The notes under the pieces are model-generated. The model made no database searches. It saw only the letters and a program-made list of their open reading frames with translations, and was not told the origin of the DNA. From Candidatus Methanoperedens sp. (GTDB taxonomy: Archaea > Halobacteriota > Methanosarcinia > Methanosarcinales > Methanoperedenaceae), in assembly GCA_030650845.1 (NCBI GenBank), contig JAUSDC010000058.1:1-35389 (forward strand): a stretch of DNA of 35,389 nucleotides. Direction: 5' to 3'. The position numbers and the translations under genes are program-made. Of this stretch, positions 1 to 35,389 are shown piece after piece (position 1 is the first letter of the stretch; each line of letters opens with the position of its first letter).

Positions 1-747
1 AGTTTTAATATTGTAATTCTGTTTAAGATGCAAAAGCTCCCCAATCACACTCTCAGCAGACCTTGCTTTCCATTTTGTTTTGGCAACAGTACAGTAAATG
101 CATGAATATGTACAACCTTTGCTCGTGTACATTATTGTGAAAGGTTGCCCATGTTTTGTATTCTCATAGTAGAATTGAAATGACTTTAGCAGATCATATG
201 CAGGTAAAGGTATATCATCATAGTTTTCTATAGGCTGAGCATCTTTGTTGACTCGTATTTCACCATCAATGCGATATGCAATCCCAGCCACTTTCGAAAC
301 ATTTCCACCAGTAGAGAGCTGGTCAATAAGCTCTGGCGACACAAATTCGTATTCATGCCATAAGTAAAAATCGAGATCTTTGGCTTCATTCAGTAAAGTC
401 TTGGCAAAATTTCCAAGAGTATAACAGATGCCAATTGTAGAAGCATTGAAGTACTTTTTTGAAATCATGGCAACCCTCATATCCCAATCGAAAGTTGTGG
501 GGGTGAACCTGAAAATAACTGCACCATAATCTTTTTCAGAAAGCAGTTTTTCAAAAGCAGGATATTCCATATCCTCCCCGTTTGCATCAATAAGATCAAC
601 TTTATGCCCCTTATTCCTCAGAAGAGAGGCGATCTGGAGCAGACTATAAGGGGGTAAAACTGAGTTCCGTTCGATAATCTCACACCTCTCTTCTCTGATA
701 ACAGGTATTTTGTTAAACCTGGGCGGGTTAACCAATAGAACGTTCAT
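1..747 (-). CDS. B12-binding radical SAM protein, 3' end cut by the window edge
   Basis: I translated this from the minus strand; 249 codons are present and the gene runs off the left edge. The N-terminus (MNVLLVNPPR) followed by PPYSLLQIASLLRNKGHKV is the usual opening of the cobalamin-binding domain of B12-binding radical SAM proteins. The radical SAM motif C212-x3-C216-x2-C219 (GCTYSCIYC) binds the [4Fe-4S] cluster that cleaves S-adenosylmethionine. The rest of the barrel and the substrate-specific C-terminus lie outside the window, so the substrate cannot be named. The start ATG overlaps the stop of the upstream glycosyltransferase by four bases (ATGA), so the two are probably co-translated. 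Such genes are common in surface-polysaccharide clusters, where some methylate or rearrange lipids or sugars; a role of that kind here is inference. Confidence 0.88.
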   Translation of the reverse strand, partial: MNVLLVNPPRFNKIPVIREERCEIIERNSVLPPYSLLQIASLLRNKGHKVDLIDANGEDMEYPAFEKLLSEKDYGAVIFRFTPTTFDWDMRVAMISKKYFNASTIGICYTLGNFAKTLLNEAKDLDFYLWHEYEFVSPELIDQLSTGGNVSKVAGIAYRIDGEIRVNKDAQPIENYDDIPLPAYDLLKSFQFYYENTKHGQPFTIMYTSKGCTYSCIYCTVAKTKWKARSAESVIGELLHLKQNYNIKT

Positions 748-1955
748 ATAGTATCCTTTAATATTTGTTCATAAATTTTCTCTGTTTTATCTGTCATTAT
801 TTCAGACGTAAATTTCCCCAAAATCTTTTCACGAGCCTTTTTTGAAATCTTCTTTCTCTCAGATTCATTATCCAATAAAAATAATAATTTTTTTGCTAAT
901 ATTTCTGGATTTCCGGGTGGTACCAATAGTCCATCAACTTCATCGTCTATCATTTCAGGAACACCACCAACGTTTGATGCAATTACTGGGACTCCTGAAC
1001 TCATTGCTTCAAGAATACTGAAAGGAAAACTTTCTATTAAACTTGGGAGAACAAAAATCGATGCGTTTGAATATATTTCGGGCATCTCACTATGTGGTAT
1101 ATATCCCAAGAAAGTATAGAAATGTGAAGGTATACCTTCATTTTCAAACATTTTTACCCACTTTATATTTGCTTCCGGACCAGCAAAAGCAAAATGAACA
1201 TCTTTTGTTTCACTGATCACTGTCCTCATAGCTCTCACCAGAATATTGATCCCCTTTAATGCAATGAATCTTCCTGAAAATAGCACAATAGGTTTATTTG
1301 TTTCAAGTCCTTCTGCTATATTTCTTCTCTTTGGTGAAAATTGTTCATGGTCAATCCCATTGTGGATCACATTCACATCCTTAATTCCATAGTTCTGCTC
1401 CAGTAGTCCTTTCATCCAATTTGAAACCGCTATAATTGTCGGAGATCTTTTCAAATAAAGTCTCTGAATAAGTTTCAGAAATGGGTATAATTCAAGTGTA
1501 AATCTCTCAGAGGCTTCCATTTGATTAAAATCAAGGCCAGAAGCCAGAATACCCTGTTTATGCCCTTCAATGATAGTATGTACTGTTGTCACCATATTCT
1601 TATTTGATTTTAATAATCTCAGCATCACATCAGACATATGGGGAACATCAGCATGAACAATATCTATTTTATTTTCCTTGCAGATTATAGGTAGTTGCTT
1701 AAAACAAGAATATTGAAAGGTGGCATTATAAAGAAAGGTATCATTAGCATTCGAAATGGTATGGAGTTGAATTTTATTTTCAAAAAAATCCAGGATATTT
1801 TCATCGGAATAAACTGAACCATTATCAATTTTTCTTCTTACTGTCACAACATGTACATTATGTTTTTTCGACAGATTTTTAGCAAGACCAATTATATATG
1901 TTCCCGCTCCCCCCCAGTTTGGCATAAACTCAGGTGCTAAAAGTGCTATGTTCAT
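744..1955 (-). CDS. GT4-type glycosyltransferase
   Basis: This 403-residue protein has a GT-B fold. The N-terminus (MNIALLAPEFMPNWGGAGTY) carries the glycine-rich acceptor-side loop of GT4 enzymes. The middle has IVLFSGRFIALKGINILVRA, the usual start of the nucleotide-sugar-binding Rossmann half. The E-x7-E motif is at E308 and E316 (ESFPFSILEAMSSGVPVIAS). The enzyme should transfer a sugar from an activated donor to a growing glycan or lipid-linked oligosaccharide on the cytoplasmic face of the membrane; donor and acceptor are not deducible. It overlaps the downstream radical SAM gene by four bases. Its start lies about 200 bp from a divergent DUF1616 gene, so both promoters should be in that gap. 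Length is normal for the family. Confidence 0.93.
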   Translation of the reverse strand: MNIALLAPEFMPNWGGAGTYIIGLAKNLSKKHNVHVVTVRRKIDNGSVYSDENILDFFENKIQLHTISNANDTFLYNATFQYSCFKQLPIICKENKIDIVHADVPHMSDVMLRLLKSNKNMVTTVHTIIEGHKQGILASGLDFNQMEASERFTLELYPFLKLIQRLYLKRSPTIIAVSNWMKGLLEQNYGIKDVNVIHNGIDHEQFSPKRRNIAEGLETNKPIVLFSGRFIALKGINILVRAMRTVISETKDVHFAFAGPEANIKWVKMFENEGIPSHFYTFLGYIPHSEMPEIYSNASIFVLPSLIESFPFSILEAMSSGVPVIASNVGGVPEMIDDEVDGLLVPPGNPEILAKKLLFLLDNESERKKISKKAREKILGKFTSEIMTDKTEKIYEQILKDTI

Positions 1956-2153
1956 CTTGATCCCCCATTTTAATTTGCAGATAACATTTTAGATAGATTC
2001 ATTTTACCCCATATTCTAAATTGAATTTCTTCGTATTAACTTTATCTGTTCTTGTTCGGTGGTTGTTAAAAAAGATATTGATTGGTGAATCAGTTACAAA
2101 TCTGGATAAAGAATTGAAGGCATGCGAAAGATTGAAAAAGGTTTGACATCATA

Positions 2154-3011
2154 TTGGCCTCTATGTCGAGTGGCAAGGATATTCAAATCATTACTATTTT
2201 AGTAATCTTGACAATTTTGTTTTTGGTTATTTATCCTCTAAATTCCACCCCTTTCAGACCTATGCTTGGAATAATCATGTTATTGTTCATACCTGGATAT
2301 GCTCTAATTGCGGCTCTATTCCCCGGAAAAAATGATTTAGAAGACATAGAAAGGCTCGCATTAAGTTTTGGTCTTAGTATCGTGGTTGTTCCGCTCATTT
2401 GTCTGGGATTGAACTTTACGCCATTTGGAATAAGGCTTCTTCCTATTCTTTTCAGTCTTTCATTTTTCACATTGGTTATGTGTTTGATCGCAAGTTTGAG
2501 ACGATTGAAGTTACCTGATAATGAAAGATTTGCGGTAAATTTTTCAGGTATTTATCCTTTAATAAAAGGATTTTCAAATACAAAGTCTAGATTTGACAAA
2601 GTTCTCACAATTTTACTTTTTTTCTTAATCATCGCCTTGACAATTATGTTGATCTATATCTTCGTGACTCCCAGTCAGGGGGAGAAGTTCACAGAATTTT
2701 ATATTCTGGGAGATAATGGGACAGCAGAAAATTATTTGACTCTTTTAGAGGTGGGGAGCAATAGTAGTATAACCGCTGGAATCACAAATCATGAATATGT
2801 TCTAACAAACTACACTCTTAAAGTATTGCTTGATAACAGTACATTGCGAACATTACATATTAAAACAAATCACAACTCAACATGGGAAGAAAAAGTTATT
2901 TTTACCCCTGAGAAAACTGGAAACAATCTCAAGCTTGAATTCCTACTTTATAAAGAAGAAAATTTCACAGCACCCTACAGGAATCTTCATTTATGGGTAA
3001 ACGTAACATAA
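2154..3011 (+). CDS. DUF1616 membrane protein
   Basis: Four hydrophobic segments fill roughly residues 12-175. The stretch FIPGYALIAALFPGKNDLED followed by ERLALSFGLS is characteristic of the archaeal DUF1616 family. The remaining ~110 residues should lie outside the cell and contain seven Asn-x-Ser/Thr sequons (NGT, NSS, NYT, two NST, NFT, and NVT at the C-terminus), consistent with a heavily N-glycosylated ectodomain. The family has no established biochemical role but often lies among archaeal glycan genes. The start is uncertain: TTG at 2154 sits about 11 nt after AAAAAGG, whereas the first ATG (2163) is about 20 nt from it. The gene is transcribed away from the GT4/radical SAM pair. Confidence 0.82.
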   Translation: MASMSSGKDIQIITILVILTILFLVIYPLNSTPFRPMLGIIMLLFIPGYALIAALFPGKNDLEDIERLALSFGLSIVVVPLICLGLNFTPFGIRLLPILFSLSFFTLVMCLIASLRRLKLPDNERFAVNFSGIYPLIKGFSNTKSRFDKVLTILLFFLIIALTIMLIYIFVTPSQGEKFTEFYILGDNGTAENYLTLLEVGSNSSITAGITNHEYVLTNYTLKVLLDNSTLRTLHIKTNHNSTWEEKVIFTPEKTGNNLKLEFLLYKEENFTAPYRNLHLWVNVT

Positions 3012-3052
3012 AAAAATATAAGTTATGGTAAAATAATTTAACTATTTGAAAT

Positions 3053-3850
3053 TCAAGAACGATGGTTCGGATGGGTATTCATCCGTCTGGAATCACTATT
3101 AACCTTATTATCATAACTAATAATATGCTGTTTCTTTTTATTTATTGCATAGAATGTTTTCAAATACTCTTTCATTATAACATTAAGTATCTTGAATCCA
3201 TCTCTTATGGAATTAAGATTCGAATTCCCGTTCTTCCTTTTTGCTTCAAAGGAGGGAACTTCTTTGATTTTAAGCCCGGCTTTTTTCATAAGTATTGATT
3301 GTTCAGTCTCGATTTCAAATCCATTCGAACTGCAATTTATCTTGTCCAATGCTTCTTTCTTGAAAGCACGGTAACCGTAGCAAAGGTCTGAGTAATTTGT
3401 ATCATACAAGAAGTTAACCATTGATACAAAAATCTTATTTCCCATTCTCCTGAAAGGTGTGAAATCAGCAGATCCTCCTCCGGGCAGCAAACGTGAACCT
3501 TTCGCGACATCGAATCCGTCGAGGATGGGGTCAAGTAGCGATGGAATTTCTGCCGGATCATGACTCCCGTCCGCATCCATCATGATTATTAAATCACCTG
3601 TTGCCATTTCAAAACCTGTTTTCATCGCAGAGCCTTTTCCCGATGGTTGTTCTATTATGATTTTCGTATCTTTCCTGTATTTTTTAATTTCTTCTCTTGT
3701 TCCATCGGTAGAGTTTCCATCCACAACCACAATTTCATCAACAAAATCAGGAATATTTGGAAATACTTCCTTGATATTTTTTGATTCATTCATGGTCGGT
3801 ACTACTACACTAATTTTTTTCATCTGATTTAACCTATTCATTAAACTCAT
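3053..3850 (-). CDS. GT2 glycosyltransferase, dolichyl-phosphate sugar synthase-like
   Basis: A GT-A fold is clear from VVVPTMNESKNIKEV, the nucleotide-binding IVVVDGNSTDGT, and the metal-binding DADGSHDP (the DxD equivalent), with PSGKGSAMKTGF between them. This pattern matches the DPM1/DPG-synthase branch of GT2, which loads mannose or glucose from a nucleotide sugar onto dolichyl phosphate for use outside the membrane. At 265 residues, with no C-terminal membrane helices, it resembles the short soluble type. Three starts are possible (residues 1, 4 and 10). GGGGGT lies 8 nt upstream of the first and AGGTT 8 nt upstream of the third, which begins MKKISVVVP. The gene probably supplies lipid-linked sugars to the neighbouring glycan genes. 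Confidence 0.9.
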   Translation of the reverse strand: MSLMNRLNQMKKISVVVPTMNESKNIKEVFPNIPDFVDEIVVVDGNSTDGTREEIKKYRKDTKIIIEQPSGKGSAMKTGFEMATGDLIIMMDADGSHDPAEIPSLLDPILDGFDVAKGSRLLPGGGSADFTPFRRMGNKIFVSMVNFLYDTNYSDLCYGYRAFKKEALDKINCSSNGFEIETEQSILMKKAGLKIKEVPSFEAKRKNGNSNLNSIRDGFKILNVIMKEYLKTFYAINKKKQHIISYDNKVNSDSRRMNTHPNHRS

Positions 3851-4301
3851 TTTCTATACCCCCACAGATAGAGTAAGAAAACAACTTTGCCTAACGTAAG
3901 ATTATATATTTTTAAGATATTTAGATTAAATACTGACCTAATTTACCCCATTCCATTTACTAATTACAATTTCATTTAGATGAAATTGTAATTTATTCTA
4001 ACTTACATCAGAACTGTTTCTTTACTCCCATTTAATACATATGTCCTTTGTAATACTTAAGTCTTACCCCTCTTTGGATTTTCATATCTTCTCCAATAGT
4101 ATCACTTGATTGTCCTTTTTTCTTGTGAATGACGATATAACGTATTTTTTTCGTTGTCAACTTCATGCTCTGAAAAGATTTTCAAGGCTAAAATTAGTGG
4201 AAAATTTTTTTTGGGACTACACAAATGTGGAAAAGTAAATGATTTATTAAAATTCAATTTAAGCGTGATGCATAATTATTTGGATTAGCCATTATCTGAA
4301 T
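3851..4301. other. 450-bp AT-rich gap without a recognisable gene
   Basis: The gap lies between the starts of the GT2 gene and the end of the beta-helix gene, both on the minus strand. I see no credible coding frame. The only notable content is a perfect palindrome at 3962-3993 and several T/A runs (for example around 4207). It should contain the terminator of the beta-helix gene and the promoter of the GT2 gene. Confidence 0.6.
3962..3993. repeat. Perfect 14-bp inverted repeat with 4-nt loop
   Basis: AATTACAATTTCAT (3962-3975) is followed by TTAG and then its exact reverse complement ATGAAATTGTAATT (3980-3993). It lies about 110 bp upstream of the GT2 start and about 310 bp past the stop of the beta-helix gene. 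It could be an operator for a dimeric regulator or an RNA hairpin. Its low GC and the lack of a U-run directly after it argue against a classical terminator. Confidence 0.85.
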
Positions 4302-6218
4302 TTATCCTGAAACGTGCTCAAAAGCACCGATGTCATAACTCCCATTAATTGGACGAATATTTCCTTCAAAATCCTTGATAAGGACAATGTCTGTCCATCC
4401 TTTATCTATAGCTGGTGAAGTACTTCTTAGATGGAAATCTGCATTGGATGGATCAACAAATTCAGGATCTGCTTCAACATAATTCTTTCCTTTAGTTTCA
4501 TTCTTCCTTCCCATAAAATCTTCAATGAGATTATGGTCAATTATTATGCCAGGTATTTTTACCTGGATTGAGTAGTGATTGTTCTTTGATACAATATTAT
4601 TTCTAATGATTACATTAGTGGATAAACCATAGTCTGCGGATATGCCTCCTCCCCAGCTATCTGCAAGCCCATTATTATACACAGTATTACCTATTATAGA
4701 AATATTATCCACAATCCCTTTACTATACCATGATATGTCAATTCCTGTTGCAGCATTGCGATATATTAAATTATTGTATACATTAATGTTTTTTAGACTC
4801 CCACCGTTTTCAACAGCAAGAGCTATTCCCCGGCCACTTAATCTACCATCATGAACCTTATTACTAAATATCTTAATGTTGCTAGACTTTCCACTCCATG
4901 CATCTATATATATACCAGCGCTTTCATGCTGGCTAATATCATTATGATGTATCTGTCCATTAATCGATCCATTTTTTATATTGATGCTTTCAAAGTTGTT
5001 CCGGTAAATTACGTTATTTTTTATTTCGAACCCATCAACATTTACTAATGAAATAGTCTCACCAGTTTGCTGGCTTAATCCTTCCATGGTCTGAGCTTCT
5101 GAAATTTCATTCCTATCTATAATAATATCTTTACCATCCTCTATTAGAATTGCCGATGAGGCAATATTACTTATATGGTTCCTTTCGATTAGTATATTTG
5201 AAGGGATAATATTTGTCTCATAATCTTGTGAAACCATAATTCCTATGAACTTGGAGTTAATGATCGTGAATCCTGAAAATGTAACATAACTTGACCCATA
5301 GATTTGAACCAGTCCATCCCACATTCCTACCGATATACCTTTGCCATCAATAATAACAGTATCACCTGGATAAGCAGCAAAATTAATGTAATTGCCTGGA
5401 CTTCCTGAGTTATTTATCAAAATCTTTTCGTTGTATGTTCCTTCCTTGACATAAACAGTATCACCACCATGTACCACATTTGCAGCTTTTGTAATGGTTT
5501 GCCATGGTTGTTCTTCAGTACCTGGGTTATTATCATTACCATATATAGATACGTAATAGATGCGGAACGTTGAAACGGGAGTATGTGTGGATACTGAAAC
5601 TGATGCTGGTGTAGGGGGTGGTTCTGCGTTTCTTAGGCTTAATGACAAATCATCCACCCAGAATGTCCCATTTCCTTTCCAGATATTGGCATAGACATAA
5701 AGATAGGCGGTATTGGAAGATGTGTCAATATATACACTTTTCTGTATCCAGTTATTCATACCTTCATTGAAAATCAGGTTTGACTGGCGAAGCCAATTCA
5801 TGTTTGTATCAAGCTCAACAATCCTAACAGCTGGCCAATGAGAGTAACTTATATTTTCAATTTTTCCCCATGCAGAAAAATTATAATATTTATTTGGTTT
5901 TGCAATTATTAGATCAGATTCGAGATACCCACTTTCTCCACTATTTATCCCCGAGACAGTTATTTTTATTGACTTTTTGCCACTATGATGTATATTGTCC
6001 CATTTCGGCTTATTTCCATCATTGGTCACAAATGTCCAGTTAAAAGGCTCTATGCTGCCACTTTCAAAGCTTGGATTTGCGATTAGGTTTGTATTTGCAG
6101 GATTTGCTGACAAAAAAATATAATAAAAATAGATCAGGCTGATATTGCAGAGAATTATTATTAATGCCAATAATATCAAGATAATAACATTTAGATATCT
6201 TTTTCCGGAGTTTATCAT
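4302..6218 (-). CDS. Secreted or anchored right-handed beta-helix (NosD/PbH1-type) protein with N-terminal carbohydrate-binding-like domain
   Basis: This is a 638-residue exported protein. One hydrophobic helix (about residues 10-36) acts as signal or anchor. It is followed by a CBM4/9-like beta-sandwich (NLIANPSFESGSIEPFNWTF to about residue 195), a Ser/Thr/Pro linker near 205-215, and a long parallel beta-helix. The helix opens with a DUF1565-type entry (YYVSIYGNDNNPGTEEQPWQ, then ITKAANVVHGGDTVYVKEGT), contains repeated GIxISxxxNxxIxxN coils, and ends with the characteristic DIGAFEH cap. This architecture is typical of surface proteins that bind or cut polysaccharide; no catalytic residues could be assigned. 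Many NxS/T sequons suggest glycosylation. No Shine-Dalgarno sequence is seen before the ATG, so the transcript may be leaderless. Confidence 0.87.
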   Translation of the reverse strand: MINSGKRYLNVIILILLALIIILCNISLIYFYYIFLSANPANTNLIANPSFESGSIEPFNWTFVTNDGNKPKWDNIHHSGKKSIKITVSGINSGESGYLESDLIIAKPNKYYNFSAWGKIENISYSHWPAVRIVELDTNMNWLRQSNLIFNEGMNNWIQKSVYIDTSSNTAYLYVYANIWKGNGTFWVDDLSLSLRNAEPPPTPASVSVSTHTPVSTFRIYYVSIYGNDNNPGTEEQPWQTITKAANVVHGGDTVYVKEGTYNEKILINNSGSPGNYINFAAYPGDTVIIDGKGISVGMWDGLVQIYGSSYVTFSGFTIINSKFIGIMVSQDYETNIIPSNILIERNHISNIASSAILIEDGKDIIIDRNEISEAQTMEGLSQQTGETISLVNVDGFEIKNNVIYRNNFESINIKNGSINGQIHHNDISQHESAGIYIDAWSGKSSNIKIFSNKVHDGRLSGRGIALAVENGGSLKNINVYNNLIYRNAATGIDISWYSKGIVDNISIIGNTVYNNGLADSWGGGISADYGLSTNVIIRNNIVSKNNHYSIQVKIPGIIIDHNLIEDFMGRKNETKGKNYVEADPEFVDPSNADFHLRSTSPAIDKGWTDIVLIKDFEGNIRPINGSYDIGAFEHVSG

Positions 6219-6298
6219 AATTATTTAGAAACTTAAACGACTACATAGAGATGAATTCTTGAAAATAAAAGGTTAACTTTAGATCGGATGTCAATAAA

Positions 6299-6670
6299 TG
6301 TCTAATTTCCCCCATTTTCACCTGGAAAAAATTCCCATGTTGACAATCTCGAGTAAAAATCCAAGGATTGGAGACTATGCCGGAAAAGCTGCTTACACAA
6401 GGTTTGAACATAACTGAGGTATCCGAATTAGAGGGCTTTGATCGGAAGATCGTAACGAAAATATCTGAATTTAACGACTACATCAGAACCCAAGCAATTG
6501 GCAAAAAAAAGAAAGTAAGCTTGACAAGACCGAAATATGAACAAAAGTATTTGGTGGCCAAACGAACGAAATACTCTGCGAAAAACTTTCGGGAATATCA
6601 TCCACATTTTAGAGAAAGTCTTATATGGGGGTGGGGAAAAATTATACCATTAGAATTGGGGAATTTTACA
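6299..6670. mobile_element. Remnant of an IS21-like insertion sequence with both ends recognisable
   Basis: The left end reads TGTCTAATTTCCCCCATTTT from 6299, followed by CACCTGGAAAAAATTCCCA. The right end, read as its reverse complement from 6670, begins TGTAAAATTCCCCAATTC. Ends of the form TGT..AATTCCCC with several copies of the CCCC/GGAAAA motif resemble IS21-family termini. Only about 370 bp remain, so nearly all of istA and all of istB are gone. This is a deletion derivative that should not move by itself. The right end stops about 50 bp before the FemAB-like gene. Confidence 0.6.
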
Positions 6671-6691
6671 CCGCTGTTGACCTCGCTATAA
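6368..6691 (+). pseudogene. istA-like transposase N-terminus, truncated
   Basis: The open frame starts METMPEKLLTQGLNITEVSE and continues LEGFDRKIVTKISEF. This looks like the helix-turn-helix that opens IstA transposases (GxxITEIAxxxGxDRKTVRKYL), with one key Arg-Lys-Tyr stretch altered. The reading frame then loses resemblance and runs through the IS right end, so the last ~25 residues are not real protein. An intact IstA has several hundred residues and a DDE core, which is absent. The likely original start is the ATG at 6368 or 6377. Confidence 0.45.
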
Positions 6692-6720
6692 ATATAATTC
6701 AAAATCAAAAAATAAGCTAT

Positions 6721-7752
6721 ATGAATTACCATATTGAGGATTTAAATAATATAAATACGGCAGACTGGAAAAGATTATCTGAAGGAAGCATAGACGGAAC
6801 TTTTTTTCACACTCTAAAGTGGAAAAGAACGTTGGAACAATCCTTCAATTGCAAATCTCACTATTTTTTATTATATCGAAACGAAAAGCCAGTTGCCCTT
6901 TGCCCATTCTATGAAGATGTTATCCAAGGAATTCGTGGTCTGATGCCGCTATCACGCTCAGATTATAATCATATAATAATTACTGATAAATATGATCCTT
7001 TAATAGCATACCACATATTGGAGAAATGCAAAGAAATCGCAAGAAATAGCAGGTTATTTTTCATACTTATCACTACTCAAAGCGAATCAACAATAGATCA
7101 TTTTAACAGATATAACTCCCTTGGATATCCAATAGGTGGGACTATGGTGCTTAATTTAGATGAGCATAATCCGGACAAGATTTGGAATGAGATCTTATCA
7201 AACCAGGATAGAAAATATATTAGGAGATTTGAAAAGGATGGATTTAGAGTTAAAAAAGTTAATTCAATTGAGGATATCAAAATACTTTACAAGTATTATG
7301 AGACGAATCTTAAATATATAAATGCTATTCCTTACCCATTTTCTCATTTTGAAGATTTATTGAATATATATTCATCGACAGAGATGATACGAACATTATT
7401 ATGCAAAAACGAAATAATTGCAGGAGGACACTTATCTTTCTTAGATGAGCCTAACAAAACAATCCATTTGAGATATCTATCGCTGAACAGAAATTTACCA
7501 ACTAGATATCATCCGACATTATATATCGAATGGGATATAATTAAAACTGCATCTGAAATGGGATATCGCAGAATATGTTTTGGTAGAACACTTCCTTATC
7601 CAGAAGATATTCATTACAAATTAAAAGAAAAGTTTGGATGCCAATATGAAAAAGAATACTCAATAATCATTCCCACATCATATTTATTTAAAATAATATA
7701 TCCTATTTATTATAATCTTTATAGTTTGGTGCAAAAGTACAAATTACCATGA
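6721..7752 (+). CDS. FemAB/GNAT-like acyltransferase (peptidyl- or aminoacyl-transferase fold)
   Basis: A 344-residue protein resembling FemAB/BioF2-type GNAT proteins: an early FFHTLKWKRTLEQSF (the position where relatives have a Tyr/Trp-rich substrate-pocket motif), then LLYRNEKPVALCPFYED, and in the second half LLCKNEIIAGGHLSFLDEP and LYIEWDIIKTASEMGYRRICFG. In bacteria such proteins add amino acids to peptidoglycan; in archaea without murein they are commonly found in glycan or exopolysaccharide clusters. Amino-acylation or acylation of a surface sugar is inference. I chose ATG 6721 rather than an in-frame ATG at 6625 because the latter lies inside the IS21-like right end. The gene sits between two dead IS elements and its stop directly abuts the left end of the second, suggesting it arrived with them. 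Confidence 0.78.
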   Translation: MNYHIEDLNNINTADWKRLSEGSIDGTFFHTLKWKRTLEQSFNCKSHYFLLYRNEKPVALCPFYEDVIQGIRGLMPLSRSDYNHIIITDKYDPLIAYHILEKCKEIARNSRLFFILITTQSESTIDHFNRYNSLGYPIGGTMVLNLDEHNPDKIWNEILSNQDRKYIRRFEKDGFRVKKVNSIEDIKILYKYYETNLKYINAIPYPFSHFEDLLNIYSSTEMIRTLLCKNEIIAGGHLSFLDEPNKTIHLRYLSLNRNLPTRYHPTLYIEWDIIKTASEMGYRRICFGRTLPYPEDIHYKLKEKFGCQYEKEYSIIIPTSYLFKIIYPIYYNLYSLVQKYKLP

Positions 7753-7753
7753 T

Positions 7754-8170
7754 TGGACTACCCCTCAAAGTGGACAACTAGTTAAGCTATGGTTCACTGT
7801 GAGGAAAAAATATGGGAAAGATAACGCGAAGAAGATATAAATGGGAATTCAAGAAATCCATAATTCGGAAGCTTGAAAGCGGAAAGAACCTGGCTCAGAT
7901 CAGTCGTGAGAAAAATCTCCATCCAATGTCAACAGAGCTGCTGAGTTGCTTGAAGTCAGTAGATCAGGATTCTACAAACGGTTTCAACGCTCTATAAGAT
8001 CAGATAGCGATCCTAATTTAGAGATCCAGATCAGGGAATAGATTCAGAACATTGTTATCGAGTTTTCAGTATATGGCTACAGAAGAGTCACGATCGATAT
8101 GCAGAACAGGGATTACTCAGCTAAAGAAAAAATAGTTCGAAAATTCATTAAGGAAGATAATCTCCTGTGA
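7754..8170 (+). pseudogene. Degraded IS3-family element (orfA and orfB fragments)
   Basis: From 7754 the sequence TGGACTACCCCTCAAAGTGG resembles an IS3-family left end. An orfA fragment starts at 7812 (MGKITRRRYKWEFKKSIIRK, then LESGKNLAQISREKNLHP), the HTH of IS3 OrfA. After a deletion it jumps frame to an orfB N-terminus beginning at 7934 (RAAELLEVSRSGFYKRFQRS). OrfB has an in-frame TAG at 8039-8041, continues with VYGYRRVTIDMQNRDYSAKE and ends at TGA 8168-8170 after IKEDNLL. The DDE integrase core and the right terminal repeat are absent, so the element is dead. Confidence 0.82.
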
Positions 8171-8253
8171 GTGAAAAGGAGGTTCAGATAACAGACTACT
8201 GACTCAAATCATGGGTGAATAAGCTTAATATAACCAAAGTCTGAATCTATAAT

Positions 8254-9267
8254 ATGATAAAAAGAAGGGAGTTTATGAAAGGGGTTGCTGCAATATTTTC
8301 GATGGTTTTTTCAGGATGTCTAGGTAAAAGTGATATTTTTGGGCATATTGAAGAGAAAAACATTTCAATAAAGGAGGTGATACCATTGAAAAAATCCATG
8401 TCGAAAGTATTTTTGATAAAAACCGATGATCGTGAGAGTGGGATTAAGGAATTGTTGAAATATTTTGATATTGAGAGCTTATCCGGCAAGAGAGTCGTAT
8501 TAAAGGCAAACTATAATAGTCAAGATCCCTTTCCGGCGTCAACACATATCGATACTTTCGGGACATTAGTAGATGCCCTCCAAGAAAAAGGTGCAAACCT
8601 TGTTCTTGCGGAGAGAAGTGGTACAGGGGATACAAGAAAAACCCTTAAAGAAGCGGGGGTATTAGAGCTTGCCAATAAGAAAGGAGTGGATGTTGTTATT
8701 CTAGATGAACTGAAGAGCAGTGATTGGATAAGGATAAAACCGGATTTGACTAACTGGAGAAATGGTTTCTTATTTGCAAAGGTCTTCGAGGGGGCAGATG
8801 CCATAGTACAGACATGCTGCCTTAAAACTCACATGTATGGTGGCCACTTCACAATGTCACTTAAAAATAGCGTAGGTATGGTGGCAAAGGACGACATGTC
8901 AGAGCTACACTCATCGAGTTACCAGAGGCAGATGATAGCTGAGATCAATACCGCATATGAACCTGAATTTATTATTATGGATGGAATCAAGGGATTTTCA
9001 AAAGGAGGTCCAGGAAGGGGGACATTAATAGAACCAGGAATAATAATTGCGAGCAGGGACAGGGTTGCAACTGATGCCGTAGGAGTAGCAGTTCTTCGGA
9101 TATATGGAACTACAACCGAAGTTTCAAAAGGTAATATTTTTGAACAGGAGCAGATAGCGAGAGCAGTGGAACTGGGCCTTGGGGTTTCAAAGCCGAATGA
9201 AATTGAAATAATTCCGGTAAACACGCAAGCTCAGGATATTTGTTCAAAGATAAAAAATGAATTATAA
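8254..9267 (+). CDS. DUF362 family protein with Tat/lipoprotein-like N-terminus
   Basis: A 337-residue protein. The first 22 residues look like a twin-arginine signal (KRREFMKG), a hydrophobic stretch and a lipobox-like FSGC (Cys22), predicting an exported lipid-anchored form. The body is DUF362: NYNSQDPFPASTHIDT, QTCCLKTHMYGGHFTMSLKN, IIMDGIKGFSKGGPGRG and ASRDRVATDAVGVAVLRIYG are typical family blocks. Its function is not established; many family members carry ferredoxin domains, but this one has none. The ATG at 8254 has no visible Shine-Dalgarno sequence, whereas a strong one precedes an in-frame TTG at 8386 that would give a 293-residue form without the export signal. The gene follows the IS3 remnant and may have been repositioned by it. 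Confidence 0.85.
   Translation: MIKRREFMKGVAAIFSMVFSGCLGKSDIFGHIEEKNISIKEVIPLKKSMSKVFLIKTDDRESGIKELLKYFDIESLSGKRVVLKANYNSQDPFPASTHIDTFGTLVDALQEKGANLVLAERSGTGDTRKTLKEAGVLELANKKGVDVVILDELKSSDWIRIKPDLTNWRNGFLFAKVFEGADAIVQTCCLKTHMYGGHFTMSLKNSVGMVAKDDMSELHSSSYQRQMIAEINTAYEPEFIIMDGIKGFSKGGPGRGTLIEPGIIIASRDRVATDAVGVAVLRIYGTTTEVSKGNIFEQEQIARAVELGLGVSKPNEIEIIPVNTQAQDICSKIKNEL
8371..8388 (+). promoter_or_regulatory. Strong internal ribosome binding site with in-frame TTG start
   Basis: AAGGAGGTGAT at 8371-8381 is a near-perfect anti-16S match. The in-frame codon TTG at 8386-8388 follows GGAGG with an 8-nt spacer and is succeeded by KKSMSKVFLIKTDD, exactly where the DUF362 core begins. It could make a cytoplasmic form, or it could be the only real start if the upstream signal-like segment is untranslated. 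Confidence 0.7.
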
Positions 9268-9290
9268 CAAAAGGATCAATCTCTAATAGT

Positions 9291-9815
9291 TTATTCAGTT
9301 TTTCCATGGATTACGATAACTGATATTGCTGCACAAATAATTAGCAATAAAGCGACTGCGATATTCTCACTTGATATTGCTGGCTCTCCTATTCCATTAT
9401 TCATAATTTTATTGCTTATACCATATTCCAGAGTTGTCACGAAACTTCCATGGCTTAATAAAAGTTCTGCACGGGCAAAAAATACGTCATGGTAAACAGG
9501 ATAAAATAGGAATATACCCCCGGTAAACATGTCAAGAATTAGATGGGATGTAAGGTAGAAGCATATTATACCGAAAACTTCCCGGTAGCTCTTTACAAGA
9601 ATAGAAAACGAGAGAGGAATAATTACTATAAAAATATTATGAAATAGTACTCTATGAAACGAAATACTATTAGAGCCAAAAAAAATTACGTCTATATCTG
9701 GAAGTATTGCAAAAAAACTAAGGGCAATTACTTCTCTTGGATTTAATTTAAGCTTCTTTGAAAATAAGAGAAGTATCGCAACAGGGAAAAAAATATGGTC
9801 TAATGGAGAGGACAA
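9291..9815 (-). CDS. YdjM/DUF457-type membrane protein (LexA-binding inner-membrane hydrolase family)
   Basis: A 174-residue protein with four to five membrane helices. Conserved polar residues lie between them: LPDIDVIFFG, HRVLFHNIF, and SHLILDMFTGGIFLFYP. The spaced Asp/His pattern (PDID, HR..H, SH..LD) is that of the DUF457/YdjM family, annotated as metal-dependent hydrolases on the basis of those residues; the substrate is unknown. The start is a TTG at 9815, 6 nt after the stop of the flippase gene, with AGTGATGA (overlapping that stop) as a possible ribosome binding site. The two genes are therefore a two-gene unit, and a role in lipid or glycan processing at the membrane is plausible. 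Confidence 0.75.
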   Translation of the reverse strand: MSSPLDHIFFPVAILLLFSKKLKLNPREVIALSFFAILPDIDVIFFGSNSISFHRVLFHNIFIVIIPLSFSILVKSYREVFGIICFYLTSHLILDMFTGGIFLFYPVYHDVFFARAELLLSHGSFVTTLEYGISNKIMNNGIGEPAISSENIAVALLLIICAAISVIVIHGKTE

Positions 9816-9821
9816 TATTCA

Positions 9822-11102
9822 TCACTTTACTTTTGATTTTTCCGAATCTAAAACAAATCGTTTCAGGTTTTTCATCTTATAGACCACAACAATCGCAATT
9901 AGGGTATTTGCCGCTACATAAGCCAAGGCTGCACCCTCGATGCCTGAACTTCTTATAAGAGGCAGAGCAAAGACAAAAGTAATTACAGCAATTGAAACGT
10001 TAATTTTTACGACGCTAGATACTCTTTTCTGAGCATTTCGGATAGTCATAAACATGGTATTAAAAGATAATGGAAGACTTGCAATTGCAAGTAAAATAAG
10101 AGTACCTGTTGCATTCTCGGCATATAATGGATTAAAAATATACAGTACAAATTTCCCGAGAAACATAAAAAGCAAAATCCCTGGCAAAAGGATAATGGCA
10201 TTTAATTTTATTGACTTCTTGACCTTCAACCATAATTCTCCGCTATCCGAAGATTCTGCGAGAAGTGAGTTTGATATCGATTGTGGAATCCCGTAGAGTA
10301 GAGTTGCTATCATCATTGCGATGTAGAAGAAGCCTGCGGATTCAGGAGAAATAATATTGACTATCATTATAGGTAACATAAGACGCGGAAAAGCATAAAA
10401 AATCTCTGCAAGATAATTCCCTATCGAGTACCCTGCCATGCTTTTAATTATGGGGTCAAGCATGAGGGTGGGTAAATATCCTTTCCATACCAGAGACAAC
10501 CAAAAAAAGCCCACAGCTACTGCAAACAAGACCCCTATGCTCCATGCCATAAATATGCCCAGAGCCCCGAAGACTGAAAACACTTGGAGGGGGAGAATCT
10601 TAATAAAAGCAAAAAGCATTTCTTTTGTCATGAAAAAGGAAGATCTCCTTCCTGCTATGAATGCGCTGCTTATAAGCCCTGATACAGTCGTAAGAGCCGT
10701 AAAAATAATAAAAAGCATAAAAAATCTTGAATCATAAAAGATAGATTTCAATGGGGGGGACCAGAGATCAAGTCCTAAAATAAATATGAACGAGAAAACA
10801 AGCGAAGCGGCGATACTTGAAGTTAGGCATGAGTTTATTATTCTACTGGCATTTTTTCGATCTCTTGGCAGGTAGAATATAAAGGCTGTTTGAAAGCCCA
10901 AGGCACTTATCATTGAAATCAGAAGCATGCTTGATAATAATGCCGAAATTGTCCCAACTTCAGATGGTGTGTAATATCTGGCAGATATAACCCAGAAAAA
11001 GAAACCGAAAATAAGGTTTAAAAGATACGCCGCCATGAGGTAAAAAGAATTTTTGAGGAGTGAATCATTGTAGATTTTCCTGAGAAAATGCATATTGTTC
11101 AT
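9822..11102 (-). CDS. Wzx-like oligosaccharide flippase (MOP superfamily)
   Basis: A 426-residue, almost entirely hydrophobic protein with about 12 predicted helices. The first block (LKNSFYLMAAYLLNLIFGFF, then FWVISARYYTPSEVGTISAL) is the typical start of the polysaccharide biosynthesis/RfbX family, and EGAALAYVAANTLIAIVVVY closes the protein as in Wzx relatives. It should flip lipid-linked oligosaccharides from the cytoplasmic to the outer face of the membrane, in the same pathway as the GT4, the DPM1-like GT2 and the two acyltransferase-like proteins. Length is normal. A second Met at residue 4 is an equally possible start. Confidence 0.9.
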   Translation of the reverse strand: MNNMHFLRKIYNDSLLKNSFYLMAAYLLNLIFGFFFWVISARYYTPSEVGTISALLSSMLLISMISALGFQTAFIFYLPRDRKNASRIINSCLTSSIAASLVFSFIFILGLDLWSPPLKSIFYDSRFFMLFIIFTALTTVSGLISSAFIAGRRSSFFMTKEMLFAFIKILPLQVFSVFGALGIFMAWSIGVLFAVAVGFFWLSLVWKGYLPTLMLDPIIKSMAGYSIGNYLAEIFYAFPRLMLPIMIVNIISPESAGFFYIAMMIATLLYGIPQSISNSLLAESSDSGELWLKVKKSIKLNAIILLPGILLFMFLGKFVLYIFNPLYAENATGTLILLAIASLPLSFNTMFMTIRNAQKRVSSVVKINVSIAVITFVFALPLIRSSGIEGAALAYVAANTLIAIVVVYKMKNLKRFVLDSEKSKVK

Positions 11103-11262
11103 TTAGAGTATGATATAATATATAGGCTCCGAGGAGAAATTCAATTTTGAGTACATAAATACGACAACACCTGAGAGGTTATTAAAGGATTAAAATAAAT
11201 ATAAATAATTGAATGCAAACAATTCGCATTTATAACTTTGATTCAAAAGTATGATCATATTA

Positions 11263-12435
11263 TTATATCTTATTTTTTGGTTTTATCTTTCCAATTTCAT
11301 TTATCTGTTTAATTTTATATTTAAATAATTTATAATTTTCTATCAGATTGTGTTTTTTAATTTCATCATACAGAAAAATCCAATTTAGCATCTTAAATTG
11401 AAACTTAGAAATGGAACTTTTTGGCATCATCACAATCCGATTATTGCTCCTTGGCAGTGATTGCCATCTTAGTTTATATGCTTCATCCCCCCTTAAGAAA
11501 TCCAATTCTTTTAAACCTCTGGTAATTAAATCTTCTAATATGTATAGTATATGAATATTACCAATGGAATAAGATGAATATTGTGGGTCAAATCCGTTCT
11601 GATAGTAATAAAATCGATTCTCATATTCAAAACCCAAAACAACAGATGCATGTCGTCCATTTATGTCCAGAAAGGAGAGACTTAACCATCCGTTTTCTGC
11701 AAATTCTTTTGATACTTCGGTCAAGAATTCCATTTGGATTTTAGTAAAAGAGGGCAAATTTTGGTAAATCATCTTTTTTTTATTCAAATCCCAAAAGTCT
11801 TTTAAATTTGTATCTAAATAATTTAGTGTTAAAATTTTTTTAAATTTTATGTTACCATAATTTTTCTCAATTTTCTGCTCTCCTCTCCGCAAATTTTTCC
11901 TAAAATTTTTACTCAGTTTATTTAAGTGATTATCCAATGACGATTGAACAAGCAAATATGAAGAAACACCTGTTTTTTTCTCTCCTATGAACAATGAATT
12001 GCGGAAAGATTGGTTATGTAGTATGTTAAGGAACTTCGAATCATTAGGCACCTGGTCGAAGCGAAGAAAGAGTTTATTATAGTTAAGGTAATTTTCTATC
12101 AGGTCAAACATCTTGTTGATTTGATATTCATCCTTGACAGAATAAATAATACCTCCGTAATCAGATAAATTTATTCCAATATTTTCGACAACATTATAGC
12201 CAGAAAAAAAAGTACAGCAAGTTGAATAAAACAATGGCATAATTCCAATTGCATCACCCTGATCTTCTATTATCAATATTTTCAGCTTTTTATTAGTGCC
12301 GAAGTGTTCCCACCACTTGAAAAGCCATTCCCAGCTTAAAAATATGTTTCTATCATGGCTCTTTCCAAGAAGCTCATTCCATGTTCCTTTCATAGATTTG
12401 AATTCATTAAAACAACTTAATTCTCTTATTTTCAT
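11263..12435 (-). CDS. CelD/BcsL-type GNAT acetyltransferase
   Basis: A 391-residue protein. Near the start, NIFLSWEWLFKWWEHFGTNK followed by KLKILIIEDQGDAIGIMPLF is diagnostic of the CelD/BcsL (acetyltransf_6) branch of the GNAT superfamily. The conserved second half includes KNFRKNLRRGEQKIEK, VVLGFEYENRFYYYQNGFDP and LKELDFLRGDEAYKLRW. Relatives are found in cellulose and exopolysaccharide clusters and are thought to acylate sugars or link amino acids. I placed the start at ATG 12435 because AAAGGGGAT lies about 5 nt upstream; the longer frame would begin at a TTG (12498) with no ribosome binding site. It is only distantly related, if at all, to the FemAB-like protein at 6721. Confidence 0.85.
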   Translation of the reverse strand: MKIRELSCFNEFKSMKGTWNELLGKSHDRNIFLSWEWLFKWWEHFGTNKKLKILIIEDQGDAIGIMPLFYSTCCTFFSGYNVVENIGINLSDYGGIIYSVKDEYQINKMFDLIENYLNYNKLFLRFDQVPNDSKFLNILHNQSFRNSLFIGEKKTGVSSYLLVQSSLDNHLNKLSKNFRKNLRRGEQKIEKNYGNIKFKKILTLNYLDTNLKDFWDLNKKKMIYQNLPSFTKIQMEFLTEVSKEFAENGWLSLSFLDINGRHASVVLGFEYENRFYYYQNGFDPQYSSYSIGNIHILYILEDLITRGLKELDFLRGDEAYKLRWQSLPRSNNRIVMMPKSSISKFQFKMLNWIFLYDEIKKHNLIENYKLFKYKIKQINEIGKIKPKNKI

Positions 12436-12934
12436 TATATCCCCTTTAAAGAACTTTTCCAAACTTAACCCAAGCAGCTCATAAATGGAAAAATGCAAAT
12501 TTTCCAGCTGGCAATTTAATTTAGTATTGATATATTAGGTTGAAATAGATTAAGCTTTTCTGGTTTCTTTAGAGTTCAAATTCAAATATTAAACTTTTTG
12601 AAAGATTTCAACACAGCAGCGGTATGGTGATAGGGTTTAACAGTGCCATCATACATTTAGCCCAGGGTATCGGGTTCGCGATACCGATACTAACAATTAT
12701 GCTAGGAATATATCAAGGATCCATTGACTAATAATTCATTATGACAAATAATATTAATTTTATCACATCATCTCAATTTATCATTAGTAGGCTTTATAAG
12801 GCTTATTTACATGATGTATTTTATATTTACACTATTTTTACAAAGATTTTAGTTAAAATGATAACTTCAATTTAATTCGAAGTCAAAGATGAATTTATTA
12901 AGTATACAGTTAATCTATCAACCAGGTGAAATAT
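12436..12934. other. 500-bp divergent intergenic region
   Basis: It separates the minus-strand acetyltransferase gene from the plus-strand beta-propeller gene and should carry both promoters. A TATA-like TTATAAGG lies near 12795. It also holds the short protease relic at 12603-12731. The remainder is AT-rich and shows nothing else that I recognise. AGGTGA at 12924-12929 is the ribosome binding site of the next gene. Confidence 0.6.
12603..12731 (+). pseudogene. Relic of an HtrA/DegP-like serine protease
   Basis: The frame reads GMVIGFNSAIIHLAQGIGFA followed by IPIL before running into a TAA at 12729. This is the strand after the catalytic Ser in trypsin-like HtrA proteases, where family members read G.VIGINTAI...AQGIGFAIPIN. 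No start, no catalytic triad and no PDZ domain are present. The piece is therefore a gene remnant about 40 codons long, not a functional gene. Confidence 0.6.
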
Positions 12935-15148
12935 ATGAGGACAAAATCAATAATCCTGATGGTCATACTGTTAATTGCAGGTGCTGCAGTTCTTAGCGGA
13001 TGCATCCAGCCTGACACAGGTAAAGACATTAATAAAACAACAGGAGGCATTGCCTCTGATATAATTGTATCAAAGTTCGAGTCAACGCAGGACATAAAGA
13101 AATTCACATCAGCCAAAGAAATAAGTGACTTCATTAAAGCAAGTGCTGCAAGTTCCGGCTACAACCAGTATGGATGGGCGGGAAATTACGGTGGTTTCAT
13201 GCGCAGCGATGTGATGATGGAAAAAACAGCTGGCGCACCTGCTGCCGGTGCACCGATGGTGGCAGCAACATCTGCTGCTATGATAACTGGGGCTTCTGAG
13301 ACCGGGGCTGTGGATTATTCAACCACCAACATCCAGGTTGAAGGTGTTGATGAAGCGGATTTTGTAAAGAATGATGGCAAGTACATCTATGTGATCGCTC
13401 AGAACAAACTTGTAATAGTAAATGCATTCCCTGCCGCTTCTGCTGACATTCTTTCCGAAACAACATTGAAAGGTAGACCTGCAGACCTGTTCATTAACGA
13501 GAACAGGCTGATCGTATTTACACAGGATGACGCACAGGTAATGGTAATTCCTGAGTACGATTACAGACCAATGCCCAGGTACACCCAGAGGACAAATGCT
13601 ATTATTTACGACATCTCTGACAGGAAAAAACCAGTTCAGGTATCTAATTTCAGCATCAACGGGAACTACTTCCAGTCACGGATGATCGGTGACTATGTAT
13701 ATTTCATTGTAAAGGACACCGTTTATTATTACAATGATTTCGTAGATGTTCCTGCTATCAGGAAAGGTGAAGTAAAGATCATGTCACCAGACGTCTATTA
13801 TTTCGATAATCCTGAACAGAATTTTGTGTTCCATACGATCGCATCAGTGAACATCAAGACAGACAGGATAAATGCAAAATCATTCATGATGGGATACTCT
13901 GATAACCTCTATGTATCTGAGAATAATATCTATGTCACCTACAGAAAGAACCTGCCAGTACTCTATTACCAGGCGCAGCAGCAGGAGAGGTTCTACAAGG
14001 TGATCGTTCCGCAGCTTCCAGCAGATGCCCGTGATAAGATAAACGCCATAAAGAACAGTGATCTTGACTCATCTGAAAAGTGGGATAAGATCTCTTCGAT
14101 CCTTGAAGACACCTATAACAGTATGAGTGAGACCCAGAAGCAGGATTATTCGAACAAGGTTGAAAAAGCGGTCGAGGAATATGAGACAAAGCTTGCCCAG
14201 GAAAGAGATATTACTGTCATCCAGAAGATAAATATCAACATGGGTGATATCGAATATAAGACCAAAGGCGAGGTGCCCGGAAGCCTTCTGAACCAGTTCT
14301 CAATGGATGAATCCGGCGACCAGTTCAGGGTTGCTACAACATCACAGATATGGACCGGCAGAGGTTCAAAACAGTATAATAATGTCTATGTGATGGATAA
14401 TAACCTTGGAATTAGCGGGAAACTTGAGGAGATCGCGCCTGATGAGAGTATATTCTCCACGCGATTCATCGGGAACAGGCTGTACATGGTGACGTTCAAG
14501 CGCATCGACCCACTCTTTGTGATTGACCTGTCTGATCCGAAGAATCCGAAAATACTGGGTGAACTCAAGATCCCGGGATTCTCTGACTACCTGCATCCAT
14601 ATGATGAAAATCACATCATCGGCGTGGGCAAGGAGACCGCAGACAACCAGTGGGGCGGAACGTCCATCAAGGGCGTGAAGCTTTCGCTGTTCGATGTATC
14701 AGATGTCAATAACCCTAAACAGCTTGACCAATACGAGATCGGAGCATCTGGCACTGACTCTGAGGCTCTTCGCGACCACAAGGCATTCCTGTTCGACAGG
14801 AAAAAGAACCTGCTTGTGATCCCGATCAGGGAAGTTACAGAAAAGCCAAGATACGATAGTAGAGGCTACTACATGCAGAGAGTATGGCAGGGCGCATATG
14901 TCTTTGATCTTACCCTCCAGGATGGGTTCAAGCTGAGAGGCAAGGTTTCGCACCTTGATGACTTCGAGGAAGATACGTATTACTGGAATTCTCCCAGCGC
15001 AGTTCGAAGGTCGATGTTTATGGACGACGTGCTCTATACGGTGTCAGCAAAGAAGATCAAGATGAACGATCTTGGCAACCTTACTGCAATAAATAGTATT
15101 GACCTTCCGTTTGAGATTAATATGTACTACCAGTATGGGTGGAAGTGA
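12935..15148 (+). CDS. Secreted beta-propeller domain lipoprotein
   Basis: A 737-residue protein with a signal peptide ending in a lipobox (GAAVLSGC), so it should be lipid-anchored outside the membrane. After a Gly/Ala-rich spacer comes the beta-propeller region: VDEADFVKNDGKYIYVIAQN, RLIVFTQDD, DLSDPKNPKILGELKIPGFS and NHIIGVGKETA are blades typical of the archaeal/bacterial Beta_propel family (PF09826). A helical insertion around 360-430 breaks the propeller. The biochemical role of the family is not known. The start is ATG 12935, 5 nt after AGGTGA; an in-frame GTG at 12926 is part of that ribosome binding site. Codon use and GC differ visibly from the AT-rich island to the left. A hairpin terminator follows. 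Confidence 0.88.
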   Translation: MRTKSIILMVILLIAGAAVLSGCIQPDTGKDINKTTGGIASDIIVSKFESTQDIKKFTSAKEISDFIKASAASSGYNQYGWAGNYGGFMRSDVMMEKTAGAPAAGAPMVAATSAAMITGASETGAVDYSTTNIQVEGVDEADFVKNDGKYIYVIAQNKLVIVNAFPAASADILSETTLKGRPADLFINENRLIVFTQDDAQVMVIPEYDYRPMPRYTQRTNAIIYDISDRKKPVQVSNFSINGNYFQSRMIGDYVYFIVKDTVYYYNDFVDVPAIRKGEVKIMSPDVYYFDNPEQNFVFHTIASVNIKTDRINAKSFMMGYSDNLYVSENNIYVTYRKNLPVLYYQAQQQERFYKVIVPQLPADARDKINAIKNSDLDSSEKWDKISSILEDTYNSMSETQKQDYSNKVEKAVEEYETKLAQERDITVIQKININMGDIEYKTKGEVPGSLLNQFSMDESGDQFRVATTSQIWTGRGSKQYNNVYVMDNNLGISGKLEEIAPDESIFSTRFIGNRLYMVTFKRIDPLFVIDLSDPKNPKILGELKIPGFSDYLHPYDENHIIGVGKETADNQWGGTSIKGVKLSLFDVSDVNNPKQLDQYEIGASGTDSEALRDHKAFLFDRKKNLLVIPIREVTEKPRYDSRGYYMQRVWQGAYVFDLTLQDGFKLRGKVSHLDDFEEDTYYWNSPSAVRRSMFMDDVLYTVSAKKIKMNDLGNLTAINSIDLPFEINMYYQYGWK

Positions 15149-15169
15149 AAATGTCTATTTTGAACCGGT

Positions 15170-15213
15170 AGTGGCAGGGCAAACCTGTCACTGTTAATCT
15201 TTTTCTTCTTTTT
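15170..15213 (+). terminator. Hairpin plus T-rich tract after the beta-propeller gene
   Basis: AGTGGCAGG (15170-15178) pairs with CCTGTCACT (15184-15192), with one G-T pair and a 5-nt loop, and is followed by a T-rich run (about 15199-15213). Its position 20 bp after the stop fits an intrinsic-type terminator. Confidence 0.7.
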
Positions 15214-15247
15214 GTTGGTGTAAAATACTTTGGTGTTATAATTTAAA

Positions 15248-15387
15248 AAACCGCAGATGAGAGTACTATTAACGCTTTCGGTAATTATTAACTGAACGGC
15301 GCTGGGGTGCGACCCCAGACCCCGGTGAGGCGCCGCCGCTGGCGGAGTTTAACCTGAAATCAATAGTTACATATAATTCCGCGGTTT
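15248..15387. repeat. GC-rich palindromic element (possible small structured RNA or MITE-like repeat)
   Basis: In otherwise AT-rich intergenic DNA there is a GC-rich core with two neighbouring perfect hairpins. CTGGGGT-GCG-ACCCCAG is at 15302-15318 and CCGCC-GCT-GGCGG at 15333-15345. The core is framed by a wider inverted pair, AAACCGC at 15248-15254 and GCGGTTT at 15381-15387. Nested inverted repeats suggest a folded transcript or a non-autonomous repeat. No reading frame is credible. Confidence 0.6.
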
Positions 15388-15490
15388 CTAATTAACGAAT
15401 AATTCATGATAGCCCACCAACACCAAACTTTTTGACACAATCTTCTTTTTCTCTGTGTTAGTTTTTGGATTTCTACTGCTCAGCCAGTAT

Positions 15491-15540
15491 CTTGCGTCTC
15501 AGGCTGTAGCTTCGCCAAGGCTCAATTCGCCTGCCGCAAG
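15491..15540. repeat. 50-nt imperfect hairpin between convergent genes
   Basis: CTTGCG (15491-15496) pairs with CGCAAG (15535-15540), and AGGC (15501-15504) with GCCT (15529-15532), separated by an asymmetric internal loop. It lies 52 bp past the stop of the last gene of the Hdr operon (minus strand) and could end that transcript, although no clear U-run follows it on that strand. Confidence 0.5.
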
Positions 15541-15591
15541 TGGATGAACAAGCAAGTCAGATTTGTAATATTTAAATTATTTATCTTACCC

Positions 15592-16053
15592 TCAATGCCC
15601 CGCTTCCGCATGCGCCGCTGCATATCTCTCCGTTATCAGCGCCCTCTTCAGCTTGAACATCACTCTCTGCTTATCCATACCATACTGATCAACCAGCATC
15701 TTGATAAGCCTCTTCTTTGAAGCTCCCTTAAGAACCATCTCTGCCATAATGCCGTCCACGAATTCCTTGCTCGGGTCGGCTTCTTTCTTAGCTTCTGCCT
15801 TGGCTTCAGCTTTTGGTGTTTCGGGTGTTTTGGCAGTTTCGGTTTTTGTTGCAGGGGTTTCCTTAACTGCTTTTTCCTCAACTTCAGGCGCTTCGGTTTT
15901 TGCTGGTTTTGCCTGGATGGCTTTTTCCTCAGGCTTAGGCGCCGCCTGTACCTGTGACTGTTCTTTGACAGCCACGGCTTTTAGTTTTTCGGTCTTTGCA
16001 AGCATTGTACCTTTTTCATCCGGTTTAACTGTGATCGCTTTCTTTTCTGCCAT
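15592..16053 (-). CDS. Lys/Ala/Pro-rich protein with small helical C-terminal domain, last gene of the Hdr operon
   Basis: I do not recognise a family. Residues 1-95 are low-complexity Lys/Ala/Glu/Pro/Thr repeats (for example AKTEAPEVEEKAVKE), probably disordered. The last ~55 residues (from KEFVDGIMAEMVLKGASKKR to LITERYAAAH) look like a compact three-helix domain. It has no cysteines, so it carries no Fe-S cluster itself. The start is ATG 16053: GAGGTGAT, which covers the stop of the upstream gene, lies 4 nt before it, while an earlier ATG at 16059 is too close to that site. Being last in an eleven-gene chain of overlapping reading frames suggests a scaffold or assembly role in the complex, but that is inference. 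Confidence 0.8.
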   Translation of the reverse strand: MAEKKAITVKPDEKGTMLAKTEKLKAVAVKEQSQVQAAPKPEEKAIQAKPAKTEAPEVEEKAVKETPATKTETAKTPETPKAEAKAEAKKEADPSKEFVDGIMAEMVLKGASKKRLIKMLVDQYGMDKQRVMFKLKRALITERYAAAHAEAGH

Positions 16054-16058
16054 CTTCA

Positions 16059-17474
16059 TCACCTCGATATCTCAACAGGCGTGAGCATTCCTTTCTCTAT
16101 CCCGAACTTCTTTGATGTAATAAGAACATTATCCTGCACAGGCGCCACCTTGAACTTCTTCTCAATCGAAGCACCGTTGGATTTTATCTTGAGCGTACCG
16201 CCTTTCAACAACTTGAGCGCCCTCACTGTGTTCAGGTTCAACTCCACGAAATCGTTATCGTCCGCAAGGTTAAACCATATGAACGGATTGTAAACGCTTA
16301 CAAGCGCGGTCTTTGCCTCGTTAAGCTTTACCGCCCCCTGTATCGCGCCGTATGCTGATCTATCATACTTCGGGATCGTGAACTCATCCACTGCCGAAAT
16401 TCCGATAGCTTTTTTCACTGATTCATGGAGAGCATTGAACTCGAATTTTGCGCCTGCAATGATGCCAAGCGCATCCAGTCCATTAGTCCCTGCGCCTCCG
16501 AGAGCCTGCGCCCTTCCTTCGTTGTTGATAAGCGTGCCTTTCTTCTTATAGAGCGGCTCATGTGCGATCACAATATTTGCTTTTGACGATGATGCCTGGC
16601 CCGCCTGGATTATCAGGTTCGTGAGTTTTGAAAGTGTTTCTGATGGGATCAGCGTCGATGGGTCTGATTCAAGACAGAACAGCGTCTTTATCGTTCCTTT
16701 ATTTATATCATCAATAAGCTGCACCAGAGATTTTTGTTTTGCATCCTTTGCAAGAAGATACGCGCCAGTGGAATTTGCGAATGGCTTGAGGAAAGTAACT
16801 TTCGCGCCTGCATTCTTTGCAAGAGCCAGCACGCTCTTTACCTGCTCCACATCTGATAGCGGATGGAAATCAGTGATAATAAGCGAATCCTTTGTGAGTG
16901 CAAGTTTGGAAACATCATTGGGCTTTATCATTTCATCGGCAATAGCCAGGGTCTTCCACCATACGGCAGTGATCTTCGCACCTTTTTTCTTTGCAGAAAG
17001 CAGACGCCTGACGATAAGCGGATACTGCTCGTAGGGATCTATGAAAAGAACGATATGTTTTGCTGCTTCGATCTCAGTGTACGGAAGTCCGACGCTCAAT
17101 GTCCGGTAAGTATCCTTTGGAAGCGCTTCGAAATTAATTCCAGTGCATAAAAATGATTCACCAATTTTCTGGAATGCAAGAAGTTCCTCGCTTGTAGTAT
17201 TCCCGAAGGATAAGAATGCTGTAGACCCTTTTCCGGCAGATATTCTCTTTGCAGCATCTTTGGCAGCATCTTCAAGTGTGACTTCCTTTCCATCGATCAT
17301 CGATTTTACCGGCGCATACAATCTTGGAAGGCTCATCCCGAACCTGCACAGTTTTCCGGCATTTGCAGGCGACGACTTCCTGAAATCAACTTCCAGAGCG
17401 CCGTTCTCCCTGATGTATAATCCGCAGCCAAAATTGCAGCCAGGGCAAATAGTTGAATAAACATTATCGCTCAT
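16059..17474 (-). CDS. Shortened molybdopterin-oxidoreductase-type protein (FdhA/NuoG-like)
   Basis: The N-terminus binds one [4Fe-4S] cluster through C10-x2-C13-x3-C17-x25-C43 (ICPGCNFGCGLY ... GKLCRFGMSL), the hallmark of FdhA/FwdB/NuoG-type proteins. Later blocks, such as IEAAKHIVLFIDPYEQYPLI and NNEGRAQALGGAGTNGLDAL, match the molybdopterin-oxidoreductase fold. At 471 residues it is clearly shorter than FdhA (about 680). The segment expected to hold the catalytic Cys or Sec is not recognisable: the sequence passes from INFEALPKDTYRTLSVGLPY straight into the next strand. It may thus be a structural or electron-transfer subunit like NuoG rather than an active formate dehydrogenase. It is preceded by the FdhB-like gene, with the small peptide gene between them, and overlaps that peptide gene by 4 bp. 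Confidence 0.82.
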   Translation of the reverse strand: MSDNVYSTICPGCNFGCGLYIRENGALEVDFRKSSPANAGKLCRFGMSLPRLYAPVKSMIDGKEVTLEDAAKDAAKRISAGKGSTAFLSFGNTTSEELLAFQKIGESFLCTGINFEALPKDTYRTLSVGLPYTEIEAAKHIVLFIDPYEQYPLIVRRLLSAKKKGAKITAVWWKTLAIADEMIKPNDVSKLALTKDSLIITDFHPLSDVEQVKSVLALAKNAGAKVTFLKPFANSTGAYLLAKDAKQKSLVQLIDDINKGTIKTLFCLESDPSTLIPSETLSKLTNLIIQAGQASSSKANIVIAHEPLYKKKGTLINNEGRAQALGGAGTNGLDALGIIAGAKFEFNALHESVKKAIGISAVDEFTIPKYDRSAYGAIQGAVKLNEAKTALVSVYNPFIWFNLADDNDFVELNLNTVRALKLLKGGTLKIKSNGASIEKKFKVAPVQDNVLITSKKFGIEKGMLTPVEISR

Positions 17475-17782
17475 TCAAGAACCTCCTTCTTGTGATTCTT
17501 ACCAAATGGACGAAGCGGTGTTAATCCTGATGAATTCTTGAGTATCTCTGTGTTCTCTGTGAACTCTGTGGTAGAAAAACCGTCACTTACAGGATTTCTA
17601 TCCATGACCTTATTTCTAAGATTGTCACCAAAACCCAGGGGAGTTAATCCAGAAGAATTTCCCAGTATCTCTAAATTCTCTTTTGCTAACATCCCTTTTC
17701 CCAATGAACCAACGAAATCAGGAGCTAATCTGCCCTCTTCTTTCTTTTTCTGGTTACTATTATTACTATGATCTTCACTCAT
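17471..17782 (-). CDS. Small repeat-bearing peptide between the FdhB- and FdhA-like genes
   Basis: No family is recognised. The frame is 103 residues with no cysteines and no membrane helix. It contains an internal duplication: ENLEILGNSSGLTPLGFG and ENTEILKNSSGLTPLRPFG, about 40 residues apart, encoded by visibly similar DNA (about 17514-17550 and 17637-17675). The second copy is preceded by TTEFTENTE, encoded by a tandem CACAGAG repeat. The frame overlaps the FdhB-like stop by 8 nt and the FdhA-like start by 4 nt, so it is plausibly translated as part of the operon. It could also be a repeat insertion that happens to stay open. Expression is not proven. Confidence 0.6.
   Translation of the reverse strand: MSEDHSNNSNQKKKEEGRLAPDFVGSLGKGMLAKENLEILGNSSGLTPLGFGDNLRNKVMDRNPVSDGFSTTEFTENTEILKNSSGLTPLRPFGKNHKKEVLE
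17546..17572. repeat. Triplicated 9-nt repeat (CTCTGTG core / CACAGAG on the coding strand)
   Basis: CTCTGTG occurs at 17546, 17555 and 17564, exactly 9 nt apart, followed by GT. A very similar CCACAGAG-n2-CACAGAG pattern is known as a dispersed repeat in many bacterial and archaeal genomes. Because the period is a multiple of three, it remains open in the small ORF and encodes TTEFTENTE. Confidence 0.8.
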
Positions 17783-18929
17783 TTAACTTCACCTCGAAAT
17801 ATGGCGGTTTTCGCATGTCCATACCGGGTTCATATTTCAACTGCTCCTGGACCGGGTTCGCAAACCTTCTATATAATCTGGTAAGCGGAATATCGACAGG
17901 ACACACATCGCTGCACTGCCCGCATCCGATACATGCGTCAGCTAGATGCAGGAAGCGCACTAGATGATACATCGACATCTTATATGCATCTCCTCTGGAA
18001 TGGTATTCTGTGCACTTTGAAACTTCGCCGCATGAGCACGTCGGGCACACGGTCTTGCATGCGCCGCAGTCGATACAGTGCTCAAGCTCTTTTCTGAAAT
18101 ATTCAAGCCTTCCGTTCTCGATCGGGACAAATACCTTACCTTTCCATTTCTTGCCAAGGTCTTCCATCACGCCTTTTATCTTGGCGCGCATCGCAACTCC
18201 TTTCTCGTCAGGTTTCTGCACCTGCACATATCCTGCATCAACAGCATTCTGAAGCAGCTTTGCACCTTTTTCTGAATTTATCTCAACGAATGTGGCTTTT
18301 CCCACAAGGTCCCCGGTGACACCCCAGTTACCGCATGCGATATCAGAATTATTTGGCACTTTTATCGTGCAATATCGGCAGCTTTCACGTCTTCCAAATC
18401 CTTTCTCTTCAAGTTCATCAATTGTGATGGCATGTTCTTTTCCGTCCTTTGTCTCAAAGATCAACTTACCCTTTTCGATCTCTTCCCCGTGCACATCTTC
18501 AGGTTTGATCTTATACATCACTTCAAGCATCTCCCGCGTGACAACAGGATGCATTGAACCGCCGCAATTCAAACCCACAATGAATGTGTTATCAAGGTTT
18601 ATCGCATTGCGTTTTCCCTGCTCGATGATCCCACGAACATCGCATCCTTTTGCTGGAAGAGCGACCTTGAGGTTCCTGTTTGCGATAAGTTTTGCAAAGT
18701 GACTCGGAACTGAGTGTAGCGAACCTGCTGAGTTCAGGACTTCATTCACATCAGAGGTAATTATTGGAACAGCTTCAAATTCATTTATCTTTTTTAAAAC
18801 AACAACAGCATCCACAAGTTTCTTTTCAAGTGCTGCTGCCAGCATTGAAGTTACCAGACCGCCTGAGCCTCCACGCTTTCTTACATCTTCTTTTGTTGAC
18901 CAGCCCACATACATCTCGCCTTTTTGCAT
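17775..18929 (-). CDS. fdhB: F420-type FdhB/FrhB subunit with two C-terminal [4Fe-4S] clusters
   Basis: The first ~280 residues are FrhB-like: RGGSGGLVTSMLAAALEKKL, LPAKGCDVRGIIEQ, GLNCGGSMHPVVTREMLEVM and a Cys-rich RRESCRYCTIKVPNNSDIAC, which in the family holds FAD, F420 and one cluster. The C-terminus adds two [4Fe-4S] motifs, C285/C288/C291/C295 and C333/C336/C339/C343 (ACIGCGQCSDVCPVDIPLTR), as in formate-dehydrogenase beta subunits. It should exchange electrons between F420/F420H2 and the Fe-S chain of the complex. Its neighbours are MvhD upstream (TAATG, 1-nt overlap) and the small peptide plus FdhA-like gene downstream. FdhB versus stand-alone FrhB/FpoF naming is a judgement; the ferredoxin tail favours FdhB. 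Length (384) is typical. Confidence 0.9.
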   Translation of the reverse strand: MQKGEMYVGWSTKEDVRKRGGSGGLVTSMLAAALEKKLVDAVVVLKKINEFEAVPIITSDVNEVLNSAGSLHSVPSHFAKLIANRNLKVALPAKGCDVRGIIEQGKRNAINLDNTFIVGLNCGGSMHPVVTREMLEVMYKIKPEDVHGEEIEKGKLIFETKDGKEHAITIDELEEKGFGRRESCRYCTIKVPNNSDIACGNWGVTGDLVGKATFVEINSEKGAKLLQNAVDAGYVQVQKPDEKGVAMRAKIKGVMEDLGKKWKGKVFVPIENGRLEYFRKELEHCIDCGACKTVCPTCSCGEVSKCTEYHSRGDAYKMSMYHLVRFLHLADACIGCGQCSDVCPVDIPLTRLYRRFANPVQEQLKYEPGMDMRKPPYFEVKLNE

Positions 18930-19396
18930 TATGCCACCCCCTCTGGTTTCAATGGACTTGGACCGAGTTTCTTTATCTGTGCAGTGACATCGCGGATGAA
19001 ATTTGCAAACTTCTCGCCTTCGCTTGCCGATATCCAGTTGAGCTGAAGTCTTTCTTTTTCGATACCCAGTTCATGAACCACATTTTCAAGATACTTGTAT
19101 TTTATCTTGGTCTTATCATTTCCATTAACGTAATGGCAATCGCCTATGTGGCAACCCGTGACAAGAACAGCATCTGCGCCTTCGAGAAACGCATTAAATA
19201 CATGCAGTGGATCTATTCTTCCTGAACACATTACCCTTATGATCCTCGTGGAAGCCGGCTGCTGGAATCGTCCCATACCAGCGCTGTCAGCGCCTCCGTA
19301 TGAACACCAGTTGCAGCAGAAAGCCACGATCTTGGGTTCCCAGCCATCTGTCTTCGCAGCCGCGGGGGCAGAAGCTGCTGCAACTTCCGAACTCAT
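18929..19396 (-). CDS. mvhD: MvhD-type [2Fe-2S] connector, copy 2
   Basis: A 155-residue protein with the full MvhD/FlpD core: [30 protein letters not shown] and [13 protein letters not shown]. The cysteines C27/C28/C31, C57, C82 and C87 supply the [2Fe-2S] ligands that pass electrons to HdrA in the Mvh-Hdr complex. A short Ala-rich N-terminus precedes the domain. It lies between HdrA (4-bp overlap) and the F420 subunit (1-bp overlap), so it most simply links those two: F420H2 to FdhB to MvhD to HdrA. It is clearly paralogous to the copy at 21399-22019 but has a different C-terminus. Confidence 0.93.
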
Positions 19397-21402
19397 GCCG
19401 CTACCTCCTGGAACTTGAATACATTCTTGACCTGTGCAAGCAGCTGGTCATTCTTGAAGTGGCTCTGTTCAAGCGCACCAGTCGGGCAGGCTGCAACGCA
19501 TGTTCCACAGCCCTTGCATAATGCTTTGACGACGTTCGCCTTTTTCTCTTTCTCATCAAACTTTATTGCCTGGAACGGGCACATGGGTATGCAAACCTCA
19601 CATCCCACGCAAACATCAGGGTTTACAACTGCTGTAATGCCTTCTGTTATTGCTTTCTTGTTTTTAAGAAGAATTGTTGCCCGTCCTGCACAGGCACTTC
19701 CCTGTGAAACCGCATACGGGATATCCTTTGGACCTGACGCACAGCCAGCGAGGAACACGCCATCGATAGTTGTATCAACAGGCTTGAGCTTTGGATGCGC
19801 TTCCATGAGCAGACCATCTGCAGCTTTTGATAATTTCAATAATTGTTGTATCTGGCCAATCCCTTCATTCGGGACAATGCCTGTAGCCAGCACCATAAGA
19901 TCGAATTCAAGATTCCTCATTTCCCCTGCGAGTGTATCCTCTATACGCACCTTGATATTCTTGGTGACCGGATCTTCTTTCACTTCCACAGGTCTTCCGC
20001 GCAGGAACTTAACTCCAAGGTTTCGCGACCTGTTATATGATTCCTCGTAGCCTCTGAAGGGAGTCCTGATATCTATGTACATTATCGTCTGGTCAGTTTC
20101 AGGGCGCTTCTCTTTAAGGAGCTGTGCGTTCTTTATTGTGACCATGCAGCATACGCCAGAGCAGTAAATGTTGGTATTCTTATCTCTTGAACCAACGCAG
20201 TTCACGAATCCCACACGTATTGGTTCCTTACAATCTGAAGGTCGCACTACATGGCCGCCTGTGGGGCCCGCTGCGTTAAGAAGTCGTTCAAATTCCATTG
20301 CTGTAATGACATTATCATATAATCCATATCCGAAATCGTGTCTCGGTTCAGGGTCATAGGTCTTAAAGCCCACAGCCCCTATGATGACACCCACATTAAG
20401 ATCAGTATAACTTGTCTGCATATCATAATTTATGGCACCGCTTGCACACGCTTTTGCGCATGCTTTACATGAGATGCAGTTCTCCATATCAATTAAGGCG
20501 CGAAGAGGTACAGCCTGCGGGAAAGGAACAAATATCGCTTTTCGCGTACCGAAGCCTTCGTTAAAGTCATATGGCACCTCCACCGGGCAGACCTCACTGC
20601 ACTTGGCACATCCAGTGCATTTGGCTACATCAAGGTATCTGGGTTTATGCTCGATCTTAACGTTGAAGTTGCCCACATACCCTTCCACAGCTTTCACTTC
20701 TGAATAACTCATTATCTTGATATTCTTGTTACGCGCCACTTCCACCATCTTTGGACCAAGGATGCATATGGAGCAATCGTTTGTCGGGAACACCTTGTCA
20801 AAACGCGCCATCCTTCCTCCGATCGAGGGTTCCTTCTCAACAAGATAAACCTGGAAACCCATATCTGCCAGATCAAGCGCAGACTGCATACCAGCAACGC
20901 CTGCACCGATGACAAGAGCTTTATCAATGACTGGAACTTCGCTTGCCTGAAGAGGTTCAAGAAGCTTCGATCGTTCAACGCCCATTCTTACAAGGTCTTT
21001 GGCTTTCTCCGTGGCTTTTTCCTTTTCCCACATGTGTATCCATGAGCAGTGGTCTCTGATATTTACGAATTCAAGGAAGTACTGGTTCAAACCCATCTCT
21101 TCAATACAGGCTCGGAACGTTGGTTCGTGCGTCTTTGGAGAACATGCAGCAACAACAACGCGGTTGAGGTTGTGCTCTTTGATCTTTGCCTGGATGTCAG
21201 CCTGTCCTGAGTCGGAGCATGTGAATTTATTAACGGATGTGACTTTGACTCCGGGCAGAGTTCCAATATAATCAGCCACAGCTTTTGTATTAACGACGCC
21301 TCCGATATTTACGCCGCATTCGCATACGAAGACGCCTACTCTTTTTTCTTCCTGATCGATATTCGATCCAAAAGTTTTCTTTTCATCCTTACTGTCACTC
21401 AT
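19393..21402 (-). CDS. hdrA: HdrA, complete single-module form
   Basis: A 669-residue heterodisulfide-reductase flavin subunit with all domains in order. These are the N-terminal HdrA domain ([18 protein letters not shown]27/C29), FAD-binding GAGVAG at 166-171, the conserved [12 protein letters not shown], an inserted ferredoxin (C262/C265/C268/C272 and C309/C312/C315/C319), the YCSGVCCM motif, and a C-terminal ferredoxin with C598/C601/C604/C608 and C629/C632/C635/C639. HdrA bifurcates electrons at FAD between the heterodisulfide side (HdrBC) and ferredoxin. It overlaps the preceding and following MvhD genes by four bases each. Its length is close to canonical HdrA, so this module seems fully functional. 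Confidence 0.95.
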
Positions 21403-22019
21403 TTCACTTCACTTCCTTGAACTTTAGTCGCTGATTTATCAGCCGATGAATTCAATTCGCCTTTATCAGCATCATGCCCGCTGTTTTGATTAGGCACGTA
21501 TGCCCCCGCAGGGGCATACGTGGATGCGCCCTCCAGAGGCGCGACTCTGGGCGCTTTCATCTGCGGTTTAATATCTTTCTTAACCGGGTTCTGACCCAAT
21601 TTTTTAATCTCTTCCGTAAATTCCTTTATAACTTGTGAGAATCGCAATCCTTCGCTGGCTGATACCCACTCAAGCCTGAGCCTCTTATCAAAACCCAGTT
21701 TTGCCAGCGCTTTCCTGGTATTATTTATTCTGACCTCTGCGTTCTTATTCCCATCAATGTAATGACAGTCGCCAATGTGACAGCCTGCAATAAGCACACC
21801 GTCAGCACCGTCTTTTAAAGCTTTCAGGATAAATGCAGGTTCTACCCTGCTTGAACACATAACACGCAATATTTTTACTGTCGATGGGTACTGGAACCGG
21901 CTTACACCTGCAAGGTCAGCACCAGCATACGAGCACCAGTTGCAGCAGAAGGCAAGGATGTTGGGCTCCCAGCCGTTCCCAATCTGCACTGGTTTTGCGG
22001 TATCAACTTGAACGCTCAT
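21399..22019 (-). CDS. mvhD: MvhD-type [2Fe-2S] connector, copy 1, with extended tail
   Basis: Residues 17-142 form a normal MvhD domain: [30 protein letters not shown] and [13 protein letters not shown], with C25/C26/C29, C55, C80 and C85 as ligands. After about residue 143 a low-complexity tail of roughly 60 residues (PLEGASTYAPAGAYVPN and then Ser/Asp/Lys-rich) has no counterpart in copy 2. Part of the tail is encoded by two adjacent DNA hairpins (21495-21542), suggesting that a palindromic repeat extended the gene. It joins the double-HdrA gene (4-bp overlap) and the single HdrA gene (4-bp overlap), so it probably bridges the two flavoproteins. Confidence 0.92.
   Translation of the reverse strand: MSVQVDTAKPVQIGNGWEPNILAFCCNWCSYAGADLAGVSRFQYPSTVKILRVMCSSRVEPAFILKALKDGADGVLIAGCHIGDCHYIDGNKNAEVRINNTRKALAKLGFDKRLRLEWVSASEGLRFSQVIKEFTEEIKKLGQNPVKKDIKPQMKAPRVAPLEGASTYAPAGAYVPNQNSGHDADKGELNSSADKSATKVQGSEVK
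21495..21542. repeat. Two adjacent perfect hairpins inside the mvhD tail
   Basis: CACGTATGCCCC (21495-21506) pairs with GGGGCATACGTG (21511-21522) over 12 bp around a 4-nt loop. Next, GCGCC (21526-21530) pairs with GGCGC (21538-21542). The first is strong for coding DNA and encodes the near-palindromic peptide TYAPAGAYV. It looks like an inserted palindromic repeat. Confidence 0.85.
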
Positions 22020-25000
22020 ACCGTCACCTCCACAACGCCTTTCTCAAATGTGATGATCTTTACGCCCCTATCAAATGCATCAATCGCCTCGCCTATTTCT
22101 TTTGATGAGAAGTGCTGCGCAGTGATAGCACCGGCAGGACAGGCTGCAGCGCACGAACCACAGCCCTTGCATGAAGCTGCGTTTATTTTTGATTTCTTCG
22201 TATTGTATGTGACTTCTTCAACTTTTACAGTCACATCATACAATGACGGCGCATTATAAGGACAAACTGTAACACATGTTCCGCACCCAATGCATTTTGC
22301 TTCATTAACGACTGATATGGCGCCTTCTGTTTCAATGAACTTGCGTGACAGGATGGTGCACGCCCTTGATGCTGCTGCGCTTGCCTGCGATATAGCTTCA
22401 TCAATGAGCTTTGGCGCCTGGGCGCTTCCGCACAGGAACACACCGTCAGTGGCAAAATCCACGGGTCGCAGTTTAGGATGAGCCTCGAGGAAGAATTTAT
22501 TCTTATCAAGCGGGATCTTAAAGAGCTGATTGATCTCTTCGTTCTCACCAGCTACAAGTGGAGTGCTCAATACAACCAGGTCTGATGTTATCTCGATATC
22601 CTCGTTCATCATGGAATCATGCACAACAACAGTGCTGTCCTGCACTATTGGTGGTTTCTCTGCATCGTATTTAATGAATAGAACTCCAAGATCTCTGGCA
22701 GTTTCATACATTTTCTCGTTAATGCCGTATGTTCTCATATCCCGATACAATACATACACGTTTGTGCTTCTGTTTGCTTTCTTGATGCGTATCGCATTCT
22801 TGACAGCGTCAACACAGCAGGTTCTTCCGCAGTATTCCCGTTCTTTATTGCGCGCTCCAACGCACTGGATCATGGTTATGGTTTTAGCATTTACACCGGT
22901 TCCCAGCATTTTCTCAAACTGAGCTTGTGTAACAATGCGTTTATCGCTGCCATAATTAAACAATCCAGATGGCTCAAGGTTCCTGGCGCCCGTAGCCACA
23001 ACTGCGGCTCCAAAATCAACCTGGATCTCATTTCCATTTGACAGCACAACACCTTTGAAATTGCCAAGATATCCTTCGACTTTATTGAGCTTTGCTTCGT
23101 TCATGATCTTAATATTCTTGTTCGCGCTTACTTTGCCGATGAGTTCTTTTAACACATCAGCAGGCTTCTTGCCATCATACAATTCCGTCATTTCACGAAG
23201 CATCCCGCCAAGTTCTTTTTCTTTTTCGATCAGTGTCACATAATACCCATTATTGGCAATATCAAGCGCTGCAGTCATGCCAGCAACGCCGCCGCCAAGC
23301 ACTATAGCCTTATTGATTAGTGACACTTTTTGTTTGTAAAGCGGCTGGAAAAGAGCGGACTTTGCTACAGCCATCTGCACGATAGCTTTTGCTTTTTCTG
23401 TGGCTTTGTCTTTTTCTTTCATGTGAACCCATGAACAGTGCTCACGGATATTGGCGAGTTCGAAAAGATATGGATTTAATCCTGCTTCGCGACAGGTATT
23501 CTGGAATAACGGTTCATGTGTGCGCGGAGTGCATGATGCCACTACCACGCGGTTAAGGTTGTTTTTTGTGATCGCATCTTTAATTGTGACCTGTGAGTCA
23601 GATGAGCATGCATACAGCATCTCCTGCGCATGTGTAACACCCGGCAGCGTCTTTGCATATTCAACAACCTTCGGGACATTGACCACTGATCCAATATTTA
23701 TCCCGCAATGGCATACGAAAACCCCGATGTGCGGCTCCGGAGAAAGCGTCTTTTCATCCGGGAATCCCCGTTCTTTGATAAGAGTTCCCCGCTCACCTGA
23801 TAAAAGTGCTGCTGCCTTTGATGCTGCAGCGCTTGCCTGTGCAACTGTATCCGGTATATCCTTGGGCCCCTGCGCAACGCCGCAGACATAGATGCCTGCA
23901 ACGCTTGTTTCGACCGGATTTTCAATCGTTGTTGCTATATTCCCGAAATCATCAAGCGCTATTCCAGACGACTGGGCAATGGCTCGTGTTGAATCCGCAG
24001 GATCAAGACCTATCGAAAGAACGACCAGATCAAATTTGGTGGTCACAAGGCCGCCAGTGTTGAAATCTTCAAATTTCAGGGAGAGTGAATTATCAGGATT
24101 AACAATAACTTCAGGCGGGCGGGAATTGATATACCTGATGCCATATTCTTTCTGTGCACGGTTGTAGAATTCCTCAAAATTCTTTCCATATGCCCTGACA
24201 TCTATCTGGAAGATCGTAATATCTAGTTCGGGGTCATGTTCTTTTGCAATGATAGATTCTTTGGTCGCATACATGCAGCATACTGATGAGCAGTGTTTCC
24301 TGTTGATCTTCGGATTTCGCGAGCCCACACACTGGATGAAAGCAACGTTCTTCGGGACGTTGCCATCCGATTGCTTTGTAACATGCCCCTGTGTCGGACC
24401 GCTTGCGCTCAGGAGGCGTTCGAACTGGAGCGATGTAATAACGTCTGGGTGATCGAACCTGTAATTCTTGAGGATAGAGGGGTCAAATGGCTTAAAACCG
24501 GTTGCCAGCACAACTGAACCAACATTCAGCTCTATTTCTGTGTCTTTCTGCCCATAATCTACAGCTTTTGGCCCACAGACCTTTTTACATACACCGCATT
24601 TGCCTTTTGTAAGGTACAGGCAATGGGCAGCATCAATGGTAGCAACACGCGGTATCGCCTGTGCAAAAGGAATATAAATTGATTTACGCTTGCTCATGCC
24701 GGCATTGTATTCATCTAAAACTTTAGACGGACATTTCTCTGTGCATGTGCCGCAGCCAGTGCATTTTGTCTCATCAACGTAGCGCGCTTTCTTGATTACT
24801 TTTACCTTGAAATCACCTGCTTTTCCTGAGATTGATTTGACATCACTATATCCGAGCAATTCAATATTAGGGTGCCTTGCTGTTTCCACAAGTTTTGGTG
24901 AGAGGATGCACATGGCGCAGTCATTTGTCGGGAATGTTTTATCAAGCTGGGACATTACTCCGCCTATGCTTGGTTTTGATTCTATGAGGTATGTCTTATA

Positions 25001-25075
25001 TCCGCTGTCAGCAAGATCCAGCGCTGCCTGGATACCTGCGATCCCGCCTCCCACAACAGCCACCGAGCCTTTCAT
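22016..25075 (-). CDS. hdrA: Double HdrA fusion (two flavin modules in one chain)
   Basis: This 1019-residue protein has two HdrA modules. Module 1 (1 to about 430) has FAD motif GGGIAG at 8-13, NDCAMCILSPKL, an inserted cluster C105/C108/C111/C115, a second spaced set C152/C160/C163/C167, and SSVCCM near 264-268. It lacks the N-terminal HdrA domain and the C-terminal ferredoxin. Module 2 (about 448-1019) has the N-terminal domain (GVFVCHCGINIGSVV, C455/C457), GGGVAG at 594-599, YCGRTCC at 748-754 and a C-terminal ferredoxin (C928/C931/C934/C938, C969/C972/C975/C979). It lacks the inserted ferredoxin, so the two modules are complementary in what they lack. Module 1 resembles QmoA-like short HdrA forms. 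The gene overlaps HdrB and MvhD by four bases each. Confidence 0.94.
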   Translation of the reverse strand: MKGSVAVVGGGIAGIQAALDLADSGYKTYLIESKPSIGGVMSQLDKTFPTNDCAMCILSPKLVETARHPNIELLGYSDVKSISGKAGDFKVKVIKKARYVDETKCTGCGTCTEKCPSKVLDEYNAGMSKRKSIYIPFAQAIPRVATIDAAHCLYLTKGKCGVCKKVCGPKAVDYGQKDTEIELNVGSVVLATGFKPFDPSILKNYRFDHPDVITSLQFERLLSASGPTQGHVTKQSDGNVPKNVAFIQCVGSRNPKINRKHCSSVCCMYATKESIIAKEHDPELDITIFQIDVRAYGKNFEEFYNRAQKEYGIRYINSRPPEVIVNPDNSLSLKFEDFNTGGLVTTKFDLVVLSIGLDPADSTRAIAQSSGIALDDFGNIATTIENPVETSVAGIYVCGVAQGPKDIPDTVAQASAAASKAAALLSGERGTLIKERGFPDEKTLSPEPHIGVFVCHCGINIGSVVNVPKVVEYAKTLPGVTHAQEMLYACSSDSQVTIKDAITKNNLNRVVVASCTPRTHEPLFQNTCREAGLNPYLFELANIREHCSWVHMKEKDKATEKAKAIVQMAVAKSALFQPLYKQKVSLINKAIVLGGGVAGMTAALDIANNGYYVTLIEKEKELGGMLREMTELYDGKKPADVLKELIGKVSANKNIKIMNEAKLNKVEGYLGNFKGVVLSNGNEIQVDFGAAVVATGARNLEPSGLFNYGSDKRIVTQAQFEKMLGTGVNAKTITMIQCVGARNKEREYCGRTCCVDAVKNAIRIKKANRSTNVYVLYRDMRTYGINEKMYETARDLGVLFIKYDAEKPPIVQDSTVVVHDSMMNEDIEITSDLVVLSTPLVAGENEEINQLFKIPLDKNKFFLEAHPKLRPVDFATDGVFLCGSAQAPKLIDEAISQASAAASRACTILSRKFIETEGAISVVNEAKCIGCGTCVTVCPYNAPSLYDVTVKVEEVTYNTKKSKINAASCKGCGSCAAACPAGAITAQHFSSKEIGEAIDAFDRGVKIITFEKGVVEVTV

Positions 25076-26001
25076 TGTGCTGCCTCCGCTTCCTTCTCAA
25101 CTTTTGGCACAGCTTTTATCTCGACCTTGGGTTCTTCCTTTCCAATGGAGCTGATGAGCTTTGATGGAGAGACCATGTTCCTGTCAAGTTCAAGTTCCTT
25201 TTCGCTAAGTCCCATCGCAAGACCGATAAGCTGTGTGAAGTATAATATAGGCAGATCGATCTTTGTATTATGTGCCTTTTCGACAGCTGACTGCTGGCAG
25301 TCAAGCAGCATGTGACACATAGGACATGCCACAACGATGCAGTTTGCTCCACTTGCTTTTGCCTCATCGAATAATTTCTGGGTGAGTTTGAATGCATAGT
25401 CCTGATTGCTCATAAGGAGATTCCCGCCGCAGCATTTTGTCTTCTGCGAAAATGGAAGACATTCGGCTCCAGTGGCTTTTATCAGGTTATCAAGCGAGGT
25501 CGGATTCTCTGGATTATCGAATTTTGATACTTCTGAAGGTCGGACAAGAAGGCAGCCGTAGTATGGGACTGCTTTGATTCCCTTCAAGTTCTTCTTGAAT
25601 TTTTGTGCCAGAGCCTCGACGCCGATGTCGTTTACCATAACGTCAAGAAGATGCTTAATTTTAAAACCATTCTGTTTGTATTTGTTACCAAGTGCTTTCT
25701 CGATCTTTCCCCGGAATATTTCATCAGTCTTCATGGCAGTATCTGCCCTTCCAAGATTATGCGAACAGATGCTGCATGGTATAACAAGGTCAAGCCCGAG
25801 TTTTTGTGCCTGCATATTGTTGCGAGCGGACAGACCCATGGAAAGCTCCTTATCGAATATCGCTTCAAGCGCGCCGCAGCAGTTCCAGTCAGGGATCTCC
25901 ACAAGTTCGATGCATGCAATTTTACTCACAGTCTTTGTTGAGGCGTCATACTCGCGCGCTGTGCCATGTAGAGTGCATCCGGGATAATAAGCAAGCTTCA
26001 T
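25072..26001 (-). CDS. hdrB: HdrB, CCG-domain heterodisulfide reductase subunit
   Basis: Two CCG domains are complete: C9, C41-C42, C76-x2-C79 and C150, C190-C191, C226-x2-C229. In HdrB these bind the two noncubane [4Fe-4S] clusters that cleave the CoM-S-S-CoB disulfide. Typical blocks are MKLAYYPGCTLHGTAREYDA, DWNCCGALEA and KTKCCGGNLLMSNQDYA. A ~40-residue Lys/Glu/Pro-rich tail follows the conserved part, like the low-complexity regions elsewhere in this operon. It is flanked by HdrC and the double HdrA with four-base overlaps. Whether the physiological substrate is CoM-S-S-CoB or another thiol/disulfide cannot be read from sequence. Confidence 0.94.
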   Translation of the reverse strand: MKLAYYPGCTLHGTAREYDASTKTVSKIACIELVEIPDWNCCGALEAIFDKELSMGLSARNNMQAQKLGLDLVIPCSICSHNLGRADTAMKTDEIFRGKIEKALGNKYKQNGFKIKHLLDVMVNDIGVEALAQKFKKNLKGIKAVPYYGCLLVRPSEVSKFDNPENPTSLDNLIKATGAECLPFSQKTKCCGGNLLMSNQDYAFKLTQKLFDEAKASGANCIVVACPMCHMLLDCQQSAVEKAHNTKIDLPILYFTQLIGLAMGLSEKELELDRNMVSPSKLISSIGKEEPKVEIKAVPKVEKEAEAAQ

Positions 26002-26564
26002 TTTTCTATCTCCTTGAAGATATTCTTGATCTCGTTTGTGCCCTTAATCCTGTGCGGAAGAATGCTGAGTTTTCCTTTTTTAAATAATTCAAGTCCCATA
26101 GGAGCATATCCGATAACGCCGCCAAGCCCTTTTGTCATGAACATGAACATACCGCTGACGCCGGCTTCATACCATTTGCCATTTGATTTGACGGAGTTGA
26201 TGAAGAGGGTGTCGAATTTGTGTTTTGGATGAGTGATCTTTATTTTTCCTGCTTTTGCATCGCGCTGGGCGATCGCCCGAATTGCGCCCATGACTTCTGT
26301 GATCTTTACATCCTGGGGGCAGCGCTCATAACAGAGATAACACGAAGCGCACAGCCACAGCGACTCATCTGTGAGAACTTCGTTTCGCATGCCAAGCAAA
26401 GCTTTCCTCAATATCTTACGCGGATTATAGCCGGTATCTATCTCTGTAACAGGGCAGCCCACGGTGCATCCTGTGCAGTTGAAACATAGTTTGATGTTTT
26501 CACCGCCCGGTTCATTCGCTATCTCGTATTTGAAATTGGGGTCAAGATCGCTTGATTTTATCAT
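25998..26564 (-). CDS. hdrC: HdrC, di-[4Fe-4S] subunit
   Basis: A 188-residue ferredoxin-like protein with two clusters: C27/C30/C33/C37 (LCFNCTGCTVGCPVTEIDTG) and C72/C75/C78/C82 (LCASCYLCYERCPQDVKITE). It relays electrons between HdrA and the noncubane clusters of HdrB. The remaining ~100 residues are helical, as usual for HdrC, with NPRKILRKALLGMRNEVL between the clusters. It overlaps the HdrD-like gene before it and HdrB after it by four bases. There are no membrane helices, so this is the soluble cytoplasmic type. Confidence 0.94.
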   Translation of the reverse strand: MIKSSDLDPNFKYEIANEPGGENIKLCFNCTGCTVGCPVTEIDTGYNPRKILRKALLGMRNEVLTDESLWLCASCYLCYERCPQDVKITEVMGAIRAIAQRDAKAGKIKITHPKHKFDTLFINSVKSNGKWYEAGVSGMFMFMTKGLGGVIGYAPMGLELFKKGKLSILPHRIKGTNEIKNIFKEIEK

Positions 26565-27532
26565 TTCTTTCCATCCAGTTGTCTTGCAAGGAATACTGTA
26601 AGGTCAACAACATCAAGATCATATTTCTTTGTGGCATCTTTCTCAGTCTTCAGGCAGTTAAAATGCGCAAGGCATTTTGAACATGTGGTAATAAGTGTCT
26701 TTGCGCCAGTAGAAGTCGCTTCATCCATCCGCGCAATGCGAAGAGCTTTTGTCTGCTCGTTGCAATTCATGAAACTGCTAACGCCGCAGCAAAGAGCATT
26801 TTCTTTTGAATGTTCCATCTCTTTTATCCGCGCGCCGTTTGCGGTCAGAGCCTTTCGCGGTGCATCATACATTCCCATATGCCTGCCAAGCCTGCATGGA
26901 TCGTGGTATGTAACATCTGCATCGATCTTCAATCCTAGTTTATCTAGAAGCTCGCTTGTATGAACGACCTTGATGCCAAGGTCATAATCCTTTGAAAATG
27001 TACGGTAGCATTCACCGCAGCTTGTAATAAGGGTGTCAATGCCGCTCTCTTTTATGTATTTATTATTGTGATCCTTGAGCTTTTCAAAAACATCCTTTTT
27101 TCCCTGCCAGAGGACATCGTGACCGCAGCATTTCAGGTTCAAGATCTGAGGTTTGATACCAAGCTTATCAAGTAATTTAAGGGATGATGTCGTTATCTCG
27201 CCAAAATCAGTTTTTATATCATGCAGGAATAAACCTAGCTGGTCTGTGCATCCCGGAAAAAACCCGATTTTTGAATCTGATTTTTCAGGCTGATTTCCAT
27301 TTAGCTTTGAACTCAGTTCATTGAATTCCGTGAAAACACCAAGATGAGCAACATCAAGGGGCTGTTTTCCTTCGCGTTCTTCTTTTATGAAAGTTAAGAA
27401 ATCGACCTGTTGTGGGCACTCAATTGGACAGAGCCCGCATGTAAGGCAAGTCCATATACTATCTGTTCCAAGACCATAAACATTTGAATTATATATTGAA
27501 CTTCGCGGAGAGGTCTTTGAAACTCGGCGCAT
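26561..27532 (-). CDS. HdrD-like (HdrC-HdrB fused) CCG protein; annotated start probably too short
   Basis: From the first ATG the protein has one [4Fe-4S] motif (C29/C32/C35/C39, TCLTCGLCPIECPQQVDF) and two complete CCG domains: C95, C135-C136, C172-x2-C175 and C213, C248-C249, C284-x2-C287. Such HdrD/GlpC-like proteins combine HdrC and HdrB functions. In the same frame directly upstream of the ATG lies a first [4Fe-4S] motif (CYQCGKCTSICP, codons 27568-27533) preceded by EIWWVHTSNVQS. The true protein therefore almost certainly begins further upstream (open to 27640), but no ATG, GTG or TTG exists there; a rare start such as ATC (27601), or a sequence error, is implied. It is the first gene of the operon. 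Its partner could be a second disulfide or thiol substrate. Confidence 0.88.
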   Translation of the reverse strand: MRRVSKTSPRSSIYNSNVYGLGTDSIWTCLTCGLCPIECPQQVDFLTFIKEEREGKQPLDVAHLGVFTEFNELSSKLNGNQPEKSDSKIGFFPGCTDQLGLFLHDIKTDFGEITTSSLKLLDKLGIKPQILNLKCCGHDVLWQGKKDVFEKLKDHNNKYIKESGIDTLITSCGECYRTFSKDYDLGIKVVHTSELLDKLGLKIDADVTYHDPCRLGRHMGMYDAPRKALTANGARIKEMEHSKENALCCGVSSFMNCNEQTKALRIARMDEATSTGAKTLITTCSKCLAHFNCLKTEKDATKKYDLDVVDLTVFLARQLDGKK

Positions 27533-27640
27533 GGGGCAGATGGATGTGCATTTACCGCACTGATAACAGGATTGTACGTTACTCGTATGTACCCACCAGA
27601 TTTCCTTGGTGTAACGTTTTTTAGTTTTTACATGGAATGA

Positions 27641-27971
27641 TTAGCTTTAAAGATTTCGATTTTAATGCAGCACAGCATCATTATTAATAATGTTACTTTG
27701 GCTTATTTTTCATTTCAAAAATATCAATTATCGCACTGAAAGTGCAGTGCAGCCAATCTGTTGTTTTTCTATTGGTGTATCTTGTCATATATCTAAATAA
27801 TTGTTATCTGAGATTATAAGGATATTGGTTCGTACATATACGAATGAGACAGTTAATCATTATATTAAATCTTTATATTTATCAGAAAATGACCAATGAG
27901 CCAATTCTATCTGGGAATCTTTATATCTTCGTGCAACAATATCAAAGTAAAATTATCGGAGGATGGATCAT
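27641..27971. other. 330-bp divergent promoter region between the Hdr operon and the surface-protein gene
   Basis: No gene is seen. It should hold the promoter of the Hdr operon (minus strand) and of the surface protein (plus strand; TATA-like CTTTATATC near 27919). Small inverted repeats are GCACT-GAA-AGTGC at 27733-27745, within a CACTG-rich patch, and TTCGTA-CATA-TACGAA at 27829-27844. Either could be an operator. GGAGG at 27958-27962 is the ribosome binding site of the surface-protein gene. Confidence 0.6.
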
Positions 27972-29387
27972 ATGCGAGGATACGATGACGACAGGAACAC
28001 AAAAGTTTATATCGCAATTGCACTGGTCGGCGGACTTATAGCAGGAGTTTTTTTTAATGGAATGCTGGCAGCATTATTTCAATCAACTCCCCAGATGAAC
28101 GTAATAAGCATACCTGATGATGTCAGTGCAGGCAAGATCACAACTGTTAAATTCATAACCATAAGCGACGGGACTGCTCTGAAAAATGTCAATATTTCAT
28201 TATCAGGTGCAGCAGTTGGGAACGGAACAACAGATGCAACTGGAATGCTGGAACTTGCAGTGAATGCTACGACCAACGGCAGCATCAATATTATTGGGTC
28301 CAGATCTGGTTACAGGAACGGCACATCTGTTATAAAATCTATTTCCGGTCTTGATGTCAGCGCGTCACCGTCCTCATTAACATCCGGGACAGACACGTTT
28401 GTAACATTTAATGTTATAAGCCTGGGTAAACCTGTTGCTGGAGCGGCAATGAATATTTCCGGAGCAGGAATAAAATTTGAAGGAATTACGGATGCGAGCG
28501 GTCAGATAATTAGACAGTTGAACCCTAACGGCACTGGAAAGATCGCTGTGATCGTGAAAAAAGAACAATATGCAGATGGATCTTTTGTCCTTACATCGAC
28601 AGGTCAGCAGGTTCTGGCAGTTTCATCAAGCCATAATACTCTCATTGTAAATGTGCCGGTCTATGTAACGTTTACAGTAACAGCCGGCAGTTCCCCGGTT
28701 GCAGATGCAGGAATAAGCATAAGCGGAGCTGCAACCGGAGATGGTATCACAAGCCCGGATGGAAAGACGATCATTTTGGTGAACCCCTACACGACTGGCA
28801 CCATTACGATATCTGTAAGCAAGACTGGATTTGTGAGTGGATCAAGCACTATCACTTCAACAGGCACGCAATCGCTGTCAGTTTCTTCCTCCTCCTCGTC
28901 AATAACAGCTGTTACACCAACCTTCGTGACATTTACCGTGAAGAGTGGCAATAACTTCATCAGTGAAGCCACTGTATCGCTCACTGGAGCAGCAAGCGGT
29001 AATGGAGTTACCAACCAGAATGGTATCGCGATCATACAGGTAAATTCGGCTGGGCCAGGGACAATTACTGCTACAGCGACAAGGACAGGCTTCACTGCTG
29101 GCAGCACTACGTTCTTGGCAGTCGGCCAGCAGACCCTCAGCGTTAGCGCATCACCATCCAATGTCACCAACGGGGTCGCGACTTTTGTAACATTTACAGT
29201 AAAAAGCATCAATAATCCTGTTAGTGGTGCAACTGTGAGTGTGTATGGCGGCGGCATCACAACAGATGGTATGACGAACTCTGTTGGTCAGGTGACGCTA
29301 CAGGTCACAGCATCCAGCAGCGGGACGATAAATGTGGCTGCGCGCAAAGAAGGGTATACAGAAGGGACCATGACTCTAACGCATTAA
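27972..29387 (+). CDS. Surface protein with five tandem Ig/CarboxypepD_reg-like repeats
   Basis: One N-terminal hydrophobic helix (VYIAIALVGGLIAGVFFNGM) anchors or exports the protein. The rest consists of five repeats of about 86 residues, each with the pattern VTFTVxSxxxPVxxAxVSxxGAxxGxGxTxxxGxxxxxVxxxxxGTIxVxxxKxGYxxGS. They are beta-rich and Ser/Thr-rich, like the Ig-like or carboxypeptidase-regulatory-type folds found in archaeal adhesins and S-layer-associated proteins. Several NxS/T sequons are present. It ends directly after repeat five without a C-terminal anchor. The start is ATG 27972, 9 nt after GGAGG; an in-frame ATG at 27963 is too close to that site. Adhesion or a structural coat role is inference. 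Confidence 0.83.
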   Translation: MRGYDDDRNTKVYIAIALVGGLIAGVFFNGMLAALFQSTPQMNVISIPDDVSAGKITTVKFITISDGTALKNVNISLSGAAVGNGTTDATGMLELAVNATTNGSINIIGSRSGYRNGTSVIKSISGLDVSASPSSLTSGTDTFVTFNVISLGKPVAGAAMNISGAGIKFEGITDASGQIIRQLNPNGTGKIAVIVKKEQYADGSFVLTSTGQQVLAVSSSHNTLIVNVPVYVTFTVTAGSSPVADAGISISGAATGDGITSPDGKTIILVNPYTTGTITISVSKTGFVSGSSTITSTGTQSLSVSSSSSSITAVTPTFVTFTVKSGNNFISEATVSLTGAASGNGVTNQNGIAIIQVNSAGPGTITATATRTGFTAGSTTFLAVGQQTLSVSASPSNVTNGVATFVTFTVKSINNPVSGATVSVYGGGITTDGMTNSVGQVTLQVTASSSGTINVAARKEGYTEGTMTLTH

Positions 29388-29397
29388 TTTTTTTTTT
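29388..29397 (+). terminator. T-run terminator after the surface-protein gene
   Basis: Ten consecutive T follow immediately after the TAA stop, the usual archaeal termination signal. No hairpin is needed or seen. Confidence 0.7.
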
Positions 29398-29427
29398 CTA
29401 AAAATATAAATATGCCTTAGAGCAAAT

Positions 29428-29435
29428 CTTATATA
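29428..29435 (+). promoter_or_regulatory. TATA-box candidate of the thermosome gene
   Basis: CTTATATA lies 87 nt before the ATG, with an A-rich stretch further upstream (AAAATATAAATA, 29401-29412) as a second candidate. The ribosome binding site GGAGGT is at 29511-29516, 5 nt before the ATG. The long leader is unusual for archaea but common for highly expressed chaperonins. Confidence 0.5.
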
Positions 29436-29521
29436 GAACCACAAACATTGGTAACGCCCGGTACAAGCTTAATTTGTACTTATAATTGAAAATTAAGATA
29501 AAATTTTAACGGAGGTTATCT

Positions 29522-31171
29522 ATGGCAGGACAATTAGGAGGACAGCCAATCTTTATTCTAAGAGAAGGCAGTCAGAGAACAAAAGGAAGAGAAGCTCAGA
29601 ACAACAATATTATGGCAGCCAAAGCAGTAGCTGCGGCAGTAAGAACAACCCTCGGACCAAAAGGCATGGATAAAATGCTTGTGGATTCCCTTGGCGACAT
29701 TGTGATCACGAACGACGGCGCAACCATCCTGAAAGAGATGGATATCGAACACCCGGCAGCCAAAATGATAGTAGAAGTCGCAAAGACCCAGGATGATGAG
29801 GTCGGGGATGGCACTACGACGGCAGCAGTGCTTGCAGGAGAATTTTTAAAGAACGCAGAGGAATTACTTGAACAGAATGTTCATCCAACAGTGATCGCTA
29901 ACGGCTACAGGCTTGCAGCAGCAAAAGCCAAAGAGATCCTGAAGACCCTTGCAGTCAAGGTCAGTGCTGATAACAGGGATCTGCTTTTGAAAATAGCAGC
30001 AACCGCAATAACCGGAAAGGGAGCAGAGGCACATAAGGATATCTTCACGAACCTGACGGTCGATGCAGTGCTTTCCGTCGTTAATACCGAGAACGGAAAG
30101 CGTACAGTAGATGTTGATGATATCAAAGTAGAGAAGAAAGTGGGCAGCAGCATCGAAGCATCCGAACTTATCAAAGGCATGGTCATTGATAAAGAAAGAG
30201 TGCACACCAATATGCCAAAGAAGATAACCAAGGCAAAAATACTCCTGCTCAACGAAGCCCTTGAGATCAAAAAGACCGAGGTTGATGCAGAGATCCAGAT
30301 CAAGTCCCCTGACCAGCTCCAGTCATTCCTTGACCAGGAAGAGCAGATGCTTCATGATATGGTAACCAAAGTCATTGCCAGCGGCGCAAATGTCGTGTTC
30401 GTTCAGAAAGGAATAGATGATATCGCACAGCATTATCTTGCTAAAGCAGGTATCTATGCAGCAAGGCGCGTCAAGAAGAGCGATATGGAAAAACTCTCTC
30501 GCGCAACAGGCGCAAAGATACTTACAAGCCTGAAAGAGATCGAGGCTTCAGACCTTGGAAAAGCAGGTCTGGTTGAAGAGAAGAAGATCGGCGATGAGGC
30601 AATGACCTTTGTCATGGAATGCCACAATCCCAAGTCGGTTTCAATTATCCTTCACGGCGGAACAGAACATGTCGTTGATGAAGCCGAGCGGGCATTGCAT
30701 GATGCGCTTCGTGTAGTTGGCGTTGCTATCGAGGATGAAAAGCTTGTAGCAGGCGGCGGCTCACCAGAGATCGAGCTCTCCCTGCGCCTTCGCGAGTATG
30801 CAGCTACCCTGTCAGGCAGGGAACAGCTTGCAGTCACAAAGTTCGCAGAAGCGCTTGAAGTCATCCCGAGATCCCTTGCAGAGAATGCAGGTCTTGACCC
30901 CATCAACATGATCGCAGATATGAGAAGCCAGCATGAGAAGGGTCATAAGACAGCAGGTCTTAATGTGTTCACAGGCAAAGTCGTGGACATGATGAAAGAA
31001 GGCGTTGTTGAACCGCTCCGCGTTAAGACACAGGCGATCGATTCAGCAACAGAAGCAGCAACAATGATACTGCGCATCGATGATGTACTGTCCAGCAAGT
31101 CATCCGCACCACCCGGAGGAATGCCGCCAGGCGGTATGGGTGGCATGGGCGGAATGGAAGGCATGGATTAA
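29522..31171 (+). CDS. ths: Thermosome subunit (group II chaperonin)
   Basis: A full-length 549-residue group II chaperonin. The ATPase core is intact: [40 protein letters not shown], and [19 protein letters not shown] with the catalytic Asp in GDGTT. Later, [20 protein letters not shown] and [11 protein letters not shown] are classical. The C-terminus ends in Gly-Gly-Met repeats, which project into the folding chamber. It should form an eight- or nine-fold double ring that folds cytoplasmic proteins. A strong ribosome binding site lies 5 nt upstream. Codon use looks optimised, as expected for an abundant protein. A hairpin plus T-tract terminator follows, so the ATPase gene downstream may have its own promoter. 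Whether this is the alpha, beta or gamma paralogue cannot be told. Confidence 0.98.
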
Positions 31172-31202
31172 GTGGGCAACCCCCACTTTGTTTTCTTTTT
31201 TT
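31170..31202 (+). terminator. Hairpin terminator after the thermosome gene
   Basis: AAGTGGG (31170-31176) pairs with CCCACTT (31182-31188) over a 5-nt loop and is followed by a T-rich tract (TTGTTTTCTTTTTTT). The stem begins within the stop codon. Confidence 0.75.
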
Positions 31203-31214
31203 AAGGTAATTTGA

Positions 31215-32342
31215 ATGGAATTTCTTGATACTTCCGCTCATACTAAAGAGGAAAGCGTCAGGATACTCGCAAAAGAACTGGAAGAGCATCCTATATTAAT
31301 ATTGATAGGACCGCAGGGCGTTGGAAAAACCACACTTGCAATACAACTACTTTCTGAAAATGTGGGCGCCTATTTTGAGGGGAGAGCGCGTTCAGCACAA
31401 CCTGTAGTGCTGATAAGGAAAGATCTTGTCGAGAAAATGAGACAGGAGCTTTATGAAAAACGAAAGCTTCCGATCTTTGATGAAGATGAAAAACCCATAT
31501 ATGTCGATGTTTATGTCTATGACCAGGTCAAAATGCTTGTTGAGAATATCTTCGATGTCATGGAACTCGGAGAGCCTGAACTTATCAGGCAATTATCCAT
31601 GCTAACAAAAAAAATGGGAGTGATCCCTGAAGCCATTGAACTTATCTCAAGCGATGATGTGCTTGTGAAAAGAAGGCTATTGCGGCATCTGGATGCAAAA
31701 GAACGGTTATCAAATCTTCTTGAAAAGGAGAAAAAGTACGGGATAGAATCTAATCTCTGGGGCATCCAGGGAGCAAAAGTCACAGATGTAATTAATCGCG
31801 AAGGGGTGACGGATTATGATGAAGACCAGATGTCAAGGACGATAAAGGATTTTGACCGGATAATCCCCACAAAAGATATGACTGTGCCTGACTGCATTAT
31901 GAAAATGATGGAGATATCTGCAAATGAGAACAAGGAGAGCGGTTTTCTCGTACTTCATGACGACAATAAAGAAACGGTGATAAGCGACCTTGTTGTAGGT
32001 AAAAGTACAAATTCTCTCATAGGGGTCACCCTGCTTGAGATATATGTGGGTTTCAGGCAGAACAGGTCACTGTATCGTGCATATAAACATACGAAAGAGG
32101 GGAAACTCGAAGTCATACACTCATACACACCCACGCTTCAGGAGATAGAGGTGCTGGCAAACCCCTGGATACCCCCTTGCGATGAGCCAACTACGATAAT
32201 GTCAACTGCCGATGTTTCTGCAGCAGAAAGGTTTGACATCACGATATCGGTTATAGAGGCTGATGGTAGGGTTGAGTCATCGAACAAGAAGCGTAGACTT
32301 GAACTGGAAGAGATCATTTCAGGGATTTCCGAGATAAATTGA
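31215..32342 (+). CDS. P-loop ATPase of unknown family
   Basis: Walker A is clear at residues 32-39 (LILIGPQGVGKTTLAIQLLS). Beyond it I recognise no family: no Walker B or sensor motifs could be assigned with confidence. The middle (about 95-220) is helical and highly charged, and the end (250-375) looks like a mixed alpha/beta domain (GFLVLHDDNKETVISDLVVG, STNSLIGVTLLEIYVGF). There is no signal peptide or membrane helix, so it should be cytoplasmic. It lies 43 bp after the thermosome stop, past that gene's terminator; no good ribosome binding site is seen, though AAGGTAATTTG lies just upstream. A double T-run follows the stop. A functional link to the chaperonin is possible but not shown. 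Confidence 0.75.
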   Translation: MEFLDTSAHTKEESVRILAKELEEHPILILIGPQGVGKTTLAIQLLSENVGAYFEGRARSAQPVVLIRKDLVEKMRQELYEKRKLPIFDEDEKPIYVDVYVYDQVKMLVENIFDVMELGEPELIRQLSMLTKKMGVIPEAIELISSDDVLVKRRLLRHLDAKERLSNLLEKEKKYGIESNLWGIQGAKVTDVINREGVTDYDEDQMSRTIKDFDRIIPTKDMTVPDCIMKMMEISANENKESGFLVLHDDNKETVISDLVVGKSTNSLIGVTLLEIYVGFRQNRSLYRAYKHTKEGKLEVIHSYTPTLQEIEVLANPWIPPCDEPTTIMSTADVSAAERFDITISVIEADGRVESSNKKRRLELEEIISGISEIN

Positions 32343-32344
32343 TA

Positions 32345-32363
32345 TTTTTTTTTCTTTTTTTTT
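32345..32363 (+). terminator. Double T-run terminator after the ATPase gene
   Basis: Two blocks of nine T separated by a single C begin two bases after the stop codon; a typical archaeal terminator. Confidence 0.75.
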
Positions 32364-32446
32364 CACTGACCGAAATATTTATCAAACATTAAAAACAACA
32401 TCTGAAGGGGGTTTTTAAACTCCCATATCTATAGGAGGTATTTCAG

Positions 32447-32800
32447 GTGAAGTATAATGCCAAATTAAATAAGGATCGTTTGGACCGTTTCAAAGTTGAT
32501 TCGTTAAAAGATTTAAAGTCCTCATTGGAACACCGACCGGATTTGAAAACGAAATTAGAAGAAGATCTCAGGGGTACTATTGAGGCTGAAGGGATAGTCA
32601 TTGACGATGCATTCAAACAGGAAATACATCAGCAGTGGCAGTCAATGATCAAGAAAGATGTCAGGAAGATCATGGACAGACAACCAAAGGAAAAGAAACC
32701 CCTGTATTCAATGGTCAGAAAAGGTAAACCACTGAAATTAAAGGTCAAGATCGACCCTGCCACAGGGAAGAGGAGCATCACGCCTGAGGTGAAAAAATGA
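32447..32800 (+). CDS. Small basic protein of unknown family, first gene of a two-gene unit
   Basis: A 117-residue, strongly charged protein (Lys/Asp/Glu/Arg-rich), probably helical in residues 8-80 (SLKDLKSSLEHRPDLKTKLE) with a basic beta-like tail (MVRKGKPLKLKVKIDPATGK). No cysteines, signal peptide or membrane helix are visible. The start is GTG 32447, with AGGAGGT 7 nt upstream. It overlaps the next gene by four bases (ATGA), so translational coupling and a shared function are likely. I do not recognise the family; the N-terminal half recalls leader-like helical regions, but no motif supports that. Confidence 0.78.
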   Translation: MKYNAKLNKDRLDRFKVDSLKDLKSSLEHRPDLKTKLEEDLRGTIEAEGIVIDDAFKQEIHQQWQSMIKKDVRKIMDRQPKEKKPLYSMVRKGKPLKLKVKIDPATGKRSITPEVKK

Positions 32801-34371
32801 CGACAGCAGGATATGATGTGATGGCTCAGATCAATGAGGAATTGATCAATAAGTTCATGAAAATCGGCTTTTGCATCGGGAAGTTCCCCACATTCAGCGG
32901 CACCTATACACTACCTATTGAGAATGTTCCAGCGAGTTTACAGGAGTTCATGGAAATAGGGTATGAGGTCTCTCTAGCAAAGGCACCCACCATTGATTTT
33001 ACTGCTGATCTTGGCATGATGATGGATGTGAGGGGTCAGGCTAAGTTCACGGTGCTGGGAGGCATCGAATTCGAACTTGAGGCTGAATTCAGGGTCGAAG
33101 TAATACCCACTTTTGATCAGATTACGCGTATGTTCAGGATAGAGTTCGTTGAGGCAGTTATCGAAGATATTGAACTGAACGATACCTACAACCTGCCTGC
33201 AAATGTTCTGAATAAACTTAATGAGATACTGGGCATCGCAATGAATGAATACCTGACCGAAGAGATCACATCCATCGAACTGAGCCCGGTTTTGTTCGCA
33301 CTTGACCTGCCTTACATGCCCCCAGGAGATGTGAACAAACTCACCATAGGTTTGGGGAATGTGAAGGTATTAAATTCGTCAGTCATGGCAGCAGCTGTTA
33401 ATTTGCTTGGTTACACAGGCGGCAATGTCAGTGCGATCACGGATTTCACGGCTGGTAATCATATTGGATTGGGTGTGAACGAGAACGGTATGCACAGGGT
33501 CTATGATTTCTGGTGGGCTCATACCACACATCCGAAGTCAGTGACCAAGACAGAAACACATGATTTCGATATGCCCAGTATCGTTGATTTTATGGACGAG
33601 ATCGTGGACTGGGTTGTAGCTGTGGCGACCCTTGGTCTTGTGGATGTGGATATCGATATTGACAGGGTATGGGCAGAATACGGAGCTAACATCAGGTTCT
33701 CGAAATTCGATTTTGATCTTAAACCCGGGAATACAGTTCAGCTTTCAGGAAGTGTCTCAGCAGATGTCTGGCTGAAGGTTTACATAAAGTACACGACCAC
33801 AACGTCGGTCCTCTGGGGTGCGGTTGATGTTGACGAGACCACTAACACTGTCACTGTATTTGACGTGCGCCTCAATGGGATCACGATTGATATTGAGAAT
33901 GCTGAAGGGACAGTTACAATTAACGAAGACCATCAATTGATGGTAAATATCACGGATCTTGACATTACCATACCGCTGCCCTGGGAATTGCCTGAAGTGA
34001 TCCTTGATTATGTGGTTGACTGGCTAATTGATCAAATCGTTGTTAATATGCCGCCAATTGTACTCTTCCCTGCAATAATATCCCAGCAGATACCTGACAC
34101 CAGTGTGACTGTGGATGCAACAGTGGAAAGTCTCGCAATAAATGAAGCTGAGGCGTTGATAACAGCAAATATCGGGGCATCTAATATGGGAAGCTATGCT
34201 CCCTATGTGGCGAATAAGAATCCTGAGAGCATGGAACTGCATAAAAGGGAATGCGAATGGGCACACAGGATAGCTTTCAGGAACAGGGTCTATTACTGTG
34301 AACTGGAGGAGGCGCTGGCAGCAGGTTATGATGGATGTGCATATTGTCTCCCCGAGCACAATACTGGATAA
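32797..34371 (+). CDS. Beta-rich protein with Ada-like zinc-binding C-terminus, family not recognised
   Basis: A 524-residue protein without a signal peptide. Residues 1-470 are rich in alternating hydrophobic/polar strands (for example TINEDHQLMVNITDLDITIP, VEVIPTFDQITRMFRIEFVE) mixed with amphipathic helices (LPEVILDYVVDWLIDQIV). This pattern recalls lipid-binding TULIP/BPI-type folds, but only by texture. The last ~48 residues match the small Ada-like metal-binding domain often appended to other proteins: H482-x3-C486, then NRVYYCELEEALAAGYDGCA, with C514-x2-C517. The four ligands are H482, C486, C514 and C517. It is translationally coupled to the basic 117-residue protein. Any function is conjecture. 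Confidence 0.72.
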   Translation: MTTAGYDVMAQINEELINKFMKIGFCIGKFPTFSGTYTLPIENVPASLQEFMEIGYEVSLAKAPTIDFTADLGMMMDVRGQAKFTVLGGIEFELEAEFRVEVIPTFDQITRMFRIEFVEAVIEDIELNDTYNLPANVLNKLNEILGIAMNEYLTEEITSIELSPVLFALDLPYMPPGDVNKLTIGLGNVKVLNSSVMAAAVNLLGYTGGNVSAITDFTAGNHIGLGVNENGMHRVYDFWWAHTTHPKSVTKTETHDFDMPSIVDFMDEIVDWVVAVATLGLVDVDIDIDRVWAEYGANIRFSKFDFDLKPGNTVQLSGSVSADVWLKVYIKYTTTTSVLWGAVDVDETTNTVTVFDVRLNGITIDIENAEGTVTINEDHQLMVNITDLDITIPLPWELPEVILDYVVDWLIDQIVVNMPPIVLFPAIISQQIPDTSVTVDATVESLAINEAEALITANIGASNMGSYAPYVANKNPESMELHKRECEWAHRIAFRNRVYYCELEEALAAGYDGCAYCLPEHNTG

Positions 34372-34405
34372 AACCGATTGGCTGCAAATCTATGTTATAA
34401 ATATG

Positions 34406-34493
34406 AAAAAAAATAGCAACGAACACAACGAACTCGATACGAACTCACGCCACCGGAGTTCGTTTTAGTTCCGTACCAGTTCGTTGTTTTTTT
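34406..34493. terminator. Bidirectional terminator between convergent genes
   Basis: An A-run (34406-34413) and CAACGAAC (34417-34424) pair with GTTCGTTG (34479-34486) and a T-run (34487-34493). An inner stem ACGAACTC (34439-34446) pairs with GAGTTCGT (34456-34463). The symmetry fits termination for both the plus-strand two-gene unit and the minus-strand methyltransferase. Confidence 0.8.
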
Positions 34494-34504
34494 CATGTTC
34501 CAGG

Positions 34505-35269
34505 CTACGCGCGAACATGCGCTATGAGGATAACAGTATCATATTTAAAATCGAGCCTTCCGTCCTCGACCTTCACCTGCAATCCCATCCTGTCGCCATC
34601 CAGACTCTGTAACATCAACTGCTCAATGATCTTTTTCTTTTTCCCTTGCGTTCCTGCACGATTCATCCATTCCTCGAAATCCTGAGGTATCTCCCAGTGC
34701 GTTATATCGGTGATATCTGCTCCTGCTTCATTGAACATTTCTTCTATCTCACTGAGAGCGTATATCCTGACATGCGACGGGTCACGCATCTTCTCGATAC
34801 GGTTATGGAATATGCTTTTATCACCATCTTCTGACGAAACACCATCCACAAGCACGAGCCTGTCCCTGCATACTCTTTTCATTTCAAGCAGGGCTTTTTG
34901 AGGGTCAGGGAAATGATGGAAAGCGAACCTGCATGAGACTATGTCGAAACTTTCATCAGGGAACGGGAGTGACTCAACATCTGAAAGCAGAAATCCGGTA
35001 TTTTTCATCCCGGAATTTTTCTCCTTTTCACAGGCTTTGAGAAGCATATTGCGCGTCAAATCGCAACCTATCACAGTATCCGCTTTTTTCGCGAACTCAA
35101 GTGCGAGGAAACCTGCTCCTGTGGCTATGTCAAGCACCCTGTGATCCTGTTTCACTCCGCTTCTTTTCACCACTTCAGAAAGATGGACCATATCCACGAA
35201 AATATTGCCTTTTGCGTAAGCATCAGCCTGTTTTCCGAACTGCATTATTGCATTCTTTTTGATACCCAT
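34505..35269 (-). CDS. Class I SAM-dependent methyltransferase (UbiE/Methyltransf_11 type)
   Basis: A 254-residue Rossmann methyltransferase. Motif I is at about residues 45-56 (RVLDIATGAGFLALEFA), followed by the acidic ribose-binding strand (VIGCDLTRNMLLKA), SDVESLPFPDESFDIVSCRF, and AFHHFPDPQKALLEMKRVC. These are the hallmarks of the small-molecule UbiE/Methyltransf_11 group. The substrate is unknown. No ribosome binding site precedes the ATG at 35269, and a TATA-like box lies about 25-30 bp upstream on this strand, so the mRNA may be leaderless. An internal Met at residue 9 is an alternative start. It shares its promoter region with the divergent EngB gene. Confidence 0.92.
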   Translation of the reverse strand: MGIKKNAIMQFGKQADAYAKGNIFVDMVHLSEVVKRSGVKQDHRVLDIATGAGFLALEFAKKADTVIGCDLTRNMLLKACEKEKNSGMKNTGFLLSDVESLPFPDESFDIVSCRFAFHHFPDPQKALLEMKRVCRDRLVLVDGVSSEDGDKSIFHNRIEKMRDPSHVRIYALSEIEEMFNEAGADITDITHWEIPQDFEEWMNRAGTQGKKKKIIEQLMLQSLDGDRMGLQVKVEDGRLDFKYDTVILIAHVRA

Positions 35270-35291
35270 AGAAGGGAGAAGATACTGATCG

Positions 35292-35303
35292 ATGATATAA
35301 AAG
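35292..35303. promoter_or_regulatory. Shared TATA-like box between the methyltransferase and EngB genes
   Basis: TGATATAAAAGC on the plus strand reads GCTTTTATATCA on the minus strand. Both orientations resemble archaeal TATA boxes, about 40 bp from the EngB ATG and about 25-30 bp from the methyltransferase ATG. Confidence 0.45.
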
Positions 35304-35338
35304 CATTCTTATAACATCCTGTTGATTATACCGGATAT

Positions 35339-35389
35339 ATGAAAGAGATAATCTTTGTGGGGCGCTCCAATGTTGGCAAATCCACCCTC
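35339..35389 (+). CDS. engB: EngB/YihA-type GTPase, 5' end only
   Basis: Only 17 codons lie inside the window. They read MKEIIFVGRSNVGKSTL, in which GRSNVGKST is the G1/P-loop of the EngB (YihA) family of GTPases, involved in ribosome assembly in bacteria and present in archaea. The remaining G2-G5 motifs lie beyond the right edge, so an Era/Der/Obg relative cannot be excluded, but the very early P-loop (residue 8) fits archaeal EngB. Start at ATG 35339; no strong ribosome binding site is visible. Confidence 0.75.
   Translation, partial: MKEIIFVGRSNVGKSTL

Follow-up and report, generated by a model that had tools for sequence, protein, structure and literature searches.

A predicted tandem TULIP-fold protein with a zinc tail and a small basic partner in Candidatus Methanoperedens and other archaea

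What do the two overlapping genes near the end of a Candidatus Methanoperedens contig (JAUSDC010000058.1) encode, and what could their products do together? The window, that is, the whole stretch of DNA analysed here, comprises 35,389 nucleotides. A preliminary description of it had reported an unrecognised, coupled gene pair, a basic 117-residue protein and a larger one lacking a signal peptide, with strands and helices recalling lipid-binding TULIP folds and a terminal Ada-like zinc module. Both open reading frames were found where they had been placed, and the features of the locus are as follows.

32447-32800, plus strand: small gene, GTG start, encoding the basic (pI 9.9) 117-amino-acid partner protein
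32797-34371, plus strand: large gene, ATG start, encoding the acidic (pI 4.2) 524-amino-acid leaderless protein
32433-32439, plus strand: Shine-Dalgarno-like aggaggt upstream of the small gene (sequence reading)
32797-32800, plus strand: ATGA stop/start overlap joining the small and large genes (sequence reading)
34400-34500, no strand assigned: strong hairpin between the large gene and a convergent methyltransferase gene (fold -37.6 kcal/mol, z -7.5)

The start codon of the large gene lies inside the stop codon of the small gene (ATGA), and the small partner adjoins 15 of the 16 intact zinc-tailed large genes that we examined, amid varying gene surroundings (the exception is the homologue L038); the coupling, as well as the size and basic character of the small protein, thus agree with the preliminary description. 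Codon comparison with relatives put dN/dS at ~0.04-0.10 in the large gene and at ~0.09-0.23 in its small partner, and both are under purifying selection. Because these low values go together with an ATGA overlap or direct adjacency that recurs in relatives, both open reading frames are genuine genes. The inverted repeat at 34400-34500 is probably a two-way terminator for the convergent genes. Elsewhere in the window, positions 31215-32342 encode a P-loop NTPase (weak STAND and AAA matches) that is present in 30/31 genomes of the Methanoperedens genus, and its gene adjoins a chaperonin gene in every fetched stretch long enough to include the chaperonin position. Positions 27963-29387 encode a 474-amino-acid protein with an N-terminal hydrophobic segment, several Ig-like repeats recognised by eye, and weak YtkA, Big_1 and bMG3 matches.

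Neither a signal peptide, whose absence had been claimed, nor a membrane segment was found in the large protein, and its maximum 17-residue KD of 0.75 within the first 70 residues shows that it has no hydrophobic N-terminal segment. Scans of the pair with Pfam, NCBIfam and PADLOC returned nothing above cut-off, and a PDB sequence search with the large protein gave no match; the family is therefore rightly called unrecognised by these sequence profiles. Searches directed at TULIP families were similarly negative. PF06597 (P47) matched none of the members scanned, with E limits ranging from 1 to 10, and sub-threshold TULIP-family matches were confined to L038 (DUF1439, E 0.03; LBP_BPI_CETP, the N-terminal domain PF01273, best E 0.2, below cut-off). 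Furthermore, a three-sequence BPI/LBP/CETP profile, in which the BPI sequence agrees with PDB 1ewf, did not match the large-protein family with hhalign (P 0.1).

The fold was approached through structure prediction and internal sequence comparison, which divide the protein into two domains ahead of the tail.

32797-33441, plus strand: N-terminal TULIP-like domain, about residues 1-215 (AlphaFold2 model, Foldseek, internal duplication)
33442-34194, plus strand: C-terminal TULIP-like domain, about residues 216-466 (most confident region of the model; Foldseek, internal duplication)

The AlphaFold2 model of the large protein is of low confidence (mean pLDDT 56, pTM 0.40), and the models of both proteins were built on shallow alignments (8 and 7 sequences) of close relatives only. 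When the large model was compared with the PDB by Foldseek, all six matches at E<=1e-3 were TULIPs with probability 1.00, among them BPI (1bp1, 9.9e-9; 1ewf), LBP (4m4d), CETP (2obd) and P47 (5wix, 5.9e-7), with alignments spanning 514-545 columns. The next match, four orders away, had an E of 1.3e-2, after which BPIFA1 and SPLUNC1 appear. TM-scores of the TULIP matches were 0.16-0.26 and the rmsd was about 26 Å, probably owing to poor relative placement of the parts of the model; with so weak a model, it is local structure that carries the TULIP match. The elements of the model, at pLDDT 56 and TM<0.3, come in the order expected for the superfamily, in which a twisted antiparallel sheet wraps a long helix, and both halves repeat the order strand-helix-strand-helix-long strands-helix-strands, so that the strand and helix pattern described earlier is visible there. 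A viral fold library searched with the same model yielded noise.

Evidence independent of the model came from comparing the two halves with each other. With hhalign, the N-terminal half matched the C-terminal half at P 2.3e-6 over 182 collinear columns, while the reversed-sequence control gave P 0.021, and the score of 47.2 compares with a maximum of 24.4 over 100 column shuffles. Judged by sequence, the two halves stem from an internal duplication like those of BPI and P47, and the protein thereby has the tandem arrangement of two domains that is found in the TULIP superfamily. A Bathyarchaeota paralogue (L070:5573-6994), located beside a cytochrome c peroxidase-like gene, has the same core with neither tail nor partner, which indicates that the core stands alone. 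With significant fold matches that are all TULIPs and an internal duplication, weighed against a poor model and the lack of a sequence profile reaching the superfamily, the earlier TULIP proposal has gained ground, and the large protein very probably adopts a tandem TULIP fold.

The C-terminus of the large protein carries a tail that is also found on other proteins.

34195-34368, plus strand: C-terminal Ada-type zinc tail, residues 467-524 (ligands invariant; Ada_Zn_binding E 0.033)
34240-34242, 34252-34254, 34336-34338 and 34345-34347, plus strand: codons of the zinc ligands H482, C486, C514 and C517, respectively (sequence)
L077:434-3928, L078:2586-6026, L081:2069-6967, L082:106-4431, L083:3184-5853, L084:2139-4886 and L091:3769-6180: zinc-tailed leaderless S8, M36, M28, M4 and C13 peptidases

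The motif reads H482-x3-C486-x27-C514-x2-C517, and all four residues are identical in 13/13 aligned relatives. The Ada_Zn_binding profile (PF02805) matched the tail alone with 14.6 bits, under its curated cut-off of 23, and the four ligands stand at Ada spacing with His instead of Cys as the first. The zinc ligands of Ada are C38, C42, C69 and C72, of which C38 is the methyl acceptor (PMC10814553). Because the Cys38 position is His in all 13 aligned members, Ada-like methyl transfer is not expected. The resemblance to Ada thus stands in spacing and in a weak match below cut-off, but the further suggestion of a nucleic-acid-type module does not: the acceptor Cys is replaced, the pI of the large protein is markedly acidic, and unrelated leaderless peptidases of classes S8, M4 (with FTP propeptide), M36, M28 and C13 in related archaea carry this tail as well. 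In these peptidases the protein usually ends 6 to 9 residues past the last Cys; the M28 peptidase in L082 terminates at the tail, and that in L081 has about 20 more residues. M36 and M28 zinc-tailed genes also occur in tandem. The commoner tail end, YCLPEYNTG, gives way to CL(E/G)GS(E/K)R in both TULIPs and M4 peptidases, across different lineages (L083, L084, L050 and L051). Most carriers, among them the window genome, have a tail of the large-protein type on a single protein. A sister tail, GYxPCxxCKP, is borne by proteins with a hydrophobic segment at the N-terminus.

In the small protein, two segments were delimited.

32738-32785, plus strand: predicted basic beta-hairpin, residues 98-113 (model pLDDT about 63-74; alignment)
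32504-32641, plus strand: helical segment, residues 20-65, weakly similar to Os1348-type NHLP-clan leaders (hhalign P 0.0003-0.0014)

Its model, of moderate quality, shows helices and, at the C-terminus, a basic hairpin, and the fold search with it gave no match. In a comparison picked by eye beforehand, residues 20-65 gave a gapless alignment with archaeal Os1348-type NHLP leaders, and the shuffle minimum was P 0.021. In addition, NF038399 was the top NCBIfam match of one Bathyarchaeota homologue (E 0.058, below cut-off). TIGR03793 was not found in the window genome, and a Gly-Gly cleavage motif with a variable core is not conserved in the aligned small proteins. We take the NHLP likeness as a lead from sequence rather than as family membership. 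Archaeal proteins above the Os1348-type NHLP family cut-off occur at L112, L113, L114, L115 and L116, some in several copies per genome. Opposite charges are a constant property of the pair: in 7/7 pairs measured, the large protein had a pI of 4.1-4.3 and the small protein a pI of 9.2-10.2. Together with the overlapping genes, these charges point to a complex of the two proteins.

Among the genomes of the Methanoperedens genus, the pair is present in 3/31; the other relatives with fetched loci keep the P-loop neighbour, and the chaperonin gene where it was reached, but lack the pair. A search in other archaea, as the preliminary description had advised, found the pair across two archaeal phyla; full-length relatives come from Methanosarcinaceae, Methanosaeta and further families of the phylum, and from Bathyarchaeota. 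One Bathyarchaeota lineage has the pair at a single chromosomal site between corrinoid methyltransferase genes and eIF5A- and SRP54-like genes (names by eye). The large gene at L074:5859-7431 is broken into two overlapping open reading frames by a frameshift or an assembly error. The trees of the small and large proteins show similar groups, and in the large tree one supported clade (98/100) mixes the two phyla while L038, of the same family, lies outside it; horizontal transfer of the pair is therefore likely from the sequences. A viral or plasmid gene was rejected as an explanation: no viral relatives were found, a phage search with the tail as sole query found none, and plasmids carry the zinc tail only on other proteins.

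The reading that we consider the most reasonable, and somewhat probable overall, is that the pair forms a carrier for a hydrophobic ligand: a leaderless tandem TULIP equipped with a basic partner and a zinc docking tail. The two genes would form one module. In the large protein, a pair of TULIP domains, linked in the manner of BPI, CETP and P47, would hold a hydrophobic ligand, for which an archaeal isoprenoid lipid, a polyprenyl carrier or a membrane quinone or phenazine are candidates, and would move or shield it. The C-terminal zinc knuckle would be a structural docking module rather than a DNA-repair site, and the small protein would be a dedicated partner on the acidic large protein, in a role comparable to that of OrfX1 on OrfX3. 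What the analysis shows is the pair and its conservation, the tandem duplication, the resemblance in fold, the conserved zinc ligands and the complementary charges; that the large protein binds a ligand and its partner, that the tail holds zinc and that the pair acts in the cytoplasm, we infer. Lipid binding in the cytoplasm is a possible, predicted activity. A cytoplasmic TULIP would be unusual, since the predicted site of action of the recently described bacterial TULIPs is extracytoplasmic (PMC6791001).

The main rival to this reading, which we regard as rather unlikely, places the large protein outside the cell: the tail would mark proteins that leave unconventionally or by lysis, the large protein would act on membranes outside, in the way that P47 and OrfX accompany released proteins, and the small protein would be a chaperone or adaptor. 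The near-identical tails on leaderless peptidases of usually secreted classes fit such a route, as do the sister tail on proteins with a signal peptide and the tail-end variant common to M4 peptidases and TULIPs. However, with one tailed protein in the window genome and in most carriers, no multi-cargo system is visible, and the sheath gene is absent from the window genome and present in just 7/21 carriers. Cargo of a contractile injection system was rejected as a general explanation by the same distribution of the sheath gene (PF04984). A related and more speculative proposal, which we hold unlikely, is that the tail is a C-terminal address tag common to leaderless archaeal TULIP, S8, M4, M36, M28 and C13 proteins and serving an undescribed export or surface-docking route; if so, the pair would deliver a lipid-binding protein by that archaeal route.

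The remaining alternatives concern the nature of the proteins themselves. Taking the large protein for a beta-rich scaffold that resembles TULIPs only locally would agree with the low model confidence, the low TM-scores and the absence of above-cut-off sequence matches to any TULIP family, but we find this improbable, given that all six significant fold matches are TULIPs, four orders ahead of the next one, and that a tandem internal duplication suits the superfamily. Still less probable is a small protein that serves as an NHLP-clan RiPP-type precursor with the large protein as its lipid-binding partner. The gapless leader alignment and the NF038399 match favour it, but no family scores above cut-off, the Gly-Gly motif and a Cys/Ser/Thr-rich core are missing while the basic C-terminus is conserved, and no modifying-enzyme or peptidase-transporter gene was noticed adjacent. 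An Ada-related nucleic-acid repair or sensing protein is hardly credible: the tail spacing (x3, x27, x2) is close to that of Ada (x3, x26, x2), but His occupies the acceptor position in every member (PMC10814553 for Ada), the large protein has a pI of 4.2, and neither an AraC nor a methyltransferase domain is present. Ada-type DNA repair was accordingly rejected for want of the acceptor Cys.

Compared with known systems, the large protein shares with the animal lipid carriers BPI, LBP and CETP two tandem TULIP-like domains over about 450 residues and its best fold matches, but it differs from them in having no detectable sequence match and no signal peptide, and in its extra zinc tail, its small partner gene and its archaeal origin. 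P47/OrfX (PF06597; PDB 5wix) is likewise prokaryotic and matches the tandem fold, and it has a small partner of its own, in the OrfX1:OrfX3 complex of a small protein with a TULIP (PDB 8FBD; PMC13030710). In contrast, the archaeal pair has no PF06597 match, no toxin genes noticed nearby, a zinc tail, and a small protein with no recognised relation to OrfX1. The bacterial TULIPs YceB/DUF1439, DUF4403, DUF2140 and DUF2993 (PMC6791001) share the fold, with the sub-threshold DUF1439 match of L038, but are secreted or membrane anchored. The tail resembles the N-terminal zinc domain of Ada in four-ligand spacing and in the C-terminal half of the motif, whereas it is a C-terminal appendage, has His for the methyl-accepting Cys38 and scores below the curated cut-off. 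The small protein resembles NHLP/Os1348-type RiPP leaders (NF038399, TIGR03793) over a 46-residue helical segment, but falls below their cut-offs and has neither the Gly-Gly motif nor a variable core peptide.

In a literature search of partial coverage, the archaeal range of PF06597 aside, TULIPs were reported in eukaryotes and bacteria and no archaeal member was reported; archaeal representatives of the fold thus seem to be undescribed so far. The shared zinc tail ties the TULIP pair to leaderless peptidases, and an unexplained sorting or docking rule becomes testable. A conserved archaeal tandem TULIP would bring the third domain of life into the history of the TULIP fold, and one would then ask which ether lipid or quinone it carries as its ligand.
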